Assembly: GCA_013178375.1 (NCBI GenBank)
Contig: JABLXQ010000004.1
Span: 1 to 64,000, forward strand
Direction of reading: 5' to 3'
Origin: Gammaproteobacteria bacterium
GTDB taxonomy: Bacteria; Pseudomonadota; Gammaproteobacteria; Pseudomonadales; Ketobacteraceae
Length of the DNA: 64,000 nt
The position numbers were made by a program, and so were the translations under genes. The notes under the pieces were generated by a model. That model made no database searches and was not told where the DNA came from. It worked only from the letters and a program-made list of their open reading frames with translations. Of the stretch, positions 1 to 64,000 are shown in pieces; position 1 is the first letter of the stretch, and the number at the start of each line of letters is the position of its first letter.

Positions 1-1126
1 GCCGCAGGCCCGCCGCTCGCTGGCCCTGCTGGGGGAAAAGGATCGCCAACTGCAGGACTGGCGCTACTGGATCGCCCGGGCGGATCAGCATGTCGGCCCG
101 CTGGACCCCGCCAATCAGCCCCGCATCCGCACCCGCGACAACCGCCGCGACGTAATGGGCTTTCATCAGCGCTACCTGAATGCGTTGTACAACCCCTACT
201 CCACCTTCGCCCTGCTGCCGGAATCCGTCCTGCGCAAAGTGTTCCCGGTCCAGAAGCCCGAAGACACATTCAAAACCATTTCCCGCGAACGCAGCTTCTA
301 CGGCTTTCTCGCCAGTGAACGCCTCAAGCAGCCACTGCAGCTGAACCAGATCACCAGCCAGGTGACGGAAGAGGAGCTGCTTAAACTTACGCGCAAGGCC
401 GGCATCCGCCGGGCGCGGGAGCTGTATCTGCTGGGGGAAACCTTTCAGTCGCGGCTGGAATGGCATCACATGATCAACCGTATGAGCCCCAAGGAACGGG
501 GCGCGGCGGCGCATCTGGCCTACATCTGGGGCTGGCACAATCCGGCGCTGCTGGCGGCGGTACAGTCCACCGCCTTCGACAACCTGGAAATCCGCTTCCC
601 CACCCTGTACAAGGATGAAGTGCTCAAACACGCGGAAAGCCGCGGCCTGGACCCTGACTGGGTGTACTCGGTGATCCGGCAGGAAAGCGCTTTCATGCCA
701 GCGGCCAAATCGCCGGTGGGCGCGCTGGGGATCATGCAGATCATGCCGGCCACCGCAAAACTGCTGTCACGTTCGATGCGGACTCGCGCCCCCAGCCTGC
801 AACAGCTGCTGGAGCCGGACCGCAACATCGACATGGGCACCTACTTCCTGAAACAGCTGTCGGACCAGTTTGATGGCAACATCGTGCTGGCGACGGCGGC
901 CTACAACGCCGGACCGGGACGGGCGCGGGCCTGGCAACCGGACGTCACCCCGGCGCCGGGCGACATCTGGATAGAAACCATTCCGTTCAAGGAAACCCGC
1001 GACTACGTGAAGAACATCGTCACCTACCAGGCGATCTACCGTCACCTGCTGGGACGTAACGTGGCACTGTCGCGTTCGGTGGCGGCGATTCCGCCCAAGT
1101 ACGGCAGTGAAACCGCGGCACGCTGA
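1..1126 (+). CDS. slt: Soluble lytic murein transglycosylase, 3' part (gene enters from outside the window)
   Basis: The frame is open from base 2 with no stop, so the gene begins upstream; the ATG at 155 is internal. The product cleaves the MurNAc-GlcNAc bond of peptidoglycan in the periplasm with formation of 1,6-anhydro ends. The visible 374 codons hold a helical superhelical region (start to about base 600) followed by the SLT catalytic domain. Its signature is the stretch IRQESAF (catalytic Glu near base 683), then GALGIMQIMPATA and AAYNAGPGRA, the standard goose-lysozyme-like motifs. The region before the catalytic domain is a little longer than I expect from E. coli Slt70, around bases 100-260. 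The stop is followed by a short gap and a gene on the other strand. The family is certain; slt rather than another SLT paralogue is inferred from the long alpha-helical N-terminal part. Confidence 0.88.
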   Translation, partial: PQARRSLALLGEKDRQLQDWRYWIARADQHVGPLDPANQPRIRTRDNRRDVMGFHQRYLNALYNPYSTFALLPESVLRKVFPVQKPEDTFKTISRERSFYGFLASERLKQPLQLNQITSQVTEEELLKLTRKAGIRRARELYLLGETFQSRLEWHHMINRMSPKERGAAAHLAYIWGWHNPALLAAVQSTAFDNLEIRFPTLYKDEVLKHAESRGLDPDWVYSVIRQESAFMPAAKSPVGALGIMQIMPATAKLLSRSMRTRAPSLQQLLEPDRNIDMGTYFLKQLSDQFDGNIVLATAAYNAGPGRARAWQPDVTPAPGDIWIETIPFKETRDYVKNIVTYQAIYRHLLGRNVALSRSVAAIPPKYGSETAAR

Positions 1127-1187
1127 GCGGCCTGGTTGTCAGCTGAGGGATCAGTTCAGCACTGACTCTTAATTCAACACCGACTCT

Positions 1188-1547
1188 TTAATTCAATACT
1201 GAATAGCCGCGATTGCGCATGCAGTTCTTCACCACCTGATCTTTCTCCTGCTGGGTGGCGCCCACACCGCTGGCGCCACCCACCACGGCGCCGGCGCCGG
1301 CCATGCGTCCGGCCGTGCCGCTGTTACCCAGCGCCGCACCCACCAGACCGCCCACCACCGCACCCGCCACCGCGCCACCGGCAGCTTTCTGTTCCACCTG
1401 CTCGGAAATCTGCTGACACTCCGTCAGATCCTGCTGGTACTTGCCCATGTCGACGCCGGCCGGATCGATGATCACCTGCTGCTTGCTGGCGCAGGCGGCC
1501 GTGGCCAAGAACAAAAAACAAACAAGGGGTTTGGAAAAAGACGACAT
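1188..1547 (-). CDS. Glycine-zipper outer-membrane lipoprotein
   Basis: A 119-residue protein with a lipoprotein signal: hydrophobic segment at residues 8-18 and a lipobox LATAAC, so lipidation is expected at Cys19. After the signal comes a short charged part with a cysteine (DLTECQQ), then a Gly/Ala-rich segment, residues about 55-95, with repeated GxxxG spacing (GAVAGAVVGGLVGAALG). This is the glycine-zipper pattern of small membrane-inserting lipoproteins. A second cysteine near the end (KNCMRNRGY) could pair with the first. Function is unknown; such proteins usually contribute to envelope integrity or stress response. It stands alone, converging with the transglycosylase gene. Confidence 0.8.
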   Translation of the reverse strand: MSSFSKPLVCFLFLATAACASKQQVIIDPAGVDMGKYQQDLTECQQISEQVEQKAAGGAVAGAVVGGLVGAALGNSGTAGRMAGAGAVVGGASGVGATQQEKDQVVKNCMRNRGYSVLN

Positions 1548-1725
1548 GGATTCAATTCCTCAGTGCACTGGGATGAGGGATTCTAACAGGCCGGCGAAAA
1601 CCAGCGCGAGCCCGGCACGCTCGTCTGCTGATAGCTCGTGTTACTGCATATCATCCATTACACTCAATGCCAGCATCGATTAGGTAGTTCGATCTCCCCA
1701 AAAAAAATAACAGGAGCCACCCACA

Positions 1726-2727
1726 ATGAACTGCCTGCGTGTTCATTCCCGCCGGGGAATGCCATTTTTCATTCTGCTGACGACACTGCTGTTGTCATCC
1801 TGCAAACCTGTCGTCACCTTCACCGGACAATCCCTGCTGGACGCCGGCGGCAACGAATATGGCCAGCTGACCTGGAGCATCACCGGCGAGACCGACGATG
1901 AATTCCAGCTCACCGGCGTCATCATCGAACCCGATATCGGCGCGGTGGAACCGCAAGGCAGCCTGAAAGTGTATCCGGCGGAGACCACCACCTACCGCCT
2001 CACTGCCTTTGCCAGCGGCCCCAACAACACTGTCTTCAACACCGTGCGCACCGTCACCATCCACATCGGCCCCCGGGCGAACTTAAGCCTGGTGAAAGAC
2101 ACAGCCCTGCGCGCCTGCCTGAAAGAAACCGGCTTCACCCACCTGGAACAGTTCGATGTTATTTACTGCCTGGATCGCAGTATCCGCAGTGTCGCCGGGC
2201 TGGAGCAGTTTGCGCTGACACAATCCGTATCGCTGGACAACAACGCCGTGGCCAATCTGGCGCCGCTGGCGCAGATGCCGATGCTGCATACCGTGAGCCT
2301 GTCCAACAACGGGCTGACGTCGCTGGATGCGCTGGCGGCGTCGGATTCGATCCGCAATATCGCGGCGTATAACAACAGCATCAGCGATCCTTCAGCGCTG
2401 GCAGCCATGCCGCAACTGCTGTCGCTGGCACTGGACCAGAACCTGATTGCCGATGCCACCACGCTGACGGGCCTGCAGCAACTGCAGGGCCTGTCGCTGG
2501 CGCGCAACCAGATTACCAATGTGACGCCGCTGGGTGCGTTGAACGGACTACTGGCGCTGGATATTTCCCGCAATGGCGTCACCACTGGCATTACCGCACT
2601 GAAGCCCCTGACCAAGGCCAGTGTGATCCGCAGCGAAGGCAATGGTGGCGTGCGCTGCGTCGATTACGCGAATCTGATACTGGCACTGGGACCAGTCGTA
2701 ATCTTCGACAAGTGCAAACTGTTCTGA
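1726..2727 (+). CDS. Leucine-rich repeat lipoprotein
   Basis: A 333-residue secreted protein with a lipoprotein-type signal: arginine-containing n-region, hydrophobic residues 12-24 and LLLSSC as lipobox (Cys26). Residues about 30-115 look like a beta-rich Ig-like domain. Residues about 145-300 form leucine-rich repeats with about 22-residue spacing, each built as L..L..L.L..N.I/L (for example LLSLALDQNLIADATTL and LQGLSLARNQITNVTPL), of the internalin-like bacterial type. Two cysteines near the C-terminus may form a cap disulphide. LRR proteins bind other macromolecules; no ligand can be named. The ATG at 1726 follows an AGGAG at 1711-1715, a good ribosome-binding site. The gene ends just before a bidirectional terminator. 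Confidence 0.8.
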   Translation: MNCLRVHSRRGMPFFILLTTLLLSSCKPVVTFTGQSLLDAGGNEYGQLTWSITGETDDEFQLTGVIIEPDIGAVEPQGSLKVYPAETTTYRLTAFASGPNNTVFNTVRTVTIHIGPRANLSLVKDTALRACLKETGFTHLEQFDVIYCLDRSIRSVAGLEQFALTQSVSLDNNAVANLAPLAQMPMLHTVSLSNNGLTSLDALAASDSIRNIAAYNNSISDPSALAAMPQLLSLALDQNLIADATTLTGLQQLQGLSLARNQITNVTPLGALNGLLALDISRNGVTTGITALKPLTKASVIRSEGNGGVRCVDYANLILALGPVVIFDKCKLF

Positions 2728-2751
2728 GCCGTTAATCGGGCAATCGAAAAA

Positions 2752-2781
2752 CAAAAACGGGAACCTCGGTTCCCGTTTTTG
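2752..2781. terminator. Bidirectional intrinsic terminator between LRR gene and esterase gene
   Basis: A perfect 14-bp inverted repeat (2752-2765 with 2768-2781) with a GC core (CGGGAACC / GGTTCCCG) flanked by A5 on one side and T5 on the other. It therefore gives a stem plus U-tract on both strands and can end the LRR transcript and the convergent esterase transcript. Confidence 0.85.
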
Positions 2782-2805
2782 TTGGTACAACTGAAACACG
2801 TTCAA

Positions 2806-4077
2806 TCAGGCACGAAACACCTTTTTGCAGCGCCGCGAAATCGCCGTGAGCAACATCGCCAGGCGCGGAATATGTGAACCCAGCACCGGGTTGCCGGACG
2901 TCAGCAGCGACACCGCAATCATCCGCTCCGGATCGGCCCAGCAGAAATTGTTGGTAAGCCCGATATGCCCGTAAGCCGAAGGCGTGGCCGGACCGAACAG
3001 CCCAATCGGATAATTGCCCAGCATCATGCCGGCGCTGTAACGCATGGGCGCCAACAAAGTGCTGTCGAATTGCGTTGCACTCACTTCCCGCACCGCGCGC
3101 TCAATCGTCACCGGCTGGAAGATGCGCTTGCCATCGTACTCGCCGCCATTGAGCAGACACTGGAAAAAGCGCGAACATTCCTCTGCCGTAGCGGTAATGT
3201 TCCCCGCCGGAATGATCTGCTGGTAAAAACGCGGATCGTTCGACAGATCGATCGCCGTCTGCAGATCCGCCCCCAGAATACGCCTGATGAACTGCTTCAC
3301 CGGAAACACCACGGGAAAACCGGTCAGATAATTGCGCGCCACTTCCGGGTACACATCATCCGGCACACCGTAATTGAAATTGCGGAAGCCCATCGGCACC
3401 TGCACATTCTCCCGCAGGTATTCCTTGATGCTCGCGCCGGTGACGCGCTGCACCAGCTCACCCAGCACATAGCCGCCGGTCAAAGCGTGATAGGCCAGCT
3501 CGCGTCCGTGCAGATTGGTGGGTTTGGCGGAATAAATCAGGTTCATGATGGCGTGGTGGTCGAACAGCATTTCCGGATCGATATTATCGAACGACGCAAT
3601 GCCCGCCCGGTGCGCCAGAATCTGCTGCACCGTGATCCGCTTCTTGCCGTTGGCGGCGAACTCGGGAATGTAATAGCTGACCGGATTCAGCTGGTTGATC
3701 CTGCCCTGCTCTTCCAGCAGGTGCACCAGCATGGCGGTGATCGCTTTGGACGCGGAGAACAGGCAGTACGGGGTGTCCGGCGTGGCAACCACTTTGGTGT
3801 CTCTGTCGCCGGGGCCATTGCCGCGCACATGGCCGATGGAACGGTTCAGCAGAATCTCGCCATGACGGCGGATGCAGATCGAAAGCGCCGGATAGGCGCC
3901 GGTACGGTAAAGGGCTTCCACCGCGCCCCAGATCCGGTCCCGGTCACGTTCGGTCAAACCGAGCCATTCGGGATTCACTTCATTGTCCGCGATGCGCACC
4001 AGGCCGCGCAGGGAATCGGGAACGTCGATGTTGTGTTCAATACGGGCCAGGGGGTTCAAGGATACTGCCATCATCAC
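2806..4077 (-). CDS. Serine hydrolase of the beta-lactamase / EstB esterase family
   Basis: A 423-residue protein of the class C beta-lactamase-like fold (Pfam Beta-lactamase). The nucleophile motif SxxK is SASK at residues 108-111, the second catalytic tyrosine is probably Y196 (context ELAYHALTGGY), and the third box is HIG in the C-terminal part in place of KTG. This combination is typical of EstB-like carboxylesterases rather than true beta-lactamases. No signal peptide is seen, so a cytoplasmic location is likely. Three consecutive Met codons (4077, 4074, 4071) are possible starts. Substrate unknown; short-chain ester or lactone hydrolysis is the best guess. Confidence 0.85.
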   Translation of the reverse strand: MMMAVSLNPLARIEHNIDVPDSLRGLVRIADNEVNPEWLGLTERDRDRIWGAVEALYRTGAYPALSICIRRHGEILLNRSIGHVRGNGPGDRDTKVVATPDTPYCLFSASKAITAMLVHLLEEQGRINQLNPVSYYIPEFAANGKKRITVQQILAHRAGIASFDNIDPEMLFDHHAIMNLIYSAKPTNLHGRELAYHALTGGYVLGELVQRVTGASIKEYLRENVQVPMGFRNFNYGVPDDVYPEVARNYLTGFPVVFPVKQFIRRILGADLQTAIDLSNDPRFYQQIIPAGNITATAEECSRFFQCLLNGGEYDGKRIFQPVTIERAVREVSATQFDSTLLAPMRYSAGMMLGNYPIGLFGPATPSAYGHIGLTNNFCWADPERMIAVSLLTSGNPVLGSHIPRLAMLLTAISRRCKKVFRA

Positions 4078-4159
4078 TTTGTCGTCGCCGCGGCGACCAC
4101 CTCTGAAAAGCCAACAGATTCGGCAAAAATGTCTACAAAATCAGGCAATAACAGCCTGA

Positions 4160-4189
4160 TTGACGTCCAAGCCTACGCAAATTTATACA
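4160..4189 (+). promoter_or_regulatory. Candidate sigma-70 promoter for the ABC1 kinase gene
   Basis: TTGACG at 4160-4165 and TATACA at 4184-4189, 18 bp apart (TTATAC one base earlier gives 17 bp). It lies in the 264-bp gap between the divergent esterase gene and the ABC1 kinase gene, about 150 bp before the kinase ATG. A GCCACA...TGTGGC stem at about 4267-4286 lies in the predicted leader. Called from hexamers and spacing only. Confidence 0.45.
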
Positions 4190-4341
4190 GAGTGTCACCT
4201 TTAAGCTTGGACGATTTTAAGGGCTTTGCTCTATATCAAAACAATCCGTGTAGAATAGGCCCGGTCGGCCACAGCCCGTCTGTGGCGTGGCCTTTGGGAC
4301 CTTTCACGGAAGATTTATCCTGTTATCAAGGCGTTAAACTC

Positions 4342-5667
4342 ATGGCATCCGATACTTCTGGCTTCAACAGACTGGTGGCCGGCGTCAAGGGCGCGCTGCG
4401 CATCGCCCAGACCACCCGCGTACTGGCACAAACCGGCATTGAATGGCTCAAGGGCGACCGCCCGCCCACCCCGAAACTGCTGCGGCAGACCTTCGAACGC
4501 CTGGGCACCACCTACATCAAACTGGGCCAGTTCATCGCCAGCTCGCCCTCCATCTTCCCCGATAGCTACGTCGAGGAATTCCAGCTCTGCCTGGACAGGA
4601 CCACCCCCATCCCCTTCCACATCATGAAACGCGTGATGGAAAAGGAAATGGGCAAATCCCTGGAAACCATCTTCGCCGAAATCGACCCGGTGCCCCTGGC
4701 CTCCGCCTCCATCGCCCAGGTGTACGCCGCCAAGCTGGTGACCGGCGAAGACGTGGTGGTGAAAGTGCAGAAGCCCGGCGTGGAAGACGTGCTGCTCACC
4801 GACCTGAACTTCCTGTTCGTGGGCGCGAAAGTGCTGGAGTACTTCGTGCCGAATCTGTCGATGGCGTCGCTGTCGGCCATCGTCGAGGAAATCCAGAAAG
4901 GCATGCTGGCGGAGTGCGATTTCTACCAGGAAGCGGCCAACATCGAAGCCTTCCAGAAATTCCTGCGCGAAACCGGCAACGATCAGGCCGTAGCACCGAA
5001 AGTATTCAAGCAGGCGTCCACCATGCGCGTGCTGACCATGGAGCGTTTCTACGGCGTACCCTTCACCGACCTGGAAAGCATCCAGCACATCGTGGAAGAC
5101 CCGGAAGCCGTACTGATCACCGCCATGAACACCTGGTTCGCCAGCCTGATGTTCTGCGATTCCTTCCACGCCGACGTGCACGCCGGCAACCTGCTGGTAC
5201 TGCGCGACGGCCGCGTCGGCTTCATCGACTTCGGCATCGTCGGCCGCATCCGCCCGCAGACCTGGGAATCCATGTCGAAATTCATCTGGGCCATTGGCCA
5301 GAACAACTACCCCGAAATGGCGGAAGCCATGGTCGGCATCGGCATGACGGATCAGGAAGTGGACGTGAAACGCCTGACCCGCGACATTGAAAACCTGTAC
5401 TCGTCAATGGACAAGATGATGCCGGACATGGATATCCACAATCCGGATTTCGTGTCGATCAACGAGCATGAAGTGAACCGCGTGATGATGGATCTGGTGG
5501 GCGTGGGCAAGCGCCACGGGATTCATTTTCCGCGGGAGTTTGCGTTGTTGCTGAAGCAGTTGCTGTACTTTGATCGGTATGTGAGGCTGCTGGCGATCGA
5601 TGCGAATATTTATATGGATGACCGGTTGAATATTACGCCGGAGATGGGGTGGACTTCGATTCATTGA
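4342..5667 (+). CDS. ABC1/UbiB-family atypical kinase
   Basis: A 441-residue protein of the ABC1/ADCK/UbiB kinase-like family, whose members support ubiquinone or other isoprenoid-lipid metabolism. Visible signatures: KLGQ at residues 60-63 (the family KxGQ element), the alanine-rich nucleotide loop ASASIAQVYAA, the catalytic loop HADVHAGNLL and the metal-binding DFGIVG. The open frame extends upstream to 2965, but that part is antisense to the esterase gene; the ATG at 4342 preceded by AAGG is the real start. A second, distinct family member lies at 24685-26025. The last 228 bp are duplicated, in decayed form, at 9380-9609. True UbiB usually has C-terminal membrane helices that are not evident here, so no ubi symbol is given. 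Confidence 0.87.
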   Translation: MASDTSGFNRLVAGVKGALRIAQTTRVLAQTGIEWLKGDRPPTPKLLRQTFERLGTTYIKLGQFIASSPSIFPDSYVEEFQLCLDRTTPIPFHIMKRVMEKEMGKSLETIFAEIDPVPLASASIAQVYAAKLVTGEDVVVKVQKPGVEDVLLTDLNFLFVGAKVLEYFVPNLSMASLSAIVEEIQKGMLAECDFYQEAANIEAFQKFLRETGNDQAVAPKVFKQASTMRVLTMERFYGVPFTDLESIQHIVEDPEAVLITAMNTWFASLMFCDSFHADVHAGNLLVLRDGRVGFIDFGIVGRIRPQTWESMSKFIWAIGQNNYPEMAEAMVGIGMTDQEVDVKRLTRDIENLYSSMDKMMPDMDIHNPDFVSINEHEVNRVMMDLVGVGKRHGIHFPREFALLLKQLLYFDRYVRLLAIDANIYMDDRLNITPEMGWTSIH

Positions 5668-5761
5668 TGTGGGCAGCTCCTGGATTCTGTCAATGCCAGG
5701 GATTGAAGCAGAAATTTGCTATATTGAGCCAAGGCTGAACACAAGAAGCGAGGTGACCACC

Positions 5762-5947
5762 ATGCAACCCCATAACGCGAAACAGGAAGCACTGGAAGCC
5801 ATTCAGCGTTTGCCGGATAACGTGGACTTTGAAGAAATCATGTATCGCCTGTATGTACTAGAGAGAGTTCGCAAAGGCCGTGAGGACGTGTCCAATGGCC
5901 GCGTGATCAGCGCGGAGGATTTACGGAATGAAATCCAGTCATGGTGA
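5762..5947 (+). CDS. Type II antitoxin (ParD/RelB-like)
   Basis: A small acidic 61-residue protein starting at ATG 5762 behind a strong GAGGTGA ribosome-binding site. It overlaps the next gene by 7 bp (toxin ATG at 5941), the usual antitoxin-toxin coupling. It is helical throughout, with EALEAIQRLPDNVDFEEIMY followed by an exposed C-terminal arm ending EDLRNEIQSW that would wrap the toxin. Identification rests on size, order, overlap and the ParE-like partner, since the antitoxin itself belongs to no family I can name with confidence. The 3' terminal 60 bp recur at 7090-7150. Confidence 0.75.
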   Translation: MQPHNAKQEALEAIQRLPDNVDFEEIMYRLYVLERVRKGREDVSNGRVISAEDLRNEIQSW

Positions 5948-6236
5948 TCTGGTCATTCGATGCCAAACGGCATCTGCTGGAAATCCACAATTTCATTGCT
6001 CGGGATTCCAAGATCTACGCCCAGCGGGTGGCTGATGAGATCGTCACCCGTTCCCTGCAACTGGACAACTTGCCCCAACGTCACCACATGATGGCGGAGC
6101 TGGGGACGAAGCGGTCAGGGAGTTTTCGATTTATTCTTATCGGATTATTTTTGAGATCATGCCCGACCATGTCGCCGTGCTGGCAGTTGTACATAAACGG
6201 CGTGATATTGGGCCGGAGGATATTCAGCGGACTTAA
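5941..6236 (+). pseudogene. ParE/RelE-family toxin, frameshifted
   Basis: The first 55 codons (WSFDAKRHLLEIHNFIARDS, then AQRVADEIVTRSLQL) are a normal ParE/RelE N-terminus. At about 6102-6105, in a run of four G, the frame is lost: the original frame continues into unrelated sequence to 6252, whereas the frame one base back (codon GAC at 6105) reads DEAVREFSIYSYRIIFEI and then VAVLAVVHKRRDIGP before a TAA at 6234-6236. One extra G would restore a typical 98-residue toxin. Either the toxin has been inactivated by a 1-base deletion in the homopolymer, or this is an assembly error there. Its antitoxin is intact. Confidence 0.8.
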
Positions 6237-6237
6237 C

Positions 6238-6263
6238 GATCAAGGAGTCTGACCCCCTTGATC
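6238..6263. repeat. REP-like hairpin after the toxin gene
   Basis: Inverted repeat GATCAAGG (6238-6245) / CCTTGATC (6256-6263) with a 10-nt loop containing TCTGACC. Related partial phrases (TGACCCCTTGA, TGCCCCTTGAT) recur at about 6410 and 7183 in the same accessory stretch. No U-tract follows, so it is more like a scattered palindromic repeat than a terminator. Confidence 0.4.
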
Positions 6264-6427
6264 CGCGATCCGCCAGGGGTGTAGGTGCTAGCTCTCTGAT
6301 TAGCCAGCAATTCACAACAATTTGGCCCCTGAATCCGACAAAATTTAGCCATGGCAATATTTAGCGTGAGCCGGGCAACATGCGAGCCTAACAAAGATCA
6401 AGAAAACTGACCCCTTGACCTCGGCCT

Positions 6428-6802
6428 TTAGCGCAAAAAAGAAGCCGCAGGACAAACAAACACTCGCCAACCACAAATAAAAATAACGTATTGCTGAGAA
6501 GCAGGAAGCTTCGAATCCCTATCAGGGTTATTCGAAAACACTATCCTTGAATTTATTTCAAGCCTGTGATCATTTTTATAAATTACTGGGCAATCTAACG
6601 ATCCCCTTACTTCACTTACTTGCCCAAATCGAAAACCATAGGCTACTGCAAAAAAAACAACCCCAAGAAACATAAAACCAAGAAAACAGAGCACACCAAC
6701 GAGCGACACATCAAAGCTGGCCGCAAGGTTCGCAACACGAGCAAAATGGTATGCAAAACCTAGCGAAAAAATCCCAGCCAATAAATAGACAACCCACCGC
6801 AT
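6428..6802 (-). CDS. Small membrane protein, unknown function
   Basis: A 124-residue protein with two hydrophobic segments at residues about 3-20 and 33-55, then a soluble tail of about 65 residues with two cysteines (RGSLDCPVIY and FICGWRVFVC). The ATG at 6802 is preceded by AGGA at a 9-nt spacing. Base composition is clearly more AT-rich than the housekeeping genes, as for the rest of this island. I do not recognise the family. It sits between the broken toxin locus and the RHS tips, so an effector-immunity role is possible, but nothing in the sequence shows it. Confidence 0.5.
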   Translation of the reverse strand: MRWVVYLLAGIFSLGFAYHFARVANLAASFDVSLVGVLCFLGFMFLGVVFFAVAYGFRFGQVSEVRGSLDCPVIYKNDHRLEINSRIVFSNNPDRDSKLPASQQYVIFICGWRVFVCPAASFLR

Positions 6803-7015
6803 ATATTTATTTCCTGCTATAGCAACATAGTTTATCGGCCAAATGCCGTCCCAAGCGCTGTTGTTGAGGATGACAACGTTGCCCCAGGAATACCTGCAAC
6901 TGCTCTAGTTGCAACCCGGCTCAGCAAAAGCTACAGAGATCCAATTCATTCTAAAGCAGGGATCTGTAATATTTTGCGTTTGTCCCCATACTTTCCTGCC
7001 ACCCCAACGCCTGCA

Positions 7016-7067
7016 GGAATTAGCATGTGCGACGGAATTAGCATGTGCGACGGAATTAGCATGCGAC
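7016..7067. repeat. 18-bp tandem repeat, 2.9 copies
   Basis: Unit GGAATTAGCATGTGCGAC at 7016-7033 and 7034-7051, with a third copy at 7052-7067 lacking two internal bases. The first two copies are identical, so the expansion is recent. It is a multiple of three but lies in no credible gene. Confidence 0.85.
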
Positions 7068-7089
7068 CTACTGTGGAGCCAACCAACAC

Positions 7090-7150
7090 TGTCCAATGGC
7101 CGCGCGGTCAGCGCGGAGGATTTGTGGAATGAAATCCAGTCATGGTGATA
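7090..7150 (+). pseudogene. Detached duplicate of the antitoxin gene 3' end
   Basis: These 61 bp match 5889-5949 with about five differences and end with the same TCATGGTGA, i.e. the antitoxin stop and toxin start overlap; similarity stops immediately after. The duplicate still encodes NGRAVSAEDLWNEIQSW. It has neither the N-terminal part of the antitoxin nor a toxin behind it. Confidence 0.75.
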
Positions 7151-7210
7151 TGACTGGAAGATAAAGTCAGGGTACTAACTGCCCCTTGATCTGGGGGCTA
7201 GGGGATGCTT

Positions 7211-7837
7211 TTAGCTGCCTAAGAATTTCTTTGAAAAAATCAGATAGTCCTGAAGACCAAAGTCTTTTACTTCTCGAAGAAAAGCAGCGCTGTCCTCAAC
7301 CATCCTAGCCACAAGCTCTTTATGACCAAGTAAGACGGCCAAACCAAGCGCCCGCTTAGATCGCGCCCCATGAAGTGGGCTATGCATCCAGGCCGCCCGA
7401 TCATTGCCTGATAGAAGCTCAAAGGCAGCCGACATCACGGAATACTTATCGAAGTATGGAAATGCATACCGCTTAAAATCAGCCAATAAGTCATCTGCAA
7501 CATTGGGAATGTCCGCATCAGAAGCAACACACCATCTTTTCTGTTCATCATTAGCGAGGTTCCCGATATCAATACCAAATGAATAAGTCAAATCCTTCTC
7601 TTTTTTTGTTAACAGTCTATTGTCCGCATTAATCAGATTTTCCAAGTCATCGAATCGGATGGCGATATCGACTGTGATATCAAAGTCGGCTTCATGCTCA
7701 ATGAAAGACAAATGAAAGGAAACTCGCCCACCAGAAATCGCCTTCAAAAAAGATTGCCCTACGGGCTTCTTTTGAAACCCATAGGCAGAAATCTTTTCAC
7801 CAACCAATGTGAGTAATTTTTTCTGCAGATCCTTCAT
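7211..7837 (-). CDS. Candidate immunity protein (DUF4304-like) for the adjacent RHS toxin tip
   Basis: A 208-residue soluble protein starting at ATG 7837; GAGGG overlaps the stop of the toxin tip just upstream and gives a 6-nt spacing, so the two are translationally coupled. The N-terminus (KLLTLVGEKISAYGFQKK then SFLKAISGGRVSFHLSF) has the look of the DUF4304 family, which is common among immunity proteins. The C-terminal third (MHSPLHGARSKRALGLAVLL) is alpha-helical and could be ankyrin/HEAT-like. Its position directly 3' of a nuclease-like RHS tip is the classical toxin-immunity order. The domain name is from memory; the immunity role is inference from position. Confidence 0.6.
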   Translation of the reverse strand: MKDLQKKLLTLVGEKISAYGFQKKPVGQSFLKAISGGRVSFHLSFIEHEADFDITVDIAIRFDDLENLINADNRLLTKKEKDLTYSFGIDIGNLANDEQKRWCVASDADIPNVADDLLADFKRYAFPYFDKYSVMSAAFELLSGNDRAAWMHSPLHGARSKRALGLAVLLGHKELVARMVEDSAAFLREVKDFGLQDYLIFSKKFLGS

Positions 7838-7846
7838 CACCAACCC

Positions 7847-8302
7847 TCAGTAGCGACGCTCGATGGTATCAAGAATCACTTGTTGTCCCCTCAAGGCATC
7901 TGGCGCATTCTTACCAACTACCACCCCACCCTGTGTTGCCATGGCATTATCTTTTGCTAGCTGGGCAGAATCACGAACTGCACCACCAGACTTGACCTCA
8001 ACCGCGACAATCCGACCATCTGGAGTTTGAACAAGATGGTCGACCACGCGACGTCCTTCAGAAGTTCTTACAGAGACTTGGCTACCAAGGATTGCGTTGC
8101 CCTCTGCAACCAAATCTTTGGCAGCCCGAGCTTCAACCGCCATACCGAACAATCAGCCGTACGAAACATATAAATGGATGGCGCCAACCACGGATTAAAA
8201 TCTCGCCCGTTGGATCTATATAGCTTATCGGGTTCCCACCAACATAGGCGTACGTATTAGGGCCATCTTCCAATCCAATAGGATCGGATTGAACATATCC
8301 CT
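7847..8302 (-). pseudogene. Orphan RHS C-terminal tip with PD-(D/E)XK nuclease-like toxin domain
   Basis: On the minus strand the segment opens at about 8302 with the conserved end of an RHS core ([11 protein letters not shown], then [20 protein letters not shown]), a remnant without the rest of an RHS gene. That frame stops at about 8145. The following 101-codon frame (TTG 8152 or ATG 8143 to stop 7847) is a small nuclease-like domain: VVDHLVQ..., then IVAVEVKSG, with Asp38, Glu52 and Lys54 in the D...ExK arrangement of restriction-endonuclease-fold toxins. Core remnant and toxin are in different frames, so the tip is a displaced cassette and not a working effector unless it recombines onto an intact RHS gene. 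Its immunity gene follows directly. Confidence 0.72.
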
Positions 8303-8647
8303 CTATTGCTCAATGCCATGGAACTCTAAGACTATTTTTGCCGTCGGTGCAACCAAACCCTTTGGATTGGCCGCTAACTCTCGTAGAACTGCAATAGATT
8401 GTTCACGCAACCCCCATTTCACCAAATGAGCCGCAGCTGAGAATCTAACGTAATCGGATTCATGCTCTAGCAATCGAGCAAGACATCCTACTACTTCATC
8501 ACATTCAACCAACCTTTGAACTATTTTTTCATTTTCTTTGATTTTCTTGTTTGCCGCCTTCGAATTTCCACCTTTAATATCGAGCCAATAGCTCTCTGCG
8601 TTTCTAATAAAGTCTAATGTCATTTTTTCTTGAATATTTCCATCCAT
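8303..8647 (-). CDS. DUF2019-like protein, probable orphan immunity gene
   Basis: A 114-residue helical protein starting at ATG 8647 behind GGAAG. The pattern ([20 protein letters not shown] at the N-terminus, then [15 protein letters not shown] and [19 protein letters not shown]) is that of the DUF2019 family, short HEAT-like proteins often found beside polymorphic toxins. It ends exactly where the orphan RHS tip begins, with no spacer, as expected if successive toxin-immunity cassettes were pushed downstream. No matching toxin is left next to it. Family assignment from memory. Confidence 0.62.
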
Positions 8648-8921
8648 TACAAACTTCCATTACGTGCTCTGTTAATAACGTCCATTCCAAAATTAATTGC
8701 TCATGGAATCAAAAAGCCAAAAATTAAAATCTAAACACACCAGTGACTGATGACTGTGAGTGATTCAACGCCAATGCCGCTCTCAAAAGCCAAAGCGCAC
8801 TTTGGCTGGTCGTACTTTTTCGTTAAGACCCCGATCACATCTTCTTTTTTCTGAGAACCAAACTACTTCGACAGGGTTGCAAGCCCTTTGCTTGCAACCT
8901 AACGACAACGAATTTCTCTTT

Positions 8922-9098
8922 TTACAGCTCTAATTTTTCCAAGATCGGCTTTATCGAATCCTCAGTTAGCTCCACTTTTTTAAGGAGAGCACGAACCTTC
9001 TCAGTGTCTTTCTTCTCAACTGCTTCATAAAATTCGTCCATCAATACACTTGCGCAAAGACGCTCATTCACCGTCATGCCTGCGTATTTTTTTTCCAT
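8922..9098 (-). CDS. 58-residue candidate immunity protein
   Basis: A short frame from ATG 9098 to TAA 8922. The product is strongly charged and helical: MTVNERLCASVLMDEFYEAV, a Lys/Glu-rich middle (EKKDTEKVRALLKKVELT) and a short C-terminal helix. It starts 9 bp after the stop of the toxin-tip fragment at 9108, the toxin-immunity order seen twice more in this island. I associate this type of short protein with RHS tips from memory, but can give no domain name. Confidence 0.55.
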   Translation of the reverse strand: MEKKYAGMTVNERLCASVLMDEFYEAVEKKDTEKVRALLKKVELTEDSIKPILEKLEL

Positions 9099-9107
9099 CG
9101 GTTAAAC

Positions 9108-9379
9108 CTACGGCTTGAGTACTGAAAAATCAATTATGTTTACATTTTTCGGATCAATTATAAGCTCCAGAAGACCTCCCTTGTTTCCATCTAACGGGAG
9201 CGCTGGCCTTGATTTAATAATATCCGCAGCATTCGCTTTCCCGCTGATTGGAAAATCAGCCGTATTTGTTGCTCCACTTGCTCCGCCTGACGGTAAGCCT
9301 GCAGCATCCCTGAAATTACTCACAGTTCGAGGGTCTTTAGTTGTCCACGAAAATCCTTGTGCTCGTGCGTCTCCAGCAT
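9108..9379 (-). pseudogene. Truncated RHS toxin tip
   Basis: The minus-strand frame is open from the junction at about 9379 to the stop at 9108 (90 codons): DYAGDARAQGFSWTTKDPRT, then AAGLPSGGASGATNTADF and GGLLELIIDPKNVNIIDFSV. This is the C-terminal end of a polymorphic toxin; there is no start codon with a ribosome-binding site and no RHS core before it. It is cut off at its N-terminal side precisely where the decayed ABC1 copy begins. The catalytic class cannot be told from what remains. Confidence 0.6.
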
Positions 9380-9609
9380 AATCTGGATTTCGTGTCGATC
9401 AACGAGCACGAGGTGAACCGGGTGATGATGGATCTGGTGGGCGTGGGGTAAGCAGCATGGGATTCATTTTCCGAGGGAGTTTGCGTTGTTGCTGAAAGCA
9501 GTTGCTGTATTTTGACCGGTATGTGCGATTGCTGGCGATGGATGCGAATATCTATATGGATGATCGATTGAATATTACGCCGGAGATGAGTTGGACTTCG
9601 ATTCATTGA
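9380..9609 (+). pseudogene. Decayed duplicate of the ABC1 kinase 3' end
   Basis: These 230 bp align with 5440-5667, the last 76 codons and stop of the ABC1 kinase gene at 4342-5667. By eye about nine bases in ten agree, and both copies end GACTTCGATTCATTGA. Two single-base insertions (near 9450 and 9496) break the frame. The two copies are direct repeats that bracket the 3.7-kb stretch with the toxin-antitoxin genes and RHS tips. Confidence 0.88.
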
Positions 9610-9710
9610 GATGGATCAATGCTATGCAATCCTCGGGGACGGATTTCCAAATTCTCACTGGATGCACTAGTGAATATCACGGCGGCTTTGAGCAAGCGAG
9701 TGAATATTGA

Positions 9711-9738
9711 AATTGAGGCGGCTTAAGCCGCCTCAATT
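9711..9738. terminator. Strong perfect hairpin downstream of the RHS operon
   Basis: A 28-bp perfect palindrome with 14-bp arms (AATTGAGGCGGCTT and its complement) just beyond the 3' end of the minus-strand RHS operon. On the plus strand it is followed by CGTTTTG; on the minus strand there is no clean U-tract. It probably ends RHS transcription or protects the 3' end. Confidence 0.6.
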
Positions 9739-9757
9739 CGTTTTGAAAAAATAATTG

Positions 9758-10222
9758 CTACTCTTTTCTACTGATTTCAGCCGCCAATATTCTTAAACCA
9801 TCTTTAACGAAGCCCTTCTCTTCATCAGGCTTATTGGCTTCTATAACTTCCAGCTTACGAAATATGGCCTTAGCATCCACCTCTGAATAGTTCCGAGCAA
9901 TAAAATCACAAACAGCCAAACAAAGATCAGCATTTTTATAGTTCGCATAATTGCCAACAATACAATCCGCCAGCTCTTCGTAATGAAGCGACTCTAGTTT
10001 ATGACCTTCCGTACCTAAAACCAGCAAGAAATTCCACAAGCCAGGCTTAGAATAAAAATCATAATCGGACAACAGCTTCAACAAAAAATAAAAATAATCT
10101 CTCGGAAAGTCCTGATACTCCAACAGATCATCTTCAAAATTGTCTGCGATCCTTTGATAAACGCCTTCGCTTTTCGATTCACTAGCATTACGCAATTCAA
10201 ATTCATATTTTTTCAAAGACAT
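9758..10222 (-). CDS. Candidate immunity protein for the intact RHS effector
   Basis: A 154-residue soluble, mostly helical, acidic protein (FEDDLLEYQDFPRDYFYFLL, later LADCIVGNYANYKNADLCLA) starting 40 bp after the RHS stop codon on the same strand. The AT-rich composition matches the RHS C-terminal tip and differs from the RHS core, suggesting that tip and immunity gene were acquired together. I do not recognise a domain. The immunity role is inferred from position only. Confidence 0.6.
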   Translation of the reverse strand: MSLKKYEFELRNASESKSEGVYQRIADNFEDDLLEYQDFPRDYFYFLLKLLSDYDFYSKPGLWNFLLVLGTEGHKLESLHYEELADCIVGNYANYKNADLCLAVCDFIARNYSEVDAKAIFRKLEVIEANKPDEEKGFVKDGLRILAAEISRKE

Positions 10223-10262
10223 TTAAGATCCCACACGGATTTTCACACAACAAAAGCCCACA

Positions 10263-13200
10263 TCAGCAGCTAGGGACGCATTCTTCATCATATCTATCCT
10301 CCAGCTCCCTCAATCTTCTTAACTGGCGATTAAGAAGCTTCTCATGGCCACGCACTGTATCTCTAAGCTGTTCACCAGGGCCAATCCTTTGCGGCAAATT
10401 ACCTAGGTTACTCTCCAGATCGGGAATCCGCTTCTCGTATATCTCTTTCTTTAAGTTCGATATTTTCTTTTGAAGACTTAAACATTTCTGACTACGAGGA
10501 TCTTTTCCATTTGGGTCACTTGGCGATACATCTGATGGATTATGAGTATTAGGATAAACCAGTGGATCAACAGGACTCATTGGAACCGGAACAGGACGGA
10601 TAACACCGCCTCCTGCGGCGCCCTCGCCCAACACACCAACAATTCCGGAAAGCCCCAACGGATCTATAATGGAAAGAGGATTCCCGTCAGCGTAAGCATA
10701 CGTGTTTGGTCCACCCTCTAGCCCAATCGGATCGGATTGAACAAATCGTCCCCATGCCGGATTGTAATATCGAGCCCGGTAATAGTATAACCCGTTACCG
10801 TCATTTTCCCTGCCCGTATACTGATACGGATTCTCTACGCTCGCACTCGCGCTCGTCCCACCATACGGATCATACGTGTAGTCCACCAAGGTATTCTGAC
10901 TGGCATCCGTCAGTCGAACTGTCGACCCCAAACCATCACGCAAGAAGTTGAGTTGCTGACTGCCGGTGTAACGAACTAAAAATTCATCCAGCCCAAATCC
11001 CGTCAGGTTGTTGGCAAGTACAGTGGTTCCACGCCGCTCCTGAATCGGATTGTTCCCATCGTGCAAGTAGGATGTGGACACGCCGCTGATGGTCTTTCCA
11101 CGGCGACGCCCAACGCCGTCATAGGCAAAGCTCGCGACAGTCGTAGTACCACGCTTGATAGTGATCAATTGCTGACGATCATTCCAGACATAGGTCAGGC
11201 CGCCGGCTGTAAGCACATTTCCATTTTTGTCGTACGTGATGGTAGAACCATTGTGATTGACCAACCGGTTGTTGGCGTCATGCTGGTTGCCGCTGGAAGC
11301 ATTGGGCAGGCCAGTACGGGCGAAGCTGCCAGTGACCCCCGTGCGCAAGCCCGCATCGTCATGTGTATAGGCCAGATCGCCCATCAGAGAACCGTCGGCG
11401 CGGCGGTACGCAATACCTCGCAGCTGCCCCGCATCATCCAGATCGTATTCCATACGCATGCCGTTTGGCAGGCTCAAGGAGAGGGGCCGGTTGGCCTCAT
11501 CAAACTGGTAGGTCACCGTCTGGGCGGAAGCCGGCAGCGCACTGCCAGTACCTGCCGCCTGAGTCAGGGTCTGCAAGCGGTTGGCAGCGTCATAGGTGTA
11601 GCTGATTTTGCTGCCACCAGTACCGGGGGTCAGGCTTTGGCGCAGGCCATTGGCATAATAGGTGTAGGTGACACTGCCTTGGGGAGTGGTTTCCTTCAAC
11701 ATCGTGTCAAACCGATCGTCGTAAGTGCGGCTGATCGTGCCATTACGGGAATCGACTATTTTGGTGACACGATTGGCATTGTCGTAGCTGTAGGTAAGCT
11801 TGCTGCTGTATACCGGACTTGCAATACTGGTCGCACCAAAACCAATCGTACTCAACCGATCGAGCACGTCGTAGGTGAACCCGGTAATGCGACCTGCACG
11901 GTCGGTAGCAAAACTGAGATTGCCGTTAGTATCGTATACGCGGCTTTCGGTCTGGCCCAGCGCGTCTTCGGTGCCGAGCAGGCGGTTTATTGGATCGTAG
12001 CTAAACCGCGTGCTTTTCTGACCGGCATCGGTGAAGGTCAGCAGATTGCCATTACCGTCATAGTCAAACTCCACCCGGTTGCCCTGGCCATCGACTTGTG
12101 CCGCTACACGGCTCAGACGATCGTATTCAGTGTGGGAAAAATCTCCCAAAGGATCGACCACCGTCACTACGCGGCCAATGCCATCACTGAAAAAATTGGT
12201 CGTACGGTTGAGCTGATCAGTGATCGCAGCCAGATCACCCTGTTGGTAAGTAAAAGAAGCTGTCAGAGGTCGCCCTCTGGCAGTTTGGGTAATGCTGGCC
12301 ACCTGACCATCGCTGTTAAATACATAACGCAGCGTATTACCCAAGTCGTCCTCAACGTGCGTAAGCAGACCGCGATCGTCGTAGTGATTGGTTCGCTTGC
12401 GCTGCAAAGGATCAGTAATGGTGCGCACCTGACTGTATTGAGGCTCGTAGGTATAACGCCAGGTTGTAGCGTTGCTGGTACCGTACATGCGAGTCAGAGA
12501 GGTAACGTTGCCCACCGCATCATACTCGTAGCGAGTTACACGACCTCTAGAATCAGTATCCCTCTCGATCTGATTATCCGCGCGGCGCACGAAGGTGCGG
12601 GTTTGCTGCACGCTTGTACCATAGGCCTGAGTGTCCGTCAGGATGTAGCCATCAGTGTTGTACGTGATGCGGCGTACATCACCCCGTCCGTGGGTTACCC
12701 GGGTTTCTACTGCTTTGCCATTAGAGCCCAGCACATATTCAAAAACATTGGTTGTGTCATCTGCATAGGTCTGGCGATAGATGCGTCCAGTCGCATCGTA
12801 TTCGTTTTGTACCTTGAAGCGACCTGTGGTTTGTCCCACTGGATCGCGCACATTGCGCATGCGGTGTGTACTGTCGTATGTGTAATCGGTAACGCCTCCT
12901 TCTGGATCGATTACCTTAACCAATCGACCCTGCGTATCGTATTTATATTGGACCTCGCGTCCGAGGTTATCTGTCACAGAGTTGGTGCAGGAAAAACAAG
13001 CAGAGTTGTCATGTTTGAAATGCAGGTAACGACCATTGGGACTGACAACATAGGCAAGGTGACCCGCGTCGTAAACATAGCTGGTGTGATTCCCAAAGCG
13101 ATCCTTGGCCCATTTGATCCCGCCACCGTAGTATCCAAACCCAAGACGTGAGCCGTCCCGCTTGCGAATCTGAAAATCAGGCTGAAAACTTCCAGTTGGA

Positions 13201-15701
13201 ACCAGCGTGATCTGCGCCTTGAAAAATGGCCCTGGCTGATTGGATTCAAAAATGGATCCTGGTTGATGATATTCTTTGGGGCCTATTGGCAGGAACTTAA
13301 CGCGTGCTCCGGTGGGTAAAATCAGCGATATCTCATCTGCAGCAAACTTAACACTGCTGACAATATGCAAGTAGAGTGCGTGATTGTGGGTAGCTCCCAC
13401 ACCAAAATTTCGCTGTACGTTATCGTTATGTCGGTAGACACGGTTGAGTGATACGGGCACAACATCGCTCAAGGACAGATCCGTACCAGCCTCAACGAAC
13501 AGCCCCGTATGACAGCTTACCGGGTCACCATCATAGTCATTGCCTTCACAGGGTACCGGACCATCTGCGGGAGGCACATTTACGGAATAAGCAGATGAAC
13601 TGGCTGTAAACTGATATATGGTGAATGGCGCATCCGTTTCGACACGAGCACCATCATCGCTGATGCGCCCAACAGCATACTGATACCAGCCACGGCCGTA
13701 AGGATCATAGTCAAACAACGGAACCGGCGCGCCTGGAGGTTGCGTCGTGTAATTGGGGTAAACCAGCTGAGCACCCTGAGGCGTACCACGTGTTGACTGT
13801 AAAATTGCCCCTCCGGGTTGAATTGTGTAGAACAACGGAACATCTGCATAGGGCATGGGGAACGGCAATTGATCGGCAGGCAATGGCGTTATGCTCACCT
13901 TGCGCACAATTTTACCCTCTGCATCACGGATTACGGTACCTGCGGGAATACGCAGTTCTAAGCCTGGCAACTTTGGGTTGGTAACGACAACATCGCGAAC
14001 CGTTGGCGATGCCAGTGACACTGCATTAGCCATGTCGAGACGTGGCATCCACAGCGTGAAATCGAGAGCATTAATCCCCTTGTTAACCAGAAGCCGATAA
14101 TCGAAGCGCCCATAAACACGATTAGCTTTATTCGCGGTGGTACCGTCAATCACCAACACCTGTTCGCCTTCCGGCACATCGTCGAGTACAAATTTACCGA
14201 CTCCATCTGTAACCGTGCTGCGAGATCCTATCTTTAATGTCACATTGGCCAGAGGTTTGCCGTTCAAACGCAATACCTGACCTGTGACGGCATTTCCTTG
14301 AATTGACGGTTCAACTTGCGCAGATGCAGTCTGAGCGCGAATATTTTTAGAGGAAAATTCCTTTAACATACCCGTCTCGCGCCATTTTGTGCGAACGAAT
14401 TGACGCGATCTCTCCGGCAACCGCTTTATCAACTCCTCCTGTTCAGAAACCTGCTTTTTGAAATCATGACTGTGTTCAAATGTTCGCCCACTACGCCATC
14501 CAGCACCTTGATAGTTTTCCCGACCAGGAATCCAGAACTCGTCATCCATATCAATCACTTCAAGCTTTGAAATGGACGCAGAATTGCTTTCTTCAACCGA
14601 TTCTTCATTTGAACCAATCGCGCGACCTGCAACTGATGCGACCACCCCTTGCAGCGCATCCAGGATACGTGACCCCGTTTTTTGCGCTGACAAAGATTCA
14701 GCAGAGGAGGACGCATCAGCCCCACCGTCTTCCATCAACTTACCAGATTCACTACCAGGTTCATTCTTGTCTTGAGCCGATCCGGTGGAGAACAACAAAA
14801 ACGCAAGCGCCAAGCGATTGCCTTTCAGGTCTTCAGCGCCGTTGATAACCAGCGTGTAAGTACTGTAGGGGGTAAGTTCCTGATGCGGCATCACAAATAG
14901 CAACCGTCCTTTCTCAAGCACGGTCAGACGATGCGAAACATGCCCATGAGGACCAATAAGGGCAACAGAGAGGTCCGACAAGGTTCGCGCATTCATATAT
15001 TTTGAAAACAGCACACCAATGGGCCGGTTTACCGGCACTTCCAACGCATTGCTGGGTGGAACGGTTGAAACAATTTCCGGTGACTGATCGCCATCCCAGG
15101 CAGTCAGGATGTCTGCGACCTGGCTATCATTCACAGTAACCGTCGATCCGGTAACTGGATCCAATGCAAAGGCGCCCTCAGTCTTGTGTGCAACCAGGAT
15201 GTGACCATTATCGAGAATGCTGGCAATTGCATCCGGAGACACGACCATTTCAGCATCAATCTTGCTGATGAGCGAAAACGAAGGGACGTCAATTAATTCG
15301 ATGGCGGAGACAGATCTGCCCTTTCTGGACTGCCCACCCATGACCAATACATTGCCATCCAACAATGTGACTGCCCGATGACCCCTTCTTGGAAAAAGCT
15401 CCAATCCTTTAACTACCGTTTTTGCGTTAGAACCCGGTTGAACGCGCTCAACAGCACTCAACAACTGGCCATTAGCCCCAACACCCCCAGCAATGAAAAC
15501 GCTACCATCCGGTAGCCGTGCTGTCGCTGACCCTTCCGGCGCCTTATCCAACTTTTCAGACTGGATTGCGGGCACATCTCCGGCGCCATCCACCTTTTCC
15601 GCTGAGTATGCATGCAGTGCCGTTGTAAACAGAACCAAAGCTGAACACACAATTGCAGCCATGCGTCCAATGCGACTTCCATGTTGCCGTTGACTAATCA
15701 T
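10263..15701 (-). CDS. RHS-repeat polymorphic toxin, secreted, 1,812 residues
   Basis: The frame runs to 15755, but ATG 15701 has a good GGAG ribosome-binding site at 5 nt and starts a proper signal peptide (basic QRQHGSRIGR, then AAIVCSALVLFTTALHA), so it is preferred. Domains in order, approximate residues: kelch-like repeats 55-180 (FIAGGVGANGQLLSAVERV), an SbsA-type Ig domain 215-320 (PSNALEVPVNRPIGVLFSKY), a coiled linker, a carboxypeptidase-regulatory-like domain 465-560, a DUF6531-like start of the cage 755-830, many YD repeats, and the RHS core ending YYRARYYNPAWGRFVQSDPI near 1650-1685. A variable tip of 128 residues follows, with a coiled-coil stretch (CLSLQKKISNLKKEIYEKR) and the phrase LPQRIGPGEQLRDTVRGHEK. 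Family knowledge: the repeats form a shell that encloses the toxic tip. The toxin class of the tip is not recognised. It is third in a four-gene operon. Confidence 0.88.
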   Translation of the reverse strand: MISQRQHGSRIGRMAAIVCSALVLFTTALHAYSAEKVDGAGDVPAIQSEKLDKAPEGSATARLPDGSVFIAGGVGANGQLLSAVERVQPGSNAKTVVKGLELFPRRGHRAVTLLDGNVLVMGGQSRKGRSVSAIELIDVPSFSLISKIDAEMVVSPDAIASILDNGHILVAHKTEGAFALDPVTGSTVTVNDSQVADILTAWDGDQSPEIVSTVPPSNALEVPVNRPIGVLFSKYMNARTLSDLSVALIGPHGHVSHRLTVLEKGRLLFVMPHQELTPYSTYTLVINGAEDLKGNRLALAFLLFSTGSAQDKNEPGSESGKLMEDGGADASSSAESLSAQKTGSRILDALQGVVASVAGRAIGSNEESVEESNSASISKLEVIDMDDEFWIPGRENYQGAGWRSGRTFEHSHDFKKQVSEQEELIKRLPERSRQFVRTKWRETGMLKEFSSKNIRAQTASAQVEPSIQGNAVTGQVLRLNGKPLANVTLKIGSRSTVTDGVGKFVLDDVPEGEQVLVIDGTTANKANRVYGRFDYRLLVNKGINALDFTLWMPRLDMANAVSLASPTVRDVVVTNPKLPGLELRIPAGTVIRDAEGKIVRKVSITPLPADQLPFPMPYADVPLFYTIQPGGAILQSTRGTPQGAQLVYPNYTTQPPGAPVPLFDYDPYGRGWYQYAVGRISDDGARVETDAPFTIYQFTASSSAYSVNVPPADGPVPCEGNDYDGDPVSCHTGLFVEAGTDLSLSDVVPVSLNRVYRHNDNVQRNFGVGATHNHALYLHIVSSVKFAADEISLILPTGARVKFLPIGPKEYHQPGSIFESNQPGPFFKAQITLVPTGSFQPDFQIRKRDGSRLGFGYYGGGIKWAKDRFGNHTSYVYDAGHLAYVVSPNGRYLHFKHDNSACFSCTNSVTDNLGREVQYKYDTQGRLVKVIDPEGGVTDYTYDSTHRMRNVRDPVGQTTGRFKVQNEYDATGRIYRQTYADDTTNVFEYVLGSNGKAVETRVTHGRGDVRRITYNTDGYILTDTQAYGTSVQQTRTFVRRADNQIERDTDSRGRVTRYEYDAVGNVTSLTRMYGTSNATTWRYTYEPQYSQVRTITDPLQRKRTNHYDDRGLLTHVEDDLGNTLRYVFNSDGQVASITQTARGRPLTASFTYQQGDLAAITDQLNRTTNFFSDGIGRVVTVVDPLGDFSHTEYDRLSRVAAQVDGQGNRVEFDYDGNGNLLTFTDAGQKSTRFSYDPINRLLGTEDALGQTESRVYDTNGNLSFATDRAGRITGFTYDVLDRLSTIGFGATSIASPVYSSKLTYSYDNANRVTKIVDSRNGTISRTYDDRFDTMLKETTPQGSVTYTYYANGLRQSLTPGTGGSKISYTYDAANRLQTLTQAAGTGSALPASAQTVTYQFDEANRPLSLSLPNGMRMEYDLDDAGQLRGIAYRRADGSLMGDLAYTHDDAGLRTGVTGSFARTGLPNASSGNQHDANNRLVNHNGSTITYDKNGNVLTAGGLTYVWNDRQQLITIKRGTTTVASFAYDGVGRRRGKTISGVSTSYLHDGNNPIQERRGTTVLANNLTGFGLDEFLVRYTGSQQLNFLRDGLGSTVRLTDASQNTLVDYTYDPYGGTSASASVENPYQYTGRENDGNGLYYYRARYYNPAWGRFVQSDPIGLEGGPNTYAYADGNPLSIIDPLGLSGIVGVLGEGAAGGGVIRPVPVPMSPVDPLVYPNTHNPSDVSPSDPNGKDPRSQKCLSLQKKISNLKKEIYEKRIPDLESNLGNLPQRIGPGEQLRDTVRGHEKLLNRQLRRLRELEDRYDEECVPSC

Positions 15702-15762
15702 GAGAACTCCAAAAAAGCAGGCAAAATTGTCGAAATTAAATTTTTTCATTGCCATAAACCCG

Positions 15763-18561
15763 CTACGGCTGCGTCAAGCGAACGCCAACTTGCCCGGTTC
15801 TAGCTTCTTGAGGGCTAACCAGCAAGGTGTATGTTCCCGTTACAGGCAAATTGTTAAGAGACAATGTTCCGTTTGGATAGGATGGACCGAAGTAAACCGC
15901 CGTTTGCTGGCTTCCGTTGGGCCGATAGACGTAGAGATAACACCAGGTTCCTGTACCCTGGAATGCAGCAGCCAACCACGCGAGCGAATAGTTCTGCCCG
16001 GCTGTCCCACTAAACGTATATCGTGCGTTCTGGCCAGCTCTGTTGAAAGTGATGGTTTGTGCTGCCGCATTTAAATTCAGAGCACCCAAGAGGTCTGACG
16101 AAGCCGTCAGGGTCAAAGTCGCTGCCTCCATTCCGATGGGAATGACGGCAACCCGATAGTTGCCAGTTAAAGGCAACAGCGCGTAACAGCTAGCTGAAGC
16201 TGCAGACACATAGACACCCCGGCAGCTTTCCAGCAGCACGCCGTCCGGACCATAAAGCGAAAAATAGATTTGGCCACCCGCAGGACTGGTCAATGCGCCA
16301 CTGACTGCCAGTCCGATACCCTGCCCCACGACGCCATTGAACATGTAGCTTCCGTTCTGTCCAGACAAAAGACTGATGGCAGTGGAGACGCCATCCATAT
16401 TCAGAGTGCTGGAATCATCCTGCCTCACTCCAATACTGACCTGTCCTGTCGATACCTGGTACGGACTCACCAGCACCGAATAGATGCCAGTCACTGGCAA
16501 ATTAGTGACATCCAGCGTGCCGTTTGCTGTCTGTGAAGCATTGGAAAAAGTTGTTGTCGCCACCTGCGTGCCATCGGGGCGGTAGACATAGATCGTGCTT
16601 AAACCACCCGCAAAAGTCGCACCAGACCACAACACTGAGTAGCTCTGTCCCGCTACACCGCTGAAGGTAAACCGCGCGTTTTGGCCAGCACGGACAGTGT
16701 TGAACACCTGGAGCGCGCCATTGGGAGTAAGCGAACCCAACACGTCTGGCGACACAGTCAGCGTCAAAGACGAAGAGGGCACTCCGACCGGATCCACATA
16801 AATCTGATAAGTACCCGTTGCTGGCAAAATCATGTCGCAGCTGGCAGCTCGATTCGAGCTCGCAGCAGCAGTACTCACTTTCAACCAATTGTCGCTACAT
16901 CTGCTTATTGCCAAGCCATTTGGGTCAAAGATAGTTGTACCTATTTCTCCTCCAGCAGGGAGTGTGGATGCCCCGCCTATCCCCACGCCAACGGCTTGAC
17001 CTGCAGTACCAGCAAACATGTAGCTCCCATTCTGGCCTGCCAGCAGGTTGATGGTTGTTGGCTCACCACCCAGATTCAGCACGCCAGATAATTCCTGCGT
17101 CACTCCCAGTTTGATCTGTCCTGATGCTGTGGCTGGCGGAATCACAACAACATCATACACGCCAGTTACTGGCAAACTCTTCACATCAAGAGTGCCCGCT
17201 CCCCCTCTGAACTGGGATTCTGAAAGGATCGCACCACCAGGCTGAACCACCTTGATGTGCGAAAACATGGCGTCTCCGAATGTGGTGTATTCCCAAACAA
17301 GTGAATACTTCTGGCCAGCAATTCCAGCAAAGCTGTATCTAGCGTTCTGTCCAACATTGGGAATATTGATGATCTGCATCGGATTGTTGACAAGAAGCGT
17401 TCCAGCGACATCTTGATGGATCGATAACAATCCGGAAAATTGATAACTGCCTCCTGCGGAAAGCACGATGGAATAGGTGCCCGACCGCGCCAGCGGCGTA
17501 ATCTGACCTTGCCCCAAACCAAACAACGGGCATTTTCCTCCAGGCGCAGCAATGTTGCTGCATCTTGCTATTGCCGCTCCCAAAGGATCTATTACAGAGA
17601 TCGTTACCACGCCTCCCGTCTGCGAAAACGCTAACCCTGACAGCGCAATACTCAGGTTCTGTCCTATTTCACCATCGAACAGATACACCCCAACCTTGCC
17701 TGCTTCCGAATTGGTAACACTGACTTGCGATACACCTAAATCAACCCGCCCAGAAGCTCCAATCTGTGTAGCAGTGTAGTCAACGGGCGGTGTAACAGTG
17801 TAGTTAACGGGAGGCACAATAAAATCTTCATTACTAAACGCAATACCAAACGGCGTGCTTACCTGGATCTTGCCAGATACCGCATTGGCAGGAACCGTTA
17901 CGGAAATATTGGATGCTGTGCTCTGGAGAATCGTCGCATAGCCTTGCCCCCCGAAACGAACTGCATTCCGATTTGATTCCGGATCAAAATTCCGGCCCAA
18001 AATATTTACCGCTGTGCCCTCAGCGCCAATCATGGGAGAAAAACCGGTAATCTGTGGCGCGGAATTTACAGCGTAATCAGTAACGATAAAATTGCTGTCG
18101 CTTTGCGCCTGCTGCCCATTCACTGCAACCGATATCAATCCCGTTGCAGCACCAGCTGGCACTGTAACTACCAGCTTGTCCTGCACGGCTGAGACCACAG
18201 TTGCCTGATGTCCATCAATATGGACCGTATTTGCGCCCGCTGCTGCTGCAAACCCGCGGCCGATCACGGTAACCTTAGATCCAACAGGTCCACTCAGTGG
18301 TGAGAAGGATGTAATGTGAAGCTGACCGGCATTTATGCGTCTTATGGATGTGATGTTTCCTGCGGGGTCATAATCATAGCGCGCAACCTGCCCTTCATCA
18401 TTCACCACCTGAATCAGGCGACCAGCCTTGTCGTATCGATAGTCAACGCCCGCCATACCATTAAGGCTTACCAAAACTGACGCCAGGCCAATCATTAAAA
18501 GCGAAATTATCGACAGACAACGATGCATCGACACATGCATCAACCTATTGACTCCTGTCAT
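15763..18561 (-). CDS. Secreted IPT/TIG and PPC-domain protein with a single YD-repeat start
   Basis: A 932-residue protein from ATG 18561 (GGGAG 8 nt upstream; a TTG at 18576 is possible). After a signal peptide (CLSIISLLMIGLASVLVSL) it has one YD-repeat pair (DYRYDKAGRLIQVVNDEGQ), two IPT/TIG Ig-like domains (about 85-170 and 172-250; FSPLSGPVGSKVTVIGRGFA), then about five copies of a roughly 110-residue pre-peptidase-C-terminal (PPC)-like beta domain. These carry recurring phrases such as GQNARYTFSGTAGQNYSL and LPVTGTYTLLVSP. No enzymatic domain is visible. The stop lies 61 bp before the RHS start and the start lies 23 bp after the peroxidase stop, so the three are one operon. It may display or assist the RHS protein outside the cell; that role is inference. 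Confidence 0.8.
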   Translation of the reverse strand: MTGVNRLMHVSMHRCLSIISLLMIGLASVLVSLNGMAGVDYRYDKAGRLIQVVNDEGQVARYDYDPAGNITSIRRINAGQLHITSFSPLSGPVGSKVTVIGRGFAAAAGANTVHIDGHQATVVSAVQDKLVVTVPAGAATGLISVAVNGQQAQSDSNFIVTDYAVNSAPQITGFSPMIGAEGTAVNILGRNFDPESNRNAVRFGGQGYATILQSTASNISVTVPANAVSGKIQVSTPFGIAFSNEDFIVPPVNYTVTPPVDYTATQIGASGRVDLGVSQVSVTNSEAGKVGVYLFDGEIGQNLSIALSGLAFSQTGGVVTISVIDPLGAAIARCSNIAAPGGKCPLFGLGQGQITPLARSGTYSIVLSAGGSYQFSGLLSIHQDVAGTLLVNNPMQIINIPNVGQNARYSFAGIAGQKYSLVWEYTTFGDAMFSHIKVVQPGGAILSESQFRGGAGTLDVKSLPVTGVYDVVVIPPATASGQIKLGVTQELSGVLNLGGEPTTINLLAGQNGSYMFAGTAGQAVGVGIGGASTLPAGGEIGTTIFDPNGLAISRCSDNWLKVSTAAASSNRAASCDMILPATGTYQIYVDPVGVPSSSLTLTVSPDVLGSLTPNGALQVFNTVRAGQNARFTFSGVAGQSYSVLWSGATFAGGLSTIYVYRPDGTQVATTTFSNASQTANGTLDVTNLPVTGIYSVLVSPYQVSTGQVSIGVRQDDSSTLNMDGVSTAISLLSGQNGSYMFNGVVGQGIGLAVSGALTSPAGGQIYFSLYGPDGVLLESCRGVYVSAASASCYALLPLTGNYRVAVIPIGMEAATLTLTASSDLLGALNLNAAAQTITFNRAGQNARYTFSGTAGQNYSLAWLAAAFQGTGTWCYLYVYRPNGSQQTAVYFGPSYPNGTLSLNNLPVTGTYTLLVSPQEARTGQVGVRLTQP

Positions 18562-18584
18562 CAGGACTACTCCCAAAAGTGAGT

Positions 18585-19682
18585 TTAATTAGCGTGATTC
18601 TGGTGATTCTTGTCCGGAACAAAACCTGTCAACGCCTTCAGAAAATCGACCAGCGCAAGCTTCTCTTCCAATGTCAAAATCAGCGGCCTGCCATCCACTA
18701 AACCACGATAGTAGATTTCCTGCTCTACGGCCGATTCAAGACTGCCAATACTGCCGTCGTGCATATAAGGTGCAGTAATGGCAACATTTCGCAAAGAAGG
18801 CGTTCTGAACGCGCCTATATGCGCAGGCACTTTAGTTACAGCAAAGCGCCCAAGCGCCGCGATTTCCAGATCGGTCTGAATCATCAAGGCCAGCTCGACC
18901 TCGGACGCATTTGATATTCTTTCAATAACACCGGGCAATTTATCTGCAAACCGCGCAAACGAAACAGGCAGCGCATGGAACTGATTGTCCGTATATAACG
19001 CGGCTTCTGTATCCACTTTATGACAGGTTGCACATCCCGCACGCCCCACGAACAAATTCAATCCTTCAATCTCGGTCTTTGTCAGCGCGGAACTATCAGC
19101 ACCGTACATATATCTATCGGCCCTGGAGTCCGCAGAAACCAGCCCCCTGAGATAAGTTGCCAGCGCACTTGCGACATGGTGTTGCGAAATCTGCTGCGGC
19201 AACACGGAAAAAGCCGCTGAAAATCCATCTTCGTAGCTTTTGTACTGTCTGATTCTGTTGAGCAGGTCCTCTGCCCCAGAGAGACCATGCTCGACCGGAC
19301 TGAACAGTGGCCCAAGCACTTGGGACTCCAAGGTTGACGCGCGCCCATCCCAAAAAAATGAACCCTGCCAGGCCAAATTTAGCAATGAAGGCGCATTGCG
19401 TGTTCCTTCAACAGAATCATTAATACCTATGGAGCGCGCTCGGCCATCCGTAAAAGCAAACTCAGGTACATGACACGAAGCGCAACTGACCCGCCCATTA
19501 GCACTTAAACGCTGATCAAAAAACAGCATCCTACCCAGTTCAGCCTTTGCTGGAATATCTTCAGCATCCACAAAAGGCGCCGAGGGTAAACCAAGATGTG
19601 TTCCCGCCGCCGAGCCCAGCGACACGAACAGCCACAATGACAACAAGCAAACAATCAGCTGCTTAACTGCGCCGCATTTCAT
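18585..19682 (-). CDS. Di-heme cytochrome c peroxidase / MauG-family protein
   Basis: A 365-residue periplasmic protein: signal peptide (LIVCLLSLWLFVSLGSAAG) and two c-type haem sites, CASCH at residues 67-71 and CATCH at 217-221. The surrounding family sequence includes LGRMLFFDQRLSANGRVSC, NAPSLLNLAWQGSFFWDGR and later PAHIGAFRTPSLRNVAITAP. Relatives reduce hydrogen peroxide or oxidise protein residues (MauG). It is the first gene of the operon with the PPC and RHS genes, an uncommon partnership. It could serve oxidative maturation or cross-linking of the secreted partners, or its linkage may be incidental. Confidence 0.9.
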   Translation of the reverse strand: MKCGAVKQLIVCLLSLWLFVSLGSAAGTHLGLPSAPFVDAEDIPAKAELGRMLFFDQRLSANGRVSCASCHVPEFAFTDGRARSIGINDSVEGTRNAPSLLNLAWQGSFFWDGRASTLESQVLGPLFSPVEHGLSGAEDLLNRIRQYKSYEDGFSAAFSVLPQQISQHHVASALATYLRGLVSADSRADRYMYGADSSALTKTEIEGLNLFVGRAGCATCHKVDTEAALYTDNQFHALPVSFARFADKLPGVIERISNASEVELALMIQTDLEIAALGRFAVTKVPAHIGAFRTPSLRNVAITAPYMHDGSIGSLESAVEQEIYYRGLVDGRPLILTLEEKLALVDFLKALTGFVPDKNHQNHAN

Positions 19683-19792
19683 GAAATTGTCGCCATCCTG
19701 CCGACATCTGATTACTTGCTAAAACTCATGACATATACAGATAGACAGATCGCACGCAAAAAAAAGTGCAGTCGACCTGAAAATTAATGGGC

Positions 19793-19822
19793 ATGCTATC
19801 GCCAATTTCGAACCAACGTCAA
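19793..19822 (-). promoter_or_regulatory. Candidate promoter of the peroxidase-RHS operon
   Basis: On the minus strand TTGACG (19822-19817) and TAGCAT (19798-19793) are 18 bp apart, about 110 bp before the peroxidase ATG. A second possible pair (TTGCGT / TATATG) lies closer to the gene. Weak, hexamer-based call. Confidence 0.35.
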
Positions 19823-19896
19823 TGTGAGATACAAATCTACACGATATGGCGCCCCTCAAGGTCGCCATATCTGCACCGCGCTTGACACACAAAGCC

Positions 19897-20850
19897 CTAC
19901 AAAATCCCCATCTCCTTCTTCTCCCGATAATACGTAAAAATATCATCGAGCGATTTCTTCGGCCTGAATCCAAAAGTCTTGTTGAACAGCGTCCCGTCGA
20001 TGATCACCGGGAACTTGTAGTAATTCACCAGATACGGCGGCCAGCCCTTCCAGTCCGCCCGTTTGCTGATGGCTTTCGGCAGCCACTCCGGCAGCGACGG
20101 AATCGGCACGCGGTTGCAGCCGCACAGTTGCAGCGCTTCCTGATAACTGATCCAGTCCTCGGTTGTCACGTTGTACACACCGGGCTTGTTCTTGCGGAAG
20201 GCCAGCGCCACGGCGTGGCCCATGTCGTCCACATGGATGAACTGCATCATAGGGGAAAAGCCCATCAGTACCGGCGAGAACTTGCTCGACAGCAACAGAC
20301 TCATGGAATTCAGCACACCCGGGCCGGCGATGTTGCAGGGCCGCAGTATCGTGATATTCAGCTCCGGGTATTTCCACAAATAGATGTTGGCCAGGTTTTC
20401 CAGCTCCACTGAATCCACCAGGTCCATGGTGAGTTCCGATGCCTTCAGCGGTGCTTCTTCCGTCAGCAGCGCCGGATTGTAGGGGCTGGCGCCGTACACA
20501 AAGAAAGTCGACAGCACCACCACCTTGTGCACGCCGTATTTGTGGCTCAGATCCAGCAGGCGCTGGGTACCCAGTACGTTGTGGTTGTAACGGTTGCGGT
20601 GGGTGGATTCGTACAAACCCATCCGGCCGAGATGAATCACGCCTTCGATTTTGTGCTTGCGGAAAATATCCTCGAAGCCGCGTTTGTTGTATTCCACGCG
20701 GTAACTGGACATGCCCTCTTCCAACGGCACGCGACGGCGAAAATCCACCAGCACCACGTGGTAGTCGCGCTTGAGCTGCTGGATCACCTGCTGGGCCAGG
20801 GCGCCGCCAGCTCCCGTGATCAGGATTTCCGGTTTCTGTTTATGAATCAT
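19897..20850 (-). CDS. NAD(P)-binding epimerase/dehydratase-like SDR protein
   Basis: A 317-residue extended short-chain dehydrogenase fold: glycine-rich nucleotide loop ITGAGGALAQQ near residue 14, acidic residue after the second strand (VVLVDFRRR), and RPCNIAGPGVLNS in the usual RPxxxxGP position. ATG 20850 overlaps the stop of the acyltransferase gene (ATGA) and has AAGGGTG upstream, so it is preferred to GTG 20859. The catalytic YxxxK is not found; the expected place reads DSVELENLANIYLW, so it may bind a nucleotide without classical SDR chemistry. Coupling to an acyltransferase suggests a role in lipid or envelope metabolism. Confidence 0.8.
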   Translation of the reverse strand: MIHKQKPEILITGAGGALAQQVIQQLKRDYHVVLVDFRRRVPLEEGMSSYRVEYNKRGFEDIFRKHKIEGVIHLGRMGLYESTHRNRYNHNVLGTQRLLDLSHKYGVHKVVVLSTFFVYGASPYNPALLTEEAPLKASELTMDLVDSVELENLANIYLWKYPELNITILRPCNIAGPGVLNSMSLLLSSKFSPVLMGFSPMMQFIHVDDMGHAVALAFRKNKPGVYNVTTEDWISYQEALQLCGCNRVPIPSLPEWLPKAISKRADWKGWPPYLVNYYKFPVIIDGTLFNKTFGFRPKKSLDDIFTYYREKKEMGIL

Positions 20851-21665
20851 TTGAACCACCCTTCCCGTTCCTTCAGGCCCCGCGCAATCAGTTTGTTGAT
20901 TTCGTCCTTCACCTGCTCCACCTTGATCGCCACGTCGTCCTCGGTGGTGACGGGGCCTTCAAACAGCATCGGTTTGCCAAAATAAATGCGCACCTTGGCC
21001 GGCAATGGTACTGGTGTGGTCACCGGCAGGTAGGGCACGCCCAGCATGCGTCCCAGTGTTTTCAGGTGGAACGGCGTGGGCATGGTTTCCTCGCAGCCCA
21101 CCACGCCCACCGGCAGAATCGGTGTGCGCTCGGTGATCGCCAGGTGCATGAAGCCCAGGCCAAAGCGCTGCAGTTTGTAGCGCTTGTCCCAGGTTTTGCC
21201 GGCGCCGCGCACGCCTTCCGGGAACACGATGATGGCTTCCTCGCTGCGCAGCATCTTCTCGCAGTTTTCCGGATCGCCCACGACGCCGCCCATTTCATTC
21301 ATGATGTTGCCGATAAAGGGCATGGTGGGGAACCAGCGCTCGATCATCACGCGCAGGGACCGGGGTCCGTGGGGATTGGTGGCCATGGCGTAGCCCACCA
21401 ATGTGCCGTCGATAGGCAGTTGTCCGCTGTGATTGGCGATCACCAGCAGACGGCCCGACGTGGGCACGTTCTCCAGCCCGAAGGCTTCGACGCGGAAGTA
21501 TTTTTCATAGAAGGGTTTCAGCGCTGCCGTTGCGATCTTGGCGGTGTCGCTGTTGTAGCCCCAGGGATCGTAACCGAATGAACCGACCGGCTTGGGGATC
21601 CGGTTGATGATCGCTTCCGTTTCAGCAGAAACGAAATGACGCTTCAGAAAGTCTCTGATACTCAT
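20847..21665 (-). CDS. PlsC-like 1-acylglycerol-phosphate acyltransferase family protein
   Basis: A 272-residue acyltransferase: the acceptor box reads ANHSGQLPIDG (His79, Asp86) and the substrate-binding box VFPEGVRGAGKTW, followed by a proline-containing PILPVGVVG block. His and Asp are separated by six residues rather than the canonical four, a variant I associate with NHSGxLPxD lysophospholipid acyltransferases. It is predicted to transfer a fatty acyl group to a lysophospholipid-like acceptor at the inner membrane. Four-base stop/start overlap with the SDR gene indicates one operon. Confidence 0.85.
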   Translation of the reverse strand: MSIRDFLKRHFVSAETEAIINRIPKPVGSFGYDPWGYNSDTAKIATAALKPFYEKYFRVEAFGLENVPTSGRLLVIANHSGQLPIDGTLVGYAMATNPHGPRSLRVMIERWFPTMPFIGNIMNEMGGVVGDPENCEKMLRSEEAIIVFPEGVRGAGKTWDKRYKLQRFGLGFMHLAITERTPILPVGVVGCEETMPTPFHLKTLGRMLGVPYLPVTTPVPLPAKVRIYFGKPMLFEGPVTTEDDVAIKVEQVKDEINKLIARGLKEREGWFK

Positions 21666-22010
21666 GTTGACGCAACCTCATAAATTCCCTTGAAAGCGCG
21701 ACTGCCCTGCTCCCTCAGCACGGCAGGCACGCCAATCCTGAGCCACAAACGGGCTCACCCAAACGTAAAAAAACTGCAACACACGGCCCTATGCAATGAC
21801 AATGCCCTAAATGGAACATTGCCATGATCTGGCGCACTGGAATGACAAATGGCGGGGAAAGGTTCTTGTTGTTGTGGGCGGGTTTCGTCCATCCCGGACG
21901 ATACAGCACCTGCGAGCGAACCCCTTTGCGGCGCGCATTATATCGAAAGAAATGCGCGTGCACAGTAACGGCGCAACGGATTTCGACGAACAGCCTGAAA
22001 CGGTGCCGGC
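21666..22010. other. 345-bp intergenic region
   Basis: It separates two minus-strand genes and should hold the acyltransferase promoter. A short stem TGAGCC (21739-21744) / GGCTCA (21752-21757) is visible. No credible gene was found; the frames across it are shadows without ribosome-binding sites. Confidence 0.5.
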
Positions 22011-22382
22011 TTAGTGATCGGCAAAGAACCGGTCCAGTTCACGCTGCGCCGCGCTATGGTCCTTCGCCGCTGCCAGTTGCAAATAACGCTGCGCCAGTGC
22101 CGGATCAGGATCGATGGTTTCGTAACCGAACACGTACAGCGTGCCAATGCCGTACTGGGCACACACCTCGCCGGAGTCTGCCAGTTCACGCAGCGCCGCC
22201 ACCCGCGGTTCCAGTTGCGGTTGCTGACTGGCCACCGCAGCGCAAGGTTCCATCGCGGCTTCAGTATCAGCAAAAGATGGGGTGGCGCTGCGGCTGGCGG
22301 CACCGTCGCCCTGGGCGCTGTCATCGGCGCCGCAACCGGACAGGCACAGGATCAAAAACAGACTGGTCAGAATGTGGTTCAT
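22011..22382 (-). CDS. SEL1-like small lipoprotein
   Basis: A 123-residue protein with a lipoprotein signal (ILTSLFLILCLSGC, Cys17), a low-complexity linker, then one SEL1/TPR-like helical hairpin. The latter reads SGEVCAQYGIGTLYVFGYE followed by PALAQRYLQLAAAKDHSAA. Its ATG overlaps the stop of the preceding hydrolase gene by 4 bp, so it is co-translated and is probably a partner or accessory of that secreted enzyme. Confidence 0.72.
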   Translation of the reverse strand: MNHILTSLFLILCLSGCGADDSAQGDGAASRSATPSFADTEAAMEPCAAVASQQPQLEPRVAALRELADSGEVCAQYGIGTLYVFGYETIDPDPALAQRYLQLAAAKDHSAAQRELDRFFADH

Positions 22383-24400
22383 GGCGCGCTCTCCGGCTGG
22401 CGGTCGCGGGGATTTTTCTGGATGAAGGTGTCGGTCCAGGCGCCTTCATAAGCCGCTCCGGCGTCCGTGCGGAAAGCACCGTGAGCAGCCAGGCTGCCGG
22501 TGGACCAGCCGTTGAGATAAGGCGACACCAGGTTGATCACCCAGGGATCGCGGGCGTCGGGGTCCCTGGGTGATTCCAGCGGCATGGCGCCGTAGCCGCC
22601 GTCGAACCAGACATCGTCCGGCAGCTTGGGTACCGGCGATGCGTCGTAGTGACCGGCAATCGCCGGATTGTGGGGATTGGCCAGTGGCATGCCCGCGATT
22701 TCCATCATGGCCACGCTGCTGTTGTTGAACACCACGCCGTCGCCCACACCGTATTCGATGCTCACCGGCTTGGGATTCACCGGGTACGGCAGCAGATCGG
22801 TGCCGGTGCGGTAGTACCCCGCGAAATTGATGCCGTCGCCATAATCCAGACCCTGCTGCACCATGCCCAGGTAGGCTGCAACCTCTGCACCCACAGTGCC
22901 ATTCGGCACCGCCCGGCCGAACAGGGCCCAGACCACGGAATGGCTGACGATGTTCGCCACCCCCACGCCAGGGACATGAATGAAGGCGCCGTCCAGCCGG
23001 GGTGCGGCGCCGATAAAGGCCGACCCCAGCACGCCACCCATCGACGTGCCTTTATAGAAGATGCGCTCCAGATTCAGGTCGTTTTGCTGGTCCTGCCCGC
23101 GCAGGGCCAGCCAGGGGAAAACGTTGGCCTGGGCGTTGCGCGGATACACATCCAGCTGGCGGAATTCATGTTCCAGCGCCGCCAGCAGCGACACCTGATC
23201 GATGCTGGACTGGATCACCATGCCCAGCACCCGGCCCAGATCCTGCGGCTGCAGAATATCGAGCAGGCCGCCGCCCTCGAATTCACCCCGGTAGCCGTGG
23301 TTGGGCTGGTCGATAGACAGGGTGGCAATGTTGCGCAGGGCGTTGAGCTTTTCGGTGTAGCCGGCATCTTCCTTCTTGCTGGCCAGGCCGTGCCCGTAAA
23401 TCACCACCGGCGCCGACTCCAGCCGCACGTCACGGGGAATGGCGAAGCGGAATTCCACCCAGTTTTCGGTACCGGGGTAATCCGGGTCGCGCACCAGATT
23501 GCCGTCCTCGGCGCGAAAATCCGTCATCCGGACCAGACCGGTCACTACTGCGGCAATGGTCTGGTAGGGAAAATATTCCACCGACAGGCGCTTCAGCGGA
23601 TGGGCATCGGCATAGGCGCGCTGCATGAAACGGCCGATAGGTTGTACCACTTCGGCTTCGTCGCGCACGGTGAAGAAGGTCAGGTCGAGAATATCGGCGC
23701 GGCTCAGGCCCCGGCTGGCCAGACGGGCATCCAGCGTGGTCAGTGCGGACGCGTAGGCTTCGGCCAGCGGCGATGGTTGTGCCGCCAGAATGCCCGCCAC
23801 CACCGGCGCCGGAGCGAAGTCAGTACCCAGCAGAGGTTTAACGGCTCGCGTCAGGGCCGCGACATAGGATTTGCCGAAGGTGAAGCGCGCACGAGGCCAG
23901 GCTTCGATCACCACATCCTTGCGCGCCGCGCGCTGGCCCCGGGCCGCTTCCATCACCCGCACATTCACGGGGACCGGAACATCATCGCCACCGATTTCAA
24001 ACACCAGCAGAGCCAGCCCACCATCAAAAGGCAGGGTGGATTCATTCACGGCCCGGTCGAGTTCGAACAGCACCGGCGCACCGGCGGAAAATCCGCTGGC
24101 GTCCTGGAACAGACTCTCGGGGCGCACGGATTGAGGTAGCAGCACCGGCTTGTCCGGGGTTTCGTTGCGCAACAGTGTCAGGGCGGAGTTGGGAATGATC
24201 ACCCGCTTGCCGGTGGGCGACTGGACGTCTTCCTCGGCAAACAGATCGCTGGGGAATGGCAGGGTGCAGGTGAAACGGCGGGCGGGATGGCAGTCTCCCG
24301 CCAGCGTGGCAGTGTGTGCTGGTGAAGCGAGCAGGCCACCTGCTATAAATAACAGCAAGGCCAGTGCGATCGGGCGGTGTTGAAAACGGCGGCTTTTCAT
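22379..24400 (-). CDS. Secreted alpha/beta-hydrolase (lipase/esterase-like)
   Basis: A 673-residue exported enzyme. The frame extends to 24574, but ATG 24400 has AGGGGAAG just upstream and begins a clear signal peptide (RPIALALLLFIAGGLLASPA). The nucleophile elbow is GTSMG within FYKGTSMGGVLGS; the earlier APVVIYGHGLASKK has the oxyanion-hole HG motif. A catalytic Asp/His pair must lie in the C-terminal third (candidate AIAGHYDASP). The N-terminal 200 residues are beta-rich (DLFAEEDVQSPTGKRVIIPN). Substrate unknown; large secreted hydrolases of this type act on lipids, polyesters or other esters. Transcribed with the SEL1-like lipoprotein gene. Confidence 0.82.
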   Translation of the reverse strand: MKSRRFQHRPIALALLLFIAGGLLASPAHTATLAGDCHPARRFTCTLPFPSDLFAEEDVQSPTGKRVIIPNSALTLLRNETPDKPVLLPQSVRPESLFQDASGFSAGAPVLFELDRAVNESTLPFDGGLALLVFEIGGDDVPVPVNVRVMEAARGQRAARKDVVIEAWPRARFTFGKSYVAALTRAVKPLLGTDFAPAPVVAGILAAQPSPLAEAYASALTTLDARLASRGLSRADILDLTFFTVRDEAEVVQPIGRFMQRAYADAHPLKRLSVEYFPYQTIAAVVTGLVRMTDFRAEDGNLVRDPDYPGTENWVEFRFAIPRDVRLESAPVVIYGHGLASKKEDAGYTEKLNALRNIATLSIDQPNHGYRGEFEGGGLLDILQPQDLGRVLGMVIQSSIDQVSLLAALEHEFRQLDVYPRNAQANVFPWLALRGQDQQNDLNLERIFYKGTSMGGVLGSAFIGAAPRLDGAFIHVPGVGVANIVSHSVVWALFGRAVPNGTVGAEVAAYLGMVQQGLDYGDGINFAGYYRTGTDLLPYPVNPKPVSIEYGVGDGVVFNNSSVAMMEIAGMPLANPHNPAIAGHYDASPVPKLPDDVWFDGGYGAMPLESPRDPDARDPWVINLVSPYLNGWSTGSLAAHGAFRTDAGAAYEGAWTDTFIQKNPRDRQPESAP

Positions 24401-24497
24401 GGGCTTCCCCTGCTTGTGACTTCTCGGGCTTGTTCTTGTTTTTATGGAGGCTCCGGCCAGCGCAATCCCTGCTTCCAGCACCGACGACGGGCTCGTC

Positions 24498-24527
24498 ATT
24501 CTATATCGCATGCACAAAATCAGGCAA
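24498..24527 (-). promoter_or_regulatory. Candidate sigma-70 promoter of the hydrolase operon
   Basis: On the minus strand TTGCCT (24527-24522) and TAGAAT (24503-24498) are 18 bp apart, about 95 bp before the hydrolase ATG and divergent from the ABC1 kinase gene. Confidence 0.4.
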
Positions 24528-24684
24528 CAAACTGGTACGAAGGTGCGAACTCTGGCAGTACAGGCAACTGCCATTTACGCCAGCCAGTGAACAGATCGAA
24601 TATTAGCGACTCCAAGGTCATGCTATGTTTACTGGCAGCAGCTGACTGTTGTCAGACCCCCGCCCCACCACGCAGAGGTACCCC

Positions 24685-26025
24685 GTGGCGAACGACAAGA
24701 AGGACGACAAGCGCTTCAAGGCCACCACGCCCGGCAAGCGCTTCCTGAAACTGGCCGGCATGTCCGCCACCATTACCAAGAACCTCACCACGCACAAGCT
24801 CAAGGGCCTGTTTGCTGACGAGGAAACCCAGCAGAAAAACCAGGAAAAACTGTACGCCGACATCGGCCAACAAATCGCCCAGACCCTGGGTGAAATGAAA
24901 GGCGCGGTGATGAAGGTGGGCCAGATTGCGTCGCAGCTGAAAGACATGCTGCCCAAGGAAGTCGCCAGCGCGCTGGAAGTATTGCAGAAAGAATCCCCGC
25001 CCATGCCCTTCCCCATGATCCGCCGCCAGCTGATCAAGGCCCTGGGCGACACGCCGGAAAACCTGTTCGCCCGTTTCGATGAAGTTCCGTTTGCCGCTGC
25101 ATCCATCGGCCAGGTGCACCGTGCCCTGACCAAGGAAGGCGTCGAATGCGTGGTGAAGATCCAGTACCCCGGCGTGAAGGAATCCTGCGATTCCGACCTG
25201 AAGCATTTGAAGCGGTTGCTGAAACTGGCAGGGCTGGTGAAAGTGAGCGCCGAGGTGATGGACAAAACGTTCGACGAAATCCGCACCATGCTGTACGAAG
25301 AACTGGATTACAAACACGAAGCGGAAAACCTGAAACTGTTCGGCGACTACTACCGCGATCACCCTTACATCCGCGTGCCGGAGCTGATTGAAAACCTGTC
25401 GGCGGAAACCGTGCTGACACTGACGCTGGTGGAAGGCGACCGCCTGCAGGACGTGAAGTCGCAGCGCTATTCGCAGGAGACGATCAACCTGATCGGCTAC
25501 CACATTTTCGAAACCTTCGGCAAACAGATCTACGAACTGCGCGCCGTGCATTCCGATCCACACCCGGGCAATTTCGCCTTCCGCCCGGACGGCACCATCA
25601 TCATTTACGATTTTGGCGCGGTGAAAAAAATTCCCGAGGAAACCATCGCCAAACTGCGCAGCCTGGTGGCGGATGCGGTGGCCGGCAATGTGGACACCAT
25701 CGACCAGCACATGATCAATATCGGCGTGCGCCAGCCCAACGGCGAGGCGCCGTCGCCGGAGTATTATCACGAGTGGATGGATATCGTGATGCAGCCTTTC
25801 CAGAGTTACGAAAGCTTCGATTTCGCCCACACCAACCTGCATCGCCGCGCCATCGGCAAGGTGAAGCGCGATGGGCTGAAATACATGGGATCATTTCAGC
25901 CGTCGGCGGAAACCCTGGCGGTGAACCGGGTGCTAACCGGACACTACTGGACGATGGTGGACCTGGGTGTGAAGGCGTCGTTCCGGCCGCTGATCGATGA
26001 GATTGTGTTGAAGAAGACGGCGTAA
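24685..26025 (+). CDS. AarF/ABC1-family kinase (second paralogue)
   Basis: A 446-residue ABC1-family protein. The frame can start at TTG 24649, but GTG 24685 has AGAGG at 6-nt spacing and is preferred. Signatures: KVGQIASQLKDMLP (KxGQ), the alanine-rich loop FAAASIGQVHRA, the ExD-type helix YEELDYKHEAENL, the catalytic loop VHSDPHPGNFAF and IYDFGAVKK. It is only distantly similar to the family member at 4342-5667, so the two are old paralogues. Role in isoprenoid or quinone lipid metabolism is family knowledge. It converges with a lipoprotein gene across a 215-bp inverted-repeat element. Confidence 0.88.
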   Translation: MANDKKDDKRFKATTPGKRFLKLAGMSATITKNLTTHKLKGLFADEETQQKNQEKLYADIGQQIAQTLGEMKGAVMKVGQIASQLKDMLPKEVASALEVLQKESPPMPFPMIRRQLIKALGDTPENLFARFDEVPFAAASIGQVHRALTKEGVECVVKIQYPGVKESCDSDLKHLKRLLKLAGLVKVSAEVMDKTFDEIRTMLYEELDYKHEAENLKLFGDYYRDHPYIRVPELIENLSAETVLTLTLVEGDRLQDVKSQRYSQETINLIGYHIFETFGKQIYELRAVHSDPHPGNFAFRPDGTIIIYDFGAVKKIPEETIAKLRSLVADAVAGNVDTIDQHMINIGVRQPNGEAPSPEYYHEWMDIVMQPFQSYESFDFAHTNLHRRAIGKVKRDGLKYMGSFQPSAETLAVNRVLTGHYWTMVDLGVKASFRPLIDEIVLKKTA

Positions 26026-26032
26026 TCGCAGA

Positions 26033-26247
26033 GCAGAAAGGAAGCCGCGTGGATTAATTGAATATGGACGCTTTGCGGCATGGGTGAGCAGGAGAAGGAA
26101 AAGCACTGCTTTTCCCCTGCGAACGCCACGAACCTGTAGGTGAGTGGCCGGCCCCGAAGGGCCGCGGAGCAGCCCCCAGGGATGGGTTAACGGGGGGACG
26201 CCCAGTCCGTGTCCAGATTCAATTAATCCACGCGGCTTTCTTTCTGC
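26033..26247. repeat. 215-bp element with 31-bp terminal inverted repeats
   Basis: The left end 26033-26063 and right end 26217-26247 are inverted copies matching at 30 of 31 positions (core GCCGCGTGGATTAATTGAAT). The interior is itself rich in hairpins: GGAAAAGCA/TGCTTTTCC around 26098-26116, GGCCCCGAAGGGCC around 26151-26164 and a CCC-AGGGAT-GGG loop near 26175-26186. It fills the gap between two convergent genes. No target-site duplication and no coding capacity were seen. It could be a MITE-like element or a structured double-ended 3' untranslated region. Confidence 0.8.
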
Positions 26248-26255
26248 AACCACCA

Positions 26256-26741
26256 CTACTGGTACGTCACCATCTCATCACTGATCACCTGACCCCGATA
26301 CCAGGTCATCGGCCGCAGGGTAACCTTCATCTGCTCCCGCGTCAGTCCATGACGCGGCAGCGAATGCTGCATTGCCACCTGACACTTCCCGTTCAGAACC
26401 GGAAAAACCTGCCGCTCCGCCGCCTCGTAGGCAATGCCGTCCACCGTCACCGACAGCATCACATCCACATAAAATGCCGGCGGCAGATTGTCGCCCTGCA
26501 CATCCAGCTCCGCCTGGGCCACCAGCAACGGCGTGAAGGTTTTTTCCTCGATAAGAATCTGCTCGTTGCGCACGGAAAAATCCAGGCGCGGTTTGATTTC
26601 CAGCGCCAGCAAGCGGGATTCCATCCGATCCAGTTTTTCCTGCAGGGGTGGCTGCAAGTCCTCTATGCCCACCCGGCAACCCTGCAGCGCGCCCAACGAC
26701 GCCGCCAGCAGGCAAGCCGGTAACAGCCGTGCATACATCAT
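26256..26741 (-). CDS. Lipoprotein of unknown function coupled to mltC
   Basis: A 161-residue lipoprotein: signal with lipobox LGALQGC (Cys22), a short coiled helix (PPLQEKLDRMESRLLALEI), then a beta-sandwich-like domain (FYVDVMLSVTVDGIAYEAAE). The start overlaps the mltC stop (ATGATG over TGA), so it is translated from the same message. It probably lies at the outer-membrane inner leaflet and may assist the transglycosylase. Family not recognised. Confidence 0.75.
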   Translation of the reverse strand: MMYARLLPACLLAASLGALQGCRVGIEDLQPPLQEKLDRMESRLLALEIKPRLDFSVRNEQILIEEKTFTPLLVAQAELDVQGDNLPPAFYVDVMLSVTVDGIAYEAAERQVFPVLNGKCQVAMQHSLPRHGLTREQMKVTLRPMTWYRGQVISDEMVTYQ

Positions 26742-28000
26742 AATCGGGTATAGAAATTACGCCGTTTGAGAACCTTTTCCACGTAAAGCCGGGTTTCCTC
26801 GCGGGGCGAGTTGCGCACCAGCCGCTCCAGCACCTGTTCGGGCTGCAAACGGTTGATGGCATCCACGGCGTCCTGAAAACTGGGATTGTCGACAAAGGCC
26901 CGCGCCGCACTGGACGCACCGCCGTTATAAGCCGCGATGGTGAAATACAGGCGGCTGTCGGGATTCTTGATGTCTTTCAGGTATTCGTAATAGAGCACGC
27001 TCAGGTAAGCCGCGCCCACTTCGATATTCTGTTTGGGATTGAACAGATACTCCGGCGCCAGCAGACGTTCTTCCTGATACAGCTTGATGGTGGCGTCGCG
27101 CCCGGCAGTGGACGGCACGATCTGCATCAACCCGAAGGCCGGCGCATGAGAACGCGCCAGTGGATTGAAATGGCTCTCGGTGTGGATGATCGCCATGATG
27201 ATGTCTTCCGACAGGGCGAAGCGCTGCGCGTTGCGGCTCACCAGCGGCTTGTATTCCAGTACTTTCTTGCGGATGCGATTGTCGGGCAGCGGGATCACGT
27301 AAGTGAGTTTCTTGCCGGTATTCACCGGCACACTGGCCAGGCTGGCAGACAGGGCCTGGTAGCGGATGCTCGCGTTGCGCATCAGGGCGGCGGCCCGGGC
27401 GCGCACATCCGATTCGGTGGGGCGCAGGCTGGTGAACAGTTCCTTCAGCACCAGTTCGGCACCGGTTTCGGCACCCGCATCGCGGGCATTGCGGGACTTG
27501 AACGCCTGGTTCACGGCCACCTGGATCGGATCCTGCCGCAGGGCTTTCTGCAGACTGGTGCCCAGGGTGTCTTCCAGTTCGCCTTGCACCTTGCGGGCCA
27601 TGGCAGCGAAATCGAGCCGGCCTCCGTTGTGGATGCCGTCGATGCTGATTTCCACCTGGTTATGTTCGAAGTCCACCGCCTTCTTGGCGCTGTAATCGGC
27701 GGAATAGGAGATCCAGCGGGTCTGGCTGCTGGTTTCGGGAATGGACCAGTGTTCGCGGATACGCTGCTGTTCGGCCTGCAGGGCCTGTTCATAGGCCGCC
27801 GCCAGTTGCTGCTGTTCCTGCTGGGCCGGGCTCAGGGCGATGGACTTGCGGTCTTTCAGCAGCGGGCTGTCCGGGCGCTCTTCGCGCTCGATCACCCAGC
27901 CGCCAGTGGCGTGGGACATGGGGCTCAACAACAGCATTGCACACAGCAATGCCGGCGCGGTGCCCTTCCGTCCTGTCCAGATCCGTTTCACTCCAGCCAC
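26738..28000 (-). CDS. mltC: Membrane-bound lytic murein transglycosylase C-like protein
   Basis: A 420-residue protein starting at GTG 28000 (GAGAGGG 5 nt upstream). An N-terminal export signal (PALLCAMLLLSPMSHA) lacks a lipobox cysteine, unlike E. coli MltC, which is a lipoprotein. Residues about 85-240 are the DUF3393/MltC N-terminal domain (DFEHNQVEISIDG). The SLT catalytic domain follows with Glu275 in IIHTESHF, then PAFGLMQIVPSTAG and IAAYNGGASSAARAF. It cleaves peptidoglycan glycan strands in the periplasm. It is longer than E. coli MltC (about 360 residues), with an extra Gln-rich N-terminal helix (residues 55-85). Confidence 0.87.
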   Translation of the reverse strand: MAGVKRIWTGRKGTAPALLCAMLLLSPMSHATGGWVIEREERPDSPLLKDRKSIALSPAQQEQQQLAAAYEQALQAEQQRIREHWSIPETSSQTRWISYSADYSAKKAVDFEHNQVEISIDGIHNGGRLDFAAMARKVQGELEDTLGTSLQKALRQDPIQVAVNQAFKSRNARDAGAETGAELVLKELFTSLRPTESDVRARAAALMRNASIRYQALSASLASVPVNTGKKLTYVIPLPDNRIRKKVLEYKPLVSRNAQRFALSEDIIMAIIHTESHFNPLARSHAPAFGLMQIVPSTAGRDATIKLYQEERLLAPEYLFNPKQNIEVGAAYLSVLYYEYLKDIKNPDSRLYFTIAAYNGGASSAARAFVDNPSFQDAVDAINRLQPEQVLERLVRNSPREETRLYVEKVLKRRNFYTRL

Positions 28001-28456
28001 GACAACCCTCTCAGCTGAACACTGCCCAATTTAATTGGCCTGCGTTGGTCCGTCTTTCCAGTGTAGCCCTCACCCGCTGCGAGCGGCGGACGAGGCATGC
28101 CGGGGACATCACAAACCTGGATAAAATCTATTAAGGGAGGATTGCGGCGAGCACCCTCGTTCGAACCAGTATGGCAAAGCAGCTCAGGCCCCGGGTGGGC
28201 CACTTAGACTTTATCGACCATTTTTCACGCAGTTTTATAACGTCTCACCCGGGCAAAGCCTTCTAAACGTTAGGAACCGCTAACCTTTTCGTTGGGTTTT
28301 TGTAACCAGGCCCCGTCTGCCCCTCCCCCTACCCCCTCATCGAATTGCTTGCCCGGGTGAAATTTGAAATCATTCCGGATTCGACAAAAAAGAATCGGCG
28401 ACGCGCCTGGAATCCTGTCCGGCCGATCACCGGCAACCGCATGGGTGTGGGGAAAC
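28001..28456. other. 456-bp divergent intergenic region
   Basis: It lies between the divergent mltC and MORN genes and must hold both promoters. I see no convincing hexamer pair, no RNA gene and no frame with a ribosome-binding site. The bases just before the MORN gene are purine-rich and include GGGGA before its ATG. Confidence 0.5.
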
Positions 28457-30019
28457 ATGCAACGACAACTGCTCAAATCCGCTTTTTATGGACTCCTGCT
28501 GGGAATCAGTCTTTCTGCGATCGCTGAACCCATAGACCAGACCCGCTACATGGACGACGCCAGCTATCACCTGGAGCGGCGCCAGAAGACCTGGCCCGAC
28601 GGCGCCCAGTACGATGGCGAGTGGCTGGGGGAGCAACCCCACGGCCAGGGCATGTACACCTACACCGATGGCGGCCAGTACTGGGGCCGCTTCCGCCAGG
28701 GCAAACGCCAGGGCGACGGCATGATGAAATATGCCAACGGTGACGAGTACGAAGGCACCTGGTTCGACGACCAGCCGCAAGGCAAGGGCACCCTGCGCTA
28801 CGCCACCGGCGTGATCTACGCGGGGGAATTCAAGGCCGGCGCCCAGGACGGTCAGGGCCGCCAGACCTATGTGGATGGCACCTATTACGACGGCCAGTGG
28901 CACAACAACGTGCCCCACGGTTATGGCCGCCTCACCTTCGTGTCCGGTGGCGCCTATGAAGGCCAGTTCGACGCCGGCAAACCCCACGGCACCGGACAGT
29001 ATTTCTACGCCAACGGCGACCTGTACGATGGCCAGTGGAAGAATGGCCAGCCCCACGGCACCGGCCGCATCGACTACGGTACTGGCGGCTATTACGAAGG
29101 CCAGTTCGTCAACGGCGACAAGCAGGGCAAGGGCATCTGGCTGTCCGCCCTCGGCAAGCGCTTCGAAGGCCCCTTCGTCGGCAACCAGCCGGATGGCAAG
29201 GGCCGCTGCAGCAGTGGCGAAAAAGTGGAGGCCTGCACCTACCGGAAGGGACAACTGGTCAGCAGCGAATCCGTTCTGGCGGCGAAATCGCCTGAGCCGG
29301 TTGCCACGGCCGCACCCGCAAGCGCTCCGCTGGCGGCGGCCATGGCAACCACCGCCCTGGTAGCCAGCAGCGCGTCAGCGCCGGCAACCAGCATCGAAAC
29401 TGCCAGCGCTGTCGCTACAAAACCTGCTGTCACCGCGAAAGCAACCATCAGCACACCAACGGCCGTCGCACCCGAAAAACCGGTGGTGGCGCACGCCCCG
29501 GCTACCGCTTCCAGCCAGATCAAATCCGCCATTCCGGCATCAACGTCTACGACTGAACCCAGCTTTGCCAGCAAACTGGAACAGGAAAAACAGAACCTGA
29601 AAAAAAACTCGGTGGCGGAACTGAACCAGACCCGCAGCGACATCTACTTCACCGACAACTGGCGCAACCAGGATCTGATGGCATTGCCGGAAAAAGCCTG
29701 GTGGAACAAGAAATCCTCGCTGTTCAAGGATGAACTGGAAATCGTGTCCCAGCATGGCGACGTGCGCATCCGCATGCTGGTCAGCAATTACAAAGGGCCG
29801 GGCCAGTACCGTCTCGACAACGTGATCATCGAGACACCCGGCCAGCACTTTGAAAAAGCCGGCAATGGCGGCACCCTGGTGATACTCGACGACCAGCAGG
29901 GCTGGCTGAGTGGCTCCTTCAATTTCGAAGTGAACGGGCAGAACGGAGAAATCCTGGCGTTCAACGACGGCCTGTTCCGGGTGAAAGACCAGAGTCAGCT
30001 GCTGTCGATTCTGAAATAA
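28457..30019 (+). CDS. Exported MORN-repeat protein
   Basis: A 520-residue protein. The frame opens at 28364, but ATG 28457 (GGGGA 4 nt upstream) begins a signal peptide (KSAFYGLLLGISLSAIA). Residues about 48-255 are eight full and one partial MORN repeats with an exact 23-residue period (YDGQWKNGQPHGTGRIDYGT type). Then comes an Ala/Thr/Pro-rich low-complexity linker (about 275-385), and a C-terminal beta-rich domain (SLFKDELEIVSQHGDVRIRM) likely to be the functional head. MORN arrays bind lipids or act as spacers; the task of this protein is unknown. The 69-bp DNA period makes the gene prone to repeat copy-number change. It is followed by a terminator. Confidence 0.85.
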   Translation: MQRQLLKSAFYGLLLGISLSAIAEPIDQTRYMDDASYHLERRQKTWPDGAQYDGEWLGEQPHGQGMYTYTDGGQYWGRFRQGKRQGDGMMKYANGDEYEGTWFDDQPQGKGTLRYATGVIYAGEFKAGAQDGQGRQTYVDGTYYDGQWHNNVPHGYGRLTFVSGGAYEGQFDAGKPHGTGQYFYANGDLYDGQWKNGQPHGTGRIDYGTGGYYEGQFVNGDKQGKGIWLSALGKRFEGPFVGNQPDGKGRCSSGEKVEACTYRKGQLVSSESVLAAKSPEPVATAAPASAPLAAAMATTALVASSASAPATSIETASAVATKPAVTAKATISTPTAVAPEKPVVAHAPATASSQIKSAIPASTSTTEPSFASKLEQEKQNLKKNSVAELNQTRSDIYFTDNWRNQDLMALPEKAWWNKKSSLFKDELEIVSQHGDVRIRMLVSNYKGPGQYRLDNVIIETPGQHFEKAGNGGTLVILDDQQGWLSGSFNFEVNGQNGEILAFNDGLFRVKDQSQLLSILK

Positions 30020-30033
30020 CCCCGCGTTGAAAG

Positions 30034-30069
30034 TAAAAAGGGCGCCACTCTGAAGGGCGCCCTTTTTTT
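30034..30069. terminator. Bidirectional intrinsic terminator
   Basis: Stem AAAAAGGGCGCC (30034-30045) with GGCGCCCTTTTT (30055-30066), 9-nt loop, followed by T8 on the plus strand; the A5 tract gives a U-tract on the other strand. It separates the convergent MORN and acyl-reductase genes. Confidence 0.88.
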
Positions 30070-30114
30070 TGACAATGAAGCTTTTTGACAGTGCAGATTT
30101 TACCAATACACCCT

Positions 30115-32103
30115 TTACCAATGTACTCCGCGCATGATGTAGGCAAATGCCATCTGCTCCGGCGACACCACTGACGGCTGGGAATCGTCCTTCTTGCCCT
30201 GGGCCGCCGCCGAATCCGGGAACATGCGGAAGCCGGTGTTGATGATGATCTCGGCGAACTTCGGCGCCACCGCATGCACCACCTGACCGAACACACCCAA
30301 CTTGGTAGCAATGCGCTTGCTGCGGTAAATCAGCGCCTCGCCGACCATGTCCGCCGCCTCTTCCGGGCTGATGGTGGGCACGTTGTCGTAAATCTTGGTG
30401 GGCGCGATCATCGGCGTGCGCACCAGCGGCATGTTGATGGTGGTGAAGTGCACGTTGCAGTCGGAATATTCCGACGCCGCGCAGCGCGAGAACGCATCCA
30501 GCGCCGACTTCGATGCAACGTAGGCACTGAACCGCGCCGGATACGTCAGCGCACCGATCGATGAAATATTGATGACATGCCCGCTGCGATTCTTTTCCAT
30601 CACCGGCAGAAAATTCATCATCAGCCGCAGCGCGCCGAAGTAATTCAGCTGCATGGTGCGTTCGAAATCGTGGAAGCGGTCGTAAGACAGCGAGATCGAA
30701 CGGCGAATCGAACGGCCCGCGTTATTGATCAGCACATCGACGCGGCCGAAATCCGCCAGCACCTGCTGGGCGAAACGGTCGCAGTCTTCCATGTTGGCGA
30801 TGTCCACACTGTAGGTGAACGCCTCACCTCCGGCCGCTGCGATTTCCTCCTTGGTCTCTTCCAATTTCTCCGGCGTGCGAGCTGCCAGGATCACTTTGGC
30901 GCCTGCCGCTGCCAGCTTCAGCGCCGACGCCTTGCCAATACCGGACGAAGCACCAGTCACCACCACCACCTTGCCTTTTACCCGGCCTTCCAGCGTGCGG
31001 TCGATGAACAGTTCCGGGTCCAGATTGCGTTCCCAGTAATCCCACAGACGCCAGGCGTAAGTATCCAGGCGCGGGCAGCTGATGCCGGAACCGTCCAGCG
31101 CGGCGCGGGCATCTCGGTTGTCAAACTTGGTGTGGTACTGGGTGAATTTCAGCAGCGAACGGGGAATGCCCAGGTCTTCCAGCACCGTGTTGGTGATGCG
31201 TTTCACCGGCGGCAGCGTGCCCAGAGTCTGGCGCAGGAACGGCGGCATGAAGCTGAACATGCGGGTGTCGATGCGCATCGTCATCTGCGGCGCGTGGCCA
31301 GCGCGGGCGAAAATGTTGATCACTTCACCGATCTTGTAATGATCCACATCGGTGAGGTGGAAGCACTTGCCGTCCAGCCCGTCCTTGTGCGCCAGATAAT
31401 CCATGGCATCCACCACGAAATCCACCGGCACAATGTTGAAGCGCCCACCTTCGATGCCAATTACCGGCATCCAGGGCGGCAGCAGTTTGCGCAGTTTCTT
31501 GATCAGGCCGAAGAAATAATAGGGGCCGTCGATCTTGTCGATCTCGCCGGTTTTCGAATGCCCCACCACCATGCCCGGGCGATAAATACGGAACGGAATC
31601 TTGCAGTCCTTGCGCACGATGGCTTCAGAATCATGCTTGGTGCGCAGGTAGGGATTGTTGAGATTTTCCGCTTCCTCGAACATGTCCTCGCGGAAAATAC
31701 CGGGGTACATGCCGGCCGCCGCGATGGAACTGGTGTGATGGAAACAGCCGGCGGCCATTTCCTTTGCCACCTTCACCGCATTGCGGGTGCCTTCAATATT
31801 GGCGCTGACCTGCACCGCTTCCGGCGCCGACAGATCATAAATCGCCGCCAGGTGGAAAAAATGTTTCACTTTGCCTTTCAGCTTCGCCATGTCGTCGGCA
31901 CTGATCCCCAGCTTCGGCTGGGTGATGTCGCCAATTACCGGAATGATCCGGCCTTCGGTATCACCCACCAGGGATTTCAGCGTATCCAGTTTGCCGAGGG
32001 ATGCCTCGCGCATCAGCACATAAATGGTGCCCTGCCGCTTGAGCAGCTTTTCCAGTAAAAACCGTCCGATAAAGCCGCTGGCGCCCGTGACGAAATAAGT
32101 CAT
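30115..32103 (-). CDS. Bifunctional fatty acyl-CoA/ACP reductase (two fused SDR domains)
   Basis: A 662-residue two-domain reductase. The N-terminal half is a male-sterility-type acyl reductase: VTGASGFIG at 5-13, the IEGTRNAV region and YLRTK (Tyr152, Lys156). The C-terminal half, from about 375, is a classical SDR: TGASSGIG at 383-390, NNAGRS and YVASK (Tyr528, Lys532). This architecture and length match the alcohol-forming reductase of Marinobacter that converts fatty acyl-CoA or acyl-ACP through the aldehyde to fatty alcohol using NADPH; I recall strong similarity along the whole length. Start ATG 32103 has GAGGA at 6 nt. It is second in an operon after the wax ester synthase gene, supplying its alcohol substrate. 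Confidence 0.9.
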   Translation of the reverse strand: MTYFVTGASGFIGRFLLEKLLKRQGTIYVLMREASLGKLDTLKSLVGDTEGRIIPVIGDITQPKLGISADDMAKLKGKVKHFFHLAAIYDLSAPEAVQVSANIEGTRNAVKVAKEMAAGCFHHTSSIAAAGMYPGIFREDMFEEAENLNNPYLRTKHDSEAIVRKDCKIPFRIYRPGMVVGHSKTGEIDKIDGPYYFFGLIKKLRKLLPPWMPVIGIEGGRFNIVPVDFVVDAMDYLAHKDGLDGKCFHLTDVDHYKIGEVINIFARAGHAPQMTMRIDTRMFSFMPPFLRQTLGTLPPVKRITNTVLEDLGIPRSLLKFTQYHTKFDNRDARAALDGSGISCPRLDTYAWRLWDYWERNLDPELFIDRTLEGRVKGKVVVVTGASSGIGKASALKLAAAGAKVILAARTPEKLEETKEEIAAAGGEAFTYSVDIANMEDCDRFAQQVLADFGRVDVLINNAGRSIRRSISLSYDRFHDFERTMQLNYFGALRLMMNFLPVMEKNRSGHVINISSIGALTYPARFSAYVASKSALDAFSRCAASEYSDCNVHFTTINMPLVRTPMIAPTKIYDNVPTISPEEAADMVGEALIYRSKRIATKLGVFGQVVHAVAPKFAEIIINTGFRMFPDSAAAQGKKDDSQPSVVSPEQMAFAYIMRGVHW

Positions 32104-32154
32104 GTTGGTATCCTCATCCTACCCTTGAAAATGAAAACTGCGATTCACGAAAAT

Positions 32155-33525
32155 TCACACGTGCGACAACTGGCCCTGGAACGACGGGACTCCCAATACC
32201 GCGTTCTTGATCGAGGCGAATTCATCCACGAAATCGTCGATCATGGCCTGGGGATCGGGAATCAGCGCGGCGTCCGCGACAAAACCGAATTCCACCTTGT
32301 TGTCGTAACTCAGAATGCTCACGCCGATGCCGATGCCGCCGGACTGCGGCACCCAGAACATGGGCTTGGCCAATTTCTTACCCTTCAGGTATACCGGCTC
32401 TGCGGGACCCGGCACATTGGTCATCACCGCCGACGCCTTGCTGGAAAAGAAATCGAGAAAGAATTTTTCCACCGCGCGCGGAAAGAAACCGAGGATGCCC
32501 AGCACGTTGTAGCTCATCTGCGCCTGCACGCCGCTCTTGAGCTGGCGCATGGCCTGGCGCACGGCCTGAATGCGGCGCTCGATGGTGGGCTCGCCCACCG
32601 GCAGATTCAGGTACACCAGGCCAAAGCGGTTGCCCAGCTGCAGGGCGTCTTCGATGGGCCGCAGGTTCACCGGCACAGTGGCCCGCAGCTGCACACCATT
32701 GACCGGCTCGCCGATCCGCTCCAGGTAGCGGCGCAGACTGCCGGCCACACAACCCAGAATCACATCATTGATGGTGCAGCCCATGGCCTTGCTGACCTGC
32801 TTCACCTCGTTGATATCCAGCGACGGCGCCCAGCCCACCCGTTTGTGCGGAGTCAGCTTACGTTTGTACGCTGTTTTGGAATCCGGCCGGGCCAGGATCA
32901 CCCGCATGGCCTCGTACAGCCAGGCCAGGGAAAAGCCGGTATAGAAGACGGTGGACGTGAGCGCGAACTCTGCCCGGTGCAGCAGGGCATCAGAGCGAGG
33001 TTTGCGCTGGGGAAACTTGATATTGGCGGCCGGAGAACTGTGCAAAACAGATTTGTCGGCAATGGAATCCAGCACTGAAATCAAGGCGATACCGTCAGCA
33101 TAGCTGTGGTGCACCTTCACCATCACCGCTGTGCCGTCCTTGTATTTCGGTACGAAAAAGAAGCGCCACAACGGCTTGTCCGGGTCCAGCGGTGCCGGAA
33201 TCTGCCGGCTCACCGCCGCCCGGATCTCCGCCTCATTACAGCCTTCCTGCATCCCTTCCAGGGCAGACAGGTGGTATTCCATGTCCACCTGAGGCAACTC
33301 TTCCCACAGATACTGGTTGCCAAGCTGTACCGGCCGCTGCCGGAAACGCTTGTGCTGCCGGATCAGACGGTCTTCCAGGATCTCCTTGAAATCCGCGTAG
33401 CTCATCGGCTCGTCAAACATCAGCAAGCCATTGATCACCATCAGATTATCCGCTGAATCCATGCGCAGCCATGCGGTATCGACAACGCTCATGGGCTCCA
33501 GCGCCCGATTATTGGATGTCCTCAT
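32155..33525 (-). CDS. Wax ester synthase / diacylglycerol acyltransferase (WS/DGAT)
   Basis: A 456-residue member of the bacterial WS/DGAT family, which esterifies fatty alcohols or diacylglycerol with acyl-CoA to form storage lipid. The catalytic motif HHxxxDG is HHSYADG at residues 139-145. Other family blocks are PLDPDKPLWRF, ATVPVNLRPIE and VMTNVPGPAEPVYLKGKKL. Start ATG 33525 follows AAGGGA at 7 nt. The downstream reductase begins 51 bp after the stop. A predicted promoter with a FabR-like operator lies just upstream. Whether it prefers alcohol or diacylglycerol is not visible, but the neighbouring acyl reductase argues for wax esters. Confidence 0.92.
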   Translation of the reverse strand: MRTSNNRALEPMSVVDTAWLRMDSADNLMVINGLLMFDEPMSYADFKEILEDRLIRQHKRFRQRPVQLGNQYLWEELPQVDMEYHLSALEGMQEGCNEAEIRAAVSRQIPAPLDPDKPLWRFFFVPKYKDGTAVMVKVHHSYADGIALISVLDSIADKSVLHSSPAANIKFPQRKPRSDALLHRAEFALTSTVFYTGFSLAWLYEAMRVILARPDSKTAYKRKLTPHKRVGWAPSLDINEVKQVSKAMGCTINDVILGCVAGSLRRYLERIGEPVNGVQLRATVPVNLRPIEDALQLGNRFGLVYLNLPVGEPTIERRIQAVRQAMRQLKSGVQAQMSYNVLGILGFFPRAVEKFFLDFFSSKASAVMTNVPGPAEPVYLKGKKLAKPMFWVPQSGGIGIGVSILSYDNKVEFGFVADAALIPDPQAMIDDFVDEFASIKNAVLGVPSFQGQLSHV

Positions 33526-33557
33526 AATTTTTTCCCTTAGCCCCGAGACCGCTTTTC

Positions 33558-33575
33558 AGCGTACAAGTGTTTGCC
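33558..33575. promoter_or_regulatory. FabR-like operator on the wax-ester promoter start region
   Basis: The dyad AGCGTACAAGTGTTTGCC has the form AGCGTACA-NN-TGTxxGCT known for FabR operators of gammaproteobacteria. It begins directly after the predicted -10 of the wax ester synthase promoter, i.e. over the transcription start, where a bound repressor would block initiation. Confidence 0.6.
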
Positions 33576-33603
33576 ATAATAATGATCGCGCGCCGAAATG
33601 CAA
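33576..33603 (-). promoter_or_regulatory. Predicted promoter of the wax-ester operon
   Basis: On the minus strand TTGCAT (33603-33598) and TATTAT (33581-33576) are 16 bp apart. The gene start is 50 bp downstream. The FabR-like dyad abuts the -10. Confidence 0.5.
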
Positions 33604-33695
33604 CACCCTCTTAAGGACAAATGTCGCAATAAGCCAGGCTTTTGGCGCGAACGGCTTTACAAAACAAAAAGATGCAAAAACGAAATTGAAAAACC

Positions 33696-33713
33696 AGCTA
33701 ACAAATGTACACT
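33696..33713. promoter_or_regulatory. Second FabR-like operator, upstream of the TetR gene
   Basis: On the minus strand AGTGTACATTTGTTAGCT, again AGxGTACA-NN-TGTTxGCT with one or two changes per half-site. It lies 148 bp before the TetR gene and 120 bp from the first site, consistent with autoregulation or cooperative control of the shared intergenic region. Confidence 0.55.
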
Positions 33714-33860
33714 TCCATTACTTGATCAATTAGCCAGTACTGCGCAATCTGCGCGGTAGGCAGTCCCCAGCGGCGGTTTCAACACCGACGCGACTCCATT
33801 CCAGGACTGGACACGCAACCCCAAGGATAGTGCAGCCAACCCGCTTTCGCCTTTGAGCCC

Positions 33861-34511
33861 ATGACCGAACCACTGACCCGAGCCGAACAGAAACAACAGA
33901 CCCGCGAAACCATCATGACGGCGGCCGTCCGCAAGATGAATGACGACCGTGGCTTCTCCAGCCTGAGCCTGCGCGAAGTGGCGAAAGAGGCCGGCATCGC
34001 GCCCGCCTCGTTCTATCGTCATTTTGAAAACATGGAGGATCTGGCGCTGGCGCTGGTGAAGGAGGCCGGCGATGCGCTGCTCAAGATCATGAGCATCACG
34101 CGGGAATCGGAAGAGAAAGGCGAAAACATTCTGGAAAACGCAGTGGCAATGTGCATGGCGCACTTTCGCGAAAACGGCCCGCTGTTTCGCGTATTGGCGC
34201 GAGAGTCCACTGGCAATTCACCCATTATCCGCCGCGCCATTCAGCGGGTGCTGAACGAACTGAACAAACAGCTGGCAGCAGTAATCGAACTGGAGATGAA
34301 AAAACGCGGCCGCGCCATCACTGACGCAGCCTGGATTGCGGAAGCCATCATCACCATCATTTTTTACATTGGCGTTTCCAATATCGACCTTTCCTATGCC
34401 CGGCAGAAGGAAGCAGAGAAACGCCTGGTGCATCACGTTCGCGCCATTTACTGGGGTGCTGAGGCCATGGCCAGCTCGCAGCATCTGGAACGGCAGCTGA
34501 TGCTGTCCTGA
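33861..34511 (+). CDS. FabR-like TetR-family transcriptional repressor
   Basis: A 216-residue TetR-family protein. The N-terminal helix-turn-helix (FSSLSLREVAKEAGIAPASF then YRHF) is nearly the same as in FabR, the repressor that senses unsaturated versus saturated acyl thioesters and controls unsaturated fatty-acid synthesis. The C-terminal ligand domain (FRVLARESTGNSPIIRRAI) also follows that family. It is divergent from the wax-ester operon, and two FabR-like dyads lie between them. I infer that it couples storage-lipid synthesis to membrane acyl composition. It could equally be a FabR paralogue specialised for this operon. Confidence 0.8.
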   Translation: MTEPLTRAEQKQQTRETIMTAAVRKMNDDRGFSSLSLREVAKEAGIAPASFYRHFENMEDLALALVKEAGDALLKIMSITRESEEKGENILENAVAMCMAHFRENGPLFRVLARESTGNSPIIRRAIQRVLNELNKQLAAVIELEMKKRGRAITDAAWIAEAIITIIFYIGVSNIDLSYARQKEAEKRLVHHVRAIYWGAEAMASSQHLERQLMLS

Positions 34512-34520
34512 GCGTGCAGC

Positions 34521-35138
34521 TCAAGGCTTGAAAGCAACACCCGCAATCACCGGCGCCACCAGCGCCGGTACCTTCGGATGAATGAAATCGTCAATTGACT
34601 CATAACGAAAGCCTGCCGCCTCGAACAGCGCGCGGGTGTCACGATTGATTTCGCAACCACAGGCCATTTTCCGCCACAAGGGATTCAAGCGGTTCTGCCA
34701 GGCGCGCGTGGTGCCATGGGGCGACACCACGTGCTCGAAAAACACCAGTCGGCCACCGGGCTTCAATACACGAAACGCTTCCTGCGCGGCTTTTTCCGGT
34801 TCGGGAATCGTGCAGAACACCAGGCAGGCCACCACGGTATCGAAATCCGCATCGGCAAACGGCAACGCACGGGCATCGCCGGTGGTCAGTGAAATCGGCA
34901 CACCGTGACCGGTCGAGCGCGCCACACCGCGCGCTTTTTCCAGCATGGTTTCCACCGGTTCAATGCCCACTATCTCGCGCACAGAGGATTGATAGAATCC
35001 CAGGTTCGCACCGGTGCCGGCGCCGATTTCCAGCACCCGCCCTTCCGCCTGCCCGATCAGATCGGCGATCTGGCGGCGAAATCCCCGCGTAGCCCACTCC
35101 ATGACCGGCGGAAAAATATGACTTTCGTAAAAACTCAT
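34521..35138 (-). CDS. Class I SAM-dependent methyltransferase
   Basis: A 205-residue methyltransferase of the Methyltransf_11 type: SAM-binding motif I VLEIGAGTGANLGFY, motif II region VGIEPVETMLEKAR, acidic TGDARALPFADADFDTV, and the FRVLKPGGRLVFFEH block. Sequence style (HVVSPHGTTRAWQNRLNPLW and CEINRD) resembles the methyltransferases related to human METTL7/TMT1 and UbiE-like enzymes acting on lipids or small thiols. The substrate is unknown. The ATG at 35138 has AGAGGG at 4 nt. Confidence 0.85.
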   Translation of the reverse strand: MSFYESHIFPPVMEWATRGFRRQIADLIGQAEGRVLEIGAGTGANLGFYQSSVREIVGIEPVETMLEKARGVARSTGHGVPISLTTGDARALPFADADFDTVVACLVFCTIPEPEKAAQEAFRVLKPGGRLVFFEHVVSPHGTTRAWQNRLNPLWRKMACGCEINRDTRALFEAAGFRYESIDDFIHPKVPALVAPVIAGVAFKP

Positions 35139-35195
35139 AACGCCCTCTGTTTCAAATGATGCGAAGAATGATGCGCGGCGATTGCCACCAACACA

Positions 35196-36086
35196 TCAGG
35201 TTGCCCGCTGCGGGGACAAGCGCGCCAGCCAGTGATCGCCCCAATAATACAGCAGCAGCCCGCTGCCAATAATGATCGCACCGGTAACCAGCGTCGGCGT
35301 AATGGGCTCCCCGTTCAATACCGATCCCAGTGTAATCGCCAGCACCGGCGTGACCAGCGTGGTCAGCGCCACCGTGCTGGCCGGCAGATGTTTCAACACA
35401 TAGAAATAACAGAAAAAGCCGATGAAAGATCCAAACAGTGCCAGGTACAGGATCGCACCCACGGTGCGCGGCTCCAGCGACTGGATATGCAATCCCATCA
35501 CCGCCGCCACCGCGCCGTACAGCGGCGTTGCCATCATCAGCGTGCCCACCGTCTGCGCCAGCGGATGCAGTACCGGCCCTTCCCGCTTGATCAGCACGCC
35601 ACTCAGGCAAAAACAGAACACACTGAACAACACCAGCGCGAATCCCAGCAGATTGCCATTCAGCAGCAGGATTTCGTGACGAAACACCACCACCAGCCCT
35701 GTCAGACCCAGCGCCATCGCCAGCCACTTGCTCGGTGAAAACGGCGGCTCGTTCAGCAGGAAACGCGACAGCACCGCCGAAATCACCGGCGACAGCCCGT
35801 ACAGAATCGAAATCAATCCCGACGGCATGAACTGCGCGCCAAAATACACGCACAGCAGCCCCAGAAACACACCGATATTGGAAAACGCATACACCCGCAC
35901 CGCCTGACGATGCCACGGCACCACCACACCCCACAGTCGCGCCAGCGCCCAGCCCAGCATCGCAGCCAGCAACACGCGCCCAAAGGCGCCAGCCACCGGC
36001 GACATTCCCTGGGAACTCCACTTCACACCCAGCGGCGTGGTGGACCATACAAAAATCACAACGATATAGGCGGCGGGCACCGACAT
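35196..36086 (-). CDS. EamA/DMT-family transporter (10-TM exporter)
   Basis: A 296-residue membrane protein with about ten hydrophobic segments in two EamA repeats. The first spans about residues 5-135 (SVPAAYIVVIFVWSTTPLGV to SPVISAVLSRFLLNEPPF) and the second about 150-285 (PVLAITLGSVLNGEPITPTL). The family exports amino acids, nucleobases or other metabolites by an antiport-like mechanism. AAGGAG lies 8 nt before the ATG. A 270-nt leader with an attenuator-like structure precedes the gene and may reveal its regulation. An overlapping frame in the same strand (35152-36048) is a shadow. Confidence 0.88.
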   Translation of the reverse strand: MSVPAAYIVVIFVWSTTPLGVKWSSQGMSPVAGAFGRVLLAAMLGWALARLWGVVVPWHRQAVRVYAFSNIGVFLGLLCVYFGAQFMPSGLISILYGLSPVISAVLSRFLLNEPPFSPSKWLAMALGLTGLVVVFRHEILLLNGNLLGFALVLFSVFCFCLSGVLIKREGPVLHPLAQTVGTLMMATPLYGAVAAVMGLHIQSLEPRTVGAILYLALFGSFIGFFCYFYVLKHLPASTVALTTLVTPVLAITLGSVLNGEPITPTLVTGAIIIGSGLLLYYWGDHWLARLSPQRAT

Positions 36087-36150
36087 GTCTTCACTCCTTA
36101 TTACCTCCTCTGTGATGCAGCATTTGCCTTTTGCCTGCGCCGGAAACGAA

Positions 36151-36187
36151 AAAGGCCGCAGGTTCCTGGAACGCTGCGGCCTCTTTG
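36151..36187 (-). terminator. Leader terminator (attenuator) upstream of the EamA gene
   Basis: On the minus strand AGGCCGCAG (36182-36174) pairs with CTGCGGCCT (36161-36153), followed by a U-tract of five. It lies 65 bp before the EamA ATG and downstream of a predicted promoter, so it would stop the leader transcript. A second copy of the distal arm (CCTGCGGCC, 36299-36291) in the leader can compete for the same partner, giving an antiterminator. Confidence 0.7.
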
Positions 36188-36206
36188 AAACGGTGGATGT
36201 GCTCTG

Positions 36207-36344
36207 TTACAAATCCGTTTCCCTCACCACAGCCGTTCCATTTGCACGCCAGACGCGGACTCGCGCACGGGTCATCGCACGGCATTTAATGGCCGCAGGC
36301 GATAGGGACGGTGCTGGAATGAGTGCTGTGATTTGGTATGTCAT
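36207..36344 (-). CDS. Putative 45-residue leader peptide of the EamA gene
   Basis: The frame runs from ATG 36344 to TAA 36207: MTYQITALIPAPSLSPAAIK, then CRAMTRARVRVWRANGTAVV and RETDL. It begins about 10 nt after the predicted -10, without a clear ribosome-binding site. The middle is rich in arginine codons (RARVRVWR). It covers the distal-arm copy CCTGCGGCC (codons for Pro-Ala-Ala) and ends 25 nt before the terminator stem. If translated, ribosome progress would decide which hairpin forms. The peptide itself may be fortuitous. Confidence 0.4.
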   Translation of the reverse strand: MTYQITALIPAPSLSPAAIKCRAMTRARVRVWRANGTAVVRETDL

Positions 36345-36352
36345 AGTTCTAC

Positions 36353-36382
36353 ACTATAGGCGGCCGCTAAAAACAGGGTCAA
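36353..36382 (-). promoter_or_regulatory. Predicted sigma-70 promoter for the EamA leader
   Basis: On the minus strand TTGACC (36382-36377) and TATAGT (36358-36353), 18 bp apart, both close to consensus. It gives a leader of about 265 nt before the EamA start codon. Confidence 0.55.
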
Positions 36383-36434
36383 ACCCTTTTTTGTAATTTC
36401 AGAAAAAATTCACGCAAACAATTTCGAAGTGCAT

Positions 36435-37694
36435 ATGAACATTTATCTGGTGGGTGGCGCCGTGCGCGATGAACTGCTGGGCATTCCCGGCAAGGACCGC
36501 GACTGGGTGGTAGTCGGCGCCACAGAACAAGCAATGCGGGATCAGGGCTTTACGCCGGTGGGCAAGGATTTTCCTGTTTTCCTGCATCCGGTCACCCATG
36601 AGGAATACGCACTGGCCCGCACCGAGCGCAAGAGCGGCCGTGGTTACACCGGCTTCGAATGCTACAGCGGCAGCGAAGTCACGCTGGAACAGGATCTGTC
36701 GCGGCGCGATCTCACCATCAACGCCATTGCCCGGCAGGACGATGGCACCCTCGTCGATCCCTTTCATGGCCAGCAGGATCTGCAGAACCGCTTGCTGCGC
36801 CACGTGTCTCCTGCCTTCGTGGAAGATCCCCTGCGGGTGTTGCGCGTCGCACGCTTTCTGGCGCGCTTTCACGATCGCGGCTTTCAAATTGCAGACGAAA
36901 CGCTGGCGCTGATGCGCGACATCGCCGCCAGCGGCGAACTGCAAACGCTGACGCCGGAACGGGTCTGGACCGAAACCGAAAAGGCCCTGCTGGAACCCTC
37001 GCCCTGGCGCTATTTCGAAGCCCTGCGCGACTGCGGCGCACTGGCAGTGGTATTTCCCGAGCTGGACAAACTGTTTGGCGTGCCGCAACCGCCCAAACAC
37101 CACCCGGAAATCGACACCGGCATTCATATGCTGCTGACATTGCAGGCAGCGCTGAAACTGATGCAGACTCACCCGCTGGAAAAAGCGGATCGCGTCGCCG
37201 TGCTGTTTTCGCTGATCTGTCACGACCTGGGCAAAAGCATGACCCCGGAATACAAATGGCCGAGTCATCCGGGACACGAGCCCATCAGCGCGCATCTGGC
37301 GGAAAAACTGTGTATACGTTTGCGTGCACCCAATCCGGTAAAAAGACTGAGCCTGCTGGTGTCTGAGTTCCACACCCACTGCCACCGTGCCTTCGAACTG
37401 AAACCAGCCACGGTGATGCGCCTGCTGGAAGCGCTGGACGCCTTGCGCCGGCCGGAAACATTGCCGCTGTTTCTGCTGGCCTGCGAAGCCGACGCCCGCG
37501 GCCGCACCGGCCTGGAAGATCGCGACTATCCGCAAGCCGACTATATTCGGGATTGCGCCGCCGCCGCGCGACTGGTGGAAGCCAAACCGCTGGTGGAACT
37601 GGGTTTCAAGGGCGAAACCCTCGGCATTGAATTGCGCAAGCGCCGCATAGTTGCGATTCGCGACGTCAAAAACTGCTATGTGAAAGAACAGTGA
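36435..37694 (+). CDS. cca: tRNA nucleotidyltransferase (CCA-adding enzyme) with HD domain
   Basis: A 419-residue multifunctional CCA protein that adds or repairs the 3' CCA of tRNA. The nucleotidyltransferase head is at the N-terminus: [14 protein letters not shown] with the metal-binding pair in KDRDWVVV, then [11 protein letters not shown]. Domains C/D continue to about 215, and an HD-type phosphohydrolase domain follows ([13 protein letters not shown], then [11 protein letters not shown]). ATG 36435 with GAAG upstream is preferred to GTG 36429, since relatives begin directly with MxIYLVGG. First gene of a run leading into folate genes. Confidence 0.93.
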
Positions 37695-37704
37695 AGGAAT
37701 AACA

Positions 37705-38451
37705 ATGACAATCGATTCTTCCCGCAAGGTGGCCTTGATCACCGGCTCTGCCCGCCGCATCGGCGCTCACACCGCAGATTATTTCCATCAGCGCGACTAC
37801 GACATCGTGCTGCATTATCGCAGTTCCGGCGACGGCGCGAAAAACCTGCGCGACCGGCTCAATGCGGTACGCCCCCATTCCTGCATTGCGCTGCATGCGG
37901 ATCTGTCCGACCCCGCCGCCTGGGAACAGCTGGCAGAACAGGTACGCAGCTGGAAACACCGGCTCGATCTGCTGGTGAATAATGCTTCTTCGTATTACGC
38001 AACGGAATTTGGCAACACCACGCTCAGCCAGTGGAACGACCTGTTCGCCAGCAATGCCATGGCGCCATTTTTTCTCACCCAGTATTTATTGCCGCTGCTG
38101 AAACAGAGTCGTGGCTGTGTGGTGAACATCGTCGATATCAATGCTGACAAGCCGCTGCCGGATTTCACGCCCTACTGCATGGCGAAGGCCGCGCTGAAAG
38201 CCATGACACTGTCGCTGGCCCGCGCGCTGGCGCCGGAGGTGCGGGTGAATGGTGTATCCCCCGGCACCATTCTCTGGCCCGCCGACGGCAATATGCCTGA
38301 CTCCGTACAGCAAGCCATTCTGACCAACACGCCCATGCAAACCATCGGCTCGCCGGATGACATTGCCAAAGCGATTTATTTTCTTGCGGAGCAGGCACCC
38401 TTCGTCACCGGCCAGATCATTGCGGTGGATGGCGGATATTCACTGCGCTGA
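37705..38451 (+). CDS. folM: Pteridine reductase (FolM/PTR1-like SDR)
   Basis: A 248-residue short-chain reductase with the pteridine-reductase variant of the glycine motif, ITGSARRIG (Arg in place of Gly), followed by VNNASSYYAT and YCMAKAALKAM (Tyr-x3-Lys). The C-terminus AVDGGYSLR is typical. It reduces dihydromonapterin or dihydrofolate with NADPH. It starts 10 bp after cca with AAGGA at 6 nt, and lies next to folK and folB on the other strand, a coherent pterin cluster. Symbol by family resemblance. Confidence 0.85.
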   Translation: MTIDSSRKVALITGSARRIGAHTADYFHQRDYDIVLHYRSSGDGAKNLRDRLNAVRPHSCIALHADLSDPAAWEQLAEQVRSWKHRLDLLVNNASSYYATEFGNTTLSQWNDLFASNAMAPFFLTQYLLPLLKQSRGCVVNIVDINADKPLPDFTPYCMAKAALKAMTLSLARALAPEVRVNGVSPGTILWPADGNMPDSVQQAILTNTPMQTIGSPDDIAKAIYFLAEQAPFVTGQIIAVDGGYSLR

Positions 38452-38973
38452 CAGAAACGGCTCCACCAGTTTCAATTCCCATCTGGATTTGCCGAAGCCA
38501 CGCCACAACTCGGCAAAAGTCTGTTGCAGTTGCGGATGACGGCCGGAAGGCACCAGCAGAGACAGCGGATAGAGGACATAGGCGCGCCGGAGCACATCCG
38601 GATGCGGCAGCACGACACCGTCCACATCGCCAACAGCATCGCCATACAGCAGCAGATCAATATCCAGTGGACACACCGGATTTTTCTGGAGGCACTCACC
38701 GGTGGTATGTACGCGCCCGCACTGCTCCTCAATCTGGCGCAACTGCTGCTTCAGTTCTCCCGCCGGTACGTTGCAGACCGCGGACACCACCAGATTGAAA
38801 TACAGCTCGGCATCGGGCGCTGTGGCCACCGCTGCCGTCGCCAGCGGCGCATTGGCAAATACCGGTGAAACCTGCAGGGTTCCGAAGCGCTCCTGCAACA
38901 GATCCAGAGCCAGGCGGATATTCCTCCGCGGCTGATCGTTACTGCCCAGGCCCAGGAAAACGGTGGTACTCAA
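38440..38973 (-). CDS. folK: 6-hydroxymethyl-7,8-dihydropterin pyrophosphokinase (HPPK)
   Basis: A 177-residue HPPK: N-terminus FLGLGSNDQPRRNI, middle AELYFNLVVSA, and the diagnostic CPLDIDLLLYGD with the metal-binding aspartates, followed by LPHPDVLRRAYVL. It transfers pyrophosphate from ATP to hydroxymethyl-dihydropterin in folate synthesis. The ATG overlaps the folB stop by 4 bp. Its 3' end overlaps the 3' end of the convergent folM gene by 12 bp. Confidence 0.93.
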   Translation of the reverse strand: MSTTVFLGLGSNDQPRRNIRLALDLLQERFGTLQVSPVFANAPLATAAVATAPDAELYFNLVVSAVCNVPAGELKQQLRQIEEQCGRVHTTGECLQKNPVCPLDIDLLLYGDAVGDVDGVVLPHPDVLRRAYVLYPLSLLVPSGRHPQLQQTFAELWRGFGKSRWELKLVEPFLSAQ

Positions 38974-39326
38974 CCAGCCCCACCCCGCTCGATCAGCACG
39001 CCCACATCCTTCGATCCGTGGATCGCGCCAGGTTTGCTCACCCGCAACCGCAGCCAGGGCACGCCGAACTCGTCCCGCAGGATGGTGGCAATCGATTCCG
39101 CCAGGGTTTCCACCAGCTGGAAACTGCTGTCCTCCACGAACTGGATCAGACGGGTGGCCACCGCCTTGTAGTTCAGGGCATCCTCCAGCTGATCAGTCGC
39201 GGCCGCGCGCGCCACATCCGAGGCCATTTCCAGATCCAGCACCACCGTCTGCCGGATCGCCCGCTCCCACTCGAACACGCCGATCACGGTCTGGATTTTC
39301 AGCTCGCGTATGAAAACAATATCCAT
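38970..39326 (-). CDS. folB: Dihydroneopterin aldolase
   Basis: A 118-residue DHNA. The frame extends to 39527, but ATG 39326 matches the family start (MDIVFIRELKIQTVIGVFEW). The active-site glutamate lies in VIGVFEWER, the conserved lysine in LRVSKPGAIHGSKDVGV. It converts dihydroneopterin to hydroxymethyl-dihydropterin, the substrate of the following FolK. Translationally coupled to folK and divergent from plsY. Confidence 0.92.
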   Translation of the reverse strand: MDIVFIRELKIQTVIGVFEWERAIRQTVVLDLEMASDVARAAATDQLEDALNYKAVATRLIQFVEDSSFQLVETLAESIATILRDEFGVPWLRLRVSKPGAIHGSKDVGVLIERGGAG

Positions 39327-39370
39327 CTGCCCTGCCTGTTTCTGATTGCGCTTGAGCAACCGGCAGCGAA

Positions 39371-40039
39371 GTGAAACAATTCTTTCATCATTGTTTAACC
39401 ACCCGCGTGGAGTTGCTTCTGTACAGCCTGCTGGCCGTCGTGCTCTGGACATTTTCCTATCTGCTGGGATCGGTTTCCACCGCGATCCTGGTGTGCCGTC
39501 TGTTCGGCTATCCCGATCCCCGCTCAACCGGCTCCCACAACCCGGGCGCCACCAATGTGTTGCGGGTGGGCGGGAAGGCGGCGGCCATTGTCACATTGAT
39601 TGGCGATGTTGCCAAAGGCGTGGTGCCGGTGTTGATCGCGCGCCAGCTCGGGCTGCCCGACAGCATCGCCGCCTTCTGCGGGTTCTGTGCCTTTCTGGGC
39701 CATCTGTATCCGGTGTATTTCGATTTCCAGGGCGGCAAGGGCGTGGCCACGGCGATGGGTGCGGTGGCGGCGCTGCACTGGCCGTCGGCACTGGCCGTCG
39801 GGCTGGTCTGGCTGGTGGTTGCTGCCACCACCCGCATCAGCTCGCTCGCCGCCATCGTCAGCTTTTTCACCGCGCCCATGCTGGTCCTGCTGATCCGGGC
39901 CGACCTGTTCTATCCGATCCTAGTGCTGTCCCTGATGCTGCTGTTTCGCCATCGCGTGAATATCGTGCAGCTGATCCGGGGCGAGGAACTGGCCTTCGGC
40001 AGCAAGGAATCCGGCGACGGAAGCTCGCCGCAGGAATGA
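39371..40039 (+). CDS. plsY: Acyl-phosphate glycerol-3-phosphate acyltransferase
   Basis: A 222-residue polytopic inner-membrane enzyme of about five TM segments. The three PlsY motifs are visible: GSVSTAILV, GSHNPGATNVLRVGGKAAA and GHLYPVYFDFQGGKGVAT. It makes lysophosphatidate from acyl-phosphate and glycerol-3-phosphate, the first step of phospholipid synthesis. The frame begins at GTG 39371 and is about 20 residues longer at the N-terminus than usual, so a later start (e.g. GTG 39407) is possible. The C-terminal tail (GSKESGDGSSPQE) is polar. Confidence 0.92.
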   Translation: MKQFFHHCLTTRVELLLYSLLAVVLWTFSYLLGSVSTAILVCRLFGYPDPRSTGSHNPGATNVLRVGGKAAAIVTLIGDVAKGVVPVLIARQLGLPDSIAAFCGFCAFLGHLYPVYFDFQGGKGVATAMGAVAALHWPSALAVGLVWLVVAATTRISSLAAIVSFFTAPMLVLLIRADLFYPILVLSLMLLFRHRVNIVQLIRGEELAFGSKESGDGSSPQE

Positions 40040-40106
40040 CCGGCGCAAGCTGCACCGTATTTCCTCACCCGATGCTCGCAGAACACTCCACCGCAATCCC
40101 GCCGGT

Positions 40107-41180
40107 TCAAGCCGGTCTGGAATCCTGATCGACCCGGGAAGAATCCGCCTGATCCTGCCCATTCAACTCCGACAACGGCCAGCGCGCCCGCGCCCGCACC
40201 GCCAGATCCGTTTTGGCTCCCGCCAGCAGACGCTGATACCCGGCAAACGCGATCATGGCGCCGTTATCGGTGCAGTATTTCAGCTGGGGATAAAACACCT
40301 GGGCCCGCAGCTTGGCGGCCACTTCCTGCAGCCGCGCCCGCAGATGCAGGTTGGCACTGACACCACCGGCCACCACCAGCTGTTTCACGCCGGTGTGCTG
40401 CAGCGCCCGCCGGCACTTGATCGCCAGCGTCTCCACCACCGCATCCTGGAACGCCCAGCAGATATCGCTGACATCCTGTTCGCTCAAGCCAGTTGGCGAA
40501 CGCTCACACTCGTCACGAGTATTGAGACAAAAGGTTTTCAGGCCGCTGAAACTAAAGTCCAGGCCGGGGCGATCGGTCATCGGGCGGGGGAAACGGAAGC
40601 GCTGCGGATTGCCCTGTTCCGCCCGGGCCGCCAGCCGGGGGCCACCGGGATAGCCCAGTCCCAGCATCTTGGCGGTCTTGTCAAAGGCTTCGCCCGCAGC
40701 GTCATCGAGGGATTCCCCCAGGATTTCGTAGTCGCCGATGGCCTTTACGCTCACCAGCATGGTGTGGCCGCCACTCACCAGCAGAGCGACGAACGGCGCC
40801 GTCGGAGCCGGGTCTTCCAGCATGGGCGCCAGCAGATGCCCTTCCATGTGGTGCACGGGAAAACTGGGCACACCCCAGGCATACGCCAGACTTTTCGCCA
40901 CCGCAGCCCCCACCAGCAAAGCCCCCACCAGGCCGGGGCCAGCGGTATAAACCACCGCATCCAGGTCCCCTGGCTGGCAGCCGGCCCGGGACATCACTTC
41001 CTTTATAAGAGGAATGACCTTGCGCACATGGTCGCGCGACGCCAGTTCCGGCACCACTCCACCGTATTCGGCGTGCAGTTCCACCTGGCTGTACAGCGCA
41101 TCCGCCAGAATCCCGGCCTGGCTGTCATAGATGGCGATGCCGGTTTCATCGCAGGAGGTTTCGATTCCCAATACCCGCAC
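40107..41180 (-). CDS. tsaD: tRNA N6-threonylcarbamoyladenosine biosynthesis protein TsaD
   Basis: A 357-residue TsaD (Gcp/Kae1) protein that transfers the threonylcarbamoyl group to A37 of ANN-decoding tRNAs. Motifs: [14 protein letters not shown] at the N-terminus, the iron-binding [39 protein letters not shown] and [12 protein letters not shown]. The start is GTG 41180 with AGGTGA upstream. It is divergent from rpsU, the standard arrangement in gammaproteobacteria. The C-terminus has an extra polar tail of about 15 residues. Confidence 0.95.
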
Positions 41181-41233
41181 GAACGTTCACCTTGTGGCTG
41201 GAAAGGGCGCGATATTAACGGAATCAGGAGGCT

Positions 41234-41262
41234 TTGCAATTGCCGGGCAATCCCTTTAAAAT
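41234..41262 (+). promoter_or_regulatory. Promoter of the rpsU-dnaG-rpoD operon
   Basis: TTGCAA (41234-41239), a 17-bp spacer and TAAAAT (41257-41262), about 140 bp before rpsU. Both hexamers are near consensus and the location is where the macromolecular-synthesis operon promoter is expected. The long leader contains short complementary stretches (CATGCTGT / ACAGCATG). Confidence 0.65.
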
Positions 41263-41403
41263 GCACCACCCCTGTGGTCCAGGACTAAACATGCTGTATC
41301 CCGACCACACAGAATCGGTAATCGAATCAGGTTTTATGGCCCGCGCCCGGCGTGGTCATAAATGAATTTGCCACAGCATGCATACAGTAAGGTGATGAGT
41401 TAA

Positions 41404-41619
41404 ATGCCTCAGGTCAAGGTCAAAGAAAACGAGCCGTTCGACGTTGCACTGCGTCGTTTCAAGCGTTCCTGCGAAAAAGCGGGTGTTCTGGCAGAAGTTC
41501 GCCGTCGCGAGTTCTACGAAAAGCCCACCCAGATCCGCAAGCGCAAGCAAGCTGCCGCAGTGAAGCGCCACGCCAAGAAAGTGGCCCGCGACGTCGTCCG
41601 TCGCAAGCGCCTGTTCTAA
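41404..41619 (+). CDS. rpsU: 30S ribosomal protein S21
   Basis: A 71-residue, strongly basic protein starting [20 protein letters not shown] and ending [12 protein letters not shown], the full S21 sequence with the usual length. It binds near the anti-Shine-Dalgarno region of the 30S subunit and helps initiation. AAGGTGA lies 8 nt before the ATG. First gene of the macromolecular-synthesis operon. Confidence 0.98.
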
Positions 41620-41650
41620 GCGCACACCGCACCAGACTACCTTACGCGAT

Positions 41651-41690
41651 TACGCCGGCGGGGCTACCCGATCCGGCGTATTTGTGTTTT
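41651..41690 (+). terminator. Terminator/attenuator between rpsU and yqeY
   Basis: Stem TACGCCGG (41651-41658) / CCGGCGTA (41673-41680), with an inner CGGG/CCCG helix, followed by TTTGTGTTTT. A partial terminator here would give the known higher expression of rpsU over dnaG and rpoD. Confidence 0.65.
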
Positions 41691-41723
41691 CCTAACTGCC
41701 AACTTATTTGGAAGGAACCCAGC

Positions 41724-42170
41724 ATGTCAGAGATCCAAGCCAGAATAAATGAAGCCGTTAAAGATGCCATGCGCGCCAAGGACAAAGATCGCCTGGGCAC
41801 CCTGCGCCTGGCTACGTCGGAATTCAAGAAAATCGAAGTGGATGAGCGCGTTACGCTGGACGACGCCCGCGTCATCGCCGTCCTCGACAAGATGATCAAG
41901 CAGCGCAAGGATTCCGTCACCCAGTTCAACGCCGGCGGCCGCGCCGATCTGGCGGACAAAGAGCAGGCAGAAATCAGCGTGCTGCAGGAATTCTTGCCCG
42001 CCGCCCTCAGCGACGCGGAACTGGAAGCCCTGATGAAGAAAGCCATTGCCGAATCCGGCGCCGAAGGCATGAAGGACATGGGCAAGGTCATGGCGATCCT
42101 GAAGCCGCAGGTCCAGGGCCGCACCGACATGGGCGCCGTGAGCCAGAAGATCAAGGCGCTGCTAGGCTAA
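41724..42170 (+). CDS. GatB/YqeY-domain protein
   Basis: A 148-residue helical protein of the YqeY family, resembling the C-terminal tRNA-binding domain of GatB. Start ATG 41724 follows GGAAGGA at 8 nt; an earlier frame start at 41682 lies inside the terminator. Sequence MSEIQARINEAVKDAMRAKD and later MGKVMAILKPQVQGRTDMG are typical. The function in gammaproteobacteria is not established. It regularly sits between rpsU and dnaG outside the enterics. Confidence 0.93.
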   Translation: MSEIQARINEAVKDAMRAKDKDRLGTLRLATSEFKKIEVDERVTLDDARVIAVLDKMIKQRKDSVTQFNAGGRADLADKEQAEISVLQEFLPAALSDAELEALMKKAIAESGAEGMKDMGKVMAILKPQVQGRTDMGAVSQKIKALLG

Positions 42171-42185
42171 GAAAATCCGGCATGA

Positions 42186-42210
42186 CGGCGGGCCCGCACG
42201 ACGCCCGCCG
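42186..42210 (+). other. GC-rich hairpin before dnaG
   Basis: CGGCGGGC (42186-42193) pairs with GCCCGCCG (42203-42210), 9-nt loop, no U-tract. It lies in the yqeY-dnaG gap, where transcript processing or pausing keeps primase levels low in other species. Role inferred from position. Confidence 0.4.
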
Positions 42211-42237
42211 CGCGGTGTTCCCAAAACAAGGTGTTTC

Positions 42238-44157
42238 ATGGCAGGCCGCATTCCCGACGACTTTATCGATGACGTGCTCACCCGCACCGATCTGGTGGAA
42301 CTCATCGACAGCTATGTTCCCCTGAAGCGCACCGGGAAGAACTACGCGGCCTGCTGCCCGTTCCACCAGGAAAAAACACCATCCTTCACCGTTTCCCCCG
42401 ACAAGCAGTTCTATTACTGCTTTGGCTGCGGCGCCAGCGGCAATGCCGTCGGCTTCCTGATGGATTACACCCGCCTCAGTTTTGTCGAGGCACTGGAAGT
42501 GCTGGCCCGCAATCAGGGCCTGGAAATTCCCCGCGACGAAAACGCCAACCAGCAGCGGGAAGACCACCAGCCATTGTTCCGCATACTGGAACAGGCCACC
42601 GATTTCTTCGAACAGCAGCTGCGCAATCCCAAGGTGAAGGAACGCCCCGTCGGCTACCTGAAAAAACGCGGCCTCAGCGGCCAGACCGCCAAGCATTTTC
42701 GCGTCGGCTACGCACCACCGGGCTGGGACAATCTGCTGACGGCCCTGGGCGGCGACGACAAGAAACGCGCCCTGCTGCTGAAAGCCGGCCTGCTGATCGA
42801 AAACGAACAGGGCCGCAATTACGACCGTTTCCGCGACCGCGTCATGTTCCCCATCCGCGACAACCGGGGCCGGGTCATCGCCTTCGGCGGCCGGGTACTG
42901 GGGGATGACAAACCCAAATACCTGAACTCGCCGGAAACACCGGTGTTCCATAAAGGAAGGGAGTTGTACGGCCTGTGGGAAGCGCGCCAGGCCAGCAACA
43001 AGATCAGCCGGTTCGTGATCGTGGAAGGCTACATGGACGTCATCGCGCTGGCGCAGTTCGGCATCACCTACGCCGTGGCCACCCTCGGCACCGCCACCAG
43101 CCAGGAGCATGTTGAAAAGCTGTTCCGCCACAGCGATGAACTGATCTTCTGTTTCGATGGCGACGAAGCCGGCCGCCGCGCCGCCTGGCGGGCCCTGGAA
43201 AACACGCTGGCCACCGTGAAAGATGGGCGCCAGGTGAAATTCCTGCTGCTGCCGGAAGGCGAAGATCCCGACACCCTGGTGCGCAAGGACGGCAAAACCT
43301 ATTTCGAAGGCCTGCTGGACGAGGCCACCGCCCTGTCGGAATTCTTCTTCCAGCATCTGGCGGATGAAGTGGACACTCGCACCATGGACGGCCGCGCCCG
43401 CCTCGCCAGCCTGGCCAAACCCTATCTGGAAAAGCTGCCGCAAGGCGTGTTCCAGCAATTGATGGTGCAACGGCTGGGGGAAATCACCCAGCTGAAGGAC
43501 ATCCGGCTGGACCCGCCCAAACCGGCCAATCCGCCACAACAGGCTCATCAACCAGCAGCGCAGAACGCGGCGGCGGCAACAGGCACTGCCCACGCCGAAC
43601 ACGAATACTTCGGTGACCCGGGCCCGGGTCCGGAGCATTCACCTTCGTTTCCCCAGAATGACAACCCGGCCGGCCATCCCGCCCCCCGGCCACGCCAGCG
43701 CCAGCCCTTGAGCCGGGGCGACAAACCGGCCGGCGCCAAAACCGAACTGTCGCTGGTGGACAGCACCATCCGCATCCTGCTGAACGCCCCGCGCCAGGCA
43801 GCAGGCACTCCCCTGCCAGACGAGCTGCAACAGCTGGATCTGCCACGCATGCCGCTGCTGCTGGAACTGCTGCAATACCTGAAGCAGAAGCCCGACGCTT
43901 CCACCGCCGCCATCCTGGGGCACTGGCAAAACCAGGACGGCGGCGATGCCCTGTTCAACCTGGCGGCACGGGAATTCCTGCTGCCGAATGAAGAGCAATT
44001 TCCGGAACTGGAAGACGCCCTGCGCCGGCTGCGGCTCCAAAAAGTGGAGCAGGATCTGGATCAAATAATCGCCGGGGGAGTCAAAGACAAAGACCGTTTA
44101 AAACAGCTACTACACTTACAGAAAGAACTGTCCAAACAGCCAAATAAATCACCTTAA
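42238..44157 (+). CDS. dnaG: DNA primase
   Basis: A 639-residue primase. The N-terminal CHC2 zinc finger is complete: Cys40, His43, Cys61 and Cys64 in AACCPFHQEKTPSF and YYCFGCGASG. The RNA-polymerase core with TOPRIM follows: IVEGYMDVIALAQ (Glu263) and ELIFCFDGDEAGRRAA (Asp307, Asp309). A Pro/Gln-rich linker (about 425-500) leads to the C-terminal DnaB-helicase-binding domain. It makes RNA primers at the replication fork. Sits in the standard operon, 67 bp after yqeY. Confidence 0.97.
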   Translation: MAGRIPDDFIDDVLTRTDLVELIDSYVPLKRTGKNYAACCPFHQEKTPSFTVSPDKQFYYCFGCGASGNAVGFLMDYTRLSFVEALEVLARNQGLEIPRDENANQQREDHQPLFRILEQATDFFEQQLRNPKVKERPVGYLKKRGLSGQTAKHFRVGYAPPGWDNLLTALGGDDKKRALLLKAGLLIENEQGRNYDRFRDRVMFPIRDNRGRVIAFGGRVLGDDKPKYLNSPETPVFHKGRELYGLWEARQASNKISRFVIVEGYMDVIALAQFGITYAVATLGTATSQEHVEKLFRHSDELIFCFDGDEAGRRAAWRALENTLATVKDGRQVKFLLLPEGEDPDTLVRKDGKTYFEGLLDEATALSEFFFQHLADEVDTRTMDGRARLASLAKPYLEKLPQGVFQQLMVQRLGEITQLKDIRLDPPKPANPPQQAHQPAAQNAAAATGTAHAEHEYFGDPGPGPEHSPSFPQNDNPAGHPAPRPRQRQPLSRGDKPAGAKTELSLVDSTIRILLNAPRQAAGTPLPDELQQLDLPRMPLLLELLQYLKQKPDASTAAILGHWQNQDGGDALFNLAAREFLLPNEEQFPELEDALRRLRLQKVEQDLDQIIAGGVKDKDRLKQLLHLQKELSKQPNKSP

Positions 44158-44196
44158 TTCATTAGTCAAAGCCCAGTGCGGGACCCGGGGATTTTA

Positions 44197-44225
44197 TGGC
44201 AAGGCCATCCCGATGCCTGTATAAT
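44197..44225 (+). promoter_or_regulatory. Candidate internal promoter for rpoD
   Basis: A perfect TATAAT at 44220-44225 with TGGCAA (44197-44202) 17 bp upstream, in the 106-bp dnaG-rpoD gap and 38 bp before the rpoD ATG. The -35 is weak; the perfect -10 is the main evidence. Confidence 0.45.
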
Positions 44226-44263
44226 GCCGCGTTCTTCGCGCACTGGACGGAAATGGGCACCTC

Positions 44264-46141
44264 ATGACGACTGATAAAGAACAGCAAAAGTCTCAGCTCA
44301 AGCAGTTGATTACACGCGGCAAGGAACAAGGTTACCTGACCTATGCGGAAGTGAATGATCACCTGCCCGCCGACATTACCGACCCGGACCAGATCGAAGA
44401 CATCATCGGCATGATCAACGACATGGGTATTCCCGTGCACGAGATTGCACCGGAAACCGATGAGCTGCTGCTGAACGACAATACCGCCACCACCGACGAA
44501 GACGCTGCCGAAGAAGCCGCCGCTGCGCTGGCCTCCGTGGAAAGCGAACCCGGCCGCACCACCGACCCCGTCCGCATGTACATGCGCGAAATGGGCACCG
44601 TCGAACTGCTGACCCGCGAAGGCGAAATCGTCATCGCCAAACGCATCGAGGAAGGCATCCGCCAGGTCATGCACTCACTGGCCTACTGGCCCGGCTGCAT
44701 CCAGACCATTTTGGGCGAATACGAACGCATCCAGGCCAGCGAGGAAAAACGCCTGTCTGAGGTGATCAGCGGCTTTATCGATCCGAACATGTCGGATGTT
44801 CCGGCTGCGGCAGTAGTGGAAGTGGAGCTGGAACTGCCGGAACCGGAAGCCAAAGTGGCCGGTGCCGAGGACGAAGAGGAAGGCGAAGAAGGCGAAGGCA
44901 CCACCGACACGGCCGAGGACAGCAATATCGACCCGGAACTGGCCCGCGCCAATTTCGAGGAACTGGCCAAGCTGCAACAGAAAGCCAACCAGGCCATCAA
45001 CAAGCATGGACGTGAATCCAAGAAAGCCGAAGCCGCTCTGCAGGCCATGGCTGACCTGTTTGTTACCTTCAAGATCGTACCGCGCATGTTCGAAGAAATG
45101 GTGCGGCAGATCCGTGGCACCCTGGACAGCATTCGCACCAACGAACGCCAGATCATGAACCAGTGCATTCGCCTAGCGAAAATGCCGCGCAAGAATTTCA
45201 TCAAGAGCTTCCCCGGCAACGAAGTGAATCTGGAGTGGATCGACAGCCACATCAAGTCGAACAAGCCCTATTCCGCCGCGCTGGAAAACGTCAAGCCGGA
45301 AGTGTTGCGCGCGCAGCGCCGGATCATGGCACTGGAAGAACAGATCGGCCTGAGCATCCCGGACATCAAGGAAGTGAACCGCCGTCTGTCCATCGGTGAA
45401 GCGAAAGCCCGCCGCGCCAAGAAAGAAATGGTGGAAGCCAACCTGCGTCTGGTTATTTCCATCGCGAAAAAATATACCAACCGTGGCCTGCAGTTCCTCG
45501 ACCTGATCCAGGAAGGCAACATCGGCCTGATGAAAGCGGTCGATAAATTCGAATACCGCCGCGGCTACAAGTTCTCGACCTACGCCACTTGGTGGATTCG
45601 GCAGGCCATCACCCGCTCCATCGCGGATCAGGCACGCACCATCCGTATTCCGGTGCACATGATCGAGACCATCAACAAGCTGAACCGCGTGTCGCGGCAG
45701 ATGCTGCAGGAGATGGGCCGCGAGCCGACGCCGGAAGAACTGGGCGTACGCCTGGAAATGCCGGAAGACAAGGTGCGCAAGGTGCTGAAAATCGCCAAGG
45801 AACCCATCTCGATGGAAACCCCGATCGGCGACGACGAAGATTCGCATCTGGGGGATTTCATCGAGGACAACACCATCGAGTCCCCGATCGAATCCGCCAC
45901 CATCGAAGGTCTGCGTGAAGCGACCCGCGCCGTATTGGCGGGCCTGACTGCACGGGAAGCAAAGGTGCTGAGCATGCGCTTCGGTATCGACATGAATACC
46001 GACCACACGCTGGAAGAAGTGGGCAAGCAGTTCGATGTGACCCGGGAACGGATTCGTCAGATAGAAGCCAAGGCACTGCGCAAACTGCGCCACCCCAGCC
46101 GTTCCGAACACCTGCGCAGTTTCCTAGACAGCGAAACCTGA
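44264..46141 (+). CDS. rpoD: RNA polymerase primary sigma factor RpoD (sigma-70)
   Basis: A 625-residue primary sigma factor. Region 1.1 occupies the N-terminus ([20 protein letters not shown]), 1.2 follows [20 protein letters not shown], then a long acidic non-conserved region (about 190-225). Regions 2.1-2.4 are [20 protein letters not shown], then [20 protein letters not shown]. Region 3 and region 4.2 ([20 protein letters not shown]) follow. All DNA-binding blocks are intact. Last gene of the macromolecular-synthesis operon. Confidence 0.98.
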
Positions 46142-46161
46142 TCAGGCACTCCTCTCCTGCA

Positions 46162-46210
46162 AGTGGCGCCGGTTACCCAAGCACTTTATAATCGGCGCCA
46201 CTCTCCAGTT
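46162..46210 (+). terminator. rpoD terminator whose loop carries the tRNA promoter -10
   Basis: Stem AGTGGCGCC (46162-46170) / GGCGCCACT (46194-46202) followed by CTCCAGTTTT. The 23-nt loop contains a perfect TATAAT at 46187-46192, about 28 bp before the mature tRNA 5' end, which is the probable -10 of the tRNA gene. The signals for ending rpoD and starting the tRNA are therefore interleaved. Confidence 0.65.
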
Positions 46211-46219
46211 TTCATTTCA

Positions 46220-46296
46220 GGGCCTTTAGCTCAGTTGGTTAGAGCGCGCGACTCATAATCGCTCGGTCCCCGGTTCAAGTCCGGGAAGGCCCACCA
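46220..46296 (+). tRNA. ileX: tRNA-Ile2 (CAU anticodon, lysidine type)
   Basis: A 77-nt cloverleaf with encoded CCA. Acceptor GGGCCTT (46220-46226) pairs with AAGGCCC (46286-46292); anticodon loop CTCATAA; T arm CCCGG-TTCAAGT-CCGGG. The CAU anticodon could be Met or Ile2. The C4-G69 and C5-G68 pairs that TilS recognises are present, the anticodon stem GCGA/TCGC matches E. coli Ile2, and ileX lies next to rpoD in E. coli as well. TilS would convert C34 to lysidine so that it reads AUA. Confidence 0.9.
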
Positions 46297-46789
46297 TCTT
46301 CCGCTCCCGCGCACCGTTTTTACTCATCCCGCCCTTTCTCGGCGCGTTTGATACGCCAGACCACCTGCCCCTCCCCAAAAAAAATTTGCCCACGATTTTC
46401 TGGATTGAAAATTGCTTTGCAAAAGTAGCAGCTCATTTTTTTGCGCCGACTCACACGCTGATTGGTGCGTTCTTCCATCAGGGGCGTCACGGGAATTCAG
46501 CACGAAGCCGGCATCTGCAGATGCTGGAACCACACGATAAAGTCTGAACAAAATGAGCAGGTTATTGCGGAATGAATTGTTTGTCTGCGACTGGCGGACG
46601 ATGCGCGGCGAAATAGCCATTGCACGGCGATAACGCCACTGGCAATGGATTCTTTTAGCGGCATTCAGACAATCAACGCCAGCAAACAGATGTGTTTTGA
46701 TGCACTGCCTGCACTTTTTTGTTGCTGCGAATAGTCAACAAATTCTTGGGACTGTTTTTTCACAACAACTGTTGGGACGACTAGCCGCC
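46297..46789. other. 493-bp region without a supported gene
   Basis: Between the tRNA and the large secreted protein gene. It is more AT-rich than its surroundings, with homopolymer runs (A8 near 46377, T7 near 46437). Frames across it have no ribosome-binding site or recognisable product. It should contain the promoter of the following gene, but no clear hexamer pair is visible. Confidence 0.5.
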
Positions 46790-49700
46790 ATGCGTGTATT
46801 GCGTGTATGTAGTCAGCTGCGATTCTCGATCTGTCTGGTATTCTGCTGCGTTGCACCACTTGCGACGGCCTTGCCGACAGGATTCCAGAACGAACTGGTG
46901 GTTTCTGGTATCGATCAACCTGTCTATCTGGCGCAACTGCCGGATGGACGCATGCTGGTGCTTTCCAAACTGGGCACCATTTATATTTTCAATCCCGCCC
47001 AGGTTCCGGCACAGCTTTCGACGTATCTGACATTGACCAGTGTGGACACCGCCGGCGAGCGCGGCTTGACGTCCATCGCGATTGATCCCGATTTCGCTAT
47101 TTCCGGCGCGGTCTACATCTATTACACCAATCTGGCGGCCAAGCGAAACCGGATTTCCCGGTTCATTCAAACCGGCAACACGGCAGATCCGTCGAGTGAG
47201 GTGGTCATATGGCAGAACAGCGAAGAGGTTTCTGACTGCTGCCACTATGGCGGCGGGCTTCAGTTTGGTCCGGACGGCAAATTGTATCTCACCACCGGCG
47301 AGGAATTTGACGGCGATCAGGCGCAGGATATGACGCGCGCCGGTGGCAAAATCATTCGCATCAACAAGGATGGCTCGATTCCAACGGACAACCCCTTTAT
47401 CGATGGCCCGGGCGGAAACCTGGACGAGATCTGGGCCTTCGGATTGCGCAATCCCTATCGCGCGCATTGGGATCTGGTGAGAAACCGGATGTACATCAGT
47501 GAAGTGGGCGGCAACGTCCAGTCCACTGCGCGGGAAGATATTCATCTGGGGCGTGCCGGCGCCAATTTCGGCTGGCCTTTTTGCGAAGGGATTTGCGGCA
47601 ATCCCGCATGGGATGATCCGATCTTCAGTTACGGACATACCGGCGGCACACCCAACGGCGGCGCGGTAACGGCAGGCACTGTTTATCGCGGCAACCTGTT
47701 TCCCGCTGTCTACAATGAAGCATTTTTCTTTGCCGACTACGTGCTCGGCTTCATCCGTTATCTGACATTCGACGCCAGCGGCAATCTGACCGGCAACTAC
47801 GACTTCGCCACGGCCAGTGATGATCTGGGAGCGCCGGTGCATGTCATCAGCGGAGCCGATGGCGCCCTGTATTACGCCAATTACTACGGCTCTGTGCACC
47901 GGATTGTGTACAGCTCCGGCAACCAGGCTCCGTCGATTACCGCAGTAAACGCCAGTGCGACAGAAGGCGGCGTGCCCCTGTCAGTGAATTTCACCGCTTC
48001 GGCCTTCGACCTGGAAGGCGATCCCCTCACCTACTCCTGGTCGTTTGGCAATGGCGATACCGGGCAGGGTCAGTCGGTCAACTACATCTATGGCACCGAA
48101 GGATCGTTCAATGCCTATGTGCAGGTTTCCGATGGCGATCGTTCGGTGATTTCACCGCTGTTGAACATACAGGCGGGCCAGCGCCCCATCATCAATATTG
48201 TCAGCCCCGCCGACGGCGATAAATTCAGGGCGGGCGAGGTGATCGATTTTATCGGCACGGCCACCGATCCCGATGGAAATCTGAGTGAGAGCTCATATGA
48301 ATGGAGCATTGATTTCATCCACAACGCACACACACATCCCACGCTGGCCGGATACAGCGGCAGCACCGGACAATTCCCCATTAATACCGCCGGGCATGAT
48401 TATCACGACAATACGGCTTACCGACTGACGCTCAAGGTCACGGATGCTGACGGCCTGGTGTCCACCGACACGGTCACTGTCTATCCGGACAAGGTCAATT
48501 TGAATATCACCGCATCACCCGCAGGCATTCCCGTTTATATCGATGGCATTCCACTGACGACGCCCTTTGTGTACGACACGCTGATCGGCTTCAGTCATGT
48601 TATTTCCGTACCGCAATCCTACTGTCTGAATGGCCAGAGTTATGCCTTTACCGGTTGGGCCAGTGGCGGCGCGGCTACGCATCCCATCACGGTGCCGGCG
48701 TCGGATTATGCCGATACTGCGCTTTATCAGGATCAGGGTGCCTGTCTGGACGTTCCCGCCAGCGGTCTGGTATTCCGGGTGGAAGGCACCACGGGCGTGC
48801 AGGCATCGGGCGGAATTGTGTCCGGCTGGCTGGATCAATCCGGGCGTGGCAATCACCTGACGGCGGTTGGCAATCCGACGGTGATTTCCGGTGGCCTGAA
48901 TGGCAAGAACGTGATCGATTTCGATGGGTCGGTGGACTACCTGTACCGCACCACAACGCTGAACGGCCTGCCGGTCGGCAGCCAGAACCGGACCATGATC
49001 CTGCTGGCGAACTACCGGGGTGTGGGTTGGGGCGGCGTGGCCTATGGCGATACCAGCTGCAACCACGCCTTTGGATTGGGCGTGGACTCGCAAGGCCGTA
49101 TGGGTGTGGAGAACTGGTGTAACTTTGCCAACACCACGCAGAACGTGGTGGGCGGCGGCTGGATTCTGCAAACGGCCGTGCTGTCCAATAATCAGGTGAA
49201 GCACTACAAAAATGCGGACCAGGTGGGAACGTTCAGCCGCACCTTCGACACTCAACTGACACGGCTGGCGCTAGGCGCCAATCTGGATACCGTGCGCAAG
49301 ATGAACATGCAGATTGCCGCCATGTTCATTTATGACCGGGCTCTGTCCACAAGTGAACTGACAGCGGTGCGCCAATATATCCAGCAAACCTATTCCGTCA
49401 ATGTTGGCGGCGGTAACAACATCGCTCCGATCACTCAGAACGACGCTGCCAGTGTGCAACAAGGCGGCTCAACCACCATCGACATCCTGGCGAACGACAG
49501 CGATTCCGATGGCACGTTGGTGGCAAGCACCGTGTCGATACTCACGCAACCTGCCCACGGCACGATCAGCGTCGATCCTGGTACTGGCGTGGTGAACTAT
49601 CTGCACGATGGCAACGGGTCTGCTCCGGACAGTTTCACCTACAACGTCAGGGACAACGGCAACCTGCTCTCGAACACGGCCACCGTAAACCTCTCGGTGA

Positions 49701-52700
49701 TCAGCACCGACCCAGTGGCGCCGGTGGCCGGCAACGATGCTGACACGGTGTTCAAGGGCGCCTACAAGATCATCAACGTTCTGGCCAACGATGGCGACAT
49801 CAACAGCAATCTGAATCCGGGCAGCGTGCAGATCGTCGGCAATCCCAGCGCGGGCAGCGTCAGCGTAAATACCACCACCGGGGCGGTAACCTACACCCAC
49901 AACGGCAGCAGCGGCAGCAGCGACAGCTTCACCTACCAGGTATCCGATCAGAGCGGCCTGGTATCGAACGTTGCCACCGTGACGCTGACGATCCTGGATT
50001 CCAGCAGTGTGGTGCCGAGCGCGGGGCTGGTATTGCGGCTGGAGGCGGACCAGGGTGTATCCACTTCCGGCGGCATCGTCACCGGCTGGAGCGATCTATC
50101 GGGCATGGGGAATGATCTGCATCAGGTGACGGGCGATCCTGCCCTGCTGTCATCCAGCCTGAACGGCCACGCGGTGGTGGATTTCGACGGCGGCGGTGAC
50201 GAATTGCGTCGCACCCAGACACTGAACGGCCTGCGCGCCGGCAGTGCCGACCGCACCCTGCTGCTGGTGGTCAACTACCGCGGCAACGGTTACGGCGGCT
50301 TTGCCTATGGCAATCCTTCCTGCCATCAGACGTTCGGTCTGGGTGTCACGCCCACCGGCAAGCTGATGGGGCAGATGTGGTGCAGCAGCGACATGATCAG
50401 CACCATCACCGGTACCGGCGCCGGCTGGATGGTGCAGGCCCTGGTGGTGTCGGGTGGCGCGGTAACGCATTACAAGGATGGCACTGCCATCGGCACAGAC
50501 CAGAAGGTGCTCAACACGGTACTGAATCGCATCGTCATGGGCGCCGAACTCGACGGCACTCCGCAAGTGAATATGCAGGTGGCGGCGGCCTATATTTATG
50601 ACCGCGCCCTGTCACCCACGGAGCTGGCCAACGCCCAGACCCAGCTGCATGCCTACTACCTTGCAGCCGCAACCCCGCAAGCACCGATCACACAGAACGA
50701 CACTGCCAGTGTGGTGCAGGGTGGCACGGTGCTGGTCAACGTCCTGGCCAATGACAGCGACGCCGATGACGATCTGGATGCCGGCAGCGTCACCATTGCC
50801 ACGCTTCCGGCCCACGGCAGTGTCAGTGTCGATTCCGTCACGGGGGCGGTGACCTACCTGCACGACGGCAGCTCCAGCGCCACGGACAGCTTTACCTACC
50901 AGGTATCGGACCTGGGCGGCCGGACATCCAGTGTGGCAACGGTATCCATCGCGGTGAGCAGCAGCGGCATGCCAAGCGCCGGACTGGTGATGCGGCTGGA
51001 GGCCGACCAGGGTGTCAGCGCCACCGAAGGCTATGTGACCGGCTGGAACGACCTTTCCGGCAGCGGCAACCACCTCACCCAGGTGACAGGCAATCCGCGC
51101 TGGCTGGTGAACGCACTCAACGGCCACGCCGTGGTGGATTTCGACGGCAGCGGCGATGAACTGCGCCGCGCGGCGAATCTGACCGCTCTGCCGGCAGGCA
51201 GCGCCAACCGCACCATGCTGCTAGTCGCAAATTATCGTGGCACCGGCTACGGCGGATTCACCTATGGCCAGTCGGCCTGCAATCAAACGTTCGGACTGGG
51301 AGTGACACCCGCCGGCAACCTGATGGTGCAGGGCTGGTGCAACGACTATCCGAGCACCACGCTGGGCACTGGCACTGGCTGGATAGTGCAGGCCGTTGTG
51401 GTGTCCGGCGGCGCCATCACCCACTACAGGGACGGCACTGTCATCGGCACGGCCCAGAAAAATTTCAACACGGTGCTGAACCGCATTGTGCTGGGCGCGG
51501 AAATCGATGGAGCGCCACAAGTGAACATGCAGGTGGCGGCGGCGTATATCTATGATCGCGCGTTGACGTCCACCGAAATTGCAAGCGCCCAGACGCAGCT
51601 GCGTTCCTACTATCTGGAGGCGGCCAGCTCGCAGCCACCGCAGGCACAAAATGACACCGTGGATGTGGTTCAAGGCAACACAGTGGCAATCAATGTGCTG
51701 GCCAATGACAGCGACGCCGACGGCACGCTGGCGGCCAGCACCGTCACCATCGTGCAAGCACCCGTCAACGGCGTGGCCACGGTGGACGCTGCCACCGGCA
51801 TCATTTCCTACAGCCATGGAGGCGCCTCCACGATTCCCGATTCTTTCACCTACAGCGTGCAGGATAATGCGGGCCTGACCTCCAACACCGCCACCGTCAG
51901 TGTCGGTGTGTTGATTCCCAACGCGGTGGTGAACATCACATCGCCCTACTCGGGGCAGACCATCAGCGGCCCCACTGTGGTGGTGACCTACCAGCTTTCC
52001 GGCACCGATTATGATCACCTGCATCTGAGCATTGATGGGCTGGGCCACAATACCATTCGGGATCTCACCGGCACCTTTACCTTTACGGATGTGGCACCGG
52101 GAACACACACCATCACAGCGCAGCTGGTGAATTCGGCGCATCAACCGCTGGTTACCGACGCTGCGGTGGACGACGTGACGTTCAACGTTGTCTATGCCGC
52201 CGCGGCGCCTGTCGCGGTCAATGATGCGGCAGCGGTGGCGCAGTCCGGCAGCACACTGATTGATGTTCTTGCCAATGACAGCGACATCAACGCCAACCTG
52301 GATCCTGCCAGCGTGGAAATTGTCAGCTCACCAGGTTCAGGCAGTGTCAGCGTCGATCCAGTGACGGGAGCGGTAACCTACCAGCACAACGGCAGCGCCG
52401 GCGCGACGGACAGTTTCACCTATCGGGTCCATGATCTGGATGCGCTGATATCCAATATCGCGACGGTTTCGATTACGGTGGCGAGTGACGATGCTGTTCC
52501 TGCTGCAGGACTGGTGATGCGGCTTGAGGCCGACCAGGGTGTCAGCGTCACGTCGGGCATCGTCACTGGCTGGAGCGATTTGTCGGGCAAGGGCAATGGT
52601 CTGAATCTGGTGTCTGGCGCGCCGCTGCTGCTGGCGAACGGCCCCAACGGTCACGCGGCAGTGGATTTCGACGGCGTGGGTGACATGCTGCAGCGCACCG

Positions 52701-53158
52701 CAGACTTCACCGATCTGCCCGCCGGCAACGCCAACCGGACCATGCTGGTGGTGGTGAATTATCGCGGCAGAGGTTACGGCGGATTTACCTACGGCAATAC
52801 GGAGTGCAGCCAGGCATTTGGCCTGGGCGTTTCCAAGTATGGCAAGTTGACGCTGCAAGGCTGGTGTCAGTCCGACATCGTTTCCTCGGTAACAGGCACC
52901 AACGCCGGCTGGATGATCCATGCTGTCGTGATGTCCAACGGCGCTGTCAGGCAGTATAAAAACAGCACGGCCTTCGCGCCGGTCAATCGCACCTTCAACA
53001 CGGCGGCGAACCGCATTGTTCTTGGTGCTGAGCTGGATGGAGATCCCCAGGTGAAAATGCAGGTGGCGGCAGCCTATATTTATGATCGCGCACTGTCAGA
53101 CCAGGAAATGAGCGATCTGATTACAACGCTGGGTGAACGGTTTGGAATTGCGCCCTGA
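46790..53158 (+). CDS. Giant secreted protein: PQQ sugar-dehydrogenase-like head with PKD, Ig-like and four LamG-like modules
   Basis: A 2,122-residue exported protein. The frame opens at TTG 46697, but ATG 46790 starts a signal peptide (LRFSICLVFCCVAPLATA). Residues about 30-375 are a soluble glucose/aldose dehydrogenase-like six-bladed propeller; CCHYGGGLQFGPDGKLYLTT carries the catalytic-type His, and WAFGLRNPYRAHW the conserved Arg. A PKD domain (about 380-460), further Ig-like units and a chitobiase-like segment follow to about 650. Then come four concanavalin/LamG-like modules of about 220 residues (about 653-870, 1073-1292, 1393-1610, 1902-2122; phrase GLVMRLEADQGVS...GWSDLSG), separated by five cadherin/VCBS-type Ig repeats (NDSDADGTLAASTVTI, then DSFTYSVQD). 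The protein may bind and oxidise extracellular carbohydrate. No sorting signal is seen at the C-terminus. Confidence 0.85.
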   Translation: MRVLRVCSQLRFSICLVFCCVAPLATALPTGFQNELVVSGIDQPVYLAQLPDGRMLVLSKLGTIYIFNPAQVPAQLSTYLTLTSVDTAGERGLTSIAIDPDFAISGAVYIYYTNLAAKRNRISRFIQTGNTADPSSEVVIWQNSEEVSDCCHYGGGLQFGPDGKLYLTTGEEFDGDQAQDMTRAGGKIIRINKDGSIPTDNPFIDGPGGNLDEIWAFGLRNPYRAHWDLVRNRMYISEVGGNVQSTAREDIHLGRAGANFGWPFCEGICGNPAWDDPIFSYGHTGGTPNGGAVTAGTVYRGNLFPAVYNEAFFFADYVLGFIRYLTFDASGNLTGNYDFATASDDLGAPVHVISGADGALYYANYYGSVHRIVYSSGNQAPSITAVNASATEGGVPLSVNFTASAFDLEGDPLTYSWSFGNGDTGQGQSVNYIYGTEGSFNAYVQVSDGDRSVISPLLNIQAGQRPIINIVSPADGDKFRAGEVIDFIGTATDPDGNLSESSYEWSIDFIHNAHTHPTLAGYSGSTGQFPINTAGHDYHDNTAYRLTLKVTDADGLVSTDTVTVYPDKVNLNITASPAGIPVYIDGIPLTTPFVYDTLIGFSHVISVPQSYCLNGQSYAFTGWASGGAATHPITVPASDYADTALYQDQGACLDVPASGLVFRVEGTTGVQASGGIVSGWLDQSGRGNHLTAVGNPTVISGGLNGKNVIDFDGSVDYLYRTTTLNGLPVGSQNRTMILLANYRGVGWGGVAYGDTSCNHAFGLGVDSQGRMGVENWCNFANTTQNVVGGGWILQTAVLSNNQVKHYKNADQVGTFSRTFDTQLTRLALGANLDTVRKMNMQIAAMFIYDRALSTSELTAVRQYIQQTYSVNVGGGNNIAPITQNDAASVQQGGSTTIDILANDSDSDGTLVASTVSILTQPAHGTISVDPGTGVVNYLHDGNGSAPDSFTYNVRDNGNLLSNTATVNLSVISTDPVAPVAGNDADTVFKGAYKIINVLANDGDINSNLNPGSVQIVGNPSAGSVSVNTTTGAVTYTHNGSSGSSDSFTYQVSDQSGLVSNVATVTLTILDSSSVVPSAGLVLRLEADQGVSTSGGIVTGWSDLSGMGNDLHQVTGDPALLSSSLNGHAVVDFDGGGDELRRTQTLNGLRAGSADRTLLLVVNYRGNGYGGFAYGNPSCHQTFGLGVTPTGKLMGQMWCSSDMISTITGTGAGWMVQALVVSGGAVTHYKDGTAIGTDQKVLNTVLNRIVMGAELDGTPQVNMQVAAAYIYDRALSPTELANAQTQLHAYYLAAATPQAPITQNDTASVVQGGTVLVNVLANDSDADDDLDAGSVTIATLPAHGSVSVDSVTGAVTYLHDGSSSATDSFTYQVSDLGGRTSSVATVSIAVSSSGMPSAGLVMRLEADQGVSATEGYVTGWNDLSGSGNHLTQVTGNPRWLVNALNGHAVVDFDGSGDELRRAANLTALPAGSANRTMLLVANYRGTGYGGFTYGQSACNQTFGLGVTPAGNLMVQGWCNDYPSTTLGTGTGWIVQAVVVSGGAITHYRDGTVIGTAQKNFNTVLNRIVLGAEIDGAPQVNMQVAAAYIYDRALTSTEIASAQTQLRSYYLEAASSQPPQAQNDTVDVVQGNTVAINVLANDSDADGTLAASTVTIVQAPVNGVATVDAATGIISYSHGGASTIPDSFTYSVQDNAGLTSNTATVSVGVLIPNAVVNITSPYSGQTISGPTVVVTYQLSGTDYDHLHLSIDGLGHNTIRDLTGTFTFTDVAPGTHTITAQLVNSAHQPLVTDAAVDDVTFNVVYAAAAPVAVNDAAAVAQSGSTLIDVLANDSDINANLDPASVEIVSSPGSGSVSVDPVTGAVTYQHNGSAGATDSFTYRVHDLDALISNIATVSITVASDDAVPAAGLVMRLEADQGVSVTSGIVTGWSDLSGKGNGLNLVSGAPLLLANGPNGHAAVDFDGVGDMLQRTADFTDLPAGNANRTMLVVVNYRGRGYGGFTYGNTECSQAFGLGVSKYGKLTLQGWCQSDIVSSVTGTNAGWMIHAVVMSNGAVRQYKNSTAFAPVNRTFNTAANRIVLGAELDGDPQVKMQVAAAYIYDRALSDQEMSDLITTLGERFGIAP

Positions 53159-53213
53159 GGACGGGCGAACCACGATGGCAGTAAAAAAGTGCGGGGAATT
53201 AAAAAACATGAGA

Positions 53214-53240
53214 ACAAAAAAGGGGCGGAATTACCGCCCC
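53214..53240 (-). terminator. Terminator of the rmlACDB operon
   Basis: GGGGCGG (53222-53228) / CCGCCCC (53234-53240), 5-nt loop, followed on the minus strand by a run of T. It lies 12 bp beyond the rmlB stop and may also serve the convergent giant gene. Confidence 0.82.
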
Positions 53241-53251
53241 GCCAACTGATC

Positions 53252-54337
53252 TCAGCCCGGTCCGCCATCACGTCGGTGCAAAAGATCCATCCACCAAGCA
53301 GGATTCTGCAGAAACCAGAGCACGGTTTTTTCCAGCCCTTCCCTGAAACTGACGCCGGGCGTGTAACCCAGTTCGCGCCGGATTTTGGTGATGTCAATTG
53401 CATAACGCCGGTCATGCCCTGCCCTGTCCTTCACAAACCGGATCAGCTCCTTGCTGGAGCAACCCTTTGCCATGGGACTGTCACTGTAACACTCCGACCA
53501 TTCGGGGTTCGCAGCAAACATGCCGTCCACGGTTTCGCAAAGCAGATTGATCAGGGCAAGATTGTCCCATTCATTTTCGCAGCCGATATTGTAGGTTTCA
53601 CCCACCTTGCCGTTGCGCAGGATCAGGTCGATGCCGGCACAATGGTCCGCCACGAACAGCCAGTCGCGAACATTCTTGCCATCACCGTAAATGGGCAAGG
53701 TTTTACCCTGAAGAATATTGGTGATGCACAGTGGAATCAGTTTTTCCGGAAAATGAAACGGGCCGTAGTTATTGGAACAGTTACTGGTGGTGACTTTCAG
53801 CCCATAGGTGTGATGGTAGGCCCGCACCAGATGATCCGAAGCGGCCTTCGACGCTGAATAGGGGGAATTGGGCGCGTACTGCGAACACTCCGTAAAGGCC
53901 GGGTCCGTGGTCGAGAGCGAACCGAACACCTCATCAGTCGATATGTGATGAAAGCGGTGGTCGTCAGTGGGGTTTTGCGGGTCCAGCCACACGCTGCGCG
54001 CCGCCTTGAGCAAGGCATGGGTTCCGGTGACATTGGTATCCAAAAAAGCATCGGGCCCGGTAATGGAGCGGTCCACATGACTCTCGGCAGCAAAATGCAC
54101 GAGGGTATCCAGCTCAAAGCGCTGCAGCAGATCTTCGGCCAGATCCTGATTACGGATATCGCCCTCGACGAAATCAACCCGGCCTGTGGACAAAGCAGCA
54201 TCCAGGCTGGCTTTGTTGGCAGCGTAGGTCAAGGAATCGAGCACCACGATCCGCCCATCAGGATAGCGTTGCAACCAGTAATACACGAAGTTGACGCCAA
54301 TAAAACCGGCCCCACCCGTTACCAACAGCCTGCGCAA
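53252..54337 (-). CDS. rmlB: dTDP-glucose 4,6-dehydratase
   Basis: A 361-residue extended SDR that converts dTDP-glucose to dTDP-4-keto-6-deoxyglucose. Nucleotide loop LLVTGGAGFIGVNF, catalytic STDEVFGS (Thr-Asp-Glu) and YSASKAASD (Tyr-x3-Lys), then NNYGPFHFPEKLIPL. The frame can begin at GTG 54349, but TTG 54337 has GGAGG 4 nt upstream and gives the usual short N-terminus. Fourth gene of the operon, 26 bp after rmlD by this start. Confidence 0.95.
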   Translation of the reverse strand: MRRLLVTGGAGFIGVNFVYYWLQRYPDGRIVVLDSLTYAANKASLDAALSTGRVDFVEGDIRNQDLAEDLLQRFELDTLVHFAAESHVDRSITGPDAFLDTNVTGTHALLKAARSVWLDPQNPTDDHRFHHISTDEVFGSLSTTDPAFTECSQYAPNSPYSASKAASDHLVRAYHHTYGLKVTTSNCSNNYGPFHFPEKLIPLCITNILQGKTLPIYGDGKNVRDWLFVADHCAGIDLILRNGKVGETYNIGCENEWDNLALINLLCETVDGMFAANPEWSECYSDSPMAKGCSSKELIRFVKDRAGHDRRYAIDITKIRRELGYTPGVSFREGLEKTVLWFLQNPAWWMDLLHRRDGGPG

Positions 54338-54363
54338 ATCGACCTCCACTCTTTCAGATTCCG

Positions 54364-55239
54364 TTAATTCACCGGTGTAACATCCAGCATCCGATCCAGC
54401 ACCAACCGTAGTTCCTGGCGCCAGTGTTGCGGCTGCACCTGCAACGCTTCACAGGTTTGGGATTTGTCCAGCACGCTGAAATCCGGCCGCCTTGCCGGCG
54501 TCGGATACTGCCAGCTAGAAATGGGAAGAATTTCCACACCAGGGGGAACCAGATCCCGCACCAACGCCTCTTCGTAAATGGCGACAGCAAAATCGTACCA
54601 GCTGGCAACGCCTGCATCCGTCCAATGGTAGATTCCTTCCGCCGATGTTGGCAAAAAACGCGCGATGACGTCGGCAAGACTGTAGGCAGATGTCGGTGTG
54701 CCCGTCTGATCGCTGATAATCTTCAGTTGCGTGCGCTCGCGCATCAGCCGCAGCATCGTCAGCAAAAAATTCGAGCCACAGTCCGAATAGAGCCAGGCTG
54801 TTCGCAAAATAATGCTGCGATGAGGTTTGTGCTGCAGAATGGCCTGCTCACCGCCGCGCTTGCTCTGCCCATACCGGTTCAATGGCAGACAGGGGTCGAT
54901 CGGTTTGTACGGTGTCGACTTGGACCCGGAAAAAACAAAGTCCGTCGAGATGTGCAGCAGGGGCAATTCCAGTTCGGCACAACGCCTGGCAATTTCAATC
55001 ACCGCCAGATGATTGATGGCCTCCGCCAGTTCCGGTTCAGATTCCGCCTTGTCCACCGCAGTGTACGCCGCCAGATTGATCACATAGTCCGCCTGGGACG
55101 CATCAATCGTGGGCGCAATACTGTCCGCACGGAAAAAATCAACATCCTGCTGGGACGGAACAACCAGTTCGTACCCGTTCAGTCTTGGCAGCAGGCACCG
55201 CCCCAATTGTCCCTCGGAACCAAATATCAACAGCTTCAT
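54364..55239 (-). CDS. rmlD: dTDP-4-dehydrorhamnose reductase
   Basis: A 291-residue reductase of the last step to dTDP-L-rhamnose. Nucleotide loop IFGSEGQLGRCL, then NLAAYTAVDKAESE, STDFVFSGSKSTPYKP and YGQSKRGGEQAIL (Tyr-x3-Lys), and RTAWLYSDCGSNFL. Four-base overlap with rmlC. Confidence 0.94.
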   Translation of the reverse strand: MKLLIFGSEGQLGRCLLPRLNGYELVVPSQQDVDFFRADSIAPTIDASQADYVINLAAYTAVDKAESEPELAEAINHLAVIEIARRCAELELPLLHISTDFVFSGSKSTPYKPIDPCLPLNRYGQSKRGGEQAILQHKPHRSIILRTAWLYSDCGSNFLLTMLRLMRERTQLKIISDQTGTPTSAYSLADVIARFLPTSAEGIYHWTDAGVASWYDFAVAIYEEALVRDLVPPGVEILPISSWQYPTPARRPDFSVLDKSQTCEALQVQPQHWRQELRLVLDRMLDVTPVN

Positions 55240-55808
55240 AGCGACAACTCGCTGCAGTGTTCACCGTAATATTCTGCATCCCGGAACCCTATGCCGCGTT
55301 GGTCGCGGGCTGAAAGCAGTGGGCTCTCTCCCGCCGCCAGGGGCCACTGAATCGCCAGTTCAGGATCATCCCACGCCAGACTGCGTTCATGCTCCGGAGA
55401 GTAGTACTCCGTGCATTTGTAGAGAAACTCCGCCGTTTCCGACAGCACCAGAAAGCCGTGTGCGAATCCAGGTGGCACCCAAAGCTGACGCTGATTCTCC
55501 CCGGACAATTCGATGCCAACCCATTTCCCGAAATGGTCGGAGGAAACGCGCAGATCCACCGCCACATCAAACACCCGCCCCTGAATAACCCGCACCAGCT
55601 TGCCCTGCGGGTGCTGCACCTGATAATGCAGACCACGCAGGGAATACTTGCGCGACTTGCTGTGGTTGTCCTGCACGAACCTGCCCTGGATGCCCAGTTC
55701 AGGAATCCAGGAATCGCGCCAGCTCTCCAGAAAAAAACCGCGCTCGTCGCCAAATATTCTGGGCTCAAGGACCTTCACATCGGGAATTCGGGTAGCTGTA
55801 ATTTTCAT
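55236..55808 (-). CDS. rmlC: dTDP-4-dehydrorhamnose 3,5-epimerase
   Basis: A 190-residue cupin epimerase. [10 protein letters not shown] at the N-terminus, the active-site stretch [19 protein letters not shown] (catalytic His in RGLHYQ), [18 protein letters not shown] and [14 protein letters not shown]. It inverts C3 and C5 of the keto-sugar. Start and stop overlap its neighbours by 4 bp each. Confidence 0.95.
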
Positions 55809-56698
55809 GACGGCAGATACCGGTGACTTTCACTCAGAATTTTTTCCAGATACTGGCCATAGCCGCTCTTCTTCAATGGCTGGATCAGTTTGTAAACCTG
55901 GTCCGCATCGATATAGTTCATCTTGAACGCGACCTCTTCAGGACAACCCACCTTGAGACCCTGCCTGTCTTCGAGCAGCTTCATGAAATTGGCGGCCTCC
56001 AGCAGGGAATCATGCGTACCGGTATCAAGCCATGCATGCCCACGCCCCAGCACCTCGACCATCAGTTCGTTCTGCTCCAGATAAACTGAATTGACGTCGG
56101 TGATTTCGAGTTCGCCTCGGGGAGAGGGCCGGATGGATTTGGCAATATCCACAACCTGGTTATCGTAGAAATACAACCCGGTAACGGCGATGGACGATTT
56201 TGGATTTTTGGGCTTTTCCTCGATATCGCACACCTTGCCGTCGGACGAATAGCTGACGACGCCGTAGCGCTGCGGGTCTTTTACGTAGTAACCAAATACC
56301 GTGGCGCCCGCGGGCCGGGTCGCGACGTCCTGCAGCTTGCGCGAGAGGCCGTCGCCGAAAAACAGATTGTCACCCAGGATAAGCGACACCCTGTCCTGCC
56401 CGATAAAGGATTCGCCAATAATGAAGGCCTGCGCCAGACCGTCGGGATGGGCCTGTTCGGCATACTGGATATCAATACCCCACTGCTCACCATTTCCCAG
56501 CAGGCTGCAGAACGCTTCGGTGTCGCGGGGTGTTGTGATGATCAGAACATCGCGAATGCCCGCCAGCATCAGCGTCGTAAGCGGATAGTAAATCATGGGC
56601 TTGTCATAGATCGGCATCAGCTGCTTGCTGACACTGAGGGTCAGGGGATGCAACCGCGTACCGCTACCCCCCGCCAATATAATTCCCTTGAGCGCCAT
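55805..56698 (-). CDS. rmlA: Glucose-1-phosphate thymidylyltransferase
   Basis: A 297-residue nucleotidyltransferase making dTDP-glucose from dTTP and glucose-1-phosphate. Signature [17 protein letters not shown], then [17 protein letters not shown] and [10 protein letters not shown]. The frame runs to 56995, but ATG 56698 with GGAGG 4 nt upstream gives the family length. First gene of rmlACDB, whose four genes follow with 4-bp overlaps or short gaps. Confidence 0.96.
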
Positions 56699-57252
56699 AA
56701 CGCCTCCGCAAAAAATTCGCCCCCAAATCCACGCAGATTCCAGACAACAGGTCGGTCTGGATCCGGTGGAGCGCATGCGCAGTACACTGCCCGGCTCTGA
56801 TAGAAAGGCAAATTCCAGGCCAGCATCGAAAATGCCTGCGTTATCACTGCGTCTACACCCAAAAAGATTCTGTGCACGACCTAAAAACGCGCGCAACGAA
56901 CAAAAGTGGTTCACACATCGGAACAATGCGCCAATCGCGACAACAGGTTTCACATGTCCAGCGGGCCAGCATGTCCGTATGCGGGAACAAACCATTTTCT
57001 GCTTTCATTGAAAATTGCCGCTGAATCCGGCCATTTCCTTGCTGAATCTGCAACCATTTCCCCGCCATGCAATTGCCATAAGAAATGAACCCTGCAAACA
57101 GGCATGTTTGTTGCCTGATTTTTCAATCAACAAGGAATTTCGCTGAAATCGAATGTGTGGGCCTGCTTCATTTGCACGTTCTGAGCTTGCGGACCGTTGA
57201 AAGTCGCATTTCTCAGTAGCATTCAACAAGTTGTATTGGGGAAGTTCTGGTT
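56699..57252. other. 554-bp divergent intergenic region
   Basis: It separates rmlA (minus) from the glycosylphosphotransferase gene (plus) and should carry both promoters. I see no strong hexamer pair and no RNA gene. A sequence near 57171-57186 (TTGCACG, then GAGC) only half-resembles a sigma-54 promoter. Frames over it are shadows. Confidence 0.5.
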
Positions 57253-58665
57253 ATGGGTAACAACGGATTTGTCAGGAATAACATCAATCAATTTGCTTTC
57301 GTCTACCGTCTGGCCGATCTACTGATAATACAGGGCGCCCTGCTCGGGGTGGCGGTCTTGCGCGACGTACAATACGATTTCATGTACTTCGTGCTGGCGC
57401 TCATCGCCAACGTTTCCTTCTCCTTTTTCGCGGAATTGTTCTGGCTGTACCGATCCTGGCGCGCAGCGGCCTTTCAGGAGATGATCTTCAACACCCTGCT
57501 CAGCTGGGTTCTTGCCCTCCTCCCCATTCTGACTTTCATCCTGTTCAACGGTGAAACCAGCCACTTTCCAAGAGCCGTTCTCGGCATCTGGATACTGGTG
57601 ACGCTGGCGGGCCTGTGCGGCTGGCGCACGATGTTCCGTTACTTTCTTTATTATTTGCGACGCAAAGGACGCAATTCGCGCTCGGTAGGCATCATTGGTT
57701 TGTCGGAACCAGGCTGCAAACTGGCGCAGGAAATCCTGGAACATCCCGAAATCGGCTACCGGCTGAAAGGTGTGTTCGATGACCGCTCCAAAAGCAGCGG
57801 GGCGGAACGCATGGACCTGGCGTTTGCGGACCATATTGAAGGCAACGTCAGCGAAGGCGTGCGGCGCGCGCAGGCAGGCCAGTTTGACGTGCTGTTTATC
57901 GGGCTGCCCTTGACCGCCAAGCAACGGATAGAAGGCATTCTGCGTCTGCTGGGCGATACCACGGCAGACGTTCATCTTATTCCTGATTTCTTTATCTACA
58001 ACCTGTTGCATGCACGGATCGGCCAGGTTGGCGATTTGCAGACCCTGAGCATTTACGATACGCCCATGCGGGGATCCTGGTCGATCCTGAAGCGGCTGGA
58101 GGATATCGTGCTGTCGTCGATCATCCTGATCATCATCGCCATTCCCATGCTGTTGATCGCCATCGGGGTCAAGCTTTCCTCGCGGGGCCCGATCATTTTC
58201 GCCCAGGATCGCTACGGGTTGGACGGACGCCGCATCAGGGTTTGGAAATTCCGCAGCATGCGGGTCACCGAAAATGGCGAAAAAGTCACGCAGGCATCAC
58301 GCAACGACAGCAGAGTGACTCCGTTTGGATCGTTCCTGCGCAGGACTTCCCTCGATGAGCTGCCGCAATTTCTCAATGTGCTCGGTGGCTCCATGTCCAT
58401 TGTGGGCCCACGTCCTCACGCGGTTACTCACAACGAAGAGTACCGCAAGCAGGTTGCCTACTACATGCTGCGCCACAAGATGAAACCGGGCATCACCGGC
58501 TGGGCACAAATCAATGGCTGGCGCGGCGAAACCGATACACTGGACAAGATGCGCATGCGCATACAGTACGATCTGGAATACATCCGCAATTGGTCACTGT
58601 GGATGGATTTCAGGATAATCGTTGCCACGCTGGTGAAAGGTTTTGTCGGGAATAATGCCTACTGA
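57253..58665 (+). CDS. Polyprenyl-phosphate glycosylphosphotransferase (WcaJ-like initiating enzyme)
   Basis: A 470-residue membrane enzyme that starts exopolysaccharide repeat-unit synthesis by transferring a sugar-1-phosphate to undecaprenyl phosphate. Four to five N-terminal TM segments, a nucleotide-fold-like middle (SVGIIGLSEPGCKLAQEIL), one re-entrant helix (VLSSIILIIIAIPMLLIAIG), and the catalytic domain with KFRSMRV, RRTSLDELPQFLNVLGG, SIVGPRP and KPGITGWAQINGWRGETD. The closing WSLWMDFRIIVATLVKGFVG is typical. GGGGAAG precedes the ATG. Glucose-1-phosphate is the usual substrate. Confidence 0.92.
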   Translation: MGNNGFVRNNINQFAFVYRLADLLIIQGALLGVAVLRDVQYDFMYFVLALIANVSFSFFAELFWLYRSWRAAAFQEMIFNTLLSWVLALLPILTFILFNGETSHFPRAVLGIWILVTLAGLCGWRTMFRYFLYYLRRKGRNSRSVGIIGLSEPGCKLAQEILEHPEIGYRLKGVFDDRSKSSGAERMDLAFADHIEGNVSEGVRRAQAGQFDVLFIGLPLTAKQRIEGILRLLGDTTADVHLIPDFFIYNLLHARIGQVGDLQTLSIYDTPMRGSWSILKRLEDIVLSSIILIIIAIPMLLIAIGVKLSSRGPIIFAQDRYGLDGRRIRVWKFRSMRVTENGEKVTQASRNDSRVTPFGSFLRRTSLDELPQFLNVLGGSMSIVGPRPHAVTHNEEYRKQVAYYMLRHKMKPGITGWAQINGWRGETDTLDKMRMRIQYDLEYIRNWSLWMDFRIIVATLVKGFVGNNAY

Positions 58666-58768
58666 TTCCTGCGACACACTGATTCATTCGACACAGGGAC
58701 GTGTCGCTGACCATCCTCGCCCGATCCTGCCCGCCCTTCCTGCCCTTTCTCATCAAGAAAACCGGCAC

Positions 58769-60460
58769 TCACAGCACCGACCACTGCCCCGAATACAGCA
58801 CAACGAACAGGAACAGCAGCAGATTTGCCAGCCCGTGGGCAATGATCGCATCCAGAATATGCTGACTGCGATACCGAACCAGGGCAAACAGCAGGCCCGC
58901 CACTGTCCCCGCCAGCCAGGCGCCATGCAGCAAACCAAATGCAATCGAGCTGGTGAGAAATGCAAACACTGAAAATTGAATACGTCCGCGCGTTGCCACC
59001 GGTTGCGAATTCAGGCGACATAACAAGTACGCCCTGAAGCCCAGCTCTTCCGCAATGGGAACAGTGATGACGGCGCCGACGAACCGAAACACCAGCCAGA
59101 TGGCGGCCAGCACGACATGCTGCTGTTCCAGCGCGCTGCGATGGCCGCTATCGACGTTGGTATTCAGTGGCACCAGCAACATCCACAGAAGGGCCACCAG
59201 TGCGCCGATCACCAGGGGAAAATAGCCGACACGAAAATTGCGTCCAAGATCCAGATGTGGAAGGCAGCGGGCAATCACCCAGCCTACGACCACAACCTGG
59301 AGTGGATACAGCCAGTTGAAGGGACCGGAAACCAGTTTGGCCAACAAGGTGGACGCCAGCAGCACCACCAGGGGCAACAGGGTGGCCACCGAAAGATTGA
59401 GAGAACCCAACAGTGCTGGCGGCGGGACATGCTGGCGGCTGGAAAACAGTGCGCTGTGCTGGGCCAGATACAGGATACCTACCGAGGTCATGATCAGGGC
59501 CAGCCAGCCCGCCTGGGAGTGAAATCCCCACACGGCAACTTCCGGCGACCAATAGCTGCCAATCAGGATCAGCGCGACAATTCGCACCACGTTGAAGATC
59601 CACATGGCCGCAATCCCGATCGGAAACAGCAGGAGTGCTCTCGGAAAACGGAATTCATCGCGGAAGCTGTACAGGAATATCGCAACAAATGCGACAATCA
59701 GACCGATGCCTTCATAGCCGGAACATTGGGTGTCAATGAAGACCAGAAACTCGCCGGCGCCGATGATGCGCTCATCGAAATCGTGGTAGACGTCCGCATC
59801 CAGCCAGACCAGCACCGCCTGAACGGAATTGAACGTCAACTCCGCGAGATAAATCCAAAGATTCTGGGTAAATTTGCCCAGGAACCAGATTCCGGCACTG
59901 ATCGCCAGCGCCGCCGCAATCGCCGATTTTTGTTCACTCAGCAGGGTCAGCCAGAATCGGTAGGGTGCCAGAGCCAGCGCAGTCAGCAAGGCCGTGACTA
60001 GCACCATCAGAATCCAGCCGATGGCGGGCAGGGAAAAAATTTCGGCAGAATGGAGAACACTTTCGGCACTGGCAAACACCAGGAAAAAGCCAATCACCTG
60101 TGCAATCAGGAAATAGAGAGACGCCGGTTTGTAGAGCTCTATATAGAGCACGCGGTAGCGGCCAACGGAGCGATGTACCAAGACCGCGAACACCACCAGC
60201 GCCAGCACCAGAATTCTCGAAATCGGCCCACCGGACTGATAGAGAAAGCCCGACAACGGTGTCTCACTGGATTCCTTTGCCATCGCAAAGACCATCGCAT
60301 AGACATGCGCGCTGATGGCAAATTTTTCCAGTACGACAACCAACGCCACCAGCAACAAATTGCCAAGCAGCATGACAGGCGGAGAGAGATTGAGGGCTAC
60401 CTTCGCCATGGCTAAGACACCTGACAGATCATATAAAACAATACAAAACCAACTAGCCAT
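58769..60460 (-). CDS. xrtE: Exosortase E fused to a CPBP-type intramembrane protease
   Basis: A 563-residue polytopic protein with two enzymes in one chain. The exosortase part holds the catalytic triad: Cys246 in DTQCSGYEGIGL, Arg293 in FNVVRIVALI and His314 in WGFHSQAGW. The C-terminal part is a CAAX/CPBP protease-like domain: Glu471-Glu472 and Arg476 in AEELGFRAYLL, His512 in FGLLHGAW and His542 in IAHGLANLL. This matches the exosortase E/protease of VPEID-CTERM systems. Its expected substrate, with a literal VPEID signal, is encoded 45 bp upstream on the same strand. It would cleave and anchor that protein at the cell surface. An alternative start is ATG 60409. Confidence 0.9.
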   Translation of the reverse strand: MASWFCIVLYDLSGVLAMAKVALNLSPPVMLLGNLLLVALVVVLEKFAISAHVYAMVFAMAKESSETPLSGFLYQSGGPISRILVLALVVFAVLVHRSVGRYRVLYIELYKPASLYFLIAQVIGFFLVFASAESVLHSAEIFSLPAIGWILMVLVTALLTALALAPYRFWLTLLSEQKSAIAAALAISAGIWFLGKFTQNLWIYLAELTFNSVQAVLVWLDADVYHDFDERIIGAGEFLVFIDTQCSGYEGIGLIVAFVAIFLYSFRDEFRFPRALLLFPIGIAAMWIFNVVRIVALILIGSYWSPEVAVWGFHSQAGWLALIMTSVGILYLAQHSALFSSRQHVPPPALLGSLNLSVATLLPLVVLLASTLLAKLVSGPFNWLYPLQVVVVGWVIARCLPHLDLGRNFRVGYFPLVIGALVALLWMLLVPLNTNVDSGHRSALEQQHVVLAAIWLVFRFVGAVITVPIAEELGFRAYLLCRLNSQPVATRGRIQFSVFAFLTSSIAFGLLHGAWLAGTVAGLLFALVRYRSQHILDAIIAHGLANLLLFLFVVLYSGQWSVL

Positions 60461-60505
60461 GACACCACAAGTGACGCCATAACTAGCTGGCCATTTGCTA
60501 TCGCA

Positions 60506-60811
60506 TCATGCGCACTGGAGAATTGCAGGTTGCGAGGATCGGGCTTCAGGGCGACGACGTTCCCGGACAATCATGACGATGCCCCCCAAAAGAGCCACAG
60601 CGAGCGCTGCCCCGGCACCGTCAATTTCCGGTACCTTGGCAACGTACTTGGGCTTTTTGGGCTTGAGAACACACTTCTTACCCTTTACGCCTTTTACCTT
60701 GTAGCAAATGTAGACGTCTTTACCTTTCCCGGGCTTAGACCCTGTAGCGAATGCACCGGTAGAGACTAACGACAGACACATAACGACTATCAACAACTTG
60801 ATCTTGTCCAT
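60506..60811 (-). CDS. VPEID-CTERM protein, small lysine-rich exosortase substrate
   Basis: A 101-residue protein from ATG 60811. Signal peptide residues 1-22 (KLLIVVMCLSLVSTGAFA); a mature part of only about 37 residues, very rich in lysine with two cysteines (Cys36, Cys47; KDVYICYKVKGVKGKKCVLK). The C-terminal sorting signal is VPEID at 60-64, a TM helix 66-82 and RERRR at 84-88. A 13-residue tail ends in CA. It is the predicted substrate of the adjoining exosortase E. After cleavage the product would be a cationic, probably disulphide-closed peptide on the surface. Confidence 0.87.
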   Translation of the reverse strand: MDKIKLLIVVMCLSLVSTGAFATGSKPGKGKDVYICYKVKGVKGKKCVLKPKKPKYVAKVPEIDGAGAALAVALLGGIVMIVRERRRPEARSSQPAILQCA

Positions 60812-60841
60812 TACCTTGCTCCCCCCAACATTGGTTAACAC

Positions 60842-61468
60842 ACAAGTAACTGGATGATCAGATCAACAGCTGAATTGAAAAATCCCACATCAGGAGAAGC
60901 CGGCGGAAAGCACCATCGCTCCAGACCCGGAATCCTGCAACGCAGCCATCATCAAGGGCCGCAAGCAATTAGCGAGCCATTTGCCAAACATCGTGAAAAT
61001 GCCGGTAAATCAGCGGCGAAACCGGCTCCAACCGGACCGCGACATTCCCCCCGCTGACGAAACGCCGAAAACTATCGGGTACGAAATATTCAGACAAACA
61101 GCAAGATACCGGATTGTGTCCGTCGCAATCCGATTCGCGTCTGTCGCGATTTCGACATCAGGACGCAGCAGCATCAATTAAAACCTTACCCCGCTGCGCC
61201 ACCACCCGGCGCCCAGAAATGGCCATGCGGTCGGCAGCGTTGCCCGCGGCAGGTGCATCGCTACCACAGAACTCCAATTGAAATCCAGCGTTCAACGCTC
61301 AAATCAGCCGCTCAAACAATCTGGTGCAAATCTTTGCAAAGCCTGTGGAAAGCCTCAGGCGCTGGCCCTGCCACCAACCAAACTTTGTTGCATGCAAACC
61401 GCTGTCAGTGAAATTGGTTTGAAACATGCATCCCAATTCGCAATTGGGGTTGTAGATGGAAACTGGCT
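60842..61468. other. 627-bp region without a supported gene
   Basis: It lies between the divergent VPEID-CTERM gene and the GT2 gene. Three short plus-strand frames have no ribosome-binding site or recognisable product. A palindrome CCCAATT-CGC-AATTGGG at 61432-61448 sits 20 bp before the GT2 start and may be an operator. Confidence 0.5.
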
Positions 61469-62308
61469 GTGTTGAGCGTAGTAATTCCAGCCCATAACGA
61501 AGGGAACGTGATTGAGCGTTGCTTATCCGCCCTTCTCGATGGTTTGCAGAATACAGACCACGAAATCATTGTTGTGTGCAATGGGTGCACGGATGACACC
61601 GCCAACAGGGCGCGTGCGTTTCCCTCCGTACTGGTTATCGAACTGGTGCAGGCATCCAAAATTGCAGCTTTGAATACAGGCATGCGAGCGGCATCGGGCT
61701 TTCCGCTCGCCTTTGTCGATGCCGACGTCGAATTGCGTGGCCGTGATTTACTCACCGCAGCCAGACATCTTGAGACACCCGGCATCAAAATAGTGGCGCC
61801 CGGTTTGCATGTCGATCTGGCCAGGTCCAGTTGGCCAGTCCGATGTTTCTATCGCGTGTGGACGCAGCTGCCCTACTTTGCCGATCGCCGCATGGTGGGA
61901 TCGGGGGTATTCATCCTCGCGGAATCCGGGCGCGCACGATTTTCTGAATTTCCATCCGTGATTGCGGATGACGGCTTTATTAGGGCGATTTTTGCAAGGG
62001 ACGAGCGGCTAACAGCAACGGAGTGCCAATTCCGTGTATTCGCTCCGAAGACCCTGGGGGATCTGATCCGAATCAAGACCCGTGTCCGGTTGGGCAACAT
62101 CGAACTCAATCAGAAGTACCCGAACCTGACCGCAGGCAAAGAGAACACTCCCGGCGCCATGGCCTCGCTACTGCTCAGGCAGCCATGGTTGATTGGCGCC
62201 GTCATCGTTTACATTTTCGTGCAATGGCGTACCAGACAGGAGGCGGAAAAGCGCCGCGTCATTGCCGACTTCAGCACTTGGGAAAGAGACGAGTCGTCAC
62301 GCATATAA
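61469..62308 (+). CDS. Family 2 glycosyltransferase
   Basis: A 279-residue GT-A fold enzyme: LSVVIPAHNEGNVIERCLSA at the N-terminus, the donor-binding loop IVVCNGCTDDTA, and DADVELRGRD as DxD-like motif. A C-terminal hydrophobic helix (PWLIGAVIVYIFVQW) probably ties it to the membrane. Start is GTG 61469 directly followed by TTG. Expected to add a sugar to the lipid-linked repeat unit of the exopolysaccharide. First of at least three co-directional genes. Confidence 0.85.
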   Translation: MLSVVIPAHNEGNVIERCLSALLDGLQNTDHEIIVVCNGCTDDTANRARAFPSVLVIELVQASKIAALNTGMRAASGFPLAFVDADVELRGRDLLTAARHLETPGIKIVAPGLHVDLARSSWPVRCFYRVWTQLPYFADRRMVGSGVFILAESGRARFSEFPSVIADDGFIRAIFARDERLTATECQFRVFAPKTLGDLIRIKTRVRLGNIELNQKYPNLTAGKENTPGAMASLLLRQPWLIGAVIVYIFVQWRTRQEAEKRRVIADFSTWERDESSRI

Positions 62309-62362
62309 ACATAATTGTTCGTAACCATTGCAAGCGCAGCTGCGTAGCTGGACGGAGTTCAT

Positions 62363-62848
62363 ATGATGCGGGGTACAGCCACTACTGGCAACACAGGCAA
62401 GAAAAGGATTCTTCTGATTTCGTCGTGCGGCGGTCATTGGGTGCAGATGAACAGGATTGTGCCGGCGTTCCAGAATCACGATCTCTACTTTTCCAGCACC
62501 GATTTTGACTACATGTCATTGGTGCCCGAGGGACGCTTCTATTGCGTGCCCGACGGATCCCGCAATAGCAACCCTTTTCATATAGTGCACCTGGCCCTGG
62601 CGGTTCTCAGAATGATGCTGCAGATAAGGCCGCATGTGGTGGTCACAACAGGCGCAGCACCCGGCTTTTTTGCGTTGTTCATCGGCAAGCTGTTGCGGAA
62701 GAAAACCATCTGGATCGACAGCATTGCCAATGTAAACGAGCTGTCGATGAGTGGCCGCAAAGCCGCCTGGTTCGCCGATCTCTACATCACTCAGTGGCCA
62801 CATCTGGCGCAGGAAAATGGGCCTCACTATTACGGATCGGTTGTATGA
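62363..62848 (+). CDS. Alg14/PssD-like glycosyltransferase subunit (membrane anchor)
   Basis: A 161-residue protein matching the Alg14 half of a split GT-B glycosyltransferase: ILLISSCGGHWVQMNRIVPA, the hydrophobic association helix HIVHLALAVLRMMLQIRPHV, TTGAAPGFFALFIGKLLRKK and WIDSIANVNELSMSGR. It recruits the catalytic partner to the membrane. The stop overlaps the next start by 4 bp, and the two products act together. Confidence 0.88.
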   Translation: MMRGTATTGNTGKKRILLISSCGGHWVQMNRIVPAFQNHDLYFSSTDFDYMSLVPEGRFYCVPDGSRNSNPFHIVHLALAVLRMMLQIRPHVVVTTGAAPGFFALFIGKLLRKKTIWIDSIANVNELSMSGRKAAWFADLYITQWPHLAQENGPHYYGSVV

Positions 62849-63327
62849 TATTCGTAACGGTAGGAACACAGCTGCCTTTCGAACGGCTTATAAAAGCCGT
62901 TGATGAATGGGCAGAAAAGTGGCCTGAGATCTACATTTTCGCGCAAGTGGGGGATACCGAATACATCCCCCAGCATATGACCTTTGTGAGGAAACTGACG
63001 CCGCAGGAGTACTCGCAAAAATTCAATGATGCCCAGGTCGTGGTATCGCATGCCGGCATGGGCACCATCATTTCAGCACTGGAAAATGGCAAGTATCTGG
63101 TGCTGGTGCCTCGCCTGGCGGCATTGGGGGAACACAGAAATGACCATCAGCTGGGAACCGCCGAAAAATTTGCACACTACCAACAAATCCGGATCGCAAA
63201 GTCCACGACGGAATTGCATGACGCACTGTCGAACTCAGTACACGGGGTAATGGTGTCAGGTAGCAATTGTCCGCCGGCATCGGTGAGCCTGCTCGAACGG
63301 CTGAAGTCGTTTATCGATGAAGCCTAG
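62845..63327 (+). CDS. Alg13/PssE-like glycosyltransferase subunit (catalytic)
   Basis: A 160-residue partner of the preceding subunit: MIFVTVGTQLPFERLIKAVD at the N-terminus and the donor-binding VVVSHAGMGTIISALENGK. The ATG at 62845 lies inside the stop of the previous gene (ATGA); the longer frame from 62794 is not used. Together they form a bacterial Alg13/Alg14-type transferase as in PssDE of exopolysaccharide loci, probably adding GlcNAc, glucuronate or glucose. Confidence 0.88.
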   Translation: MIFVTVGTQLPFERLIKAVDEWAEKWPEIYIFAQVGDTEYIPQHMTFVRKLTPQEYSQKFNDAQVVVSHAGMGTIISALENGKYLVLVPRLAALGEHRNDHQLGTAEKFAHYQQIRIAKSTTELHDALSNSVHGVMVSGSNCPPASVSLLERLKSFIDEA

Positions 63328-63435
63328 ATCCGGCGACGCACAATGGGGCATCGCATATGCGACATTCATCGGCAAAACTGCCAGCCGCAAACCATTCACG
63401 CCAAGAGTAGCCTGCTAAGGGTGAGGTAGGCAGTA

Positions 63436-64000
63436 ATGTACGAATCCTTTTTCGGCCTGACAAAGAAGCCTTTTTCGCTGATCTCGGACGCCGAGTTTCT
63501 GTACATGGGCAAAACTCACAGTACCGCCTTTGCCATGCTGGAATATGGCGTGTTGAGCAAAGCCGGTTTTACCGTCATAACCGGGGAGGTTGGCAGCGGG
63601 AAGACGACCCTGATCCAGCATCTGCTGAAAGAGCTGCCGCCCCAGATTTCCGTCGGCCTGATTACCAATACCCGCAAGAACATGGGCGAGTTGTTGCCGT
63701 GGGTATTACATGCCTTCAAGCTGGACTACCGGGAACAGCACCCGGTTGCACTTTACGAAAGCTTTTCACAATTTCTGGCCAGGCAATTCGAGCACGGCAA
63801 ACGCACGGTTCTCATCATCGACGAGGCACAAAATCTGGGCGAGGACGTGCTGGAAGAGTTGCGGATGCTGTCGAACCTGAATGCTACGCCCGATCAATTC
63901 CTTCAGGTCATCCTGGTCGGCCAGCCCGAATTACGCGACCTGTTGAGCACACCACAAATGATGCAATTCTCGCAGCGGGTGATGGTGGATTATCACATCG
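63436..64000 (+). CDS. ExeA/GspA-like AAA ATPase, 5' part (runs out of the window)
   Basis: Starts at ATG 63436 (AGG 5 nt upstream) and is open to the window end (188 codons). N-terminus MYESFFGLTKKPFSLISDAE, Walker A GEVGSGKTT at residues 50-58, Walker B VLIIDEAQNL at 125-134, and sensor region LQVILVGQPELRDLL. This is the AAA ATPase type found in exopolysaccharide loci with exosortases (the XrtA/PEP-CTERM-associated ATPase) and related to GspA/ExeA. It probably powers or controls assembly of the export machinery. Confidence 0.87.
   Translation, partial: MYESFFGLTKKPFSLISDAEFLYMGKTHSTAFAMLEYGVLSKAGFTVITGEVGSGKTTLIQHLLKELPPQISVGLITNTRKNMGELLPWVLHAFKLDYREQHPVALYESFSQFLARQFEHGKRTVLIIDEAQNLGEDVLEELRMLSNLNATPDQFLQVILVGQPELRDLLSTPQMMQFSQRVMVDYHI

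Follow-up and report, generated by a model that had tools for sequence, protein, structure and literature searches.

A predicted leader-peptide attenuator with a conserved tryptophan codon upstream of an EamA-family transporter gene in Gammaproteobacteria

The window analyzed here is a 64,000-nucleotide stretch of contig JABLXQ010000004.1 from a gammaproteobacterium of the Ketobacteraceae. On its minus strand lies a gene (eamA; 35196–36086, with its ATG at 36086) coding for a 296-residue EamA/DMT-family transporter (Pfam EamA, E = 2.4e-31), which is preceded by a Shine-Dalgarno-like AAGGAG at 36094–36099 (minus strand) and is divergent from its neighbor cca (36429–37694, plus strand). DMT/EamA transporters are numerous and the substrate is mostly not known. 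The window protein matches three NCBIfam families, 2A78, YedA and YddG, below the cut-off of each (80.3 of 230.2, 65.9 of 270 and 24.9 of 300 bits, respectively), and no solved structure is related to it by sequence at E 0.01. Two other long frames on the minus strand, at 30115–32103 and 32155–33525, adjoin each other and presumably resemble a fatty-acyl reductase (SDR) and a wax-ester-synthase-type acyltransferase, respectively.

The region upstream of eamA contains a -35 hexamer TTGACC (36377–36382) and, after an 18-nt spacer, a -10 hexamer TATAGT (36353–36358) that ends 8 nt 5' of the ATG of a 45-codon leader open reading frame, MTYQITALIPAPSLSPAAIKCRAMTRARVRVWRANGTAVVRETDL (36207–36344); these and all the leader features below are on the minus strand. 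The two hexamers form the sole promoter-like match of the scan, with one match expected by chance, and TTGACC occurs at the same place in loci L009–L014. A 13-nt palindrome, AGGGTTTGACCCT (36375–36387), overlaps the -35 hexamer, and is probably a chance occurrence because it is broken in L009. The frame is followed by an intrinsic terminator hairpin, GGCCGCAG...CTGCGGCC (36154–36181), and five T residues (36153–36149). The promoter hexamers and their spacing, the GC stem with its T-run, the 45-codon frame and the downstream EamA gene were all described in an initial annotation of this DNA and are verified here, as are the two copies of CCTGCGGCC (36299–36291 and 36162–36154) and the central arm AGGCCGCAG (36182–36174). 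Within the 3' end of the leader frame is a candidate antiterminator 5' arm, TGGAACGGCTGTGGT (GGAACG-GCTGTGG, 36226–36240), and 11 nt 5' of it is a Trp codon at 36249–36251 (residue 32), the putative stall codon. In the antiterminator helix predicted for the window, from the folding of a chosen subset of leaders, positions 36240–36226 pair with 36180–36167 through 14 base pairs.

Searching 57 genomes with the leader DNA showed the hairpin to be its best-kept stretch (query 241–288), and tblastn placed an EamA gene next to the leader match in 17 loci, the window included; in five of these (L015, L016, L019, L021 and L037) the sequence examined showed no cca. DNA similarity retrieved 16 relatives in which the terminator and the frame recur 5' of EamA, one of them (L021) having only a partial leader, and every one of the 16 leaders whose upstream sequence is long enough has a short frame ending 5' of the hairpin. 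In 390 genomes of the order, a hairpin covariance model (R1) matched 82 at E ≤ 1e-4, and EamA is present in 28 of the 30 R1-match loci fetched; in L059 the contig ends just past a leader of similar kind, and L058 resembles a usual terminator at the end of a gene. Weaker R1 matches were accompanied by EamA in six of eight loci fetched, and L232 and L234 also look like gene-end terminators.

Additional loci were gathered with an EamA protein profile (A3), from which 80 named contigs were taken – including those of Ketobacter, Colwellia, Thalassotalea, Paraglaciecola, Shewanella, Thiorhodococcus and Thioploca – and from 83 of 274 genomes of the class. Pooling all sources, 150 of 182 distinct upstream regions contain a terminator-like hairpin. 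The 32 that lack one by the rule used include eight from Shewanella, and in some of these 32 the rule missed a hairpin (compare L118). Eight of the 13 Shewanella regions (among L076–L141) fail the rule; GCCGCA hairpins are visible in two Shewanella regions, L088 and L102, and L244 has a hairpin whose T-run is displaced by 3 nt. The initial annotation had proposed that counterparts of the leader be sought upstream of EamA genes in related genomes, and such counterparts are present both in close relatives and throughout the class.

Across the phylum, 73 of 299 genomes also gave a match, of which the first 30 and a further 20 were examined. A terminator together with a leader frame containing Trp occurs in 21 of 28 new loci fetched, a count that leaves out L268, where the frame seems to be the tail of the preceding gene, and L266, where the hairpin is weak and distant. 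Eighteen of the 21 belong to a single family of another class (f231), six further loci of which are without the pair; in families f252/f257 the terminator and leader frame lie close to the gene in three of four loci. Many leader peptides in one family of another class (L241–L263) resemble MNTxxAHKKIAPFGWLVARR...LCPG, and their terminators are exemplified by CGGCCACGG...CCGTGGCCG. As a negative control, lower-scoring EamA relatives (f229, f235 and f239) were inspected, and the pair was found in none of 12 loci, with some hairpin in five, which counts for the attenuator reading. As judged from these comparisons, the predicted attenuator is common to EamA relatives across the Gammaproteobacteria and another class of the phylum.

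The genes flanking eamA at loci L038–L147, taken crudely as the longest frame on each side and left unannotated, fall into many clusters, the largest of which comprises 24 loci and includes cca, with some genomes counted twice. The occurrence of the terminator before EamA in varied neighborhoods counts for the attenuator reading. Gene neighborhood was rejected as a clue, and no Trp gene was recognized among these neighbors, which counts against the Trp model given below.

In 129 of 138 leaders an ATG frame, 18 codons or longer, stops 12–48 nt 5' of the terminator, compared with 27.3 expected from dinucleotide shuffles; the 138 are those of the 182 regions that have a hairpin dG ≤ -10 and no less than 150 nt of upstream sequence. 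Differences at codon positions 1, 2 and 3 number 26, 42 and 54 in the eight leaders of the window's group and 344, 349 and 567 in f231, a third-position excess in both, the counts being drawn from pairs with at least 50% amino-acid identity that are not independent (the family of L070 was inferred, and L260 was left out). In an initial count the choice of frame favored those with Trp, and residues were recounted in the 110 leaders that have just one candidate frame. In 104 of these TGG is in frame, compared with 48 and 17 in the other two frames, and Trp is entirely absent from five; it is present in all eight leaders of the window's group and in all 17 aligned leaders of another class. The initial annotation had drawn attention to several Arg codons, and although Arg is in frame in 109 of the 110 leaders it also occurs in the other two frames in 102 and 92, and was rejected as the regulatory residue. 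The frame itself recurs in relatives, with Trp rather than Arg as the residue conserved in the leader peptide.

In-frame Trp codons are most frequent 10–18 nt 5' of the antiterminator arm, where 44 of the 159 plotted lie, and neither out-of-frame TGG nor Arg shows a like peak. The spacing is loose, with a Trp codon at 6–22 nt in just 69 of 127 leaders (from the set of 129), and both counts are partly circular because the arm was located by best pairing. In 69% of 122 leaders TGG is followed by a C, which fits a hairpin around the Trp codon, such that part of the TGG conservation may reflect RNA structure, with RNA and codon constraints overlapping; this C accompanies the Arg that often comes after Trp. 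A small hairpin of this kind, P1, is predicted at 36246–36266 in the window, and its arms co-vary modestly (z = -3.88, 77 leaders). Taken on this comparative evidence, the putative regulatory codon ahead of the antiterminator arm is Trp.

In most leaders the best upstream partner of the terminator 5' arm falls within the final part of the leader frame. This upstream pairing is better than that of shuffled sequences at p < 0.05 in 37 of 70 leaders (of 72, with L055 and L056 left out), and a shorter antiterminator pairing in the window leader alone is not (p = 0.27), so the case for the antiterminator is a comparative one. When arms were swapped among 111 non-redundant leaders (125 of the 129, less near-identical regions), the mean pairing energy was -15.75 kcal/mol for a leader's own arms versus -13.38 kcal/mol for swapped arms (z = -11.25; none of 20,000 permutations as good), whereas a control stretch further upstream gave z = -0.93. 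These z values overstate independence because the leaders share ancestry, an effect that the swap design and control stretch limit but do not remove. The own arm is better than expected in 92 of the 111 leaders, and in the top tenth in just 32. Position 3 of the terminator is an A-U rather than a G-C pair in 23 of 107 terminators (107 of the 111 leaders) and in 19 of 107 antiterminators.

The antiterminator helix encloses a local hairpin with a 7-bp stem, GAAACGG/CCGTTTC (36187–36221), whose arms also co-vary (z = -8.79). No co-variation was seen for a protecting anti-antiterminator (1:2) stem, own versus swapped arms giving z = 0.54; this test and those of P1 and the enclosed hairpin used the 77 non-redundant leaders with a Trp codon 3–34 nt 5' of the arm. 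The mutually exclusive terminator and antiterminator of the initial annotation thus find support in co-variation, with a different upstream arm: the second CCTGCGGCC copy at 36299–36291 is absent from all seven close relatives checked and was rejected as a conserved arm, and it is the 36240–36226 segment that is retained.

In 45 of 84 leaders (of the 110) the best -10-like hexamer ends 6–8 nt 5' of the leader ATG, and Shine-Dalgarno-like motifs precede just five of the 84 leader ATGs as against 95 of 110 EamA starts, for which the motif set was slightly looser. These positions suggest that the leader mRNA is leaderless, starting at or next to the leader ATG, and if transcription in the window begins at the A of this ATG the leader would be 258 nt long.

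We are highly confident that an RNA switch, in which a predicted terminator and antiterminator exclude one another under the control of leader translation, exists upstream of eamA, and a ribosome translating a short peptide with a conserved Trp probably decides termination. Sequence comparison supports the predicted terminator and antiterminator, the coding frame, the Trp codon and their spacing. The explanation we favor, and consider reasonably likely as a whole, is a ribosome-controlled attenuator with a leaderless frame in which stalling at Trp turns eamA on. RNA polymerase would begin at or beside the leader ATG, and a ribosome that reaches the leader stop codon would cover the arm at 36240–36226, allowing the terminator (36181–36154) to form and leaving eamA off. 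A ribosome stalled with the Trp codon (36251–36249) in its A site would leave the arm ahead free to capture the terminator 5' arm, and transcription would enter eamA. The leading edge of a ribosome stalled in this way would just leave free an arm that is 10–18 nt ahead. With no conserved protecting 1:2 stem, the switch should also be on when the leader is untranslated.

We infer that the stall occurs at the Trp codon and that shortage of Trp-tRNA is the main signal, and we are less sure of the signal than of the switch. One conserved Trp codon would make a weak sensor, which counts against it; known Trp attenuators carry several. Export induced by starvation is also an odd logic, and likewise counts against the Trp model. 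The EamA protein would by this reasoning move Trp or a related solute, and may be an importer.

An unlikely but respectable alternative is that the same attenuator senses a general failure of translation (antibiotic, poor initiation on the leaderless frame, or starvation) rather than Trp-tRNA, with EamA exporting solutes that pile up once translation ceases. An untranslated leader predicted to be on, a frame that looks leaderless and the logic of an exporter all fit this reading, and the Bacillus subtilis resistance factor VmlR is reported to be controlled in this manner (PMC9226507). It does not, however, require the frame-specific conservation of Trp. Less probable again, and in our estimation improbable, is a nascent-peptide arrest like that of TnaC, in which Trp in the exit tunnel helps the ribosome to sense a small molecule. 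TnaC works through ribosome arrest at the stop codon and through Rho; a short peptide with one key Trp is common to both systems, and the single conserved Trp of the eamA leaders is often near basic and hydrophobic residues. However, the eamA leaders have an intrinsic terminator, the residues flanking Trp are not fixed, all three stop codons are in use, and the distance from Trp to stop is not fixed as in TnaC but varies widely, being mostly 5–21 residues. It is highly improbable that the leader is a riboswitch or protein-bound RNA and its short frame incidental: the RNA is structured with two alternative folds, but the coding signature and prevalence of the frame argue otherwise, as does the lack of an Rfam match, so that of the translation- or ligand-controlled attenuator first suggested the translational form is favored over the ligand-controlled one. 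An independent small gene or sRNA with a terminator at its end, from which read-through supplies eamA, could be made of the terminator and frame alone, but is scarcely credible given that the antiterminator co-varies with the terminator and the unit stays 5' of eamA in different neighborhoods.

The ribosome-controlled attenuator that we favor shares with amino-acid operon attenuators of the trpL, hisL and pheL type a leader frame before the terminator, a conserved codon ahead of the antiterminator arm and mutually exclusive folds, the last of these seen in the eamA leaders by prediction and co-variation. It differs in its DMT transporter target, its one Trp codon, the lack of a co-varying 1:2 stem and a frame that often looks leaderless; a 1:2 stem is present in many ribosome-mediated attenuators and not required of all. 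A precedent for a leaderless leader frame is the trpLE(G) attenuator (peTrpL/rnTrpL) of Sinorhizobium meliloti, whose transcript begins at the leader ATG and which likewise contains Trp codons and a terminator and antiterminator, but differs in having several Trp codons, a 14-residue peptide and a Trp biosynthesis target (PMC7298713); the two are likened by organization. In VmlR-type attenuators translation inhibitors act through a leader frame on a resistance gene, and as proposed here the state of the ribosome on the frame sets termination, but the eamA leader differs in its conserved Trp codon (PMC9226507).

No Rfam release 15 family scored above its gathering threshold in the window leader or in the loci of 19 relatives, in which there was just a tRNA elsewhere and a best sub-threshold E of 0.39; the comparison with Rfam suggested at the outset thus leaves the leader undescribed there. 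We found no description of an EamA leader attenuator in the open-license literature searched by title and abstract, and an earlier listing elsewhere is possible. Within the literature covered, the predicted eamA leader is a form of ribosome-mediated attenuation not previously described. It is widespread, and its putatively leaderless frame, single Trp codon and lack of a protecting stem depart from the textbook scheme. A conserved codon in a transporter leader would tell what the cell measures before making the transporter. We put forward only tentatively, at a little under even chances, the broader proposal that an ancient, default-on, leaderless, single-Trp attenuator without an anti-antiterminator marks one EamA clade, in at least two proteobacterial classes, as a Trp-related transporter.

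The region upstream of trpE in the window's own genome was inspected by eye and has no clear twin of the eamA leader. At this locus (L238, in genome C72) a frame with a GTG start ends in LRWRWRR and, nearer to trpE and with no T-run seen, there is an inverted repeat whose 29-nt arms match at 28 of 29 positions.
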